The translations under genes were made by a program, and so were the position numbers. Under the pieces are notes generated by a model. That model was not told the origin of the DNA, ran no database searches, and was given only the letters and a program-made list of their open reading frames with translations. From NCBI GenBank assembly GCA_017434885.1, contig JAFSGE010000043.1, forward strand, positions 1 through 47,628: a stretch of 47,628 bases of DNA, written 5' to 3'. Source of the stretch: Lachnospiraceae bacterium. GTDB taxonomy: Bacteria > Bacillota > Clostridia > Lachnospirales > Lachnospiraceae. Positions 1 to 47,628 of this stretch are shown here, piece after piece; within the stretch, counting starts at the first letter, position 1; each line of letters starts with the position of its first letter.

Positions 1-549
1 ACACAGGCAGGCGACGTATCCGCGTACATCCCGACCAACGTTATTTCCATCACAGACGGACAGATTTATCTGGAAACTGAAATGTTTAACTCCGGTTTCC
101 GTCCTGCGGTAAATGCGGGTCTTTCCGTATCACGAGTTGGTGGTGCTGCACAGATTAAGGCGATGAAGAAAATTGCTGCTCCTATCCGTGTGGAACTTGC
201 ACAGTACAGAGAACTTGCAGCGTTTGCACAGTTTGGTTCCGAACTGGATGCAGACACCAAGGAAAAGCTTGCTCAGGGTGAGAGAATTAAAGAAGTATTA
301 AAGCAGCCTCAGTACAAGCCCATGCCGGTACAGTATCAGGTTATCATTATTTATGCAGTAACCAATAAGTATCTGCTTGATGTACCAACTGCCGACATTA
401 CCAGATTCGAGGCAGAGTTCTTTGAATTTTTGGATACCAAGTATCCTGAAGTTCCTTCCGCAATTGCAGAAGAAAAAGTAATTTCTGAGCAGACGGAAGA
501 AACATTAAAGAAAGCAATCCAAGCATTTAAGGCAGAGTTTTTAAAATAA
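1..549 (+). CDS. atpA: ATP synthase F1 subunit alpha, 3' part
   Basis: The reading frame is open from base 1 and encodes the C-terminal 182 residues of the F1 alpha subunit, the non-catalytic nucleotide-binding partner of beta in the alpha3beta3 ring. The visible part includes the family hallmark [16 protein letters not shown], followed by the alpha-helical C-terminal domain ending in AFKAEFLK. The gene is cut by the window edge, so the P-loop lies outside. It heads a run alpha, gamma, beta, epsilon in the usual bacterial atp order. Confidence 0.97.
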
Positions 550-580
550 ACGGTAGAATGAAAAGGAAAAGGTGACGAAT

Positions 581-1441
581 ATGGCCTCAATGAGAGACAT
601 AAAAAGGCGCAAGAGCAGTATTCAAAGCACCCAGCAGATTACCAAAGCCATGAAGCTTGTTTCTACTGTTAAACTGCAAAGAGCAAAAGCAAATGCAGAA
701 AAGTCGGATGACTACTTCCGTTGCATGTACAGCACGGTGCAGTCCATTCTTGCAAGAACCCAAAATTTGGAACACAGATACTTAAAGCCCGGTGAAGGCG
801 GAAAGAAAGCTGTAATTGTGATTACTTCCAACAGAGGTTTGGCAGGCGGTTATAACTCCAATGTAATCAAGCTGATTACCAGAGGAGAACTTGCAAACGA
901 AGACTTATGCATTTATGCGATTGGTAAAAAAGGGAAAGATGCTTTGCAAAAGCAATATGAAATCAAGGCAGATTATTCTGATGCCATTGATGAACCCGCT
1001 TATGCGGAAGCCATGGTGATTTGCAAAGATGTATTAAATGCTTTTGCAGAAGGTGAAATCAGTGAAATTTACCTTGCTTATACCGCATTCAAAAATACGG
1101 TAGTTCACATTCCTACTTTATTAAAGCTGTTACCTGTTGAGGTAGAGCAGAGTGAGGAAGAGAGCAAGGAGCCTTCCGATAAGGCGCTGATGAACTTTGA
1201 ACCTGAGGACGAAGAAGCTCTTGAGCTGATTATTCCCAAATATATTACAAGCCTGATTTACGGTGGTATGGTGGAAGCTGTTGCCAGTGAAAACGGTGCC
1301 AGAATGCAGGCCATGGACTCCGCGACCAGCAATGCGGAAGAAATGATTGACAGTCTGACATTGCTCTATAACAGAGCGCGTCAGGGTTCCATTACTCAGG
1401 AACTTACAGAAATTATTGCAGGTGCCAATGCGATTTCGTAG
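581..1441 (+). CDS. atpG: ATP synthase F1 subunit gamma
   Basis: This 286-residue protein is the central stalk that rotates inside the F1 hexamer. The N-terminus MRDIKRRKSSIQSTQQITKAM and the C-terminal segment ending in LTEIIAGANAI are the two halves of the gamma coiled coil, and ITSNRGLAGGYNSN is a family signature. The ATG at 581 has AAGGTG about seven bases upstream; a GTG at 572 in the same frame is a weaker alternative. It lies 31 bases after atpA and 49 before atpD. Length is normal for the family. Confidence 0.97.
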   Translation: MASMRDIKRRKSSIQSTQQITKAMKLVSTVKLQRAKANAEKSDDYFRCMYSTVQSILARTQNLEHRYLKPGEGGKKAVIVITSNRGLAGGYNSNVIKLITRGELANEDLCIYAIGKKGKDALQKQYEIKADYSDAIDEPAYAEAMVICKDVLNAFAEGEISEIYLAYTAFKNTVVHIPTLLKLLPVEVEQSEEESKEPSDKALMNFEPEDEEALELIIPKYITSLIYGGMVEAVASENGARMQAMDSATSNAEEMIDSLTLLYNRARQGSITQELTEIIAGANAIS

Positions 1442-1469
1442 CGGCACTGAAAAAAGAGTTCGCAATTGA

Positions 1470-2897
<1,428 letters not shown>

Positions 2898-2913
2898 GAA
2901 CGGGGGAATCTAA

Positions 2914-3318
2914 ATGGCAGATAATAATTTATTTTCACTTAGAATTATTACTCCCGACCGTGTTTTTTATAAGGGAGAGGTTTCCATGGTGGAATTTAAC
3001 ACCACGGAAGGCGAAATCGGTATTTACAAAAAGCACGTGCCTACAACAGTGATTATTGAACCCGGTATTCTTACCATTACGGAGGAAGACGGTCAGAAGG
3101 AAGCAGCGCTTCATGCAGGATTTGCAGAAATCTTACAGGATGAAGTGGTGATTTTGGCAGAAATTGTTGAGTGGCCGGAAGAAATCGATGAGCAGCGTGC
3201 ACAGGCAGCCCGTGAAAGAGCTGAGGAGAGACTTCGTTCCAAAACGCCGGAGACAGATGTACTTCGTGCAGAGACAGCACTGCTCAGAGCAATGGCACGT
3301 ATTCATGTTTTAAAGTAA
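2914..3318 (+). CDS. atpC: ATP synthase F1 subunit epsilon
   Basis: At 134 residues this is the stalk subunit that regulates F1 rotation. An N-terminal beta-sandwich (FSLRIITPDRVFYKGEV, GEIGIYKKHVPT) is followed by a C-terminal helical hairpin rich in Ala, Arg and Glu. It starts 16 bases after atpD with GGGGGAATCTAA upstream of the ATG, and it is the last gene of the atp operon because a terminator hairpin follows directly. Confidence 0.96.
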   Translation: MADNNLFSLRIITPDRVFYKGEVSMVEFNTTEGEIGIYKKHVPTTVIIEPGILTITEEDGQKEAALHAGFAEILQDEVVILAEIVEWPEEIDEQRAQAARERAEERLRSKTPETDVLRAETALLRAMARIHVLK

Positions 3319-3334
3319 ATAAGTGGTTTGACGA

Positions 3335-3364
3335 GGGGCAGGTAGGGATACTTGCCCCTTTCTT
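3335..3364 (+). terminator. Terminator of the atp operon
   Basis: GGGGCA pairs with TGCCCC around a short loop and is followed by TTTCTT, 16 bases after the atpC stop codon. This separates the atp operon from the MoxR cluster. Confidence 0.75.
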
Positions 3365-3435
3365 GTAACCGGTATCAAGTCTTACTGAAATAGCAAAAAG
3401 TATGAATAAGAAAAAAGAGAAGGGAAAGAACGGAA

Positions 3436-4401
3436 ATGGTAGCAGAAACAGCAACAGTTCAGAAGCAGGGAGAAAAATTGATTGCTAATATCGGAAAGGT
3501 AATTGTAGGGAAGGATGAGACAGCGAAGCTTCTTTTGACAGCTCTTCTTGCGGGCGGGCATGTTCTCTTGGAGGATGTGCCGGGAAGCGGAAAAACAAAA
3601 CTTGCCAGGTCTTTGGCGGCATCCTTGCAGGCGGAATTTGCCCGTATTCAGTTTACACCGGATTTGCTTCCCAGTGATGTGACCGGTATGAACATCTATA
3701 ATCGAAAAACAGATGAGTTTGAATTACATAAAGGACCGGCATTTACCAATATTCTTTTGGCAGATGAAATTAACCGTGCAACTCCCAGAACCCAGGCAGG
3801 ACTTTTGGAATGTATGGAGGAAAAGCAGGTGACAATAGATGGCGTCAGTTATCAGTTACCGGAGCCGTTCTTTGTGATTGCCACACAGAATCCGGTGGAA
3901 AATGCGGGAACCTTTCCCCTTCCGGAAGCGCAGCTTGACCGTTTTATTATGAAGCTTTCCATGGGACTCCCATCGCAGGAAGAGGAACAGCAGATTTTGC
4001 GCCGCTTCGGAAAAGAAGATCCGTTAAAGACACTTACCCCTGCAATCACAACAGAAGAGTTTTCGCAGATGAAAAAGAAAGCAGAAACTGTTTTTGTGCA
4101 TGAAGCAATAGAAGAATATTTGGTAAAAATTGCTGCGGCAACCAGAAACAATGACAAAATTATTATGGGAGTCAGTACCAGAGGAACCCTTGCGCTGCTT
4201 CATTGTGCAAAGGCTTATGCGGCTCTTGAAGGCAGAGAATATTGTATTCCTGATGACATCAGAAAACTGGCAGTGCCGGTACTGGCACACCGCTTAGTCA
4301 TTTCCTATGGTTATCAGCAGGGAAAAGAAGCAGAAAATCTGATTGCAGAGATTTTGAAAAAGACAGAAGTACCGACGGAAGACTTTTCACAAATCAGATA
4401 A
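3436..4401 (+). CDS. MoxR-family AAA+ ATPase
   Basis: This 321-residue AAA+ ATPase belongs to the MoxR family, whose members act as chaperones that mature or activate partner complexes, usually encoded beside DUF58 proteins. Walker A is GSGKT (residues 50-54), Walker B ILLADEINRA (106-115), sensor 1 ATQNP (149-153) and PEAQLDRF (163-170). It is followed 12 bases later by a DUF58 gene and then a DUF4129-type membrane gene, which is the classical MoxR-DUF58-membrane protein set. The client is not known. Confidence 0.93.
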   Translation: MVAETATVQKQGEKLIANIGKVIVGKDETAKLLLTALLAGGHVLLEDVPGSGKTKLARSLAASLQAEFARIQFTPDLLPSDVTGMNIYNRKTDEFELHKGPAFTNILLADEINRATPRTQAGLLECMEEKQVTIDGVSYQLPEPFFVIATQNPVENAGTFPLPEAQLDRFIMKLSMGLPSQEEEQQILRRFGKEDPLKTLTPAITTEEFSQMKKKAETVFVHEAIEEYLVKIAAATRNNDKIIMGVSTRGTLALLHCAKAYAALEGREYCIPDDIRKLAVPVLAHRLVISYGYQQGKEAENLIAEILKKTEVPTEDFSQIR

Positions 4402-4413
4402 AGGGAGAAGAAG

Positions 4414-5529
4414 ATGACGATTCTATTTATAGCTTTGATGGCAGGCTTCTTTTTCCTGTTACAAAGATATCTTTATGACCGTTTCTGGAATAAAGGGGTA
4501 TCCGTAAAGATTACATTTGAAAAGGATGAAGTGACAGAAGGTGACGAAAATGCGCTGTTTGAAATTATTGAAAACAGAAAGTGGCTTCCTTTGTCCACAC
4601 TGAAAGTGAAGTTTCAATGCTCCCGTCATTTGATGTTTGAAGGCGGTAAGGGAAGTGTGGCTACAGACATGTACTACAAAAGTGACTTCTTTTCAGTGAT
4701 GCCGTATCAGCGGATTACCAGAAGTCTGCAAATGCACTGTCCCAAACGGGGATACTATAGTATTTACGGAATTGATCTGGTGGCTGCGGATTTGTTTTTT
4801 TCAAAAGAGCTGTATGATCATTATGAAGCGGGAGATGCGTTCTATGTGTATCCGAAGCCCTTTGATTCACCGGAAATCGCGCATGCCATGCAGAAGATAA
4901 GCGGCGTGGTTGCAGTGAAGAGGCATGTTACAGAGGATCCGTTTACGTTCCGGGGAATTCGTGAATATGCGGTTTTTGATGAGATGAAAACCATCAACTG
5001 GAAGGCAACTGCAAGGACAGGAGAACTGAAAGTAAATATGCGTGATTACACTTCGGTAAAATCAGTGCGCATTTTCTTAAACCTGGCAGATAATAATATT
5101 TTGAGAAGAGAAGAACTTCTTGAGATGAGCATCCGCATTTGTGCACGGATTGTGGGAGAACTTTTGCATCAGGGCATCAGGACTGCTGTTTATGCCAATG
5201 CACAGGATGCCTTGACAGGGCAGATTTTGTCTATGGAGAATAATACAGGTGTTGGTAATATTACCAATATATACAGAGCGCTTGCGAGACTGAACCTTGA
5301 AAGCACGGAAGACTTTGAACGCTGTCTGGGGAATAAGTTCCTGAGGGAAGAAGCTATGTACACCATTATGATTTCGCCGGAACGGCATGAAGATTTTCAG
5401 AATATGTTGTTACAGCAAAAACAAAAGGATGGCTTTTGCTGGCTATGTCCGGTAAAGGAAGAAGAAAAGGAGAGTATTTTGCCGCAGCTTTCGGGAAATT
5501 GCTATCTGATTTTGGAGGAGCAGGAATGA
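4414..5529 (+). CDS. DUF58 domain membrane protein
   Basis: The protein has 371 residues with one N-terminal membrane segment (about residues 3-18) and a soluble body. The DUF58 core is recognised by FRGIREYAVFDEMKTINWKA around residue 175-195. DUF58 proteins have a vWA-like C-terminal fold and are found with MoxR ATPases. AAGGGAGAAGAAG precedes the ATG. The stop codon overlaps the next start (ATGA), so the two genes are probably translationally coupled. Confidence 0.9.
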   Translation: MTILFIALMAGFFFLLQRYLYDRFWNKGVSVKITFEKDEVTEGDENALFEIIENRKWLPLSTLKVKFQCSRHLMFEGGKGSVATDMYYKSDFFSVMPYQRITRSLQMHCPKRGYYSIYGIDLVAADLFFSKELYDHYEAGDAFYVYPKPFDSPEIAHAMQKISGVVAVKRHVTEDPFTFRGIREYAVFDEMKTINWKATARTGELKVNMRDYTSVKSVRIFLNLADNNILRREELLEMSIRICARIVGELLHQGIRTAVYANAQDALTGQILSMENNTGVGNITNIYRALARLNLESTEDFERCLGNKFLREEAMYTIMISPERHEDFQNMLLQQKQKDGFCWLCPVKEEEKESILPQLSGNCYLILEEQE

Positions 5530-6806
5530 GCCGGAAAATAGAAATTGTGGGAAATGTGCTGGCAGAAGGTTTAAATTATTTGCTGCTTGCCATGATAGAA
5601 ATCATTTTATTTTTGAGTTTTTTAAAGCATTGGCCACAGATGTGGAGAATCGCACTACTGCTTGTAGTTCCGCTGTTTTATTATGTGCTCCGTGAGGTAT
5701 GTGCAAATGTAGTATTGTTTATGGCAGCACATATCATACCGGTGATATTAGTGGCAGGATGGTTCGGAAGCCGGACTTATGAGAGAGTCATTTTTGCCAT
5801 TTCCATTGTTTTTTTTGCGGTGCTGAGTATACGAAAGCAATTGTCAGGCAGTACGGACAAAGGAATAGAAGCAGCACCACTTCCTGCCGGAGTAGGAAGC
5901 TTTGTAGTTTTGTATTTACTCAATGATATCGTCGGTGAGGGGGAGGCGGCGGAATTTCTGATTATCTGGCTAGTCATATATCTTGCCGGATATTTGATGT
6001 ATGCTTATTTTATCCGTTTTTTGAGTTATATTGATATCAATCAGAGAACGGCAGAGAATATTCCGGCGGCCAGAGCGTTTAAAACCTCTTTCGGACTTGC
6101 GGCAGCTTTTACCGGAGGCAGTCTTTTGTTTGTATATCTGATAACAAACAGAGAAGTAATTGAGGCAGTCAGTTCCGGCATCCGTAGTATAATAGTAACA
6201 ATTATCCGTTTTCTGGCATCTTTTTTACCGGAGCGTGAGCCTCTGGAAATTACGATACAGCAGACTCCGCAGGTGGTGGGGGAGAAGGTTACGCTTCCTC
6301 CTGCGGAAACCTCTCTTTTGGCACAGATTATGGATGTAATTCTGACACTGTTTGCCTTTGGAATCATTGGCTTTTTCCTAATCAGTATTGTGATGGGGCT
6401 GATACGGCTGATTAAGAATGCATCCTGGGGAGGCAGCAGAACAACGCAAACACAGGAGGCTGTAAGAAAAGATAAAGTGGAATCGCTTTTTGCTGTTGAC
6501 AGGAAAAAGAAGAAGGCAGAAAAAGAATTTTCTCTTTTCAAGCCGAAAACGAGCAATCAACAGATTCGTTTGCTGTATCAAAAAACGCTTTGGCAAAAGT
6601 ATAAGGTGCTAAAGGAAGAAAAAACGGCAAAGCTGATTTTAGAAAGTACGCCCAGAGAGTGTTGTCTATCTCTGTTTGAACACAGGAAAGAAGAAGCGCT
6701 TAAATTTGCTCTTCTTTATGAAAAAGCCAGATACGGCGGTGAGATATGCAATAGCAGTGAGGTCAAATTGATGAAGCAGTATGCGCAGGCGCTTCTTGGC
6801 AAATAG
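5526..6806 (+). CDS. Polytopic membrane protein with DUF4129-like C-terminus
   Basis: The protein has 426 residues, with about seven hydrophobic segments in the first 330 residues and a basic cytoplasmic tail ending in a DUF4129-like motif YEKARYGG (about residues 398-405). The ATG at 5526 overlaps the DUF58 stop and has GGAGGAGCAGGA just upstream, so it is preferred to an in-frame ATG at 5436 that would lie deep inside the previous gene. In comparable loci the third gene is a transglutaminase with DUF4129; here I see no Cys-His-Asp transglutaminase core between the membrane part and DUF4129. Confidence 0.8.
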   Translation: MSRKIEIVGNVLAEGLNYLLLAMIEIILFLSFLKHWPQMWRIALLLVVPLFYYVLREVCANVVLFMAAHIIPVILVAGWFGSRTYERVIFAISIVFFAVLSIRKQLSGSTDKGIEAAPLPAGVGSFVVLYLLNDIVGEGEAAEFLIIWLVIYLAGYLMYAYFIRFLSYIDINQRTAENIPAARAFKTSFGLAAAFTGGSLLFVYLITNREVIEAVSSGIRSIIVTIIRFLASFLPEREPLEITIQQTPQVVGEKVTLPPAETSLLAQIMDVILTLFAFGIIGFFLISIVMGLIRLIKNASWGGSRTTQTQEAVRKDKVESLFAVDRKKKKAEKEFSLFKPKTSNQQIRLLYQKTLWQKYKVLKEEKTAKLILESTPRECCLSLFEHRKEEALKFALLYEKARYGGEICNSSEVKLMKQYAQALLGK

Positions 6807-6866
6807 GTACAAAAAGATTTGGGTGTGCATATGATATGGTAAAGAGAGCAAGGAAGCATTGCCGTA

Positions 6867-7253
6867 ATGTATGAACGAAAAATTCTGCCTTTTTATATGA
6901 CATATCCGCTTCCCATGTATTATCAGGAAGAGGACACAATTATCCGTGACCTTGAGTATCTGCAACAGATGTACCCTGCCGAGGCAAAACGCTATCAGAA
7001 GGTGATAGCCTCGATTCTGGATAAACTGGACTATGAAGGAAGTCTGATTTATGATGAATATCCTGACAGATGGCAATTATATAAGCTTTCCATGGAAATC
7101 ACGGATAGGATAAAAAGAGAAGAACAGGGAAAAGAAGAAAACGAGGGTACACCGGAAAAGTGGGAATGGATGGGTGATATGATTCAAATTCTTCTTTTTT
7201 ATGAAATCTATAAGAGAAGACACAACAGAGGACGCGGGATTTTAAAGTTTTAG
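6867..7253 (+). CDS. Conserved hypothetical protein, 128 residues
   Basis: I do not recognise a named family. The product is soluble, with a Tyr/Pro-rich N-terminus (FYMTYPLPMYYQEED), a helical middle carrying many acidic and basic residues, and a basic end HNRGRGILKF. It has normal codon use, 60 bases after the DUF4129-type gene and before a strong hairpin. The ribosome site is weak (AGGAAG about 12 bases upstream). The look is of a small lineage-specific protein, perhaps a structural or regulatory helper. Confidence 0.6.
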   Translation: MYERKILPFYMTYPLPMYYQEEDTIIRDLEYLQQMYPAEAKRYQKVIASILDKLDYEGSLIYDEYPDRWQLYKLSMEITDRIKREEQGKEENEGTPEKWEWMGDMIQILLFYEIYKRRHNRGRGILKF

Positions 7254-7275
7254 TTGTGATTTTGGATATAAGTCA

Positions 7276-7315
7276 GTAAAATATAGTCATGACGTTTGTT
7301 GTGACTATATTTTAC
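7276..7315. terminator. Perfect 14-bp inverted repeat between genes
   Basis: GTAAAATATAGTCA and TGACTATATTTTAC form a perfect 14-bp stem around a 12-base loop, 22 bases after the preceding stop. The AT-rich arms end in TTTT/AAAA, so it may terminate transcription in either direction. No separate T tract follows, so an operator role cannot be excluded. Confidence 0.5.
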
Positions 7316-7377
7316 AGTTATGCAGAAGCAGGCGTTTTAGAAGGTATGCCGCTGTTTTGCGGTAACAGGAGAATATT

Positions 7378-8544
7378 GTGGAAGAATTAAGAAAATACTT
7401 AGAAGAAATACTGAATGAGACATTATATCAGATAATTATCAGCAATCCCCGTAACAAAGGCGGAGCATTTAAGGTGAAAATCAGACCGGTACTGGTAAAG
7501 GACAAACTTCTTTTTCAGGAGACGGTTTCAAAGGATACACGGGTATATCATGAAAATTTAGAACAGCAGGAAGCTGTGGATAAAGTACTCTTTTATATGG
7601 AGCAGGAGTTTAAGCAATTAGAGGCGGACGGATTAAAGCTGAAAGTAACGGCACTTATAAGCAAAAAGGGAAAAGTTACGGTGAAAGCAACCCGTAAAAG
7701 AAAGACTGAGGAAATACAGGGAGAACGCCCTGACCTTTCCCACAACAGAGCCAAAAAATATATTCTGGAGGAGGGAAAAGCAGTTCCTTTTCTGATTGAC
7801 CTCGGAGTACAGACGAAGGAAGGTAAAATTGTAAAAGCACATTACGACAAGTTTAAGCAGATTAACAGATATCTTGAATTTGTGGAGGATGTGCTGCCGG
7901 TTTTTGACAAGGACAAGAGTGTACACATTATTGATTTTGGTTGCGGTAAGTCATATCTTACCTTTGCACTTTACTATTATTTGCATGAACTGAAAGGATA
8001 TGATACGGTAATAACCGGACTGGATTTGAAAGCGGATGTGATAGAACACTGCAATGCGCTTTCCGAAAAATACGGTTATGACAAGCTGCGCTTTTTGCAC
8101 GGTGATATTGCCAAATTTGAGGGAGACGGGGATGTAGATATGGTTGTGACACTGCATGCCTGTGATACTGCCACGGATTATGCCTTGAAAAAAGCGGTGG
8201 ACTGGAATGCAAAGGTAATATTTTCCGTTCCCTGTTGTCAGCATGAAATGAATAAGCAGATTCAAAATGATGTGCTTGCCCCTGTACTGAAGTATGGACT
8301 GATTAAGGAGCGGATGTCTGCGCTTCTGACTGATGCCATAAGAGCAAACCTGTTGGAAGAACAGGGATATGAGACACAAATTTTAGAATTTATTACTATG
8401 GAGCATACGCCCAAGAATATACTGATAAGAGCTGTAAAGAAGGCTAAGGCGATAAAAACAAAGAAACAGGCCGGTTGTGACGTCAGGTCCGTGACGGAGT
8501 TTTTGCATGCAGAGCCTACTTTAATGAAATTGCTGGAGAAATAG
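7378..8544 (+). CDS. Class I SAM-dependent methyltransferase (Methyltransf_32-like)
   Basis: In this 388-residue protein the SAM-binding motif I is IIDFGCGKSYL (about residues 184-194), followed by GLDLKADVIEH and the LHACDTATDYAL motif typical of the Methyltransf_32 group. The N-terminal 170 residues are basic and suggest binding of RNA or another polyanion. A GTG start is used, with CAGGAGAATATT upstream at correct spacing. Substrate is unknown; relatives are annotated only as SAM methyltransferases. Confidence 0.82.
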   Translation: MEELRKYLEEILNETLYQIIISNPRNKGGAFKVKIRPVLVKDKLLFQETVSKDTRVYHENLEQQEAVDKVLFYMEQEFKQLEADGLKLKVTALISKKGKVTVKATRKRKTEEIQGERPDLSHNRAKKYILEEGKAVPFLIDLGVQTKEGKIVKAHYDKFKQINRYLEFVEDVLPVFDKDKSVHIIDFGCGKSYLTFALYYYLHELKGYDTVITGLDLKADVIEHCNALSEKYGYDKLRFLHGDIAKFEGDGDVDMVVTLHACDTATDYALKKAVDWNAKVIFSVPCCQHEMNKQIQNDVLAPVLKYGLIKERMSALLTDAIRANLLEEQGYETQILEFITMEHTPKNILIRAVKKAKAIKTKKQAGCDVRSVTEFLHAEPTLMKLLEK

Positions 8545-8548
8545 AAGC

Positions 8549-11083
8549 ATGAAAAAATTGATACTGAAAGCAGTCATCTTGATAGTGGTATTTGTGACTG
8601 CACTTTTGACAATCAGTAATATTATGAATAAAGGAAACACGGATATGACGGTGGAAATGGCCGGTGCGACGCTTCCTGTGGTGACGGTGCAGTACGGAGG
8701 ACGTGATATCAATGAGATGCATGGTTATCTGGAAGAGATGGAAGTAAATTACATGAGAAGTGATTTGACTCCTCTTGCCACGGGCAGAAGAATTTCTCTT
8801 TCGATAAACTGTTATAACAGTATTGTTCGAGATATTTCTTTTGAAGTAAGAAGTATTGATGGGAAACGTCTGATTGAGGATACTGAAATTGAAGATTTTA
8901 CTGTAAAAGACGGTAAAATTGATTTGTCCTTTACGTTAAAAGACCTGATAGAGAGCAACAGGGAGTATATGCTGATTGTGATTCTGGAAACAACAGAGGG
9001 AGAAACAGTTCGTTACTACACGAGAGTCATTTGGTCAGAAGACTGCCATGCGCCTGAAAAGATTGATTATGTGGTGGATTTTTCAAATAAGACATTTGAC
9101 AAAGAGCAGGCAAAGGAACTGACAAAATATTTAGAGTCCAATTCCCAGGGGGATAATACCACTTTTGGAAAGGTAACTATTCACAGCAGTTTTCATCAGG
9201 TGACATGGGGAGATTTGAAGGTTGAAAAGATAAGTGCACCGGAAATTTATATCAAGGAACTGACGGCGCAAACAGGCAGTTTCCTGCTGAGATATTATAT
9301 AAGCGCGGATGAAGAAGGGGAAGAAGGAAAATATGTGGTAGAGGAATATTACCGCATCAGGCATACCGCGGAGAGAATGTATCTGCTTGATTTTGAGAGA
9401 ACCATGAACCGCATATTTGATGAGAATGCAGACGTTTACGGTAATAACAAAATCTATCTGGGAATTATGGGAGAAGAGATACCGCTTGTAGAAAGTGACG
9501 GCGGAAATGTTGTTGCTTTCGTGGTGAGTAACAGACTTTACAGCTATAATGTGGTAGACCACAAACTGGCATATTTGTTTGGATTTTATGATGAAAATCA
9601 TCTGGATAAACGGACTTTGTACGACAAACATGACATCAAAATATTGAATGTGGACGAAGCCGGAAATGTGACATTTATGGTATATGGTTACATGAACAGA
9701 GGACGGCATGAAGGAAAGTGCGGTATTTCTGTTTACTATTACGACGGAACGGTAAATACTACCGAGGAAATGGTTTATATTCCTTATTTGAAATCTCCGG
9801 ATATGCTTCTGGCAGAAATTGAGCAGCTTTCTTATATTAATAAGAATGATACATTATATTTGATGCTTGATAATGTAATTTACGGTATTAATGCTATGAA
9901 CCGAACCTGCAATGCAGTGGCAACCAATCTTGTAGAAGGAACTTATCAGGTATCGGACAGTAATCTGATGGTGGTTTGGCAGAAGGATGCGGGCCTTTAC
10001 GGCGGCAAGGAACTGATTTTGATGAACTTAAATACCGGAAAACAGACACAGATAAGAGCCGGATACGGAGAAGTGGTTTCGCCCATAGGGTTTATGGGAG
10101 AAGATTTGATATACGGAATTGCAAAAGAGGCGGATATTGTAAGAGATAGGACCGGAAATCTGATTATTCCCATGTATTGTGTGAGAATTCAAAATGAGAC
10201 GGAAGGCATTTTGAAGGAATACGCGCAGGAAAATGTTTTCATTACACAGGGTAGAGTTTCGGAAAATCAAATCATATTAAATCGTGTCGAAAAAAATGAC
10301 AAAGGTGAGTTTGAGGAGATTCCGGATGACCACATTATGAATGCAACAGTAGAAGAAGACTCCCAAAATGCGGTGGAAGTGGTTGCTATTGATGTGTTTG
10401 AAAAGATAACGCAAATTGTGTTGAAGGCAGAACTCAAAAAAGATTCCATAAAGGTATTAACACCCAAGGAAGTTCTTTTTGAAGGGGGAAGAAATATTAC
10501 CATTGAGGAATCAGCTACCGAATATGAAAGATATTATGTGTATGCAAAAGGTGGCATAGAAGGTATTTTCATGGATGAAGGAAATGCAGTGAATCTGGCA
10601 TACGAGCTGGCGGGTGTCGTGATGAATGACGAAGGGGATTATGTCTGGCAAAGAGGTGTGCGAAACACTAAGAATCAGATTATGGCAATTACCGGAGAAG
10701 CAGCTACAGAGGAAAGCAGTACATTGGCGGTGTGTCTGGATACCATTTTGTCTTATGAGGGAATCAGCAGAAACACGCAGTACCTTTTAGAACAGGGGGA
10801 GACTGCAATTACTATTATGGAAAATAATCTGGAAGATTGTCAGATTCTTGATTTGACAGATTGCAGTCTGGATATGGTTTTATATTATGTAAACCAGGAT
10901 ATTCCGGTGCTGGTAATGCTTGAAGACGGAGAGGCTGTTTTGTTAATCGGTTTTAATGAACAGAATACGGTGCTTATGAATCCGGCGACAGGAACTGTTT
11001 ACAAGATGGGAATGAATGATTCCATGGAGTGGTTTGAGCAAAATGGTAATCGTTTCATCACTTATATCAGAACAAACTCATAA
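8549..11083 (+). CDS. Large membrane-anchored protein with C39-like peptidase tail
   Basis: The protein has 844 residues. An N-terminal membrane anchor (about residues 4-22) is followed by a long extracytoplasmic beta-rich region and a C-terminal segment that reads like a C39-type papain fold: LAVCLDTILSYEG holds a Cys at the nucleophile position, and AVLLIGFNEQNTVLMNPATG matches the His-containing strand and the following loop. The expected His (usually G-H-x-V) is replaced by Glu-Ala, so activity is doubtful. It starts four bases after the methyltransferase gene and ends before a terminator. Confidence 0.7.
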   Translation: MKKLILKAVILIVVFVTALLTISNIMNKGNTDMTVEMAGATLPVVTVQYGGRDINEMHGYLEEMEVNYMRSDLTPLATGRRISLSINCYNSIVRDISFEVRSIDGKRLIEDTEIEDFTVKDGKIDLSFTLKDLIESNREYMLIVILETTEGETVRYYTRVIWSEDCHAPEKIDYVVDFSNKTFDKEQAKELTKYLESNSQGDNTTFGKVTIHSSFHQVTWGDLKVEKISAPEIYIKELTAQTGSFLLRYYISADEEGEEGKYVVEEYYRIRHTAERMYLLDFERTMNRIFDENADVYGNNKIYLGIMGEEIPLVESDGGNVVAFVVSNRLYSYNVVDHKLAYLFGFYDENHLDKRTLYDKHDIKILNVDEAGNVTFMVYGYMNRGRHEGKCGISVYYYDGTVNTTEEMVYIPYLKSPDMLLAEIEQLSYINKNDTLYLMLDNVIYGINAMNRTCNAVATNLVEGTYQVSDSNLMVVWQKDAGLYGGKELILMNLNTGKQTQIRAGYGEVVSPIGFMGEDLIYGIAKEADIVRDRTGNLIIPMYCVRIQNETEGILKEYAQENVFITQGRVSENQIILNRVEKNDKGEFEEIPDDHIMNATVEEDSQNAVEVVAIDVFEKITQIVLKAELKKDSIKVLTPKEVLFEGGRNITIEESATEYERYYVYAKGGIEGIFMDEGNAVNLAYELAGVVMNDEGDYVWQRGVRNTKNQIMAITGEAATEESSTLAVCLDTILSYEGISRNTQYLLEQGETAITIMENNLEDCQILDLTDCSLDMVLYYVNQDIPVLVMLEDGEAVLLIGFNEQNTVLMNPATGTVYKMGMNDSMEWFEQNGNRFITYIRTNS

Positions 11084-11090
11084 AAATAGA

Positions 11091-11116
11091 AAAAACGCCG
11101 AAAATGCGGCATTTTT
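11091..11116 (+). terminator. Terminator hairpin after the C39-like gene
   Basis: AAAA-C-GCCG pairs with CGGC-A-TTTT, with one mismatch, and is followed by a T run. It lies eight bases after the preceding stop codon. Confidence 0.6.
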
Positions 11117-11172
11117 CTGCTTGTGCAACCAAAAGTTGCGGCATTTTCAAACTAAAATTGGTAGTGCAACCA
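11105..11172. repeat. Nested short repeats upstream of the XRE regulator
   Basis: TGCGGCATTTT occurs at 11105-11115 and 11137-11147. GTGCAACCA occurs at 11123-11131 and 11164-11172, and GCAAC-caaaa-GTTGC forms a hairpin at 11125-11139. A TATAAT box lies at 11185-11190. The arrangement is consistent with a repeated operator for the regulator encoded at 11305, but the role is inferred. Confidence 0.45.
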
Positions 11173-11304
11173 AGGCTGTTTTCATATAATCTGCTCATGA
11201 GACGGCTCAAGAACAAACGAAAAAGACAGCCCCAAATAACGAGCATATAATACGCGGGCGATAAAAGAAAGGAAGCACAAATGTGCAGAAGGGTGAGGTA
11301 GTAA

Positions 11305-12114
11305 ATGAACATTGAAATAGCAAACAGATTGGTGAACTTAAGAAAAAGTAATAATCTTTCTCAAGAAGCGCTGGCAGAGAAGCTTGGTATCAGCAGACAG
11401 GCAGTAAGTAAGTGGGAACGTGCAGAGGCATCTCCCGATACCGATAATTTAATTTTACTTGCAAGACTTTACGGTGTGTCATTAGACGAGCTTTTAAGAA
11501 CAGAAGATGAGATTCCCATGCCGGAAGCTTACGATTATGAAGAATCTGAAAATTGGGGAAGCGGAGACGGAAGTGCAAATGACAGCAGTACATATGATAA
11601 GGAAAGTGATGAATATGTACATATCGGATTCCGCGGCATTCATGTAAAAGATAAGGAAGATGAAGTGCATATCGGTTGGGACGGTATTCATGTATCGGAA
11701 AAGCATGGTGACGAAGTACATATTGATAAGAAGGGAGTCTATGTGAACGGAGAGAAAAAAGATCCTGAGTGGTTTTCCCATCATGCACATTTTCCGATTT
11801 CCCTGATAGTTATTATTGTATATATCGTTATTGGTTGTGCGTGGAATGCATGGCATCCGGGCTGGCTGTTGCTTTTCCTGATTCCGATTTGGCATTCCCT
11901 TGTAGAAGCCATTGAAAAGAAAAACGCAAGCAAGTTTGCGTATCCGGTCCTTGTAGTGCTTGTTTATCTGTATCTTGGATTTTTCCAGCTTCTTTGGCAT
12001 CCGGGCTGGGTAGTCTTTTTGACAATCCCGTTATACTATTCACTGTGTGATTATTTTAAATCACTTGCAAGAAGACGCGCGGCGAAAAGAATGGGGGATC
12101 AAAATGAAGAATAA
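11305..12114 (+). CDS. XRE-family regulator with membrane tail and triple HIxxxGIHV repeat
   Basis: The protein has 269 residues. A Cro/C1 helix-turn-helix occupies residues 7-60 (LSQEALAEKLGISRQAVSKW). The linker has three short repeats, YVHIGFRGIHV, EVHIGWDGIHV and EVHIDKKGVYV (about 105-149). The C-terminal part has four membrane segments in two similar pairs, each with WHPGW (183-187 and 231-235), an internal duplication. The next gene, DUF4097, overlaps its end. A one-component membrane-tethered regulator of an envelope operon is a reasonable inference. Confidence 0.85.
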   Translation: MNIEIANRLVNLRKSNNLSQEALAEKLGISRQAVSKWERAEASPDTDNLILLARLYGVSLDELLRTEDEIPMPEAYDYEESENWGSGDGSANDSSTYDKESDEYVHIGFRGIHVKDKEDEVHIGWDGIHVSEKHGDEVHIDKKGVYVNGEKKDPEWFSHHAHFPISLIVIIVYIVIGCAWNAWHPGWLLLFLIPIWHSLVEAIEKKNASKFAYPVLVVLVYLYLGFFQLLWHPGWVVFLTIPLYYSLCDYFKSLARRRAAKRMGDQNEE

Positions 12115-13063
12115 GAGCATGTGGATTGCAGCGGTGATTATGATACCGCTTGTAACATTGGTAAGTTTTATTTGTGTAAAGGAGTCAAAAAATATGGGAA
12201 CAATAGCAGGTTTTGCAATCGGACAGGCAGAGCTTAGAAATACGATAGAAATACCCTTATCGGAAGCAAACAGCTTAGAAGCGGACTACGGAAGTCCCAA
12301 CTTAAAAATATATCCTACAGACGGGGATACCATTATCATTAAGGAATATTTGCACAGTGATGACGCAACGGCGGAATGTGTTATTGAAAATAAGAAAGCT
12401 ACAGTGAAATCAAGAAAGACTATTACACTTGTGCTGATGGGAACCGGTGAGAGAATCGAGATTTATCTTCCCAAGGAAGGAATCAAGGAACTGGATTTAA
12501 AGACAGCCAGCGGAAATATTACGGCAGATGAAGCATTTGCAATTACGGCAGAGGAAGTGAGTGTAGCGGCGGCAAGCGGCAATATCAAATGGCGTGATAC
12601 CGATGCAAAAAAGGCATATTTTACAGCGGCAAGCGGTAATATTAAAGTGTTTGATATTGTAGCAGAAGAAGTTGTGGTTACCACGGCAAGCGGAAACATT
12701 GACACAGAGAATGTGACAGGAATATTGACCGCAACAGCAGCCAGCGGAAATATTGATGCACTTGCGGTGAAAGGCTGCGGAAGCGTAACGGCAAGCAGCG
12801 GTAATGTAAAAATGGAACTGGAGGAAGTGACCGGAGACATCAGCCTTAAGACAAACAGCGGTGGCGTGAAGCTGCTTTTACCAAAAGGCTTGTCCTTTAC
12901 CTTTGAAGCCCAGACCTCAAGCGGAAATATCAGCACTGCATTTGATGAACAGCTTTCGTATAACAAAAGGGGAAATCAGGCAAGCGGAACTGTAGGCGCA
13001 AGCCCTGCCTTTGCAGTTTCTGCAAAGGCAAGCAGCGGCAATGTGAAGATTACTGAACAGTAA
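12104..13063 (+). CDS. DUF4097 beta-repeat protein with membrane anchor
   Basis: The protein has 319 residues, with an N-terminal membrane segment (about 6-22) and a body made of tandem beta-strand repeats marked by A-S-G-N-I/V about eight times, as in DUF4097 adhesin-like proteins that form a beta-helix. The ATG at 12104 overlaps the regulator gene by 11 bases and has GGGGATCAAA upstream. An in-frame start at 12047 would need a much longer overlap. It is convergent with queT, and the two genes overlap by 14 bases at their 3' ends. Confidence 0.88.
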   Translation: MKNKSMWIAAVIMIPLVTLVSFICVKESKNMGTIAGFAIGQAELRNTIEIPLSEANSLEADYGSPNLKIYPTDGDTIIIKEYLHSDDATAECVIENKKATVKSRKTITLVLMGTGERIEIYLPKEGIKELDLKTASGNITADEAFAITAEEVSVAAASGNIKWRDTDAKKAYFTAASGNIKVFDIVAEEVVVTTASGNIDTENVTGILTATAASGNIDALAVKGCGSVTASSGNVKMELEEVTGDISLKTNSGGVKLLLPKGLSFTFEAQTSSGNISTAFDEQLSYNKRGNQASGTVGASPAFAVSAKASSGNVKITEQ

Positions 13064-13547
13064 AAATTCTGTTTGCGTACTTCTGCAAAGAAAACAGTAA
13101 TATCATTCCCAGCACACCGCAGGAAATGATTTCTCCTGCCGTAACGGTTACAAAGGAAAACCAAAGGGGTTTGATACCGTAGGCATATAACAGAACAAAA
13201 GGAACGATAACTGCGTTGGAAAGAATGGGCGGTATGGGAGCCAGCCATTTGTACCGGCGCAGTTTTCTTGTAAATACGGCACCGATTAAGGTTGCCAGAG
13301 AACCGAAAATAATGTCGGGAAGAGCACAGCCTGTCATCACATTGGATAAAAGACAGCCGATAAAAAGTCCCGGTATGGCAGCAGGGGTAAAATAGGGCAG
13401 AATGGTAAGTGCCTCAGAAAAACGAATCTGAATGGCTGAGGATGCCAAGCCTAAAGCATTAGCAATAAAAGTGAGCACTACGTAGAGCGCCGCAATCATG
13501 GCTGCGTGAACAAGCAGCATGACCTGGTTTTGATTGTTTGTTTTCAT
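13050..13547 (-). CDS. queT: QueT-type queuosine precursor transporter
   Basis: At 165 residues with five or six membrane segments, this is the S-component of an ECF transporter thought to import a queuosine precursor. The motif QIRFSEALTILPYFTPAAIPGLFIG (landmarks RFSEALTILPYF and GLFIGCLLSN) is typical of the QueT/DUF988 family. CAGGAG lies ahead of the ATG. It is transcribed from a near-perfect promoter through a structured leader, consistent with preQ1-responsive control. Confidence 0.9.
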   Translation of the reverse strand: MKTNNQNQVMLLVHAAMIAALYVVLTFIANALGLASSAIQIRFSEALTILPYFTPAAIPGLFIGCLLSNVMTGCALPDIIFGSLATLIGAVFTRKLRRYKWLAPIPPILSNAVIVPFVLLYAYGIKPLWFSFVTVTAGEIISCGVLGMILLFSLQKYANRIFTVQ

Positions 13548-13559
13548 ATTTTTTTCTCC

Positions 13560-13616
13560 TGTAGTTTTGTTTTTTCTCCGCAGGGCGGATTGGTCAGGAA
13601 GGTTTCGAACTGACCG
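13560..13616 (-). promoter_or_regulatory. Candidate preQ1 riboswitch leader of queT
   Basis: On the minus strand the RNA starts near 13616 and at once forms GGTCAG-ttcgaaaccttc-CTGACC (13592-13615), then TCCGC-cct-GCGGA (13577-13589), then an A-rich stretch before the ribosome site. A leader with two stacked hairpins ahead of queT fits a preQ1 riboswitch. The order of elements is closer to class II or III than class I; the class cannot be settled by eye. Confidence 0.5.
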
Positions 13617-13622
13617 ATTTTC

Positions 13623-13650
13623 AGTATACTACGAATGGGCGGAATGTCAA
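13623..13650 (-). promoter_or_regulatory. SigA-type promoter of queT
   Basis: TTGACA (13645-13650) and TATACT (13623-13628), read on the minus strand, are 16 bases apart. The -35 box is perfect and the -10 box differs at one base. The predicted start near 13616 falls at the first base of the leader structure. Confidence 0.8.
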
Positions 13651-13660
13651 GGTGCCTGTG

Positions 13661-13689
13661 TGTACTTTTAGAAATGATTGGAGTATAAT
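13661..13689 (+). promoter_or_regulatory. Candidate promoter of the exonuclease gene
   Basis: TATAAT at 13684-13689 lies 17 bases after TGTACT (13661-13666), a poor -35 box. It is divergent from the queT promoter, and the downstream gene starts 57 bases later. Confidence 0.5.
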
Positions 13690-13745
13690 TAATAGATACA
13701 CGAATCATATTTTTATATGAGAAATATGGAAGAGAAAAGGATAAA

Positions 13746-14435
13746 GTGAAAATGGCACAGAGAAACAAAGGAAAACGTCTGGCAAAATATATTGGAGATT
13801 ATGTGGTATTTGATTTAGAGACAACAGGCATTAATCAGGAACTTGATGACATTATAGAAATTTCGGCGATTAAGGTGAAAAATCATGAAATTACGGAAGA
13901 ATTTTCCACACTGGTAAATCCCGGCAGGAAAATTCCGAAGGCGGCAACGGCTGTCAACGGAATCACGGACGAAATGGTATCGGATGCACCGGACATCGCT
14001 ACAGCGATGGAGGCATTTCTTACTTTTATAGGAGAAGAGGTACTGGTGGGACATAATATCCACACCTTTGATACTAACTTTGCCTATGATGCCGCTATGA
14101 ATAGTCTGGGAAAAGAACTTCACAATGATTACATTGATACGTTGTATATGGCGAGAAGATGTCTGCCGGAGCTTTCCCATCACAAGCTTACGGATGTGTC
14201 AGCGCACTTTTGTATTGAGACAGAGGGCGCCCACAGGGCATTATGCGACTGCAGAATGAATCAGCGCTGCTATGAAGAGATGGGCAAGCTGATGCAGGAG
14301 AAGGAAATGCCGGATGAGAAGGTACAGATTTGTCCGCAGTGCGGCAGTGAATTGATTCTCCGAAAAGGAAAGTTCGGGGTGTTTTACGGGTGCAGCGGAT
14401 TTCCGGGATGCCGTTTTACAAGAAATGTGAGATAA
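13746..14435 (+). CDS. DnaQ-type 3'-5' exonuclease with C-terminal zinc finger
   Basis: The protein has 229 residues. DEDDh exonuclease motifs are present: Exo I FDLETTG (about 22-28), Exo II HNIHTFDTNF, and Exo III HRALCDCR. The C-terminus has a four-Cys topoisomerase-type zinc ribbon (CPQCG...YGCSGFPGCRF, about 197-223). GTG at 13746 has AAAAGGATAAA at good spacing; ATG at 13752 is the alternative. The family acts in proofreading-like or repair degradation of DNA; the zinc finger suggests single-stranded DNA binding. Confidence 0.87.
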   Translation: MKMAQRNKGKRLAKYIGDYVVFDLETTGINQELDDIIEISAIKVKNHEITEEFSTLVNPGRKIPKAATAVNGITDEMVSDAPDIATAMEAFLTFIGEEVLVGHNIHTFDTNFAYDAAMNSLGKELHNDYIDTLYMARRCLPELSHHKLTDVSAHFCIETEGAHRALCDCRMNQRCYEEMGKLMQEKEMPDEKVQICPQCGSELILRKGKFGVFYGCSGFPGCRFTRNVR

Positions 14436-14439
14436 GATA

Positions 14440-16038
14440 ATGGAGCAGAAAAGAGTAGCAGAATTATTAGAGAAGCTGATGCGGGAGTGCGGACTGGGAG
14501 AAATCATTGCTGATATTCAGCCGGTATCCGGCGGCTTTATGCATCGGATGTACAAGGTAATAACCGATAGCGGAATTTATGCAGTAAAGCATCTAAACGC
14601 AGAAATAATAAAAAGACCGGATGCACAGGAAAATTTTGCAAGGGCAGAACGGATAGAGGGGATTCTTGAGAAAAAGGATATTCCCATTGTGCCGGCGATG
14701 GTAATTTGCGGCAGGAAAATGCAAAATATTGAGGAGCAGTTTTTCTATGTGTTCCGATGGCAGGAGGGACGGATTGCTGATTGGAACCATATTTCTGAGG
14801 AACAGTGCTATAAAGCCGGGAATATTCTTGGAAGAATCCATGCCATTAAACCAAAGAATGCGGAACGGCAGAATCCTGAATTAAGCCGGATAGATTGGCA
14901 TGACTATGTGCTGAAAGCAAAGGAGAAGGATGTAAAGCTTGCGTCTTTGTTAGAAGATAATGAAGAACTTCTGGTCTATGCGCAGAAAGAACTGAATAGG
15001 GCAAGAGCTTCTTTGCCGCCTATGATATGCATATCCAATGAAGATATGGACCCTAAGAATGTCATGTGGGATAACGGAACTCCCCGGGTAATTGATTTGG
15101 AGTGTTTAGATTATGGCAATCCTATCTCACATGCCATGCAGCTTGCATTGCAATGGTCAGGAATTGTTACCTGCAAGATGAACATTGACCGGATGATAGC
15201 GTTCTTTGACGGCTATCTTGAGGCGTATGATAACTGCTTTCGGGGGTATGGTGATATTGTCGGTGTGGCATATACCTGGGTCGAGTGGTTGGAGTATAAT
15301 ATCCAAAGAGCATTGGGCAACTGTATTGATGAAAAGGAAAGAGAATTAGGTATTTCCGAGGTGAAAAATACCATTGACAGGATTGCGTATATCCGAAAGC
15401 AGGAGCCACAGATTAAGGAGGCGTTGAGTACAAGGTTAAGAAAAGTAAATGTATCCCGGTATGATAATCATGATGAACAAATCTGCTATTATGAACTATT
15501 GCTTGGGAGAGAAATTTCAGATATTCCCGGGTATAGCCTTCCTGCCGGATATAAGTTTATGCCTTATTCTGACGGAGATAAGGACAACTGGATTGAGATT
15601 GAGATGTCAGCAAAAGAGTTTACAAATTATGAGCAAGGGGTGGCGGCATGGAACCGTTATTATGCAAATAGTTTGGATATACTTCCGCAGCGTATGTTTT
15701 TTATTGAAAATGATAAGGGAGAAAAAATTGCCACAGCTACAGCCTTTTATGATATTTATGGAAGGGATACTTCCGGTGCAGGATGGCTCCACTGGGTAGC
15801 GGTGAAAAGGGAGTATCAAGGTAAAGGGCTTTCAAAACCGTTAATAACATATGTTCTCCACATTATGAAGGGATTGGGATATACATATGCTAAGATTCCG
15901 ACGCAAACCAATACATGGCTGGCGTGTAAGGTTTATTTGGACTTGGGTTTTACACCGATAAAGGAAAATTTGGAGCATAGTTATGAAGGGTGGAGAATTA
16001 TTAAATCTTTAACTGGGCATAGTGCGATTGGAATATAA
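14440..16038 (+). CDS. APH-fold phosphotransferase fused to GNAT acetyltransferase
   Basis: The protein has 532 residues. The N-terminal half (about 1-340) is an APH/choline-kinase-like fold: GGFMHRMYKV is the nucleotide loop, SNEDMDPKNVMW the catalytic loop and VIDLECLDYGNP the metal-binding strand. The usual His-Gly-Asp reads Asn-Glu-Asp, but the catalytic Asp and Asn remain. The C-terminal 150 residues are a GNAT domain with WLHWVAVKREYQGKGLS. It starts four bases after the exonuclease gene. The substrate is unknown; a small-molecule or antibiotic-modifying role is inference only. Confidence 0.82.
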   Translation: MEQKRVAELLEKLMRECGLGEIIADIQPVSGGFMHRMYKVITDSGIYAVKHLNAEIIKRPDAQENFARAERIEGILEKKDIPIVPAMVICGRKMQNIEEQFFYVFRWQEGRIADWNHISEEQCYKAGNILGRIHAIKPKNAERQNPELSRIDWHDYVLKAKEKDVKLASLLEDNEELLVYAQKELNRARASLPPMICISNEDMDPKNVMWDNGTPRVIDLECLDYGNPISHAMQLALQWSGIVTCKMNIDRMIAFFDGYLEAYDNCFRGYGDIVGVAYTWVEWLEYNIQRALGNCIDEKERELGISEVKNTIDRIAYIRKQEPQIKEALSTRLRKVNVSRYDNHDEQICYYELLLGREISDIPGYSLPAGYKFMPYSDGDKDNWIEIEMSAKEFTNYEQGVAAWNRYYANSLDILPQRMFFIENDKGEKIATATAFYDIYGRDTSGAGWLHWVAVKREYQGKGLSKPLITYVLHIMKGLGYTYAKIPTQTNTWLACKVYLDLGFTPIKENLEHSYEGWRIIKSLTGHSAIGI

Positions 16039-16096
16039 AAAAGCAAGAGTAGTTATTGGAACTGAACACTTGTATAAAGTGGAGCATAAGAGTATG

Positions 16097-16152
16097 AATG
16101 CTTCGGCTGATTTTGCAGTGCAATGCATTTTAGCCGAAGCATTTTATTTTTA
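16097..16152 (+). terminator. Strong terminator after the APH-GNAT gene
   Basis: AATGCTTCGGCT (16097-16108) and AGCCGAAGCATT (16132-16143) form a perfect 12-bp stem and are followed by TTATTTTT. Confidence 0.85.
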
Positions 16153-16181
16153 GAAATTTTTTGCCTGAGTCATAAACAACG

Positions 16182-16210
16182 TTGACATGTGTAAGAAATA
16201 ATGCTATTAT
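16182..16210 (+). promoter_or_regulatory. SigA-type promoter of the AbiEi island
   Basis: TTGACA (16182-16187), a 17-base spacer and TATTAT (16205-16210). The match is strong, and it places transcription start near 16217, so any start codon at 16182 for the next gene is excluded. Confidence 0.85.
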
Positions 16211-16244
16211 ATGTGTAAATAAAAATGCAAAAGGAGAAATGCAC

Positions 16245-16976
16245 ATGAATGATTTGCTCATGATATATATGGATTATAATATGGATGATATGGAAGAAAG
16301 ATTGCGCATTGAAGAGGAAATTAAATATCTCGATAAGCTTGTTGAAAAGCAGGGGTGGAAGTATTCCGGAGTTGCCAATACTTATATTCCCATAGTGAAT
16401 CAGACAAGGGAGGAAACGGTGGATAAAGTATTGGAAGCGATTGTAGCGGATGAGCGACTAAAAAAATATTCTCCTAAAGTGCTTACCGGTATGATGACAA
16501 ATGCTTGTGCTTTGCAAGAAATCGATCTGCAACACATGACAAAACCAAGTGAGATAAAGTATAATCGTTATGAGAAGTATTATTTGCAGAATAAAAAATT
16601 GGCACATGGAATTATTGTAGATGATGATAAAAAAATTCGTGACGGATATATATCCTACCTGCTGGCAGAGAAATATGGGTGTAATGTAGATGTCATTGAA
16701 GTTCCCAAAGAAAGTGCTATTGCTAAACTGGTAATCGGACATCATGTGAAATATGATACGGAACAAAGTGCATATGTGAAGAAAACAAGCAGGAGATATG
16801 CATGGATTTACACGCTTCGTGAGGCGGTTGTTCAGGGAGACATTTTACTTGTTCAAACGAGCAAGGGAAACGATTATATGCAGGTTGAAAAAATTACTAA
16901 CGTTGCAGGAAGGAAAGCAATTAACAAATATAAAAAAGTAAAAAGAAATATTACTGCAATAAATGAAATTAATTAA
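16245..16976 (+). CDS. Unknown protein encoded ahead of an AbiEi antitoxin
   Basis: The protein has 243 residues and I do not recognise it. The N-terminus is acidic and helical (MNDLLMIYMDYNMDDMEERL), the middle has IIVDDDKKIRDGYISYLLAEKYGC, and the C-terminal 60 residues (GDILLVQTSKGNDYMQVEKI) look like a small beta-barrel. AAAGGAGAAATGCAC precedes the ATG at 16245. It has its own strong promoter, is AT-rich, and lies 13 bases ahead of the antitoxin gene. A toxin or defence component is possible from context only. Confidence 0.55.
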   Translation: MNDLLMIYMDYNMDDMEERLRIEEEIKYLDKLVEKQGWKYSGVANTYIPIVNQTREETVDKVLEAIVADERLKKYSPKVLTGMMTNACALQEIDLQHMTKPSEIKYNRYEKYYLQNKKLAHGIIVDDDKKIRDGYISYLLAEKYGCNVDVIEVPKESAIAKLVIGHHVKYDTEQSAYVKKTSRRYAWIYTLREAVVQGDILLVQTSKGNDYMQVEKITNVAGRKAINKYKKVKRNITAINEIN

Positions 16977-16989
16977 AGGATGGCTGAAT

Positions 16990-17607
16990 ATGCAACAGAA
17001 AATTTATGAGAGGTTAGCAATAATAGAAAAGGATTGCACCGGATATATTGATACGAAGAAATTATTACAGTGCGGGTTAACCAATCGTCAAATTGGTCAG
17101 TTGCAAGAAGAAGGCTATTTGGAAAAAATAGTGAATGGACTGTTTTGGTTGTCTAAAGCAAAACACGATAAACCGAAAGATTATAAATTAATTGAGGTGT
17201 GTTTGGTAAATCCGAATGCAGTTATTTGTGCAGAAAGTGCGTGCTACATACACGGATTAATTGATGTGGAACCTAAAAAATTATCGATTGCTACAAAACG
17301 CAGTGATAGACATAAAATGAATATGCCATTTGAAATATCAAGGCATTATTATGCAGATTCTTATTTTGATCATAATATTATGACGGTAGAGACTGCATAT
17401 GGGGATTATTATATATATGATTTGGAGCGGAGCATAAGTGATTGCATCCGTTTCAAGGATGAAATACAACCGGAAATTTATGAGATGATTATTTCGAAGC
17501 ATAGGAAGATGCAAGAAGATGCCATGGTAAAGAGAATGATAGCTTATGCAAAGGCAATGAAGTTTGAAAAGAAAATGCGTGAGGAGATTGGGAAAGAGGA
17601 AACATAA
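16990..17607 (+). CDS. AbiEi-like antitoxin / transcriptional regulator
   Basis: The protein has 205 residues. An N-terminal winged-helix part (residues 1-55, YIDTKKLLQCGLTNRQIGQL) is followed by the AbiEi C-terminal fold (AVICAESACYIHGLI, LERSISDCIRFKDEI). AbiEi is the antitoxin and repressor of type IV AbiE toxin-antitoxin systems, whose toxin AbiEii is a nucleotidyltransferase. No AbiEii follows here. The ATG at 16990 has AAAGGA nine bases upstream; an ATG at 16963 inside the previous gene is less likely. Confidence 0.8.
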   Translation: MQQKIYERLAIIEKDCTGYIDTKKLLQCGLTNRQIGQLQEEGYLEKIVNGLFWLSKAKHDKPKDYKLIEVCLVNPNAVICAESACYIHGLIDVEPKKLSIATKRSDRHKMNMPFEISRHYYADSYFDHNIMTVETAYGDYYIYDLERSISDCIRFKDEIQPEIYEMIISKHRKMQEDAMVKRMIAYAKAMKFEKKMREEIGKEET

Positions 17608-17624
17608 ATAAGGGGAGTTGTGGT

Positions 17625-17729
17625 TTGACAAAAATTGAAACTACTTTTGATGAAGATACGGTATGGTTATCGATTGACCAGATGGCAGAGTTGTTTCAGA
17701 GAGACCGAAGTGTAATTGGAAAGCAATAA
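17625..17729 (+). pseudogene. RhuM-family virulence protein, N-terminal remnant
   Basis: From a TTG start the frame reads TKIETTFDEDTVWLSIDQ then MAELFQRDRSVIGK, the conserved beginning of RhuM / Fic-linked proteins, and stops at tandem TAA codons after 34 residues. Full-length relatives have around 300 residues. After a frameshift the sequence decays into AT-rich DNA. It is the relic of a longer gene that once followed abiEi. Confidence 0.7.
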
Positions 17730-17784
17730 TAATTATTTATTAAAGGAATAATTAATCGAATGAAAAAAGTAAATAGATAATTGT

Positions 17785-17818
17785 AAGGATGTGATACTCT
17801 GTTGTTACATCCTTTTTT
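17785..17818 (+). terminator. Terminator downstream of the RhuM remnant
   Basis: AAGGATGT (17785-17792) pairs with ACATCCTT (17807-17814) and is followed by TTTT. The roughly 165 bases from here to spoIIID hold no gene. Confidence 0.7.
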
Positions 17819-17924
17819 GATGCTGTTGGTATACTGTCCAAGTTGTTGAGTCGTTTAGAATGTGATAAAATTGAAGCTAAGAATATAAGGAAATTTCAAT
17901 TTTATTTTTCATTTTATCAGGCCA

Positions 17925-17955
17925 TGGAATAACCTTTCATACTTTTTCATACACT
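17925..17955 (+). promoter_or_regulatory. Candidate SigE-type promoter of spoIIID
   Basis: CATACACT (17948-17955) fits the -10 consensus of the mother-cell sigma factor SigE (CATACA-T). About 15 bases upstream GGAATAAC is a possible weak -35. In Bacillus, spoIIID is known to be SigE-dependent; here this is inferred from the match and position. Confidence 0.45.
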
Positions 17956-17983
17956 GTAAAAAAGTATTCTGAGGGGATTTCCT

Positions 17984-18238
17984 TTGAAAGATTATATCGA
18001 GGAAAGAGCAATCGATATTGCCAATTATATTATTGAAAATAATGCCACAGTAAGGCAGACTGCGGGACAGTTCGGGATTAGTAAATCGACCGTACATAAA
18101 GACGTAACAGAGCGCCTGATGCAGGTGAATCCTGCGCTTGCCAAGGAGGCGCGCAAGGTGCTCGACGTCAACAAATCCGAAAGGCACATTCGCGGCGGTC
18201 TGGCAACCAGAGAAAAATATCTGCATCAGAACGCATAA
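17984..18238 (+). CDS. spoIIID: Sporulation transcriptional regulator SpoIIID
   Basis: This 84-residue, full-length SpoIIID is the mother-cell DNA-binding regulator active after SigE. The protein reads MKDYIEERAIDIANYI, has a helix-turn-helix TVRQTAGQFGISKSTVHKDV, and ends RGGLATREKYLHQ, all hallmarks. It starts with TTG, with GAGGGGATTTCC upstream. It indicates that the organism belongs to an endospore-forming lineage. It is monocistronic or reads into the PfkB gene 89 bases away. Confidence 0.95.
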   Translation: MKDYIEERAIDIANYIIENNATVRQTAGQFGISKSTVHKDVTERLMQVNPALAKEARKVLDVNKSERHIRGGLATREKYLHQNA

Positions 18239-18327
18239 CGGACAAATCAGAGAGATGCAATTAAAAAGTATAGCAAAAACGGTATACTACCAAGAAACAC
18301 GAAAGCGTACAAAAAGGAGAGGTGCAT

Positions 18328-19449
18328 ATGAAAAACAAAAAAGCAATCGCAGCAGGGCATATTTGTATTGATATCACACCGCTTTTCCCGGATAAAAAAG
18401 TATCCGATGTGAATAAAATCTTATCTCCGGGAAAACTGATTCGGATGGAGGGCGTGGATATTCACACCGGTGGCAGTGTGGCAAACACCGGCCTTGCCAT
18501 GAAGATTCTTGGTGCGGATGTGAGCCTTATGGGCAAAATCGGTGATGATGAGCTTGGTGCACTGATTCTGGAGATTTTGAAAAAATATAATGCGGATAGT
18601 GGAATGATTGTGGATAAAGAAGCACAGACTTCCTATTCGGTGGTACTTGCGGTTCCCGGAATTGACCGTATTTTTCTGCATGCGCCGGGGGCAAATGATA
18701 CATTTTGTTACGAGGATTTAGACTTCGGTCAAATTGAGCAGGCTACGCTGTTTCACTTCGGATATCCGCCTATTATGAAAAATATGTATGAGAATGAGGG
18801 AGAGGAACTGGTGCGCATCTTACGGAAAGTAAAGGAATGCGGCGCGGCAGTTTCTCTTGACATGTCTTCGGTGGATGCTTCCTCCGCCGCGGGGCAGGCT
18901 AATTGGGTACAAATACTGAAAAAAGTTCTTCCCTATGTGGATTTCTTTGTGCCTAGCGTAGAAGAACTGTGTTTTATGATAGACAGACCGCGTTATGAGC
19001 AGTGGGAAGTGCGGGCAGCAGGCAGAGATGTGACGGAAGTACTTACCTTGGAGGATATTAAGCCGTTAGCAGATAAGGTGATTGAAATGGGTACTCGTGT
19101 TGCACTGATTAAATGCGGCGCACCGGGAATGTATTATAAGACAGCTGATAAGGAAAAAATGGAATCACTGTGCAAGCAGCTTGAACTAAGTGCAGAGCAG
19201 TGGATTGAAAAGGAAGGCTTTGAGAAAAGCTATCAGCCGGATATAGTGCTTTCGGGCACGGGAGCAGGAGATACCAGCATTGCGGCTTTTCTCTGTTCGG
19301 TTCTGAATGAAAGCTCTCTTGCAGAGGCTTTGCAAATGGCAACGGCAACAGGGGCAAGCTGCGTGGCAGCCTACGATGCTCTGAGCGGGTTAAAACCATT
19401 TGATGAATTAAAGCGTAAAATTGCGTCCGGTTGGGCAAAGAACGAATAG
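18328..19449 (+). CDS. PfkB-family carbohydrate kinase
   Basis: This 373-residue ribokinase/PfkB-fold sugar kinase shows GGSVANTGLAMKILG in the N-terminal sugar-binding region and the C-terminal signature GTGAGDTSIAAFL with the catalytic Asp. AAAAAGGAGAGG lies at correct distance from the ATG at 18328. The aldolase gene follows 16 bases later, so the two probably act in one pathway: a sugar is phosphorylated and then cleaved. The actual sugar is unknown. Confidence 0.88.
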   Translation: MKNKKAIAAGHICIDITPLFPDKKVSDVNKILSPGKLIRMEGVDIHTGGSVANTGLAMKILGADVSLMGKIGDDELGALILEILKKYNADSGMIVDKEAQTSYSVVLAVPGIDRIFLHAPGANDTFCYEDLDFGQIEQATLFHFGYPPIMKNMYENEGEELVRILRKVKECGAAVSLDMSSVDASSAAGQANWVQILKKVLPYVDFFVPSVEELCFMIDRPRYEQWEVRAAGRDVTEVLTLEDIKPLADKVIEMGTRVALIKCGAPGMYYKTADKEKMESLCKQLELSAEQWIEKEGFEKSYQPDIVLSGTGAGDTSIAAFLCSVLNESSLAEALQMATATGASCVAAYDALSGLKPFDELKRKIASGWAKNE

Positions 19450-19465
19450 AGGGAGGATACAGAAG

Positions 19466-20320
19466 ATGTTAGTGAATATGAATGATGTTTTATTACCGGC
19501 ACAAAAGGGCGGTTATGCAGTAGGCTTGTTTAATACCGTAAATCTTGAACTTGCCAAGGGCGTGCTTGCGGCAGCAGAGGAGTTACATTCTCCGGTTATT
19601 ATCGGAACGGCAGAGATTTTTTTGCCGTATTCAACCCTTGAAGAGTTGTCTTACTTTTTACTTCCTATGGCTGAAAAGGCATCTGTTCCTGTGGTGGTAC
19701 ATTTGGACCACGGTTTAAAGGCAGAAACCTGTAAGCGTGCGTTAGAACTTGGTTTTACATCTGTGATGTTTGACTGCTCTGCTGATGATTATGAGACCAA
19801 TATTCAAAAAGTCAGGGAAATTACGCAGCTTGCCCATGCAAAGGGAGCAACGGTAGAGGCAGAGCTTGGTCATGTAGGTGACAATGAGGATTCTGCGGAA
19901 GGTAGCAGTCAGCTTACCGATCCGTCGGCATATTATACAGTTCCGGCGCAGGCAAAGGATTACGTGGAGCGCACCGGTGTAGACGCGCTGGCTATTGCAG
20001 TAGGAACTGCTCACGGTACATACAAATTACCGCCTAAGCTTGATTTTGACAGAATCAGTGAGATTGCCAAGGTTATTGATACGCCGCTGGTTTTGCACGG
20101 CGGTTCAGGACTTTCGAACGATGATTTCAAAACAGCTATCAGCCGTGGCATCAGCAAGGTAAATATTTTTACAGACATTAATCAGGCAGGCGCAATGGCG
20201 GCAGTAGGTGTTTATAAAGAAGGAAAAGGAATGACGGATATGATTCTGCCGTCTATAGAGGCCATAAAGCAGTCTGTAATGACAAAAATGTTGCTTTTTG
20301 GTTCTGAAAATAAAGGCTGA
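19466..20320 (+). CDS. Class II fructose/tagatose-bisphosphate aldolase family
   Basis: This 284-residue zinc-dependent class II aldolase has HLDHG with the catalytic Asp81 and zinc ligand His82, ELGHVGD, TAHG (His183) and HGGSG (His211). It resembles GatY/KbaY/FbaA; members cleave fructose- or tagatose-1,6-bisphosphate or related ketose phosphates. The start at 19466 has GAGGGAGGATAC upstream. Together with the preceding PfkB kinase it makes a kinase-aldolase pair. Confidence 0.88.
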   Translation: MLVNMNDVLLPAQKGGYAVGLFNTVNLELAKGVLAAAEELHSPVIIGTAEIFLPYSTLEELSYFLLPMAEKASVPVVVHLDHGLKAETCKRALELGFTSVMFDCSADDYETNIQKVREITQLAHAKGATVEAELGHVGDNEDSAEGSSQLTDPSAYYTVPAQAKDYVERTGVDALAIAVGTAHGTYKLPPKLDFDRISEIAKVIDTPLVLHGGSGLSNDDFKTAISRGISKVNIFTDINQAGAMAAVGVYKEGKGMTDMILPSIEAIKQSVMTKMLLFGSENKG

Positions 20321-20337
20321 TACATAGGATGACGGAA

Positions 20338-21669
20338 ATGTTATATACAAACAAAGATTTGCGAAAGCTAATAATTCCGCTGGTATTTGAGCAGCTTCTT
20401 TCCATTTTGGTAGGTATGATTGACGTAGTTATGATTGCAGGCGTGGGAGAAGCTGCTGTATCAGGGGTTTCGCTGGTAGATACCGTAAATGTGTTAATAA
20501 TCAATATTACAGCAGCTCTGGCAACAGGAGGGGCCGTGGTAGCAGGTCATTTTCTGGGACAAAAAGATTCAGAGAATGCCGGTAGGGCGGCTTGGCAGTT
20601 AGTGTTGTTTTCCGGTGTTCTTTCCATAGCAGTGACCATAGTGTTGATGGGGGTACATAAGCCGCTCCTTAGTGTAATGTTCGGACAGGTAGAGACAGAG
20701 GTTATGGATAGTGCCGTTACCTATCTTCTGATTACTGCACTGTCAATTTGTCCTCTGGCTATTTATAATGCATGCGCAGCGTTGTTTCGGGCAATGAACG
20801 ATTCAAAAACCACTATGAAAATAGCAGTAGTCATGAATTTGTTAAATCTGACAGGTAACGCAATATTGATTTATGGTGCTGAAATGGGAGTGGCAGGTGC
20901 AGCATGGGCGACAACTTTTTCAAGAGTAGTGGCAGCTACTTTGATAATGATTTTGATGTTCCGGGGGGAGAGGACTATCTCCTTCAAGGGACAAGTAACG
21001 TGGCAATTGGATGGTGTGTTGATAAAGAGAATTCTCTATATTGGGGTACCAAACGGATTGGAAAACAGTTTGTTCCAATTAGGAAAAATATTGTTACTTT
21101 CATTGATTTCCACGTTAGGAACTTATGCCATTGCGGCAAATGCTGTGTGTAATACACTGGCCAGCTTGAATGCACTTCCCGGACAAGCGATTAATCTGGC
21201 ATTGCTTTCTGTGGCATCTATGTGTGTGGGTGCGGGTGACTATAAGCAGGCACGTTATTATACGGCAAAACTGATGAAAATTGCAATTGCAAGCACTGCA
21301 ATACTATCCGTTGCGATGGTTATATTTGCACCTGCCATTATGCAGGTATATCAGCTTTCGCCGGAGGCAAAGACATTGGCGGTACAGGTTATCAGGTGGC
21401 ATGCGGTGATGGCGGTAATACTGTGGATGCCGTCATTTACACTGCCGAATACTTTGCGTGCATCGGGGGATGTGATCTGGACGATGGTAATTGCCATAGC
21501 CTCTATGTGGATTTTCCGTATTGGTTTTGCGTATTTGCTGAGCAGTCAGACGAATCTCGGACTGCTTGGGGTATGGATAGCAATGACCGTAGATTGGCTA
21601 TTCCGTGCAATCTGCTATTGTCTGCGGTACAAAGGTGATAAATGGCAACATTTTAGGAAAGCGAATTAA
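20338..21669 (+). CDS. MATE-family efflux transporter
   Basis: The protein has about 443 residues with twelve membrane segments in two homologous halves, as usual for MATE Na+/H+ antiporters. It begins MLYTNKDLRKLIIPLVFEQL and has a motif GMIDVVMIAGVGEAAVSGV similar to the family's first helices. The ATG at 20338 is favoured; one at 20329 lacks a ribosome site. It lies 17 bases after the aldolase gene and may be co-transcribed by read-through. Confidence 0.9.
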   Translation: MLYTNKDLRKLIIPLVFEQLLSILVGMIDVVMIAGVGEAAVSGVSLVDTVNVLIINITAALATGGAVVAGHFLGQKDSENAGRAAWQLVLFSGVLSIAVTIVLMGVHKPLLSVMFGQVETEVMDSAVTYLLITALSICPLAIYNACAALFRAMNDSKTTMKIAVVMNLLNLTGNAILIYGAEMGVAGAAWATTFSRVVAATLIMILMFRGERTISFKGQVTWQLDGVLIKRILYIGVPNGLENSLFQLGKILLLSLISTLGTYAIAANAVCNTLASLNALPGQAINLALLSVASMCVGAGDYKQARYYTAKLMKIAIASTAILSVAMVIFAPAIMQVYQLSPEAKTLAVQVIRWHAVMAVILWMPSFTLPNTLRASGDVIWTMVIAIASMWIFRIGFAYLLSSQTNLGLLGVWIAMTVDWLFRAICYCLRYKGDKWQHFRKAN

Positions 21670-21759
21670 AAGGAGTATTTCCTCAAATTTTAAGGTGCAT
21701 AAATGTTAAAAATGTTGTATAGTTAATATAGTTTAATACATGTGTATGAGGAGATGGCT

Positions 21760-22644
21760 ATGGCATTTGTAATTATTACAGACTCAGCTTCCGATGTGCC
21801 TAAAAGTGTGATAGAGGAATACAATCTTTTGGTGATTCCCACACCGGTTACCATTGAAGGCGTTGACTACTTTGACGGAGCAACAATTTTTCCGGAGCAG
21901 TTTTATGAAATACAGGCATCCGGTAAGGAAATAAAGACTTATCATATCAACCAGTTTATGTTTTATCAGAACTTCCTGCCTTACGCAGAGAAGGGGGACG
22001 AAGTGTTGTATATCTGTTTTTCCACTGGAATTGCGGGTACATACAATGCGGCAAAGCTTGCTTATGAGCAAATATTGGAAGAACATCCTGATTTTAAAAT
22101 GACTATCATTGATTCTAGGTGTGCTTCGGTAGGCTATGGTCTTGTGGTTGAAAGGCTTCTTTGCATGCAAAAGAATGGCGCGCCCAAAGAGCTGATTATT
22201 GAGGCAGCCAGGTTTTATTGTGAGCATATGGAGCATGTGATTACGGTAATTCAGCTTGATTATTTATTCAAAGGCGGACGCCTTAGCAAAACTTCTTTCC
22301 TTGCGGGAACAGTTCTTGACATTAAACCTATTATTATTGTGGACGAGAACGGCTCCTTAAAGGCAGTGGAGAAAGTGCGCGGCTGGAAAAAAGCCCAGAA
22401 GCGTATACTTGATATAGTCGGTGAAAAGGGACAGAATCTGGAAAAGCAGATGATAGGTGTGGCTTACGGAACAGATAAAGAAGCCTACGAATATATCAAG
22501 GAAGAGTTAAAAGAACGTTATCACGTAAGTGGCCTGTTAGAAGGAAGAATTGGCTGCGCTATCGGTGCGCATACAGGTCCCGGTATATTAGGAATTACAT
22601 TCTTAAATGAAACAACAGATAAATTTGATGAATATTTAAAGTAG
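21760..22644 (+). CDS. DegV family fatty-acid-binding protein
   Basis: This 294-residue protein has the DegV fold. N-terminal ITDSASDVP, the ligand-contact STGIAGTYNAA and the FKGGRLSK segment are all present. DegV/FakB proteins bind fatty acids and present them to the kinase FakA in Firmicutes. GAGGAG lies six bases ahead of the ATG at 21760. A clear terminator follows, so it is a single-gene unit or the end of one. Confidence 0.9.
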   Translation: MAFVIITDSASDVPKSVIEEYNLLVIPTPVTIEGVDYFDGATIFPEQFYEIQASGKEIKTYHINQFMFYQNFLPYAEKGDEVLYICFSTGIAGTYNAAKLAYEQILEEHPDFKMTIIDSRCASVGYGLVVERLLCMQKNGAPKELIIEAARFYCEHMEHVITVIQLDYLFKGGRLSKTSFLAGTVLDIKPIIIVDENGSLKAVEKVRGWKKAQKRILDIVGEKGQNLEKQMIGVAYGTDKEAYEYIKEELKERYHVSGLLEGRIGCAIGAHTGPGILGITFLNETTDKFDEYLK

Positions 22645-22650
22645 AGTTAT

Positions 22651-22679
22651 CCTCTGCCTGTTTTGGGCAGGGGATTTTT
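22651..22679 (+). terminator. Terminator after the DegV gene
   Basis: CTCTGCC pairs with GGCAGGG across a TGTTTT loop and is followed by ATTTTT. Confidence 0.8.
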
Positions 22680-22740
22680 CACATTACAGAGGAACTTTCC
22701 CAAAGTGAATTTCATAAATATGCAACAAAAGGAGGCGCTT

Positions 22741-24768
22741 ATGGACAGCAGACTTAAGGTTATAAAAAAAGTATTGAGAGAAACGGATGGAATATTGGAA
22801 TTTTGTTTTGAAATAGAAAATACTTCTGAGGAAGAGGTGTGGCTGAAAGAACTTGAATTGTATCATGCCGATTCATTAAAGGAGCTGGGTGTAACAGAAG
22901 AAAACTGTCTGTTTTTCCGAAGCGGAAGGCACAAAAATGATATGCCGTCCGTGGCGGTGTTCGGACGGTTTGATGACTGCATGAAGGATGCCATTGGTGC
23001 CATGAGCGAGACAGGAGACAGAAAGGCGGACGATGAAAGTATCAGAACAGTTGTCAGCGATCACCTGACCATAATCGGAAACGAAAGCGGCTATTGCGTT
23101 CTGGCATTTATGACGGGACGTGATCAAATGTTCCGCACGGAGATAGCAGTGAATGAAAAGGCGGAATTTGTGTCTCTGTCATCAGTTGCAGAGTTTGGGA
23201 TTTATTTAAGACCCGGAGAAAAAACAGAGACGGAAGTGCTTCGCATTGAGCATACAAAGGATGCCATCGGCGCCATCAACCGGTTTGCTGCAGACAAGGC
23301 AGAGCGGTACGGAAGCAGAAATGCAGGGAATCCGTCTGTATTCTGTACATGGTATTATTATGGATTGACAGTAAGCTATGAAGATGTGATTACAAATTTA
23401 AACCGGATGAAGCAGTTAAAGCTTCCTTTTGATGTGTTTCAGATAGATGAAGGCTGGGAGAAGACTCTCGGAGAGTGGGAGCCCAATGAAAAGTTTCCGG
23501 TTCCCATGAAAGAGGTGGCAGAGCAGATTAAAGAGGCGGGATATCGTCCGGGTATCTGGACCAGTCCTTTTGTGGCAAAGGAGACGGCAACTATTTGGCA
23601 AAAGCACCCGGAATGGATATTGAAGGACAAGCAGGGAATACCGTATCTGTTTCCCATGAATGATACCACTTATTATGTATTTGATATTACCAATCCGGCT
23701 ACCTGGGAATATTTTACGGAGCTTTACAGAAAGCTTACCTTTGACTGGGGATATACCTATCACAAACTGGACTTTACCAGAGCTGCAGTCATTTATGAGG
23801 ATGCAGATTTTTTTGACAAGCATATGACATTGGCGCAAGCCTATTACAGGGCGGTATCGGCAATCAGAAAGGGAATGGGAGAAGAAGCATACTTTTTGAT
23901 GTGCGGTGGTTTGTATGATCCTATTATCGGATTGGTAGATGCCCAAAGAACCGGTTCCGATGTGCTGTCTATGTGGAGCTCCACCATCAATAAGAACGGA
24001 AAAACCGCTCCCTATACCATAAAGCAGAGCCTGCTCAGGTATTATATGAACCATTGGTGGAACAATGACCCGGATGCGTTGATGGTACGGAAAAATGAAA
24101 CGATGGAACGGGGACTTCGTCTTACTTACGGACTGCTAAATGACGAAGAAGTGAAAACCTCCACAGTGAATCAGTTTATTGGTGGCGGCATTGTTTGCTC
24201 CACAGAGCCTCTTGATAAAATTTCCGAAGACAGACTTTATCAGCTCAGACATATTTTGCCTGTAATGAAAACAAAGGTGCAGCCTCTTGATTTCCTTTTC
24301 GGAAACAGATTTCCTTCCATAGTGAGGGCAGAGTTTGAAAAAGATGACAGAATTTGTGTGGCAATGATTAATTGGGAGGATGAGGAAAAGCGGCAGGTAA
24401 ATCTGACATTAAGCAGGGAAATTCTCGGCGAAGCATATGAGGAAAATGCAAGCTATGCTGTCAGCGATTTTTATTCGGGAGAGTATGTTTTACATGTAAA
24501 AGCAGGCGAGAGTGTAAGTTTCAGGGCGTTAGAACCGCACGGGGCAACGGTAATTAAGATTGAAAAAATAATGGACAGACCTATTGTGGTGGCATCTGAC
24601 GGACATTATTCCATGGGACTTGAAATAAATAAGCTGGCAATGGAGGACGGTAGGCTTACCATAGATTATGAACATAAATTTGATTATCCGGTAACATTTA
24701 AAATTTGGATGGGAGGAGAAGATGACAATGTTTCAGAAATTCGATATACAAAAACCTCAAATAAGTGA
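22741..24768 (+). CDS. GH36 alpha-galactosidase
   Basis: This 675-residue glycoside hydrolase of family 36 hydrolyses terminal alpha-galactosides such as raffinose-family sugars. The (beta/alpha)8 core has WYYYGLTVSYEDV and FQIDEGWEKTLGEW. The nucleophile is Asp344 in HKLDF and the acid/base is Asp407 in RTGSD. The first 200 residues are a beta-sandwich and the last 100 a beta domain. AAAGGAGGCGCTT precedes the ATG at 22741. No signal peptide is visible, so it is probably cytoplasmic. Its 3' end overlaps the GH28 gene by 47 bases. Confidence 0.93.
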   Translation: MDSRLKVIKKVLRETDGILEFCFEIENTSEEEVWLKELELYHADSLKELGVTEENCLFFRSGRHKNDMPSVAVFGRFDDCMKDAIGAMSETGDRKADDESIRTVVSDHLTIIGNESGYCVLAFMTGRDQMFRTEIAVNEKAEFVSLSSVAEFGIYLRPGEKTETEVLRIEHTKDAIGAINRFAADKAERYGSRNAGNPSVFCTWYYYGLTVSYEDVITNLNRMKQLKLPFDVFQIDEGWEKTLGEWEPNEKFPVPMKEVAEQIKEAGYRPGIWTSPFVAKETATIWQKHPEWILKDKQGIPYLFPMNDTTYYVFDITNPATWEYFTELYRKLTFDWGYTYHKLDFTRAAVIYEDADFFDKHMTLAQAYYRAVSAIRKGMGEEAYFLMCGGLYDPIIGLVDAQRTGSDVLSMWSSTINKNGKTAPYTIKQSLLRYYMNHWWNNDPDALMVRKNETMERGLRLTYGLLNDEEVKTSTVNQFIGGGIVCSTEPLDKISEDRLYQLRHILPVMKTKVQPLDFLFGNRFPSIVRAEFEKDDRICVAMINWEDEEKRQVNLTLSREILGEAYEENASYAVSDFYSGEYVLHVKAGESVSFRALEPHGATVIKIEKIMDRPIVVASDGHYSMGLEINKLAMEDGRLTIDYEHKFDYPVTFKIWMGGEDDNVSEIRYTKTSNK

Positions 24769-26071
24769 GAACGAATATGTGATTACCCAGTACGGTGCAG
24801 TAAGCGGCGGAGAGGTGAGCAACACAGAAGCCTTTGCACAAGCAATGGAAGCTGCCTCAAAGAGCGGCGGAAAGGTAGTTGTGCCGGACGGAATCTGGCT
24901 TACCGGGCCTATTGAGTTAAAATCCGGTGTGGAGCTGCATCTTGAAGATAATGCGGTGATTGTTTTCGACAAAAACCCGGAAGAGTATCCCCTCATGGTG
25001 ACAGATTACGAAGGAATTAAACGGATTCGTGCCAAGTCACCTATCTGGGCTGAGGGAGCAAATGACATTGCGATTACAGGAAAAGGTGTGATTGAAGGAA
25101 GCGGACATCTCTGGCGCCCGGTGAAGGAGTTTAAAATGACGGCCCGTCAGTGGAAGGAGCTCCTTAAACAGTCAGAGTATGTGATTGACAGTAAGGAAGG
25201 CGGTATCTGGGTACCGACGAAGTCTGTGTATGACGGAAGAGCGCATGGTGAAGTATTTCCCGACCATGACGGAGCACTTGACGAGGCAGCTCCTTTTTAC
25301 GATTTTTACAGACCGGTTATGGTGAGTCTGAGACACTGCAAACGTGTTTTAATAGAAGGGGTTTTACTGCAAAATTCACCGGCATGGTGTCTGCACCCTT
25401 ACTTTTGTGAAGACGTAACTGTGCGAAACATCCGAATCAACAATCCTTATTATGCACAGAATGGGGACGGCATTGATGTGGAATCCTGCAAAAACGTAGA
25501 GGTGTGTTATTCTAATTTCAGCGCAGGCGACGATGCCATTTGCATTAAGGCGGGAAAAGACAAAGAAGCCAGAAAAATAACAGGTCCTTGTGAGAATATT
25601 CATATTCATCATTGCTATGTGGGATACGGACACGGAGGCTTTGTCATCGGAAGTGAGATGTCAAGAGGCGTCAGAAATGTGCTTGTGGAGGATTGCAGCT
25701 TTGTGAATTCCGATGTAGGTATCCGGTTAAAAAGTGCCATGGGAAGAGGCGGCGTTGTAGAGGACATTTATATCAGAAACATCAACATGGTAAACATGAA
25801 AAAAGAAGCTGTGGTGATGACCATGGACTATGTGCATAATCTGATGGATTATCATGATCCGGTAGTGCAAAGCAATGACGAAGAAGATGTGCCCAAATTC
25901 AGAAATATTTATGTGGAGAATTGTGTATGCAGGGGCGCGGAGATGCCGGTAAGAATTTGCGGATTGTCAGGCAGATCAGACACCATTCGAGAGATTTACT
26001 TTAAGAATTGTGATTTTATGGCAGAAAAAGAAAATCTGTTGAAGGATTGTGAAAATATTTATTTTGAGTAA
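24722..26071 (+). CDS. GH28 polygalacturonase-like glycosidase
   Basis: The protein has 449 residues and a right-handed beta-helix fold. Family 28 catalytic residues are complete: NGDGID (Asp249), GDD (Asp270, Asp271), GHGG (His304) and RLK (Arg335, Lys337). The family cleaves galacturonic or rhamnogalacturonic links of pectin. There is no signal peptide, suggesting action on imported oligosaccharides. It starts inside the end of the GH36 gene, with GGAGGAGAAG upstream, so the two are translationally coupled and probably work on pectin side-chain fragments. Confidence 0.93.
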   Translation: MTMFQKFDIQKPQISENEYVITQYGAVSGGEVSNTEAFAQAMEAASKSGGKVVVPDGIWLTGPIELKSGVELHLEDNAVIVFDKNPEEYPLMVTDYEGIKRIRAKSPIWAEGANDIAITGKGVIEGSGHLWRPVKEFKMTARQWKELLKQSEYVIDSKEGGIWVPTKSVYDGRAHGEVFPDHDGALDEAAPFYDFYRPVMVSLRHCKRVLIEGVLLQNSPAWCLHPYFCEDVTVRNIRINNPYYAQNGDGIDVESCKNVEVCYSNFSAGDDAICIKAGKDKEARKITGPCENIHIHHCYVGYGHGGFVIGSEMSRGVRNVLVEDCSFVNSDVGIRLKSAMGRGGVVEDIYIRNINMVNMKKEAVVMTMDYVHNLMDYHDPVVQSNDEEDVPKFRNIYVENCVCRGAEMPVRICGLSGRSDTIREIYFKNCDFMAEKENLLKDCENIYFE

Positions 26072-26119
26072 AGTGTAATGCTCGATAAAGAGCAACAGAT
26101 GCAGTGCGAAGGAGAAGCT

Positions 26120-27283
26120 ATGAATACCGTAATAGAATTTTTTGACGAAGACCCTATAGAGAACCTGATTACTTGTATGAATTATCAGTTTGATAAAGTG
26201 ATTTATTTCGGGCATAAAGATTCCATGACTCAGGAGCGAGTGCGGATAACGCGTAATTCGCTTAAGAAAATATGCGGCATCGCGGAAGTGTCGTTTGTGG
26301 AACTGAGCAAAAAGAGTCTGGAGCGGGTAGTGGAAATTTTGGAACGCGAAGTAAATGCGGAGAAAAAGCAGGGGAACCAATGTTTTTTTGACTTGACCGG
26401 AGGAGAAGGATTGATTCTTGTAGCTATGGGAATCTTGTCTACCAAATATGAAACACCCATGCACCGATATGATATTTGGAGCGGAGAGTTAACCGTTTTC
26501 GGAGATAAAGACGGCATCCGAATTGACCGGACTGTGCCGGAGAAAAAAGTAAAGCTGACGTTGGACGATATGATTGCCATGTGGGATGGCGTGATTAATT
26601 ACAGACAGCAGAAGATGGCAAAAAGTCATTTAAACGATGAGGAATTTATCCGTGATTTTGAAAAGATATGGAGCGTAGCAGGAAGAGATTCGAAGCAGTG
26701 GAATACTTTTTCCGGTGTGTTTAAGCGTTTTGCCGGATATGAAAATGAGAATCTGACGGTGAGAGCATCTGTGAAGGAACTTGACAAATGTATCAGACAA
26801 TATGGTGCACTTACAAGACGCGGAGCTATTGCGATGTTACATGAGTTGGATGAACTGGGCATTTTGGAGAATGTCAAAACAAACAAGGAAATGCTGCAGT
26901 ATAAGTTTAAGAACGGAATTGTGAAGGAATGCTTGCAGGATGCAGGATGTGCATTGGAGCTGCATACCTATTATGAAATGAAAAACAGCGGGCGTTTTTC
27001 GGATTGCAGGGTAGGTGTGCACATTGACTGGGACGGAAAGATAGGTGGTGAGGAACAGGATGTCATTAACGAAATTGATGTACTGGCTTTGGAAGGATAT
27101 ATTCCTGTGTTTGTCTCCTGTAAAAACGGTAAGGTGAATCAGATGGCACTCTATGAACTGGATGCAGTGGCAAGCCGGTTTGGGGGTAAGTTTGTAAAGA
27201 AAGAATTGCGGGCAGGACAGGAACTGTCGGAGGCATATGCCAATCGCGCCATGGAAATGGGGATTACGGTTGTGTATGATTAA
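26120..27283 (+). CDS. Card1-like protein: CARF domain plus PD-(D/E)xK nuclease (DUF1887)
   Basis: The protein has 387 residues. The N-terminal half (about 1-150) is a CARF-like ligand-sensing domain with CFFDLTGGEGLILVAMG (88-104). A linker with a helical winged part follows. The C-terminal 110 residues form a restriction-type nuclease: NEIDVLALEG (Asp320) and VSCKNGK (Lys335). Card1/Can2 nucleases of this family are activated by cyclic tetra-adenylate made by type III CRISPR complexes. No CRISPR array or cas gene is present in this window. AAGGAGAAGCT precedes the ATG at 26120. Confidence 0.82.
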   Translation: MNTVIEFFDEDPIENLITCMNYQFDKVIYFGHKDSMTQERVRITRNSLKKICGIAEVSFVELSKKSLERVVEILEREVNAEKKQGNQCFFDLTGGEGLILVAMGILSTKYETPMHRYDIWSGELTVFGDKDGIRIDRTVPEKKVKLTLDDMIAMWDGVINYRQQKMAKSHLNDEEFIRDFEKIWSVAGRDSKQWNTFSGVFKRFAGYENENLTVRASVKELDKCIRQYGALTRRGAIAMLHELDELGILENVKTNKEMLQYKFKNGIVKECLQDAGCALELHTYYEMKNSGRFSDCRVGVHIDWDGKIGGEEQDVINEIDVLALEGYIPVFVSCKNGKVNQMALYELDAVASRFGGKFVKKELRAGQELSEAYANRAMEMGITVVYD

Positions 27284-27291
27284 ACAAAGTG

Positions 27292-27321
27292 TTGACAAAT
27301 ATAATTTATGGAATATATAAT
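27292..27321 (+). promoter_or_regulatory. SigA-type promoter of the TetR gene
   Basis: Perfect TTGACA (27292-27297) and perfect TATAAT (27316-27321) with an 18-base spacer. This rules out the upstream start codon at 27308. Confidence 0.88.
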
Positions 27322-27335
27322 AAAACATATGTTAC

Positions 27336-27348
27336 ATAACGTGGTTAT
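27336..27348. promoter_or_regulatory. Candidate operator for the TetR-type regulator
   Basis: ATAAC-gtg-GTTAT is a perfect palindrome immediately downstream of the predicted transcription start, a typical place for autoregulatory TetR binding. Confidence 0.4.
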
Positions 27349-27385
27349 AGAACTAAGTTATGAGAAGGAATGCGAGGGATTTGGG

Positions 27386-27997
27386 ATGCCGCCAAAAGCA
27401 AAGTATACAAGGGAACAAATTATTAATAAGGCATTTGAAATGGCGCGGGAGAAAGGAATCGATGCTGTAGTTGCCAGAGAACTTGGAAAGGAACTTGGAA
27501 CGTCATCTTCTCCTATTTTCACTGCGTTTAAGAATATGGAAGAATTACAGCAGGAAGTAAGAAAGGTTGCACTTAAGGAGTTTGAGGCTTATGTCAGTGA
27601 CGCCGTAAACTATGCACCTGCTTTTAAATATGTGGGACTAAAGATGATAGAATTTGCGATGAAGGAGCCGAAGCTGTTTCAACTTGTATATATGCGTGAG
27701 CATGACAGAAATCAGACTTATTCCATGTTAATTGAAGAACTTGGAGAGACCGTGAATGTATGTATTGAAATCATGCAACGCGACTATGCGCTGACAAGGG
27801 AGCAAGCCACGCTTTTGTTCAAACAGGTGTGGTTACATACCTTTGGCATTTGTGTGTTAGTAGCCGGAAAAGTGTGCAATATTACCCCGGAGGAGATTTC
27901 GGAAATGCTGAGTGTAGAGTTTAGAGGTACATTGATGCTGATTAAATCCGGCAAGATTGAAGTAACTGAAGTAAATGAGCGTGATAAGGCGGAATAA
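27386..27997 (+). CDS. TetR/AcrR-family transcriptional regulator
   Basis: The protein has 203 residues. The N-terminal helix-turn-helix (about 7-50: YTREQIINKAFEMAREKGID and VARELGKELGTSSSPIFTAFKNMEEL) has the TetR spacing. The C-terminal part is all-helical, for ligand binding and dimerisation (TetR_C_33-like look, with VYMREHDRNQ). The ATG at 27386 follows GAGGGAT. It precedes the transcarbamylase-like gene by 63 bases, which may be its target. Confidence 0.85.
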   Translation: MPPKAKYTREQIINKAFEMAREKGIDAVVARELGKELGTSSSPIFTAFKNMEELQQEVRKVALKEFEAYVSDAVNYAPAFKYVGLKMIEFAMKEPKLFQLVYMREHDRNQTYSMLIEELGETVNVCIEIMQRDYALTREQATLLFKQVWLHTFGICVLVAGKVCNITPEEISEMLSVEFRGTLMLIKSGKIEVTEVNERDKAE

Positions 27998-28060
27998 AGG
28001 GATAAACCTGTTTGTAGGAAACAGATAAATGAAATGCGGGCAGAAAGGGGATGAAAAACC

Positions 28061-28891
28061 ATGAGAAATTTTGTCAGACTGACAGACAGAACCCAAAAAG
28101 AAATTTATGATATTTTCAAAATCGCGGATGAAGTGGCGCAGGGTAAACATAAGGATGTACTGAAAGGAAAAAGTGTGGTTTTATTTTTCCCGAATACCAG
28201 CATCAGAACCAGAGTTACGTTTGAAAAAGGAATTTATTTGTTGGATGGACAACCGATTTTGTTCCCCTCAGAAACTTTGGACAAAAAAGAGGATTTGAGG
28301 GATGTATGCGGTTATTTAAATAATTGGGCAGATATGATAATTGTAAGGCACAAGGACATTCATTTAGTGGAAAAGATGGCGGAATATGCAACCTGTCCTG
28401 TCATTAATGCCATGACAGACAGCAATCATCCTTGTGAAGTGCTTTCGGATTTGTATGCCCTTTCTCAAATCAGAGAGGATATTACAGGGGATGAATATTT
28501 GTTTTGCGGTAAAAGAGGAAATATTGGTCTTGCGTGGAAGGAAGCATCTGAGGTGATGGGATTTTCCCTGTCGCAATGCTGCGGAAAAGGATACGAAATC
28601 GAAGGACTGCCGGTTTTTTATGATATTTATGAAGCAGTCAAGGGGAAGGACATTGTCTGCACCGATTCCCTGCCGAAGGAAGTTCTGGAAGACTTTAAGA
28701 ACTGTCAGGTGACGAAGGAAGCTATGGATATGGCAAATGAAGGTGCAGTTTTGAATCCCTGCCCACCTTTTTATCGCGGCGAGGAGGTCTCGGAGGATGT
28801 GATTGATTCATGGTATTTTGTGGGATATGGGTTTAAAAAGTATTTGCTTGAAGTACAACAGGCAGTGATGATTGATTGCCTGCGTGAGTGA
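28061..28891 (+). CDS. Aspartate/ornithine carbamoyltransferase-family protein
   Basis: The protein has 276 residues. The carbamoyl phosphate site is SIRTR (47-51), and HPCEVLSDL (123-131) corresponds to HPCQ-x-L-x-D of ornithine transcarbamylase. The C-terminal substrate motif HCLP is replaced by NPCPP (Cys234), and the protein is about 30-50 residues shorter than true OTCases. The family transfers a carbamoyl group to an amine; here the acceptor is unknown. There are no arginine genes next to it. AAAGGGGATG lies upstream of the start. Confidence 0.78.
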   Translation: MRNFVRLTDRTQKEIYDIFKIADEVAQGKHKDVLKGKSVVLFFPNTSIRTRVTFEKGIYLLDGQPILFPSETLDKKEDLRDVCGYLNNWADMIIVRHKDIHLVEKMAEYATCPVINAMTDSNHPCEVLSDLYALSQIREDITGDEYLFCGKRGNIGLAWKEASEVMGFSLSQCCGKGYEIEGLPVFYDIYEAVKGKDIVCTDSLPKEVLEDFKNCQVTKEAMDMANEGAVLNPCPPFYRGEEVSEDVIDSWYFVGYGFKKYLLEVQQAVMIDCLRE

Positions 28892-28969
28892 TGAAAATAA
28901 ACATCGCAGTAGGGTGCCGGAGAGCATATATTTGTTGCCGAAGGCGTTTGTAAAGAGAGGAGAGAAAAA

Positions 28970-29152
28970 ATGAACTTAAGATTGGAGTGGGTGAAATGCC
29001 CCATATGCGGAAATAAAACAAGAATAAAAATAGGGCAGGATACGATAATGAAAAGTTTTCCGCTGTTTTGCCCGAAATGCAAACAGGAAACATTGATAGA
29101 TGTAGAACGCTTTTTGATAAAAGTCGTACAAGATACAGAGCCGGACGCGTAG
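28970..29152 (+). CDS. Cysteine-rich KTR protein of conjugative elements
   Basis: The protein has 60 residues with two CxxC pairs: WVKCPICGNKTRIKI and LFCPKCKQETLI. It is a short zinc-ribbon protein carrying the K-T-R signature that is common in Tn916- and Tn1549-like conjugative elements of Firmicutes. It starts 79 bases after the transcarbamylase gene with AGAGGAGAGAAAAA upstream. The long hairpin after it is also characteristic. It marks a likely remnant of a mobile element; no integrase or transfer gene accompanies it. Confidence 0.82.
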   Translation: MNLRLEWVKCPICGNKTRIKIGQDTIMKSFPLFCPKCKQETLIDVERFLIKVVQDTEPDA

Positions 29153-29204
29153 ACGCAGAGCCAATTATCGGTAGGATGATAGTTTGCTGTGCGTCTTTTT
29201 GTTT
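29152..29204 (+). terminator. Long terminator hairpin after the KTR gene
   Basis: GACGCAgAGC...TATC pairs with GATA...GCTgtGCGTC over about 17 positions and is followed by TTTTT. Confidence 0.8.
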
Positions 29205-29230
29205 TAAGGACAAATTTTTGAGGAGTAAGA

Positions 29231-29698
29231 ATGAAAATACTTAATTTAAAGAATAGTAACGAACAAAAAATGTGGATTGACAGAATACGTGATTGTGACT
29301 GGGGAGCAGCTAAGTTTCTTGCAGATTTGTTAGAACAAGATAAATTTGATGAAATGGTCGGTGGCGGTAGTCTGCTTATCATGACAGATGAAGAAAAAAT
29401 TGCTTCGTTCTGTACATTGACGCGAAAGGACTGCGTTGATGATGATACGCTTTTCCCATGGATAGGATTTGTGTTTACTGCACCTGAATACCGTGGCAAC
29501 AGATACAGCGGAGAACTTGTAGAATATGCATGCAATAGAGCAAAAGAGCAGGGATTTAAAAATGTGTATATTGCTACTGACCATATCGGACTTTATGAAA
29601 AATACGGCTTTACATATATTGAAAGCCGCGTTGATATTTCCAATGATATAAGCAGAATTTATTGCAGGAAGGTAAGCGGAAATGGAAGTGACGTATAG
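29231..29698 (+). CDS. GNAT-family N-acetyltransferase
   Basis: The protein has 155 residues. GNAT fold: FVFTAPEYRGNRYSGELVEYA corresponds to motif A (landmark EYRGNRYSGEL), and GLYEKYGFTYIESR to motif B. The acetyl-CoA loop is slightly atypical, reading RGNRYS. GAGGAGTAAGA lies ahead of the ATG. The gene overlaps the next GNAT gene by 17 bases. Substrate unknown. Confidence 0.85.
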   Translation: MKILNLKNSNEQKMWIDRIRDCDWGAAKFLADLLEQDKFDEMVGGGSLLIMTDEEKIASFCTLTRKDCVDDDTLFPWIGFVFTAPEYRGNRYSGELVEYACNRAKEQGFKNVYIATDHIGLYEKYGFTYIESRVDISNDISRIYCRKVSGNGSDV

Positions 29699-30137
29699 GT
29701 TGGCAACCCAAGATGATATTGATCTGCTGGTAGAGCAGAGGCTTGATTTTATTCAGGTGAGTGAGAACAGCAGCGATTATGAAATGATAAAAGCCAGTTG
29801 CTATGCCTATTTTGAAAAAGCACTTTTACATCAGACTTGTGATGTGGTTTTGGCAGAAGAAAGCGGCGTATGTATAGGAACAGGAATTGCTTTTTATTAT
29901 GATTCAGTACCATCAATCTTAAATCCCGCAGGGAAAAACGCTTACATCACAAGCATGTATGTGAAGCCGGAATATAGATGCGCAGGCATCGGTAATAACA
30001 TTCTTATGAGGATAATCGAATGTGCAAAAGAAAAGGATTACAACATCATTATGCTGAATGCTTCTACTATGGGCAGGCCGATGTATGAAAAGGTCGGATT
30101 TACTGAAATCCGGGGCGGAATGATTTTGGAAGTTTAA
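29682..30137 (+). CDS. GNAT-family N-acetyltransferase
   Basis: The protein has 151 residues, with acetyl-CoA loop EYRCAGIGNNIL (about 103-114) and C-terminal GRPMYEKVGFTEI. It overlaps the preceding GNAT gene and is probably translated with it. Ribosome site AGGAAGGTAAG. It is not a close copy of its neighbour, so the pair is not a recent duplication. Confidence 0.87.
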   Translation: MEVTYRLATQDDIDLLVEQRLDFIQVSENSSDYEMIKASCYAYFEKALLHQTCDVVLAEESGVCIGTGIAFYYDSVPSILNPAGKNAYITSMYVKPEYRCAGIGNNILMRIIECAKEKDYNIIMLNASTMGRPMYEKVGFTEIRGGMILEV

Positions 30138-30157
30138 ATAGAAAAGGAGAAATGAGC

Positions 30158-30589
30158 ATGGGAAGGTTAACAAATGAAGCAGAAGCAATTTTATATTCAC
30201 GTTTTGGGAAGGACAGTCTGATCGCACTTGCAACTTGTGAAGGGAATATTCCCAGTGTCAGAACAGTAGACGCATATTATGCGGACGGGGCATTTTATGT
30301 ATTAACCCATGGGCTCTCCGGTAAAATGCGTCAGATTGCTTTAAATGATAATGTGGCTGTTTCGGGAGAGTGGTTTACTGCGCATGGCAAGGGAGTCAAT
30401 TTGGGGTGGTTCGGTGCAGAGGAGAATAAGCAGATTGCAGCAAAAATGCGTGAGGTTTTTGCAGAGTGGATTGATAATGGTCACAATAATTTTGAGGATA
30501 AAAATACATGCATTTTGAAGATTGACCTGATGCAGGGAACTTTATTTGCAGACGGAAAGAGATATGATATTGATTTCGGCATCAAATAG
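30158..30589 (+). CDS. Pyridoxamine 5'-phosphate oxidase-like flavin-binding protein
   Basis: The protein has 143 residues with the split-barrel fold of FMN-binding PNPOx-like proteins: IALATCEGNIPSVRTVDAYY, FYVLTHGLSGKMRQIALNDNVAVSG (landmark VLTHGLSGKMRQI). It is too short for a true PdxH and probably acts on another cofactor or nitro compound. The ATG at 30158 lies nine bases after AAGGAG; the one at 30152 is too close. Confidence 0.83.
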   Translation: MGRLTNEAEAILYSRFGKDSLIALATCEGNIPSVRTVDAYYADGAFYVLTHGLSGKMRQIALNDNVAVSGEWFTAHGKGVNLGWFGAEENKQIAAKMREVFAEWIDNGHNNFEDKNTCILKIDLMQGTLFADGKRYDIDFGIK

Positions 30590-30695
30590 AAGAGTGTAAA
30601 AAGATTTTGACAGCGTTTTTTTGCTTTGTCAAAGACATTTGATAGAAAAAAGATGACAGAACAGGTATATTCCTTTCAGAAGCAGGAGGTCACAT

Positions 30696-31127
30696 ATGGA
30701 AATCGGAAGCAAAATAAAAGGTGCAAGAGTAAGCTGCGGTCTTACGCAGGAACAGGCAGCTGAGAAATTAATGGTTTCAAGGCAGACTATATCAAACTGG
30801 GAAAACGGAAAATCCTTGCCGGATATTGTCAGCGTGATGAACATGAGTGATCTCTATCAAATCAGTTTGGATACGTTATTGAAAGGAGATACCAAAATGA
30901 AAGAAAAGATGGAAAAGGATGTTAAGAAATATCAGGTAAGCAGACGGTTTATCCTGGTAACGGGTATTTTTGTATTCGTAACCTCTGTTATCAGGCTTAT
31001 TAGCACATACGTAGGCGGTGCTTTTGAAGAATTTTGCGATGCCGCATTCCCATGGGTGTTAATGGGACTTGTGATTGCCTGCCTGATGACTTATTTAAGT
31101 GACAGAGAGGAAGCAACAAAGGATTAG
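30696..31127 (+). CDS. XRE-family regulator with two membrane segments
   Basis: The protein has 143 residues. The helix-turn-helix covers residues 5-60 (LTQEQAAEKLMVSRQTISNWENGKSLPDI, landmark SRQTISNWENGK). Two hydrophobic stretches at about 88-108 and 118-133 are membrane segments. AGGAGGTCACAT precedes the ATG. It is a membrane-tethered relative of the regulator at 11305 but without the repeat linker. The methyltransferase starts three bases after it. Confidence 0.87.
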   Translation: MEIGSKIKGARVSCGLTQEQAAEKLMVSRQTISNWENGKSLPDIVSVMNMSDLYQISLDTLLKGDTKMKEKMEKDVKKYQVSRRFILVTGIFVFVTSVIRLISTYVGGAFEEFCDAAFPWVLMGLVIACLMTYLSDREEATKD

Positions 31128-31129
31128 AT

Positions 31130-31963
31130 ATGAATAGAAAAATAATAGAATTTTATAAAGAATTGCCAAAGATATATACAGAAAGTGATGGAGCTTTTTG
31201 GGATGATGAACATATTTCAAAATTTATGTTGGAAGCTCATTTGAATCCGGATTGCGACAGTGCGTCCAGAAAGCAGGATGGTATCATCCGTTCTGCGAAT
31301 TGGATAACTGAGTTTTGCGGAGGCGGAAGCGGTAAAAAAATGTTAGATTTGGGCTGCGGCCCCGGGATTTATGCAGAACTGCTTGCAGAAAAGGGATTTC
31401 AGATGACCGGAGTTGATTTTTCCAAGCGTTCCATCCATTATGCAAAGGAAAGTGCAAAGAAGAAACAAATGGAAATTGTATATCATTATCAGGACTATCT
31501 GACTATTGATTACTCAAATGAGTTTGATGTTGTGATTCTGATTTACTGTGATTTTGGTGTACTGTCTCCGGAGAGCAGACAGATCCTGCTAGGCAAAATT
31601 TATCAGGCACTAAAACCCGGCGGCAGACTAATTATTGATGTTTTCAACGAACCATATTTGAAATCTTTCGAGGAGATGGAAGCTGCACATTATGAGCAAA
31701 GCGGATTCTGGACACCTGAGCCGCATGTAGTGATGCAACGGAATTGCTATTACAAAGAAAGTGCCAATACTTTGGAGCAATATTTGGTTATTACAGAAGA
31801 TGATGTGAAACGTTATAATATTTGGAATCAGATTTATTCGAAGGAAAGATTTGCAAAGGAAGTAACCGGGGCAGGATTTGAAGCTGTACAGTTTTTTGAT
31901 GATGTGCAGGGTAAGGAATATACCGGAGAAGCAGACACTGTTTGTGGCGTGTTTGAGAAGTAG
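31130..31963 (+). CDS. Class I SAM-dependent methyltransferase
   Basis: The protein has 277 residues. SAM motif I MLDLGCGPGIYAELLAEKG begins near residue 67, motif II is TGVDFSKRSI, and post-motif LKPGGRLIIDV is typical. The substrate is unknown; the C-terminal part after residue 190 has a beta-sheet insertion seen in small-molecule methyltransferases. It lies directly after the XRE gene and before a micro-ORF with a strong ribosome site. Confidence 0.88.
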   Translation: MNRKIIEFYKELPKIYTESDGAFWDDEHISKFMLEAHLNPDCDSASRKQDGIIRSANWITEFCGGGSGKKMLDLGCGPGIYAELLAEKGFQMTGVDFSKRSIHYAKESAKKKQMEIVYHYQDYLTIDYSNEFDVVILIYCDFGVLSPESRQILLGKIYQALKPGGRLIIDVFNEPYLKSFEEMEAAHYEQSGFWTPEPHVVMQRNCYYKESANTLEQYLVITEDDVKRYNIWNQIYSKERFAKEVTGAGFEAVQFFDDVQGKEYTGEADTVCGVFEK

Positions 31964-32010
31964 CTGGTCATGACTGGAGTAAGGAATATTTTTGAAAGGA
32001 GGCGATTGAC

Positions 32011-32091
32011 ATGAAGGTATTAGTAAATAATATTCGTCGTGCTGAAAATAAAGAAATGAAGGTGAGAGAAAAGAGGATGTTACCATGCTGA
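32011..32091 (+). CDS. Micro-ORF with strong ribosome site, possible gene remnant
   Basis: The frame encodes 26 residues (MKVLVNNIRRAENKEMKVRE...) after AAAGGAGGCGATTGAC, the best ribosome site in this part. It stops 19 bases before the APH gene. It may be a leader peptide that couples translation, or the start of a lost gene. No family can be assigned from so short a peptide. Confidence 0.35.
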   Translation: MKVLVNNIRRAENKEMKVREKRMLPC

Positions 32092-32110
32092 AATAACGGA
32101 AAGGAATAGT

Positions 32111-33088
32111 ATGTTAAAATTAAAATATATGTTCGAGAATTATGAGTTGGCGAAGTTTGCTTTGGAGAACTGGGAGCATGATGCAGAAAGTCTATGGGAG
32201 TATTTAAAGTATTTTAGGATTTCTTCCAATGCAGTGTATCCCTTTGCGGCACACGGGAAGCGATACTTTTTGCGGCTGTCGCCGGCAGAAGAAAAGTCAG
32301 AGCAAAATCTGAAAGGTGAGCTTGCTTTTTTGCAATACTTGCGGGAAGCAGGATATCCGGCAATGGCACCTGTGACATCTAAGAGCGGCGAAGTTCTGTT
32401 ATCGCTCACTACAAAGTGGGGAGAATATTTTGCTTGTGTGTTCGAGGGCGTGCCGGGACAACCAATAGAGGAGACTGACTATCATAATGACATCATGCTT
32501 TCTTACGGAAAGGCACTTGGCAGGTTGCATTGCCTTTCCATGCAATATGTACCGGAGTGCCCTAAGTGGTCCTATGAGGATGCGCTTGCTTGGATTAGGG
32601 ATGTTTTGAAGGAGCATCATGTACCGCAAAACATGATGTCAGAGGTAGAGGCAGTGGAGCAGGAATTGGCTTTGCTGACAAAGAATTCTGAAAACTTCGG
32701 ATTGGTTCATTATGATTTCGAGCCGGATAATGTGTTCTATGAGAAAACGGACGGTAGTTGTCATGTGATTGATTTTGAAGACGGGATGTATCACTTTTTT
32801 TTAGTAGATATTGAGCAGGTGTTTGACTGCTTGTCGGAGGAATTGGAAGGGGAAGCGCTTTGCAAGGCAAAGGAATACTTTTTACAGGGATACCGTAGTG
32901 AAAAAATGTTGGAGGCTGATTTTGAAGAGAAGCTTCCGGCTATGCGGAGGTTTTGCAACCTTTATTCTTATGCCCGGCTAATCCGTTGCGTTGCTGAGGA
33001 GATAGAGGATGCACCCGAGTGGATGTGTAATTTGAAAAGACGCCTTATATACAAGATAAAACAATTGGAAAGTGGCGTTAAGCAGTAA
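32111..33088 (+). CDS. APH-fold phosphotransferase
   Basis: The protein has 325 residues. The APH/HSK2-like catalytic loop is HYDFEPDNVFY (His, Asp and Asn complete) and the metal-binding motif is VIDFEDGMYHF. The N-terminal part has YPFAAHGKRYFLRLSP, the nucleotide-binding strands. Members phosphorylate small alcohols or antibiotics. GGAAAGGAATAGT lies ahead of the ATG. A perfect hairpin follows the stop. Confidence 0.85.
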   Translation: MLKLKYMFENYELAKFALENWEHDAESLWEYLKYFRISSNAVYPFAAHGKRYFLRLSPAEEKSEQNLKGELAFLQYLREAGYPAMAPVTSKSGEVLLSLTTKWGEYFACVFEGVPGQPIEETDYHNDIMLSYGKALGRLHCLSMQYVPECPKWSYEDALAWIRDVLKEHHVPQNMMSEVEAVEQELALLTKNSENFGLVHYDFEPDNVFYEKTDGSCHVIDFEDGMYHFFLVDIEQVFDCLSEELEGEALCKAKEYFLQGYRSEKMLEADFEEKLPAMRRFCNLYSYARLIRCVAEEIEDAPEWMCNLKRRLIYKIKQLESGVKQ

Positions 33089-33095
33089 AAGGTTT

Positions 33096-33120
33096 GTGGG
33101 GATAGAAATGCTATCCCCAC
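33096..33120. terminator. Hairpin between convergent genes
   Basis: GTGGGGATAG-aaatg-CTATCCCCAC is a perfect 10-bp stem between the APH gene and the oppositely oriented relB-like gene. There is no T tract on the + strand, so it may work as a bidirectional barrier or weak terminator. Confidence 0.55.
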
Positions 33121-33202
33121 GTAATGTATAATAAATTATGTATGCGTAAAATGACATCCTAATAGTATATGTAGAACGTGCAGGGGAATATAGTTGAGTA
33201 GT

Positions 33203-33481
33203 TTAATGAGTATGTTTTTTGATATTTATTTCATCAAGAGTCATATCCTGCAGATTGCTATCTTGTGCTGATTGACGCAAATTTTGAAAAGCGACGCGAC
33301 CTTCGTCAAGAGTAGTTGTAGGGGATACGGAAATTTCAAATGGTATTCGGCGCTCCCTCACAACAGTATGAGCAAAAATATTAATAGCGGTTGAAGTGTT
33401 CATTCCAAATTCTTTACATAGAGCATCAAATTGATTTTTAATTGTTTCGTCCATGCGAACACTAAATGTAGATTGTGCCAT
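33203..33481 (-). CDS. RelB/DinJ-family antitoxin, orphan
   Basis: The protein has 92 residues. The ribbon-helix-helix start STFSVRMDETIKNQFDALCKEFG, landmark FSVRMDETIKNQFD, and the helix MNTSTAINIFAHTVV are typical of RelB/DinJ. Its usual RelE/YafQ toxin gene should follow, but the 110 bases downstream hold only a hairpin. AGAAGGGATTAT precedes the ATG at 33481 on the minus strand; an upstream in-frame ATG at 33577 lies ahead of the promoter and is rejected. Confidence 0.82.
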   Translation of the reverse strand: MAQSTFSVRMDETIKNQFDALCKEFGMNTSTAINIFAHTVVRERRIPFEISVSPTTTLDEGRVAFQNLRQSAQDSNLQDMTLDEINIKKHTH

Positions 33482-33535
33482 ATAATCCCTTCTTTCTATA
33501 AGTGTATGGTAAATTTTATAAGTATTGTTGGTTAT

Positions 33536-33564
33536 ATTATATACATTATGTGTTTGATGGTCAA
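33536..33564 (-). promoter_or_regulatory. SigA-type promoter of the RelB-like gene
   Basis: TTGACC (33559-33564) and perfect TATAAT (33536-33541) on the minus strand with a 17-base spacer. Direct repeats of ACTTATA between promoter and start codon could be the antitoxin's own operator. Confidence 0.75.
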
Positions 33565-33701
33565 TAAATATGAACACGATAGGTTACAATATGAACATGA
33601 AATGAAATATATGTACAGTTGAGAAGAAAATCAACAGTGTTACAAAGGTATAGACAATTGCAAGAGATGAATGAAAAAAATTATGAGAGAAAAGGTGTAA
33701 A

Positions 33702-34394
33702 ATGATTATAAAAGAAACAATTAGGGAAAAGATACTGGCGCTTGGCGCTGATGTTTGCGGTTTCGGTAAAACAGAGCGATTTGCAGGTGCACCGGAAGGA
33801 TTCAGACCTACAGATTTATATGCGGATTGTAAGTCTGTGATTTCAGTAGGGATTGCGTTGCCCAAGGGTCTGCTCCGCGTTGACTCAAGACTTTTATATG
33901 GTCATTTTAATGCAGATGTGGTACATAAGGTGGATGAAGTAGTATTTGCTGCATCCAAGATGATCGAGAAAGAGTGCGGCGCAATCTGTGTGCCGATTCC
34001 GTCAGACGGACCTTATGAATATTGGGAAGCAGAGACTATGACCGGTAAAGGTTTGCTATCCATGAAACATACGGCAGTGGCATGTGGTGTGGGGCAGATT
34101 GGAAAGAGCAGTTTACTGCTTAATCCGACATACGGAAACAGGCTTACTTTGGGTGCTGTTTTGACAAACATGGATTTGGAAAGTGACCCATACTGTGAAA
34201 ATATATGTATTCCCGGATGCACGAAATGTTTAAATGCCTGTCCGGTATCGGCAATAAGTGATGAGGTTGTCACACAAAGAGAATGCAGACAAAATACTTA
34301 TGGTTCCACAGCAAGAGGGTTTGATACGGTTGATTGTAATAAATGCAGAAGTGTATGTCCGATGCGTGACGGTTTTATGAAAGAAACCATATAA
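33702..34394 (+). CDS. Short QueG-like double-cluster Fe-S protein
   Basis: The protein has 230 residues. The C-terminus has ferredoxin-type Cys motifs: CIPGCTKCLNACP and CNKCRSVCP, as in the 4Fe-4S part of epoxyqueuosine reductase. The N-terminal part (GADVCGFGKTERF, SVISVGIALPKG) resembles the start of QueG, but the protein is 100 or more residues shorter and lacks the HEAT tail. It is annotated in relatives simply as an Fe-S reductase-like protein. AGGTGTAAA lies ahead of the ATG. Confidence 0.8.
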   Translation: MIIKETIREKILALGADVCGFGKTERFAGAPEGFRPTDLYADCKSVISVGIALPKGLLRVDSRLLYGHFNADVVHKVDEVVFAASKMIEKECGAICVPIPSDGPYEYWEAETMTGKGLLSMKHTAVACGVGQIGKSSLLLNPTYGNRLTLGAVLTNMDLESDPYCENICIPGCTKCLNACPVSAISDEVVTQRECRQNTYGSTARGFDTVDCNKCRSVCPMRDGFMKETI

Positions 34395-34470
34395 AAATTC
34401 TTATGCAAGAGTGGAATGTTCAGTATGTTTTGAGGAAAGGAAAAGCGATGGAGGCGTTTTATAAAAGGCA

Positions 34471-36765
34471 ATGAGTTTTATAACATACAGCTTAGATTAT
34501 TATTATAATGAATTGGAAAAATTAGAATCAACGGATGCCACGGAAGCAACAATCTATCATGCAAAGCGACTGCTGAAAATGTTGGATGACCTTGAGGATG
34601 AAGGGTATTTTGAGTTAAATGAAAAACTTGAGGAAACCTTTCACGCTGTATCAAGACTAAGAAGTTACATCAGTAATCACCATGCAGACCCGTTTGAATT
34701 GATTCATAAGCCTCTAAAAGAGCCAGAACTTGCTTATGAAGAAAGAGAGGTAGAGCTTACAGAGGCTGTTGAAACGGTTGCAAAAAAGGCAAAGGACAAT
34801 GGAAACGCAGTAAATATTCCGGAACAGGATAGTAACAAATTTATTGAAGAATTGAAAAGATTCTGTGACTGGATAGGCTATAAGGAAGATACTGCATATA
34901 TTTTTCTGCTTAGAGACACCTTAATACCCTATATTTACTATAAAGAGAAGGGGCGGGAGAGGATTTATCCATGGCTGCTTGGGCGAAAGACTTTAAACCG
35001 GATGATCGGCAAAGAAGGGGTAGATGATGAAATCCGTGCAAGTGTGATAAAGGCACTTGAAAGTGGACAGGCGCACAATTTCTCTGAATTTTGCGAGCAT
35101 GTTTTACCTGATATCAGGGAAAGCATTCAGTATTATCCGGAGATAGAAAATTGTTTTAAAAAGATGCTGGAAGAAATAACCGAAAGGCGAATTCTTGTGA
35201 TTGAGTCAGGGTGCTCAGGTACTTTCCCGTTACTTCTTATGAGTTTGGACGAGAGGGTGGATATGCGTATGTATACTACATATCCCTATCTCTTAGAGAC
35301 ATACGGGGACAGAATCTACACACCGAAATATGAAGAAAACAGATTGTTTGAAACATTGTATTCTCAAGATTTGTATTTCCGTTTTTCTGATTTAAGAGAC
35401 GGAAAGTTTTATGTGAATAAATGTGAGAGTGATGTTGTGGAGAAAAAGGCGTTGGAAGAAGTAAGAGAGCTATTTTGTTTGGAATTCCCAAAAGAATCCG
35501 AATTTGAACAATTGCGGACGTGTTTATACAAATTATATGATATTGGAATTGAGCAGGTGGAAGCTGCTGAGAATGGTGCAGGCGGGCTAACTTATTTTGT
35601 TTCTGCAGGGAATAAAAAGTATGTTGTAAAATATCCCAACGATAATGCTATGAATCATTCGGAAGTGGAAATCAGAGTTTGTAAAGTCCTTTTGGAAAAA
35701 GGAATTCCTGTCTGTAGATTTCTTCAAAATAAGCAGGGTGAAATGATTTCCACAGATGAGAATGGCAGGAAATTTACTCTTCAGGATTTCTATGAAGGCA
35801 TTACCTATGATTATAACAATGCGCCTGTTTGTGCGCAGAAGGAATCGGCAGTTTTGCTTGCAAAGATACATAATGCCATGAAGGATATTGATAATATTCC
35901 TGTGGGGATTGATGAAAATTTCTTTGTATATCGAAAACCGGAATATATGAAAGAACCCTACACGGCAACACTGCAGCAAGCGATAGCTAATGGAGATAAT
36001 GAGATTGTTGATGCTATCCGTTCCAATATGAGAATCATAGAGGCTATGCCTGCCTATGGATTTGACAGTAAAAGATTCAGTGTGGGGAATACCCATGGTG
36101 ATTACATGATTTCGCAGCTCCTATGGAAAGAGGAGAAAATAAGTGCAGTGATTGACTGGACTTGTGCATGCAGACATCCTTATATATGGGAAATTGTCAG
36201 GTCCTACATTTTTATGGCACCGGAAGTAGGACAGGGAGAAATTGATATAAAGGCGTTCATTCAATATATTGCCAATTATACGGAGATTGCTTCCTTAAAT
36301 GCTTATGACATAGAAAATGCAGGAAAACTATTTTATTACTTCTTGGCTGTCTGCAATTTTTATGAGCAGTATTACAAATCACTTTCGGAGAACAGATTTA
36401 TTTTTCTTAAGCAGGCTAAGATGGCATCAGGGCTTCTTGTGTGGTTTGAGAAGCATATTGATGAGTTAAATGAGAAGCTTTGTGAATTTGCAAAGCTAGT
36501 TACTTACCAAAAGAAAATGGCGTCATATTATGATTTCGAAGGACGCCTGTCACAGTACCCAAGCAAGAAACCCATGAGAGTGCTTGCACTTACCAAAATA
36601 GCGGAATGCTTTGAAAGTGAGAGAAACTATACGGAAAAAGAAGTAAACGAAATCATCAGGGAAAATATTTCTTTTTCAGATATAGAACTGGTTCGAAGAG
36701 AAATGTTTCAGTACAAATTGTTAGGAAGATTGCGGGACGGTTCACAGTATTGGCGGGAGGCGTAA
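34471..36765 (+). CDS. Three-part protein: unknown N-terminus, APH-fold kinase, DUF2087
   Basis: The protein has 764 residues. Residues 1-120 are charged helices. Residues 130-340 are an unidentified domain with AYIFLLRDTLIPYIY and RRILVIESGCSGTFPLL. Residues 370-620 form an APH-like kinase (KYVVKYPNDNA, NTHGDYMISQLLW, AVIDWTCACRHPY). The last 65 residues (RNYTEKEVNEIIRE, YKLLGRLRDGSQYW) match DUF2087, a winged-helix-like domain. An eight-codon ORF at 34448 ends on the start codon as ATGA and may couple translation. The function of this combination is unknown. Confidence 0.72.
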   Translation: MSFITYSLDYYYNELEKLESTDATEATIYHAKRLLKMLDDLEDEGYFELNEKLEETFHAVSRLRSYISNHHADPFELIHKPLKEPELAYEEREVELTEAVETVAKKAKDNGNAVNIPEQDSNKFIEELKRFCDWIGYKEDTAYIFLLRDTLIPYIYYKEKGRERIYPWLLGRKTLNRMIGKEGVDDEIRASVIKALESGQAHNFSEFCEHVLPDIRESIQYYPEIENCFKKMLEEITERRILVIESGCSGTFPLLLMSLDERVDMRMYTTYPYLLETYGDRIYTPKYEENRLFETLYSQDLYFRFSDLRDGKFYVNKCESDVVEKKALEEVRELFCLEFPKESEFEQLRTCLYKLYDIGIEQVEAAENGAGGLTYFVSAGNKKYVVKYPNDNAMNHSEVEIRVCKVLLEKGIPVCRFLQNKQGEMISTDENGRKFTLQDFYEGITYDYNNAPVCAQKESAVLLAKIHNAMKDIDNIPVGIDENFFVYRKPEYMKEPYTATLQQAIANGDNEIVDAIRSNMRIIEAMPAYGFDSKRFSVGNTHGDYMISQLLWKEEKISAVIDWTCACRHPYIWEIVRSYIFMAPEVGQGEIDIKAFIQYIANYTEIASLNAYDIENAGKLFYYFLAVCNFYEQYYKSLSENRFIFLKQAKMASGLLVWFEKHIDELNEKLCEFAKLVTYQKKMASYYDFEGRLSQYPSKKPMRVLALTKIAECFESERNYTEKEVNEIIRENISFSDIELVRREMFQYKLLGRLRDGSQYWREA

Positions 36766-36767
36766 AC

Positions 36768-37100
36768 GTGGCAACAAGTAAAGACTATTTGAATTTTATA
36801 TTGGAGCAGTTGTCAGGTCTTGATGGAATTTCTTGCAGGAAAATGATGGGTGAATACATTATATATCATCATGGTAAAATTGCCGCATATTTGTGTGATA
36901 ACCGTCTATTGGTGAAGATTCTGCCAAGCACAACCGGTATGCTGCCGGATGCAAAAAAAGAAGCACCATACGAGGGTGCAAAAGAAATGCTTTTGGTTGA
37001 AGAAGTTGACGACAGAGAATTTCTGACAGAGCTGTTTCTGACGATGTACGAGGAACTTCCGATACTTAAGAAAAAGAATCAGAACAACTTGTTGGAATAA
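36768..37100 (+). CDS. TfoX/Sxy N-terminal domain protein
   Basis: The protein has 110 residues. ISCRKMMGEYIIYHHGKIAAYL and LLVKILPS are the TfoX_N core (landmark RKMMGEYIIYHHGK). TfoX/Sxy activates competence in Proteobacteria; in Firmicutes the short form has no assigned role. A GTG start at 36768 follows GGGAGG at seven bases, and the gene begins directly after the previous stop. It is the last gene before the cassette-like array. Confidence 0.85.
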   Translation: MATSKDYLNFILEQLSGLDGISCRKMMGEYIIYHHGKIAAYLCDNRLLVKILPSTTGMLPDAKKEAPYEGAKEMLLVEEVDDREFLTELFLTMYEELPILKKKNQNNLLE

Positions 37101-37135
37101 ATGGACTGTTGAATTTGAAATTGGAGGGAATAGAA

Positions 37136-37630
37136 ATGCGAATAAGACCTTATCAGAGTAAAGATTTTGACGTGATATCACAATGGATTACAGATGAGCG
37201 CTCGCATGCTTTATGGTGTGCCAATTTAATACCCTATCCATTGGAGAAAAATGGTTTTGATAATTTTTTGCAAGAGATAGAAGAACGATTTGGAGACAGC
37301 CCATTTGTTGCTACTACAGATGAGGGAAAGGCAGTTGGCTTTTTCTGTCTTTCCGTTAATTTGAATACAAATGAAGGAATGCTGAAATTTGTAGTGGTAG
37401 ATAATACGATAAGGAATAAAGGATATGGATGCGAAATGCTGCAATTAGCTGTAAAATATGCATTCGAAATAGCAAAAGCAGATGCAGTGCAATTGAATGT
37501 TTTCCCCGAAAATCCGGGTGCAAAGAAATGTTATGAAAAAGTAGGATTTAAGGAAAGAACATTAACAGAAAATGCATTTAGCTTTAAGGATGAATCGTGG
37601 GGCAGATGTAATATGATTATTACAAGATAG
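37136..37630 (+). CDS. GNAT-family N-acetyltransferase (array gene 1)
   Basis: The protein has 164 residues. Acetyl-CoA loop RNKGYGCEML, then LNVFPENPGAKKCYEKVGF. The ATG at 37136 follows TTGGAGGGAATAGAA, just after the junction motif GAATTTGAA at 37111. It is a distant paralogue of the GNAT at 45554 (shared R-P-Y start, KGYG-xx-ML and xxKxCYxxVGF pattern). Substrate unknown. Confidence 0.88.
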   Translation: MRIRPYQSKDFDVISQWITDERSHALWCANLIPYPLEKNGFDNFLQEIEERFGDSPFVATTDEGKAVGFFCLSVNLNTNEGMLKFVVVDNTIRNKGYGCEMLQLAVKYAFEIAKADAVQLNVFPENPGAKKCYEKVGFKERTLTENAFSFKDESWGRCNMIITR

Positions 37631-37664
37631 GAACTGCAGATTTTGAAATTATGGAGACATCATT

Positions 37665-37988
37665 ATGCTTGGAAATATTGTGAAAGTAGTTGTGGACAGA
37701 CCGTTAGGAAGCTACCATCCTAAATATAAAGATATATATTATCCTATAAATTATGGTTATATTGAAGGAATAATTGCGCCGGACGGAGAAGAACAGGATG
37801 CATATATTTTAGGTGTGGATGTGCCGGTGAAAGAATTTGTAGGAAAAGTAATAGCAATTATTCATCGGGATGATGATGTTGAAGAAAAGTGGGTGGTTGC
37901 ACCTGAAAATGTTTCTTTTACAAAAGATAAAATTATGGAGCAAGTCAGATTTCAAGAGAAGTACTTCAAATCAGAAGTCAGAATGTAA
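37665..37988 (+). CDS. Short inorganic pyrophosphatase-like protein
   Basis: The protein has 107 residues. YPINYGYIEGIIAPDGEEQDAYILG matches the core of family I soluble pyrophosphatase (landmarks YPINYGYI and DGEEQDAYIL). The normal D-G-D-P-L-D core reads D-G-E-E-Q-D, so one acidic metal ligand is Glu and the protein is only about 60 percent of the usual length. Activity toward pyrophosphate is uncertain. The upstream junction is GATTTTGAA with GGAGA. Confidence 0.75.
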   Translation: MLGNIVKVVVDRPLGSYHPKYKDIYYPINYGYIEGIIAPDGEEQDAYILGVDVPVKEFVGKVIAIIHRDDDVEEKWVVAPENVSFTKDKIMEQVRFQEKYFKSEVRM

Positions 37989-38041
37989 AATCTTGTTTGC
38001 AAATATTGGATAATATGAATTTAAAAATTGGAGAAAAAAAT

Positions 38042-38581
38042 ATGAAATCTTTACAAAAAATTCAAAAGACATGTGGAGTCTTTCAAGTTTTAACAAAGGT
38101 AGCCACGACTCTATGCTTTGTTGGCTCAGGCTTGCTGCTTGTCGGAATGATTTGCGGCATTGTTATTTCCGGTACAGGAGCAGTTATTTCAGAGGGAAAG
38201 GAAACTCTGTATAAATTGACCGCATCAGGATCCTTTTATGAAATGACAGGTACGCTTCTGGTGGATTTTATAATTACCCTGACGAATGCTATCCTGTTTT
38301 TGCATGCCTATCGGTATTTCAGCGTAGAACAGGCTGATGGTACTCCTTTTTCCTTGAAAGGTGCGGGTTTGATGAAACGCTTGGGTATTCTGCTGATAGT
38401 CCTTCCTGCGGTGGAAGCAATTCTGGTAGCTATAGTGCAAGGTATTTTTGAACTTTCTCAAAATGATTTTTCCGATATTGGTAATGGAACAAGTGTCATG
38501 ATGGGTATCATGCTAATTCTGATTTCTATGATTCTCAGTTACGGAGCTACTTTGGAGCAAGGAACTCAAATACATGAATAA
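38042..38581 (+). CDS. Four-helix membrane protein of unknown function
   Basis: The protein has 179 residues with four hydrophobic segments at about 20-45, 72-92, 108-130 and 145-170. The start MKSLQKIQKTCGVFQ is basic and cytoplasmic. No family is recognised; relatives of similar look are annotated DUF2975-like. Junction GAATTTAAA at 38017 and GGAGA lie ahead of the ATG. Confidence 0.65.
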   Translation: MKSLQKIQKTCGVFQVLTKVATTLCFVGSGLLLVGMICGIVISGTGAVISEGKETLYKLTASGSFYEMTGTLLVDFIITLTNAILFLHAYRYFSVEQADGTPFSLKGAGLMKRLGILLIVLPAVEAILVAIVQGIFELSQNDFSDIGNGTSVMMGIMLILISMILSYGATLEQGTQIHE

Positions 38582-38614
38582 GCATGTGCTTATTTAAAGT
38601 TGCGGAGGTTAATG

Positions 38615-39232
38615 ATGCACATAACATTATTCACAGATAACATAGATGAATATTTGAAAGAAGATAGTGTGATAGATTTCGGAAACGAAAGCATTGTGCG
38701 GCTTGCAGATGCCTTATATCAAAAAGCAGACAGTGAAGCGGAGTACATAAAAAAGGTATATGAATTTGTAAGAGATGATGTTTCACATTCGGCAGATGTA
38801 AACAAGGATGTAATAACCTGTTCAGCATCAGAGGTTTTAAAAGCAGGACATGGGATTTGTTTTGCAAAGTCGCATTTGTTGGCTGCTTTGTTACGCTGTA
38901 AATCTATTCCAACCGGTTTTTGTTATCAAAAATTGATATTGGATGACGAAACAGCTCCTGTTTTGATATACCACGGATTAAACGGAGTATATATCAGTGA
39001 ATATCAAAAGTGGGTACGCCTTGATGCCAGGGGAAATAAAGAGGGTGTAAACGCACAATTTTCAGTAGAGGAAGAACATCTTGCTTTTCCTGTTCGTGCT
39101 GAAAAAGGTGAGAAAGATGGTTTTACAATTTATCCTAACCCGGATAAAAAGGTTTTAGAGCGATTGAGAAAATATAAGACAAGGACAGAACTTTGGAATG
39201 ATTTGCCAACCGACTTGGATTATATTTCATAA
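38615..39232 (+). CDS. Transglutaminase-like cysteine protein
   Basis: The protein has 205 residues. A complete transglutaminase-core triad is visible: Cys in KAGHGICFAKSHLLAALLR (landmark GHGICFAKS), His in YHGLNGVYI and Asp in WVRLDARGNK. There is no signal peptide, so it acts in the cytoplasm as a peptidase, amidase or transferase. The ATG at 38615 has GGAGG at six bases. The upstream junction is degenerate (TATTTAAAG). Confidence 0.82.
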   Translation: MHITLFTDNIDEYLKEDSVIDFGNESIVRLADALYQKADSEAEYIKKVYEFVRDDVSHSADVNKDVITCSASEVLKAGHGICFAKSHLLAALLRCKSIPTGFCYQKLILDDETAPVLIYHGLNGVYISEYQKWVRLDARGNKEGVNAQFSVEEEHLAFPVRAEKGEKDGFTIYPNPDKKVLERLRKYKTRTELWNDLPTDLDYIS

Positions 39233-39264
39233 TACAATTTGAAGTTGATGGAGGGAATATCACG

Positions 39265-39720
39265 ATGCAGAATATAATTATGCAACCTATTGGATGTGTT
39301 AAAAATTGTATTGAAAATAAAAAGGATGTTTCATGGGGAGAAGATGTTTCTACAATTATGTTGGGCGAAGAATATTATACAGGACTGAAAGGACTTGAAG
39401 ATTTTTCACATGTAATAGTTATTTACTATTTGGATAAAGCAAAATATGAAAAAGAGAAGCATCTGCAGAGAAGACCTCAAAATCGTGAAGATATGCCATT
39501 GGTAGGTATCTTTTCACAGAGGGGAAAGGATAGACCGAATACAATAGGTATGACATCTGTTGAAATTGTTTCGGTGGGTGAAAAGTCAATAACAGTAAAA
39601 GGGTTGGATGCCATTGATGGAACGCCTGTATTAGATATTAAGCCATACTATCCTGCTTATGATAAGAAAGATGCATATGTACCAGAATGGGTTACGAGGC
39701 TGATGGAACATTATTTTTAG
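39265..39720 (+). CDS. trmO: TrmO-family tRNA methyltransferase
   Basis: The protein has 151 residues in the UPF0066/TsaA/TrmO family, which uses SAM to methylate N6-threonylcarbamoyladenosine at position 37 of tRNA. The landmarks GIFSQRGKDRPNTIGMT and DGTPVLDIKPY are intact. Related short copies are frequent in accessory regions, so it may modify something other than tRNA. Junction CAATTTGAA and GGAGGG lie upstream. Confidence 0.85.
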   Translation: MQNIIMQPIGCVKNCIENKKDVSWGEDVSTIMLGEEYYTGLKGLEDFSHVIVIYYLDKAKYEKEKHLQRRPQNREDMPLVGIFSQRGKDRPNTIGMTSVEIVSVGEKSITVKGLDAIDGTPVLDIKPYYPAYDKKDAYVPEWVTRLMEHYF

Positions 39721-39738
39721 GATATGCTTATGTTGAAA

Positions 39739-39782
39739 ACGTTTAGTAAGTCGGTGGGTTTAGCAGAGATTCGAATTTGAAT
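39739..39782 (+). repeat. Junction element, copy 1 (CAGTAA-CGGTG-CTGAGA type)
   Basis: ACGTTTAGTAAGTCGGTG then GGTTTAGCAGAGATTC leads into GAATTTGAA. It aligns base for base with 42411-42453 and 45043-45085: shared core YAGTAARYCGGTG and T-Y-A-R-C-W-GAGA. The arms TAAGTC and GGTTTA can pair. Confidence 0.65.
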
Positions 39783-39806
39783 TGGCAGCAGAGAGGATGT
39801 TCGTAA

Positions 39807-40250
39807 ATGTACAACTTTAAGAGAATCGGAATGAATGAAATTGAGGCCATAAAAGAGTTATTTACAAGTGTATTTACAATCGAACCATGGAATGATGATT
39901 GGTCAAACAAAGAACAGTTGGATTTGTATTTGTCTGATTTGGTGGGACAAAGTAATTCATTGGCATATGGATTGTTTGAAGATGAAAAATTGATAGGTGT
40001 TTCTATGGGGCATATTAGGCATTGGTATTCCGGCACTGAATATTATATTGATGAGTTATGCATACAGACAGATAAGCAAGGAAATGGTATTGGAACTTAT
40101 TTTCTGAAAGAAATCGAAAGAGGAATAAAAGAAATTGGTTTAGCACAAATTTTTTTGCAAACAGAGAGTAATGTACCTGCTTATGGCTTTTATCAGAAAA
40201 ATGGATTTTGCGAATTGAAGGAGCATGTATCGTTTGCAAAACGAATATAG
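39807..40250 (+). CDS. GNAT-family N-acetyltransferase (array)
   Basis: The protein has 147 residues. ELCIQTDKQGNGIGTYFL holds the acetyl-CoA loop QGNGIG, and AYGFYQKNGF is motif B. The ribosome site GAGAGGATG is ten bases from the ATG. Junction GAATTTGAA lies at 39773. Substrate unknown. Confidence 0.87.
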   Translation: MYNFKRIGMNEIEAIKELFTSVFTIEPWNDDWSNKEQLDLYLSDLVGQSNSLAYGLFEDEKLIGVSMGHIRHWYSGTEYYIDELCIQTDKQGNGIGTYFLKEIERGIKEIGLAQIFLQTESNVPAYGFYQKNGFCELKEHVSFAKRI

Positions 40251-40314
40251 TGCAGGGATATAACAACACAGAGAAGAATTTGAAGTTGATGGATGAAAAG
40301 AGGTAAGGAATTAC

Positions 40315-40596
40315 ATGGATTTTACAACGATTACAGCTTGTGGAGAATGTTGTGTAGGATGCAAGAAAAAAGAAGATGGTATTTGTCAAGGATGTATAGA
40401 GTCAGATGGACATTGTGTGGAATGGGAGCAATCTAATGGTTGCCCAATACATAAATGTACAAGAGAGCATAATGTGCAATTCTGTGGATTATGTAAAGAA
40501 TTTCCGTGTGAATGGCTGACTCAAAAAGTTGTTTGGCGGCAAAATGTAGTAGAAGAATTAACAGAATTAGCAAATCTATATCGCCAACAGAATTAG
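40315..40596 (+). CDS. DUF3795 Cys-rich protein (array)
   Basis: The protein has 93 residues with 13 Cys (CGECCVGCKKKEDG, CQGCIESDGHC, CGLCKEFPCEW), the DUF3795 pattern. A zinc- or Fe-S-binding role is likely but the family has no assigned function. A second member lies at 43993. The junction upstream is GAATTTGAAGTTGATGG. Confidence 0.85.
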   Translation: MDFTTITACGECCVGCKKKEDGICQGCIESDGHCVEWEQSNGCPIHKCTREHNVQFCGLCKEFPCEWLTQKVVWRQNVVEELTELANLYRQQN

Positions 40597-40629
40597 ACAA
40601 ATTACAGTAATACTGAATGATAAATTTGT
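40597..40629 (+). repeat. Compact attC-like hairpin directly after a stop codon
   Basis: ACAAATT (40597-40603) pairs with AATTTGT (40623-40629), and inside it CAGT (40605-40608) pairs with ACTG (40612-40615). The outer 3' arm is the array's junction motif, so here the motif has a visible inverted partner. Confidence 0.6.
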
Positions 40630-40652
40630 GCAATAGAAACGGAGAACGCAAA

Positions 40653-41249
40653 ATGAAAATATTGATATTAATGGGAAGCCCCAGACTTCACGGAAATACC
40701 GCCGAACTGTGCAAGCATTTTATGGAGGAACTGAAAACGCAAAATGCCGAGGTACAGTACATCGAACTTGAAAATAAAACAATCACTCCTTGCAAGGAGT
40801 GTTATGTCTGTCAGGATGTATCAGGAGAGTATGGTTGTTCACAAAAGGATGATATGACAGAAATAGCAGAAAAGATTTTGTGGGCAGATACTGTTATTTT
40901 GGCAACTCCTATTTTTGCCTGGTATTGTACAGCAAAGATGAAAGCAGTGCTTGACCGCCACTATGGCTTTAATAAATTTTATGGTAGCGCGGAAGGATGC
41001 CTTTGGGAAAATAAGAAAGTCGGTATTATTGCAACTCATGGGTATGAGGGAGATTATGCAACTGAACCTTTTGAAGTGGGTGTAAAGAGGTTGTGCATTC
41101 ATTCTAACCTGAAATACATCGGCATGTATTCCGTGCAGGATAGCGATAATCTTGCTTCTTTTCGGACCACCGAAGCGGTAGAGGGGGCGAAAGCCTTTGC
41201 ACGTAAAGTAATGAAAGAAGAAACCTTGGGAAAAAATGACAGAGAATAG
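40653..41249 (+). CDS. NADPH-dependent FMN reductase / flavodoxin-fold protein
   Basis: The protein has 198 residues with a flavodoxin-like fold. The FMN phosphate loop is GSPRLHGNTAEL, then CKECYVCQ and GCSQKDDM, typical of the NAD(P)H-dependent oxidoreductase group with a Cys-rich loop, and TPIFAWYCTAKMK. GGAGAACGCAAA precedes the ATG at 40653. Confidence 0.88.
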   Translation: MKILILMGSPRLHGNTAELCKHFMEELKTQNAEVQYIELENKTITPCKECYVCQDVSGEYGCSQKDDMTEIAEKILWADTVILATPIFAWYCTAKMKAVLDRHYGFNKFYGSAEGCLWENKKVGIIATHGYEGDYATEPFEVGVKRLCIHSNLKYIGMYSVQDSDNLASFRTTEAVEGAKAFARKVMKEETLGKNDRE

Positions 41250-41280
41250 GAATATTAAGTCAATTAGGAGAAAAACCGGT

Positions 41281-41739
41281 ATGAATGCAAAAGCATTACT
41301 GGTAGTTGATGTTCAGGAAGAATATATGAAAAGATATGAAGAAGGCTTGCTGAAACGCATTAATCAACGAATTGGAAAGGCTGTAGAAGATAGGGAACTC
41401 ATAGTCTATATAGAAAATATCAAGATGCTTAGGCTTGCGGAGAAAAAAAGCCCATTTGCTACCGGGTTATATATTGCGTCTCCCTATGTGTTCAGCAAAA
41501 AGAAAGCCAGTGCATTTTCGAATGCGGAGCTAGTGAATTTCTTAAAAGAAAAGGGGATAACCAACCTTGAAATAATCGGTGTAGATGGTAATTATTGCGT
41601 GCTTGGTACTGCTAAAGAAGGCAAAAAATACTTAAATAGTGTGAGTGTAAATTGTAATTGTGTTGGGGCAATGAATAACCAACGGTATGAAAAAACAAAA
41701 GAAACACTTAGTAAATTAGGAGTGGAAATTTTGAATTGA
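41281..41739 (+). CDS. Isochorismatase-like cysteine hydrolase
   Basis: The protein has 152 residues. Catalytic Asp10 in LLVVDVQEEY, a Lys in KKKASAF and Cys106 in GVDGNYCVLGTA complete the isochorismatase-fold triad. The family includes nicotinamidases and N-carbamoyl hydrolases. The ATG at 41281 has TTAGGAGAAAAACCGGT. The upstream junction lacks the AATTTGAA motif; the downstream one overlaps its stop codon. Confidence 0.87.
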   Translation: MNAKALLVVDVQEEYMKRYEEGLLKRINQRIGKAVEDRELIVYIENIKMLRLAEKKSPFATGLYIASPYVFSKKKASAFSNAELVNFLKEKGITNLEIIGVDGNYCVLGTAKEGKKYLNSVSVNCNCVGAMNNQRYEKTKETLSKLGVEILN

Positions 41740-41754
41740 GCGGTGAACTAAGAT

Positions 41755-42411
41755 ATGAAATTGATAGAGAAAGGAAATACTGCAGAAATATATGAGTATG
41801 GAGATAATTTAATATGCAAATTGTTCTATCCTCAATACCAGACAGATTATATTGAGCATGAGTTCCATAATGCAACTATGGCATGGGAATTAGGAATAAG
41901 AACACCAAAGGCTCATAGGATTATCGTGGAAGACGGGCGTCAAGGCATTATTTATGACCAAATTGTTGGAGAAGTACTTTCTGTTAAATTTTCTGAACCA
42001 AGCGAACCGGCATATGATGTGTGGATGAACAGGTTTGTTGATTTTCATAAACAGTTAATGCAATACAGTATAGATGATGCTATCTCTTATAAAGACTTTT
42101 TGAAAATGTTTGCAACGGATGAAGAAACAATTGCAAAAATCAACGCATTAGCTGATGGTAATTGTTTTATTCATGGTGATTTTCATATGGAAAATGTGAT
42201 GCTTGATGAGAATAACGAAATAGTGCTTATTGATATGATGAATGTATGCAAGGGCACGGCGCTGTATGATGTTGCAAGAACATATTTTTTGTTAAGTTAT
42301 GACAATAAAATCCAAAGCAAATACTTGGAAAAGATGGGATACTCTGTAAAGGATATTATGCCGTATTTAGAGGTGATTTTATCAGTTAGAGAGAATGAAA
42401 TGAAGAGATAA
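41755..42411 (+). CDS. APH-fold phosphotransferase (array)
   Basis: The protein has 218 residues. The catalytic loop HGDFHMENVML and metal site VLIDMMNVCKGTALYDVART are complete. It is shorter than usual APH proteins (around 260-300) because of a compact N-terminal lobe (KGNTAEIYEYGDNLICKLF). Small-molecule kinase of unknown substrate. Confidence 0.85.
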   Translation: MKLIEKGNTAEIYEYGDNLICKLFYPQYQTDYIEHEFHNATMAWELGIRTPKAHRIIVEDGRQGIIYDQIVGEVLSVKFSEPSEPAYDVWMNRFVDFHKQLMQYSIDDAISYKDFLKMFATDEETIAKINALADGNCFIHGDFHMENVMLDENNEIVLIDMMNVCKGTALYDVARTYFLLSYDNKIQSKYLEKMGYSVKDIMPYLEVILSVRENEMKR

Positions 42412-42453
42412 CGTTCAGTAAACCGGTGTGTTTAACTGAGAGATGGATTTGGT
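42411..42453 (+). repeat. Junction element, copy 2
   Basis: TCAGT (42415-42419) AAAC (42420-42423) pairs with GTTT (42430-42433), an unpaired A, and ACTGA (42435-42439). The nine-base-pair hairpin with one bulged base is followed by GGATTTGG. A bulged base is also a feature of folded attC sites. Confidence 0.65.
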
Positions 42454-42466
42454 GGTGATAATTATA

Positions 42467-43093
42467 ATGATAGTCGGAGTGATTCAGGCAAGTTCACAGA
42501 CAAATAAAAACAGTATTTTATTTGATGCTGTAAAGGAATATGCTACAGGACATGAAGTGGTTAATTTTGGTTGTTTTCCGGATGATATCATAAAATTTTC
42601 ATATATTGAGATATCAATAGAAATAGGTATTCTTCTTGCAAGTAAAGCTGTTGATTTTGTTGTGACAGGATGTTCATCTGGACAGGGAATGATGTTGGCA
42701 TGTAATAATATGCCCGGAGTTATCTGCGGATATGCGCCCACACCTAAGGATGCATACTTATTTGCACAAATAAATAATGGAAATGCTATTTCTTTACCTT
42801 TAGGCGAAGAATACACCTACTCCGGAAGTGAAAATTGTAAGAAAACGATTGAAATGTTATTTTGTGAATCGTTTGGACAGGGATATCCTAAAGATCAGTC
42901 AGCGAGAAAAATTAGTGACGCAAAATTGCTTAAGTCTGTAAGAGAAAAGTCTCAAGTAGATTTTATTACGCTATTGGAAAGACTTGATGATAATTTGATT
43001 ACAAAAGTTTTACAAAAGAACAATGTGTTTGATTATGTCCTAAATAATGGTACTGACATTACTATTATTAATTGGATTAAGCAACACATATAA
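42467..43093 (+). CDS. RpiB/LacA/LacB-family sugar-phosphate isomerase
   Basis: The protein has 208 residues. TGCSSGQGMMLACN corresponds to the RpiB active-site loop with its Cys. A C-terminal extension of about 60 residues is typical of the longer family form. The protein begins MIVGVIQASSQTNKN. The ATG at 42467 follows GGTGGTGATAATTATA; the ATG at 42443 lies inside the junction and would place hydrophobic junction-coded residues at the N-terminus, so it is rejected. Confidence 0.83.
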   Translation: MIVGVIQASSQTNKNSILFDAVKEYATGHEVVNFGCFPDDIIKFSYIEISIEIGILLASKAVDFVVTGCSSGQGMMLACNNMPGVICGYAPTPKDAYLFAQINNGNAISLPLGEEYTYSGSENCKKTIEMLFCESFGQGYPKDQSARKISDAKLLKSVREKSQVDFITLLERLDDNLITKVLQKNNVFDYVLNNGTDITIINWIKQHI

Positions 43094-43134
43094 TATTAGC
43101 CTGCATGGAGAGCCTGATAAAAAGAGAAAGCTTT

Positions 43135-43215
43135 GAATTGAGCGAGCTCTTTTGCGAGCGATGACAATTAAACAAAGTTCAATTGTATGGGAAAGAGAGA
43201 ACAATAAATTTGAAG
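43135..43215 (+). repeat. 81-bp repeat, copy 1
   Basis: The first 66 bases differ from 46155-46220 at only two positions. It holds the direct repeat GCGAGC, a palindrome CAATTaAAC-aaa-GTTCAATTG with one mismatch, and ends five bases later in AAATTTGAAG. CTTTGAATT at its left edge can pair with AATTTGAAG at its right edge. Confidence 0.8.
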
Positions 43216-43229
43216 AGGTGAGGATAGAT

Positions 43230-43874
43230 ATGAAAAATACAAATTTGTCTATTATTTTTGATTTGGATGGAACCCTTTGGAATTCTACAGGTTGTGCATG
43301 TGATATTTGGAATCGAGTGTTGGAAAAGCATAATGATATTTCGTTTAGAATGACAAAGGAAAAAGCGGAGCAATTGATGGGAAAGACAATGGAAGACATT
43401 GGAAAAATACTTTTTCCAGAACTTAATACTGAAGAAAGAAACGCGATTGTTGATGAATTTGGAGATGAAGAAGTAAAGTATTTAACAGAAAATGGTGCAG
43501 TTTTATATGAAGGACTTGAAGATACACTGAATCTGTTGAGTCAACAATATAAATTGTATATTGTAAGCAATTGTCAAGATGGATATGTTCCTGCTTTCTT
43601 GCATGCACACAAATTAGAAAGATATTTTACTGATATAGAAATGTCTGGACGTACAGGTCTGGATAAGGGTAATAATATTAAATTAATAATGAAAAGAAAT
43701 AATATAGAATCAGCGGTTTATATTGGAGACACAGATGGAGATGAAAAAGCGGCTCGTTTTGCGGGCATTCCGTTTATCTATGCAAAATATGGTTTTGGAG
43801 AAGTTATATCACCAGACGCTATAATTGAAAATATTAGTGAATTGCCTGAACGTATAAAAAATGGGGTAAAATAG
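43230..43874 (+). CDS. HAD-family phosphatase
   Basis: The protein has 214 residues. HAD motif I FDLDGTLWNS, motif II VSNCQDGY and motif IV YIGDTDGDEKAARFAG are intact, with an alpha-helical cap between about 20 and 85. It resembles phosphoglycolate or beta-phosphoglucomutase-type phosphatases. The ATG at 43230 follows GAGGTGAGGATAGAT; an in-frame ATG at 43161 lies inside the repeat and lacks a ribosome site. Confidence 0.87.
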   Translation: MKNTNLSIIFDLDGTLWNSTGCACDIWNRVLEKHNDISFRMTKEKAEQLMGKTMEDIGKILFPELNTEERNAIVDEFGDEEVKYLTENGAVLYEGLEDTLNLLSQQYKLYIVSNCQDGYVPAFLHAHKLERYFTDIEMSGRTGLDKGNNIKLIMKRNNIESAVYIGDTDGDEKAARFAGIPFIYAKYGFGEVISPDAIIENISELPERIKNGVK

Positions 43875-43992
43875 ATTAAATAAATCAACAGCAAATATGT
43901 CTATAAATAACAATTTTCCAAACACTTGAAAATTTCAGTCTTGTGGAGAGATTGAAAGCACGCATGAATTTGAATTTTAAGGAGAAATGTTT

Positions 43993-44367
43993 ATGAAAAA
44001 AGAACTTGGTATTGCCCGTTGTGGATTAGCATGTTGCCTGTGTTCTGAAAATGAACATTGCGGTGGCTGTGATTCCGGAAATTGCCCAGATACAGAATGG
44101 TGTGAAAATAGAAAGTGTTCGATAGAAAAAAATATTGATAATTGTTTCCTGTGTGAAGAGAATTGTAGGAAGGGACTCCTTGCAAAGACTAAACCTTATG
44201 GGTTTACTTTGTTTGCCAAAAGATATGGTATTGATACTTTAATCAACCGTCTCGAAGAAAATGAGAAAAATGATATAGTTTATCATCGACAGGGAATTGT
44301 TGGAGACTATGATGATTTTGATGATGTCGAAGAGCTTATTCGATTCATACAAACAGGTAAGCGTTAA
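43993..44367 (+). CDS. DUF3795 Cys-rich protein (array)
   Basis: The protein has 124 residues and begins RCGLACCLCSENEHCGGC, with later CENRKCS, CFLCEENC, giving the DUF3795 pattern. It is longer than the member at 40315 and not a recent copy. The ATG at 43993 is eight bases from AAGGAGA. The 118-base gap before it has the hairpin TTTCAGTC / GATTGAAA and the junction GAATTTGAATTTT. Confidence 0.85.
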   Translation: MKKELGIARCGLACCLCSENEHCGGCDSGNCPDTEWCENRKCSIEKNIDNCFLCEENCRKGLLAKTKPYGFTLFAKRYGIDTLINRLEENEKNDIVYHRQGIVGDYDDFDDVEELIRFIQTGKR

Positions 44368-44415
44368 ATTTGAAGCTTATGAATAATTCAGATAAACAAT
44401 GAAAGGGAGTTCACG

Positions 44416-45042
44416 ATGGAATTTTTTGAAGTAATCGACAAAAGAAGAACAGTCCGAGATTTTGAAAACGAAAAAATATCACAGGTTGTTATAGAAAAAA
44501 TAATTGGGGCAGCACTGAAAGCTCCAACAAATGACCATATGCGTGATTGGCATTATATAGTAATTCAGAATAGGAATACAGTAATGAAGCTTCTTGATAT
44601 TATTCCTAAAGGTATTTCCGATGAAGACATGGAACAACTTATAAGGGATTGGAATTTGAGTGACAATGAACAGCAGAACGCCTACAGAGATGCTGTGCCC
44701 AAACAACATAAAATGCTAATGGATGCTTCGGTTGTTGTCATTCCTCTACTAAAGCAGAAAACTGATATTCTTCATCCCGACAATATATCACATCTTAATG
44801 GTTTCGCCTCAATTTGGTGTAGTATTGAAAACTTATTCCTTGCTTCGACTGCCGAAGGATATGGTTGTACTCTGCGAATTCCACTTGGCAATGAGGGGGA
44901 GTATGCAAAAGAGATGCTTGGTTTTCCGGATGATTACTTTATGCCCTGTTTTATTGGAATAGGTAAGCCAAAGAAGAATGCATCAGTCATAAAGCAGAAG
45001 AATATTGATGTCAAAGAGCGTATTCATTGGGATAATTGGTAA
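44416..45042 (+). CDS. Nitroreductase-family flavoprotein
   Basis: The protein has 208 residues. The nitroreductase start IDKRRTVRDFENEKIS and KAPTNDHMRDWHYIVI bind FMN; SIENLFLASTAEGYGCTLRI is the second FMN region. The junction motif AAATTTGAA overlaps the previous stop, and a 48-base gap separates it from that gene. GGGAGTTCACG precedes the ATG. Confidence 0.88.
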   Translation: MEFFEVIDKRRTVRDFENEKISQVVIEKIIGAALKAPTNDHMRDWHYIVIQNRNTVMKLLDIIPKGISDEDMEQLIRDWNLSDNEQQNAYRDAVPKQHKMLMDASVVVIPLLKQKTDILHPDNISHLNGFASIWCSIENLFLASTAEGYGCTLRIPLGNEGEYAKEMLGFPDDYFMPCFIGIGKPKKNASVIKQKNIDVKERIHWDNW

Positions 45043-45090
45043 ACTTTCAGTAAGCCGGTGCAATCAACTGAGAGATGAACTTGAAATTTA
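45043..45090 (+). repeat. Junction element, copy 3
   Basis: TCAGT (45047-45051) pairs with ACTGA (45067-45071), with GC-cggt-GC inside. GTAAACTT just before it (from 45039) can pair at seven of eight bases with AAATTTAC (45083-45090), which overlaps the junction motif GAACTTGAA. Confidence 0.65.
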
Positions 45091-45104
45091 CGGAGGCGTT
45101 AGTA

Positions 45105-45506
45105 ATGAGACTTGACGGATTTGGATTGTTTGTAGAAGATATGGCAACTATGATTCGCTTTTATAGAGATGTTTTGGGCTTTGAAATCAAAGAAGGTGAA
45201 GATATTTCAAATGTATATTTGATTAAGGATGATACATTATTCCTTTTGTACGGAAGAAGTGACTTTGAGAAAATGACAAGCCGCAAATATGAATATATAA
45301 AGGGACTCAATGGCCACGCAGAAATTGCATTGTATGTTGATACTTTTGAAGAGGTGGATGCTGAATATGAAAAAGCCATAAGTAAAGGTGCTGTTTCTGT
45401 ATTAGAACCCGAAACAGAACCTTGGGGACAAAGAACCTGTTATATTGCAGACCCAGAGGGAAATCTGATAGAAATTGGTTCTTTTAATAAGCCTTTTAGA
45501 AGTTAA
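45105..45506 (+). CDS. VOC-family (glyoxalase-like) protein
   Basis: The protein has 133 residues. Two beta-alpha-beta-beta-beta units: FGLFVEDMATMIRFYRDVLGFEI and HAEIALYVDTFEEVDAEY, closing with CYIADPEGNLIEI whose Glu is a usual metal ligand. VOC proteins include dioxygenases, lyases and antibiotic-binding proteins. The ATG at 45105 has CGGAGG upstream. Confidence 0.87.
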   Translation: MRLDGFGLFVEDMATMIRFYRDVLGFEIKEGEDISNVYLIKDDTLFLLYGRSDFEKMTSRKYEYIKGLNGHAEIALYVDTFEEVDAEYEKAISKGAVSVLEPETEPWGQRTCYIADPEGNLIEIGSFNKPFRS

Positions 45507-45553
45507 AGTTGAAACGATAGCAACAAAAGAGTTGGATTTGGCGAGGTGAATTT

Positions 45554-46084
45554 ATGCTAAGATTAAGACCATATCGAAAGAATGATAGTCACAAAATAGT
45601 AACTTGGGCTCAAGATGAGAACACATTTTATAAATGGAGTGAAGGCAGACTTGGCGGTTTTCCTGTTTCGGCAGAACGTATGGAACAGGCAGTTTCCGGA
45701 AGAATAGATAATGAAAAATATTTTCCGTTTGTTGCTTTTGATGAAGAGGGAATAGAAGGTTTTTTTACCCTTCGCCAACCTGGAGAAGCAGCAGGTGAAT
45801 TAAGCTTCGGATATGTAATTCTGAGTCCTGAAGCAAGAGGAAAAGGCTATGGAAAACAAATGTTGCAGTTAGGCATCAAATTTGCATTTGAACTTTACGG
45901 TGCGTCGAAAGTGACATTGGAGGTTTTTGAGAATAATCCAAGTGCGTATCATTGTTATAAATCGGTTGGTTTTATTGAGAATGGTAATAGCACGATTTAT
46001 AATTTATGTAATGAAGAGTGGAAAAGCATAGAGATGGAGATTTGCCAATTTCAGTCGTGCAAAGAGAATGAAAACAACATATGA
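45554..46084 (+). CDS. GNAT-family N-acetyltransferase (array)
   Basis: The protein has 176 residues. Acetyl-CoA loop ARGKGYGKQML, then NNPSAYHCYKSVGF. It is a paralogue of the GNAT at 37136, so the array holds related but diverged members. GAGGTGAATTT precedes the ATG; junction GGATTTGG lies at 45534. Confidence 0.88.
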   Translation: MLRLRPYRKNDSHKIVTWAQDENTFYKWSEGRLGGFPVSAERMEQAVSGRIDNEKYFPFVAFDEEGIEGFFTLRQPGEAAGELSFGYVILSPEARGKGYGKQMLQLGIKFAFELYGASKVTLEVFENNPSAYHCYKSVGFIENGNSTIYNLCNEEWKSIEMEICQFQSCKENENNI

Positions 46085-46108
46085 TTTGAAGTTATATAGG
46101 AATAATTT

Positions 46109-46258
46109 ATGCAAAAACCGTCTTACGAACAGGCTGAAAGGCAAGAGAAAATTAGAATTGAGCGAGCTCTTTTGCGAGCGATGACAATTGAACGAAGTTC
46201 AATTGTATGGGAAAGAGAGATTAACAAATTTGAAGCTTACGGAGGTTTTATGATATGA
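46109..46258 (+). CDS. Mini-ORF spanning the second 81-bp repeat
   Basis: The frame encodes 49 residues from MQKPSYEQAERQ through the repeat-coded ERALLRAM and ends on ATGA at the next start codon. It is flanked by junction motifs on both sides (46082 and 46226), so it could be a very small cassette or a non-coding one. The repeat is conserved at DNA level with amino-acid changes in the other copy, which argues against a functional peptide. Confidence 0.25.
   Translation: MQKPSYEQAERQEKIRIERALLRAMTIERSSIVWEREINKFEAYGGFMI
46155..46235 (+). repeat. 81-bp repeat, copy 2
   Basis: Second copy of 43135-43215. Here the inner palindrome CAATTGAAC-gaa-GTTCAATTG is perfect (nine base pairs). It ends in AAATTTGAAG at the same distance as copy 1 and leads directly into the ribosome site of the next gene. 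Confidence 0.8.
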
Positions 46259-47010
46259 AGATTCTTGAATTTGGTGATACAAGTAAAAGTAAAATCATTC
46301 TGATACATGGCTTCCAGTGCCCTTGGCAAGTATGGAATAAATACATAGAGTATTATAAGAATAAGTTTCATATCATTGTGCCTATTATGTCAGGACACAA
46401 TCCTGAAGTTAAAGACGATTTTATTTCCTTTGCATCTGATGCAAAAGAAATCGAAGAATATATTCTTTCTCGCTACGGAAAAGAGATATATGCGGTGTAT
46501 GGAATGTCAATGGGTGGCGTGTTGACGGCAACTTTGTGGCAGAATAATAGATTATTCTTTGATAAAGTGATTTTTGATGGTTCGCCGTTAGTGTCTTATA
46601 ATTCATTTATGAAAGTATTTATGAAAAAATTTTATGTTGATATTACGCATAAATCACAGCAACGGGATAAGAAAACAGTGGAGCAGGCTACAAAAGTAAT
46701 TATTTCAGAAGATAATCTGGAATACTTTTTGAAAGTGCTTGATAATATGTCCGACATAACTGTAGAAAATAGTATAGATGGAATAGCTGATTTTAAATTA
46801 AGTCAGGGCATATATACTCCTGATACAGTGGTATATTTCTTTCATGGAACAGCAGTTAATGAAATGCTTGCAAAGAAATCTGCTAAGTTTGTTAAGAAAC
46901 ATTATCCGAACACAACAGTTAAATGTTTCAAAGGTAAATTTCATTGTGAAAATGCATTGTTTCATCCGGAGATTATGATTGAAGAACTAGATAAGATATT
47001 TGATAAATAG
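46255..47010 (+). CDS. Alpha/beta hydrolase
   Basis: The protein has 251 residues with an alpha/beta hydrolase fold. LIHGFQCPWQVW forms the oxyanion loop, nucleophile Ser85 lies in YGMSMGGVL, and the His in GKFHCENAL completes the triad. The acidic member is probably in the strand near VYFFHGTAVNE. Substrate unknown. GGAGG lies at 46241, with an overlapping mini-ORF ending in ATGA. Confidence 0.87.
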   Translation: MKILEFGDTSKSKIILIHGFQCPWQVWNKYIEYYKNKFHIIVPIMSGHNPEVKDDFISFASDAKEIEEYILSRYGKEIYAVYGMSMGGVLTATLWQNNRLFFDKVIFDGSPLVSYNSFMKVFMKKFYVDITHKSQQRDKKTVEQATKVIISEDNLEYFLKVLDNMSDITVENSIDGIADFKLSQGIYTPDTVVYFFHGTAVNEMLAKKSAKFVKKHYPNTTVKCFKGKFHCENALFHPEIMIEELDKIFDK

Positions 47011-47055
47011 AGATACGAATTTGAATTTGTCGAGATAGAAAAGGAGAATTATCAT

Positions 47056-47595
47056 ATGAGAATTGAAACAGAAAGACTCATAATACGAGATCTGGAAAGA
47101 AAAGACCAAGAGCAATTATATAAGATAGTATGGCAAAAGAATGTTGTACGTTTTATGAGAGATTGGTCCGAAAACAGTCCAAGTCCAGAATCTTTCGATG
47201 GGTATGTTGATTGGCATCAAACACAAAAAGATTCCATTGATGTATATGAATGTAAGAGATATGCAATTACACTTAAAAATGTAGATATACTTATTGGAAC
47301 AGTAGGTATGGGATTTGAAGATACAGTTTGTGAAGTAGAGATGGCCTATTTCTTGGATGAAGAATACCAAGGACATGGATATGCAACTGAGGCATTGATG
47401 GCGTTGTTTGATTGGTGTATGGAGGTATCAGACTTAAAATATATGATACTTACAATTGACTGCGCAAACGAGGCTTCTTGCAAAGTTGCAGAGCGAGCAG
47501 GATTTGAATTGTTTGAAAAGAGATATCCAATAAATCATACGCAACCAAACATGGAAAGCGATTGCTATTATTACTACCGTAAATATAGAAGATAG
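47056..47595 (+). CDS. GNAT acetyltransferase, RimJ/RimL type
   Basis: The protein has 179 residues. It begins MRIETERLIIRDLERKD, the RimJ/RimL-type start, with acetyl-CoA loop EYQGHGYATEAL and ANEASCKVAERAGFEL. The family acetylates ribosomal proteins, amino acids or antibiotics. AAAGGAGAATTATC precedes the ATG. After its stop the junction motif CAATTTTAAG at 47601 suggests that the array continues beyond the window. Confidence 0.9.
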   Translation: MRIETERLIIRDLERKDQEQLYKIVWQKNVVRFMRDWSENSPSPESFDGYVDWHQTQKDSIDVYECKRYAITLKNVDILIGTVGMGFEDTVCEVEMAYFLDEEYQGHGYATEALMALFDWCMEVSDLKYMILTIDCANEASCKVAERAGFELFEKRYPINHTQPNMESDCYYYYRKYRR

Positions 47596-47628
47596 ATATA
47601 CAATTTTAAGGTGATTTGATAAATTAAA

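Follow-up and report, generated by a model that had tools for sequence, protein, structure and literature searches.

The described systems closest to the locus reported here are integrons and CALINs on the one hand and IS200/IS605 elements, IS91 and Helitrons on the other. The right ends of IS200/IS605 elements and Helitrons share one geometry, a hairpin with the 3′ end of the element nearby. As to integrons, the text cited for Firmicutes describes them as extremely rare there (PMC9024848), and off-target insertion by IntI is given as one proposed origin of CALINs (PMC8618304). No description of such arrays in Lachnospiraceae appeared among the literature matches listed, which were at title and abstract level, with subscription journals and bioRxiv largely outside their scope, so prior publication is possible.

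The window, the whole stretch of DNA that was analysed, is a 47,628-nt contig of a Lachnospiraceae bacterium. Its ORF map shows 18 plus-strand genes of 282–756 bp that fill positions 37101–47628 head to tail, as stated in a preliminary description made from the sequence; the whole genes lie between 37101 and 47595 (start codons were picked by eye), and the array extends right up to the contig end, which is also the window end. We read this region as a row of mobile cassettes, most of them holding a single gene, that a trans-acting enzyme joins at their cores, and put the probability of this reading at roughly 55%.

The exact word AATTTGAA is present at nine of the 18 junctions (37112, 39236, 39774, 40277, 43207, 43967, 44367, 46227 and 47018), in agreement with the preliminary description; 1000 dinucleotide shuffles of the junctions gave a mean of 0.40 and a maximum of 5. 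Its reverse complement occurs at 0 of the 18 junctions, and the reported absence from earlier gene starts holds, with the word on neither strand in any of the 26 gaps before 36.7 kb. The count over the whole window is ordinary (13 vs 8.3 expected, a value reached in 11 of 100 shuffles), so that placement and strand are what stands out; one more copy, at 37358, falls within a gene. Ten further variant sites, also reported earlier, were not reproduced as such; near variants lie in the spacers of four of the nine remaining junctions (TTTGAA at junction 2, TTTAAA at 3 and 4, CTTGAA at 15), and the spacers of the other five (8, 9, 10, 11 and 16) contain none of the six words searched. At junction 10, TTTTGAATTGA overlaps the stop codon of the upstream gene.

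The junction motif is thus real, and the 8-nt word alone describes it incompletely, being the 3′ core of a longer hairpin site. At several junctions the fuller site consists of a hairpin, a short linker and an ATTTGAA-KTT core. The model of this fuller site, R1, recognises five B- or C-type sites in the window, all five of which are among its training sequences (Table 1). One of them contains the listed ORF start 45075, so that the true start of this gene is probably 45105. A-type elements, of which the window has two copies, can be read as ORF-less mini-cassettes. By eye, the A-type hairpins show paired changes between species and the B-type sites an extra base on the 3′ arm. In 38 C-type sites, 10 of 11 tested stem positions pair in 35–38 cases and the outermost in 18, figures to be read with the fact that the selecting expression fixes several of these letters and that the energies are weak; over 66 B- and C-type sites from the family the fold energies are likewise weak (mean z −0.8). 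Rfam gave one match in the last 19.6 kb of the window, an S15 leader far under the gathering score, and its matches at 11 other loci (truncated group II intron, DUF3800-XI RNA, riboswitch and tRNA) were judged to lie outside the system.

Table 1. Features of the array region and of its junctions
Feature	Position	Strand	Evidence or remark
TfoX_N gene	36780-37100		Precedes array
Cassette array, 18 small genes	37101..47628	+	Truncated by contig end
First exact AATTTGAA core, junction 1	37112..37119	+	Word search
Transglutaminase-core gene	38612..39232	+	Relatives, 74-75% DNA, in two other species of genus
B-type site (hairpin + ATTTGAA core)	39736..39792	+	R1 match, E 1.7e-7; training sequence
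DUF3795 gene	40309..40603	+	94.2% identical to gene just 3′ of C-type site in G257 (labelled another genus)
B-type site, stem ~CAGT-AAAC / GTTT-A-ACTG	42408..42463	+	R1 match, E 7.4e-8; fold; training sequence
A-type element, two hairpins between two cores	43132..43215	+	Sequence, comparison
HAD hydrolase gene	43230..43874	+	Relative, 81% DNA, in G016 array behind YbaK-like gene
C-type site, best match of own genome	43928..43986	+	R1 match, E 9.3e-14; training sequence
B-type site	45040..45095	+	R1 match, E 2.7e-9; training sequence
C-type site, overlaps end of a GNAT gene	46045..46099	+	R1 match, E 8.1e-8; training sequence
A-type element, second copy, 93% identical to first	46152..46235	+	Sequence, comparison
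GNAT gene, last whole gene	47056..47595	+	Relative, 76% DNA, in G017

Running a model of the junction sites on related genomes, a check that the preliminary description had proposed, gave R1 matches in 31 of the 397 family genomes scanned; set against the 334 genera sampled, this is roughly one in ten (31/334). At least two matches are present in 11 genomes and a single match in 20 of the 31, three of these 20 on one shared element. The 66 distinct sites are mostly intergenic and run in the same direction as the genes (same-strand neighbour upstream in 56 of 62 cases and downstream in 52 of 60), with the full site not at every junction; two of the 66 lie within an ORF of at least 100 aa, against a coding share of 75% for the sequence as a whole. 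Most of the genomes are drafts, and many sites are close to contig ends. The heads of arrays are found behind chromosomal genes, named by sight as rimM, prfA and YbaK-like. One C-type site queried against plasmid and phage collections had no match there.

Near gene starts in other arrays, some of which were located via the site itself, the word TTTGAA[GT] occurs at 8 of 41 genes in the same genome, 10 of 46 in the same genus and 18 of 49 in other genera, vs 2 of 148 ordinary genes. With genes behind recognised sites removed, the figures are 6/37, 8/43 and 7/36 vs the same 2/148, and in an array located by a gene (G016:C25) the word is found at 8 of 33. The motif is therefore not equally frequent upstream of the ordinary genes compared; equal frequency was the outcome that the preliminary description had named as telling against a cassette system.

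Comparison between genomes demonstrates, at the level of sequence, that junction sites are conserved, that arrays keep to one orientation, that different genera have units of one or two genes in common, with homology that frequently stops at the core, and that gain and loss take place at junctions. Such units (295–839 bp) are 91–99% identical between genomes labelled as different genera, among them an antitoxin-Doc pair (named by sight; 753 bp, from GTTGAATTTA to the exact core) shared by the window's own genome and G407, and an 839-bp membrane-protein unit shared by G407 and G067. Cross-genome blocks of at least 85% identity and at least 150 bp comprised 32 segments, several of them from three-way comparisons and not independent, with 49 internal ends. 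An exact core lies within 12 nt of the end in both copies at 9 of the 49 ends (null 0.3%), in at least one copy at 23 (null 11.8%) and in neither at 26, where the null consists of random positions and cannot tell ‘ends at core’ from ‘ends at a junction’. At seven ends both copies have an exact core no more than 4 nt away. Among the nine both-copy ends, that of L165/L166 coincides with the terminus of a mobilisable element, and at that of L066/L070 the TTTGAA stands at the end of a conserved gene.

Two copies of a 388-bp unit are 99.7% identical; one follows an A-type element and the other a C-type site. Between G015 and G026, a join inside an isochorismatase gene reads TTCGAA/TTGACC, and G026 has TTTGAA there. 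In two species, whose arrays behind one and the same YbaK-like gene count 33 and 35 genes, two genes are common to both arrays at the cut used, in swapped order; these different gene contents run against the conserved gene order across distant genera that the preliminary description had considered as a refutation. One pair (X133/G205) ends at AAACTT, and the sites of the G407/G067 pair have diverged; in several pairs conservation covers the gene and leaves out the hairpin region, so gene and hairpin do not simply move as one.

Genes of the window have relatives in similar settings. The homology of the DUF3795 gene with its G257 counterpart ends at the ends of the gene, except for the common core, and the relative of the transglutaminase-core gene in G016 is followed by the same AATTTGAAGTTG as in the window. 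The TfoX_N gene ahead of the array may be its first member; relatives of this gene adjoin C-type sites in other genomes (L118, L152).

The comparative evidence, units shared across genera with ends at the core, indicates that the region works like an integron cassette array. In the mechanism we propose, each cassette would start right after a TTTGAA core, bring a ribosome-binding site together with its gene, and have behind it a junction site that in full form would comprise a small hairpin, an 8–9-nt linker and the next TTTGAA core. A putative trans-acting enzyme would join cores where TTTGAA gives way to KTT, or close to this step, with cassettes excised and inserted singly and in one orientation; the chromosomal genes ahead of arrays may drive array transcription, and the short A-type elements would act as ORF-less cassettes. 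In this scheme we infer a site-specific recombinase, hairpin recognition, an exact cut and co-transcription. More tentatively, and with the balance somewhat against it, the system may not descend from integrons: small cassettes, pooled across the Lachnospiraceae, would be moved in trans by another kind of enzyme, HUH-type or undescribed, that recognises the hairpin beside the TTTGAA core. Cassette ends would then be their own targets, so that arrays would assemble themselves, and ORF-less mini-cassettes and mobilisable elements would spread the sites between genera.

Hairpins and TTTGAA words could instead be RNA-level signals for operon spacing, ribosome loading or processing, with genes turned over by ordinary transfer and junction repeats acting as microhomology. 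The core lies immediately 5′ of the Shine-Dalgarno sequence at many junctions, the paired changes in A-type hairpins would suit an RNA, and many homology ends are near a stop codon with no core. The near absence of the motif ahead of ordinary genes argues the other way. So do unrelated contexts that meet within a few nucleotides of the core and leave ~7–12 common bases, which is short for RecA, and a block, 98% identical apart from this, of which one member adjoins an A-type element and the other lacks it. We regard an explanation without site-specific recombination as unlikely, at somewhat under one chance in five.

Very slightly below it we place single-strand (HUH-type) transposition, in which units would be non-autonomous and their right end (hairpin, linker, TTTGAA) would be the insertion target; each insertion would make a new target and arrays would build themselves, with a Y1 (IS200/IS605-like) or Y2 (IS91-like) enzyme in trans. 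The core lies outside the hairpin, 8–9 nt 3′ of it, with a variable base not associated with the 5′ arm, a geometry reminiscent of the right ends of IS200/IS605 elements and Helitrons, and the TTTGAA of G026 at the isochorismatase join lies inside a gene. An IS91-type transposase with a linked tyrosine recombinase is found beside array-like genes on an array-like contig (G000:C18), and similar IS91 elements are on G067:C10 and G067:C66, both with R1 matches. Against this, the large hairpin beside the C18 element is common to the IS91 of G067:C66 and is thus the IS91's own end, and no conserved left-end hairpin was noticed incidentally. The recombinase that the preliminary description suggested seeking yielded candidates, none of which (IS91-linked tyrosine recombinase, Y1, Xer-like) tracks the sites. 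The IS91-linked recombinase (E ≤ 1e-30) is present in 6 of 36 site-bearing vs 1 of 23 site-free genomes, no association, and Y1_Tnp in 8 of 18 site-bearing vs 7 of 12 site-free genomes, being absent from 10 of the 18. A 351-aa Xer-like recombinase, found in most site-bearing genomes, occurs in 58 of the 59 site-bearing and site-free genomes and is probably housekeeping. Separately, for a 306-aa recombinase at G000:C26 the proteins compared include a single close relative (G257, 69%).

Descent from a true integron, with degenerate attC sites (CALIN) placed by an IntI that has since been lost, escaped assembly or resides in another cell, is improbable, about one in ten: the layout as cassettes with all genes in one orientation, the hairpins of the 3′ sites, the lack of an integrase in the arrays and the off-target origin proposed for CALINs would fit it, but the 66 B- and C-type sites contain GTTRRRY in 0 and RYYYAAC in 2 cases, the 5′ arm and 3′ core are not associated (AA[C/A]TT vs AA[G/T]TT 10, 14, 8, 17; p 0.56; 49 of 66 sites with both readable), the top strand folds more stably than the bottom in 53 of 66, IntI (TIGR02249) has no match over cut-off in the window's own genome (0/1; 94.5% complete) or in eight other site-bearing genomes (0/8), with sub-threshold matches also in all 14 control genomes, and integrons are described as extremely rare in Firmicutes (PMC9024848). 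Of the earlier suggestion of a non-standard integron or another cassette-collecting system, cassette collection is well supported and an integron in the strict sense is not; the array genes likewise include no integrase and canonical attC boxes were not found, as first described.

If real, a cassette pool would mean that a major gut family, the Lachnospiraceae, trades small genes by a route of its own, and might account for gene turnover and assembly breaks in it; it raises the testable question of which enzyme moves cassettes without an integron integrase. Genes of medical interest are among the neighbours of the sites too: three genomes with different genus labels carry an element, ~99.95% identical among them, on which a site is flanked by two resistance-like genes.

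Like IS200/IS605, IS91 and Helitrons, the sites have a subterminal hairpin a short fixed distance from a cleavage-like 3′ end that is possibly also the target; they differ from these elements in that the 25 commonest Pfam families of the 85 adjoining proteins include no recombinase and that Y1 and IS91-linked genes are not associated with the sites. Integrons and CALINs differ in that no IntI was found over cut-off in the nine genomes searched and R″/R′ boxes are missing here; unlike in integrons, the hairpin does not include the core, the core shows no association with the 5′ arm, one core is common to several hairpin types, and arrays follow chromosomal genes at several loci, where no attI-integrase platform was noticed. 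The A-type elements are not attC-bounded, unlike the ORF-less integron cassettes of oral Treponema (PMC6557892), and resemble them in being geneless and set between two cores. With integrons and CALINs the arrays share small head-to-tail cassettes in one orientation, accessory functions without relation to one another (GNATs, hydrolases, nitroreductases), a site with a hairpin on the 3′ side of the gene, sharing across species and ORF-less members.

Between positions 37101 and 47595 the window carries 18 genes of 282–756 bp, all on the + strand, in an array that is cut by the end of its contig (C38) in the draft source assembly (3.1 Mb, 58 contigs, 94.5% complete). The assembly is assigned to Lachnospiraceae through the congeners G013 and G015, which have contigs matching named MAGs of that family at 100% identity. 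The Pfam matches are four GNATs, transglutaminase core, TrmO_N, DUF3795, FMN reductase, isochorismatase, phosphotransferase, LacAB/RpiB, HAD, nitroreductase, glyoxalase and alpha/beta hydrolase (one match slightly below its cut-off); three of the 18 genes have no Pfam match. The word AATTTGAA is present in nine of the 18 junctions, whereas 1000 shuffles of the junctions averaged 0.40 and never exceeded 5. It is reversed in none of the array junctions. Its count over the whole window is not significant taken alone. None of the 26 gaps preceding the array carries the word. The one-strand array with a motif at nine junctions, missing from the earlier gaps, stands as the preliminary description had it. 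Two small cysteine-rich genes of the array look alike (see the table).

The junctions of the window contain three recurring kinds of element longer than the motif, here called A, B and C types. The B and C types (∼50 nt) have a common 5′ arm, AAMTTTCAG; the stem is CTTTCAGT / ACTGAGAG in the B type and CTTTCAGTC / GATTGAAAG in the C type, and is followed by a short linker (8–9 nt in the C type), ATTTGAA and then KTT, so that the site ends in a core, TTTGAA-KTT. The A type is ∼85 nt long and contains two hairpins, in which species differ by paired changes (by eye). A D type, seen outside the window, has the stem GCGTTCAATC / GATTGAACGC and terminates in the same core; in the homologous unit of another genus its stem is GTGTTC / GAACAC, a paired change (by eye). 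Among 38 C-type sites, 10 of 11 tested positions pair in 35–38 cases and the outermost in 18, a count that overstates the support because the sites were chosen by an expression fixing several of the tested letters. Fold energies of 66 distinct B/C sites (nhmmer, E ≤ 1e-3, copies counted once, 12 training sites included, drawn from loci fetched for containing sites or related genes) are modest, with mean z of −0.8, and in 53 of them the top strand folds more stably than the bottom one. Where strands could be read, 56 of 62 sites share the strand of the gene upstream, and 52 of 60 share that of the gene downstream; 2 of the 66 sites lie within an ORF of at least 100 aa.

Near gene starts in other arrays TTTGAA[GT] was found at 8/41 genes in the source genome, 10/46 in the genus and 18/49 in other genera, compared with 2/148 ordinary genes; array limits were drawn by eye, and several of these arrays were discovered through the site itself. 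When genes that follow a recognised site of type A, B or C are excluded, the counts are 6/37, 8/43 and 7/36 versus 2/148 (p 9e-4 to 1e-4). In an array discovered by gene rather than by site (G016:C25), the motif occurs at 8 of 33 genes (p 2e-5). An equal frequency of the motif upstream of ordinary genes would have spoken against the preliminary description; in the genes tested it is rarer there.

Units common to different genomes provide the strongest sequence-based evidence that the cassettes, of one or two genes, would be mobile. A MAG titled Roseburia (locus L133) and genome G205, which may be close kin, have 388 bp in common (99.7%). The common stretch starts at AATTTGAATTT; what precedes it is an A-type element in one copy, a C-type site in the second. 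The 3′ end of this unit falls at AAACTT in the 5′ arm of the site, which makes the arm a possible second point of exchange. An antitoxin-Doc unit is 90.7% identical between the source genome and G407, labelled as another genus; it begins around GTTGAATTTA, which has no exact core, and ends at GATTATTTGAA. G407 also has 839 bp in common with G067 (93.2%), where the 3′ sites are of the same type yet diverged. The 604 bp common to G067 and G207 (92.2%) begin at the core and follow a D-type site in one copy, a B-type site in the second. A block 98% identical in G013 and G257 starts at AAATTTGAATT, preceded by an A-type element in G013 only; 352 bp common to G151 and G207 (99.1%) reach a contig end, and the DUF3795 gene of the window is 94.2% identical to a gene of G257.

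The homologous segments number 32, some from three-way comparisons, and have 49 internal ends. At nine of these ends both copies have an exact core no more than 12 nt away (null 0.3%), seven of them within 4 nt; at 23 ends one copy or both do (null 11.8%). Among the nine, one coincides with the end of a mobilisable element, and one has the word where a conserved gene ends. At 26 of the 49 ends neither copy has an exact core within that distance, and ends at stop codons without the core are common.

The comparison of genomes for gain, loss or reshuffling proposed in the preliminary description yielded differences in both content and order. G026 and G015 (93–97% identical) differ by ∼3.5 kb, comprising five genes around three A-type elements, by a second block of ∼3.4 kb, and by one more gene in G015 that is absent from G026. 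The first join in G015 lies within a gene for an isochorismatase, at TTCGAA, a core-like word that reads TTTGAA in G026. In the source genome and G016, arrays follow the same YbaK-like gene (counts of 33 and 35 genes over the stretches examined); at a cut-off of at least 50% identity over at least 70% of length they have in common a RhuM-like gene (95% at protein level) and a dehydrogenase (78%), in reversed order. The HAD gene of the window array has a relative in this G016 array. Array-like segments of the source genome also start after rimM (C15) and beside prfA (C11), and G236 has sites after prfA as well (genes named by sight).

When a sequence-only model, R1, built from 12 sites, was run on 37 genomes of the genus, 23 had matches at the permissive threshold of E ≤ 0.1 (18 matches in the source genome), with matches under 1e-5 in G000 (the source), G012, G013, G016, G017 and G026. 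Under stricter filters, with 13 candidates scored per genome, R1 matched 31 of 397 family genomes at E ≤ 1e-4 (31 of 334 genera), 11 with at least two matches and 20 with one, three of the latter on one common mobilisable element. In the class, searched in the same way, 3 of 391 genomes matched: the source, G063 of the same family, and a weak match (1.6e-5) in another family. Site spacing goes down to one gene, with four sites 505–806 bp apart in G407:C5 and three at ∼560 bp in G321:C77. By hand count, 19 of 29 family loci (L145–L173) lie <3 kb from a contig end, against ∼8.5 expected from contig sizes. The exact A-type pattern occurs in 19 stretches among 84,980 species genomes, a collection that possibly lacks the source genome; all are in MAGs titled Lachnospiraceae, Clostridiales, Clostridia, Clostridium, Roseburia or Oscillospiraceae, and 11 titles name deer, goat or buffalo gut. 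Other features near sites or arrays are listed in the table.

Coordinates of features in the window and in fetched loci
Locus	Positions	Genome:contig	Feature
Window	40315-40596	G000:C38	Small cysteine-rich gene, DUF3795
Window	43993-44367	G000:C38	Small cysteine-rich gene, no Pfam match
L012	14393-15141	G000	Antitoxin-Doc unit
L008	9500-9755	G000	Repeat GTCCTACTAAGATG..., period ∼54 bp, in or near array segment
L012	14031-14285	G000	Same repeat
L009	18415-18728	G000	Same repeat
L115	8512-8896	G016	Tandem repeat (53 bp) near C-type site
L116	10726-10952	G013	Tandem repeat (61 bp) near C-type site
L179	4144-4600	G067:C10	Group II intron 3′ end (RF00029) directly after C-type site; intron-protein remnant (by sight); another ATTTGAA comes after
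L189	4753-5246	G122:C49	DUF3800-XI RNA; short ORF downstream, maybe DUF3800 fragment (by sight); C-type site on same contig
L076	1150-3678	G000:C18	IS91-type transposase and linked tyrosine recombinase adjoining array-like genes; IS91 end can form hairpin of ∼100 nt (by eye)
L250	237-8883	G063:C62	Shared ∼8.5-kb element; integrase- and mobilisation-like genes (by sight)
L251			Same element
L252			Same element

The L250/L251/L252 element is ∼99.95% identical across three genomes that carry the labels of different genera, and has a C-type site between ABC-F ribosomal-protection-like and Lnu(C/D/P)-like genes, both calls being under curated cut-offs.

Three candidate movers show no association with the sites: an IS91-linked recombinase (6/36 site-bearing versus 1/23 site-free genomes), a Y1 transposase (8/18 versus 7/12) and a Xer-like 351-aa recombinase (58 of 59 genomes, site-bearing and site-free together). 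The 25 commonest of 102 Pfam families in 85 proteins beside sites include no recombinase; GNATs come first, with nine. The moving enzyme may be encoded on a mobile element or be a housekeeping one.

We favour a reading of these sequences in which cores would recombine with each other, guided by the hairpin, with the enzyme acting in trans. With a core placed outside the stem, and with no association between its variable base and the 5′ arm (p 0.56), an HUH-type reaction may also be conceived. Hairpins and core as purely RNA-level signals would leave the joining of unrelated contexts at the core unexplained.

Among the open-access papers listed on the question, we found no report of this system. 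For Firmicutes, the IntegronFinder 2.0 paper gives a single complete integron plus a few CALINs (PMC9024848). In attC sites the R boxes pair and exchange takes place within R′ (PMC2727003), unlike the core here, with its place outside the stem and its variable base not associated with the 5′ arm. Of the preliminary suggestion, an integron-like or other cassette-collecting system, the integron proper is not borne out by the features tested, with no integrase IntI over cut-off in the nine genomes searched; the likeness that stands is one of working, the array behaving as an integron array does.
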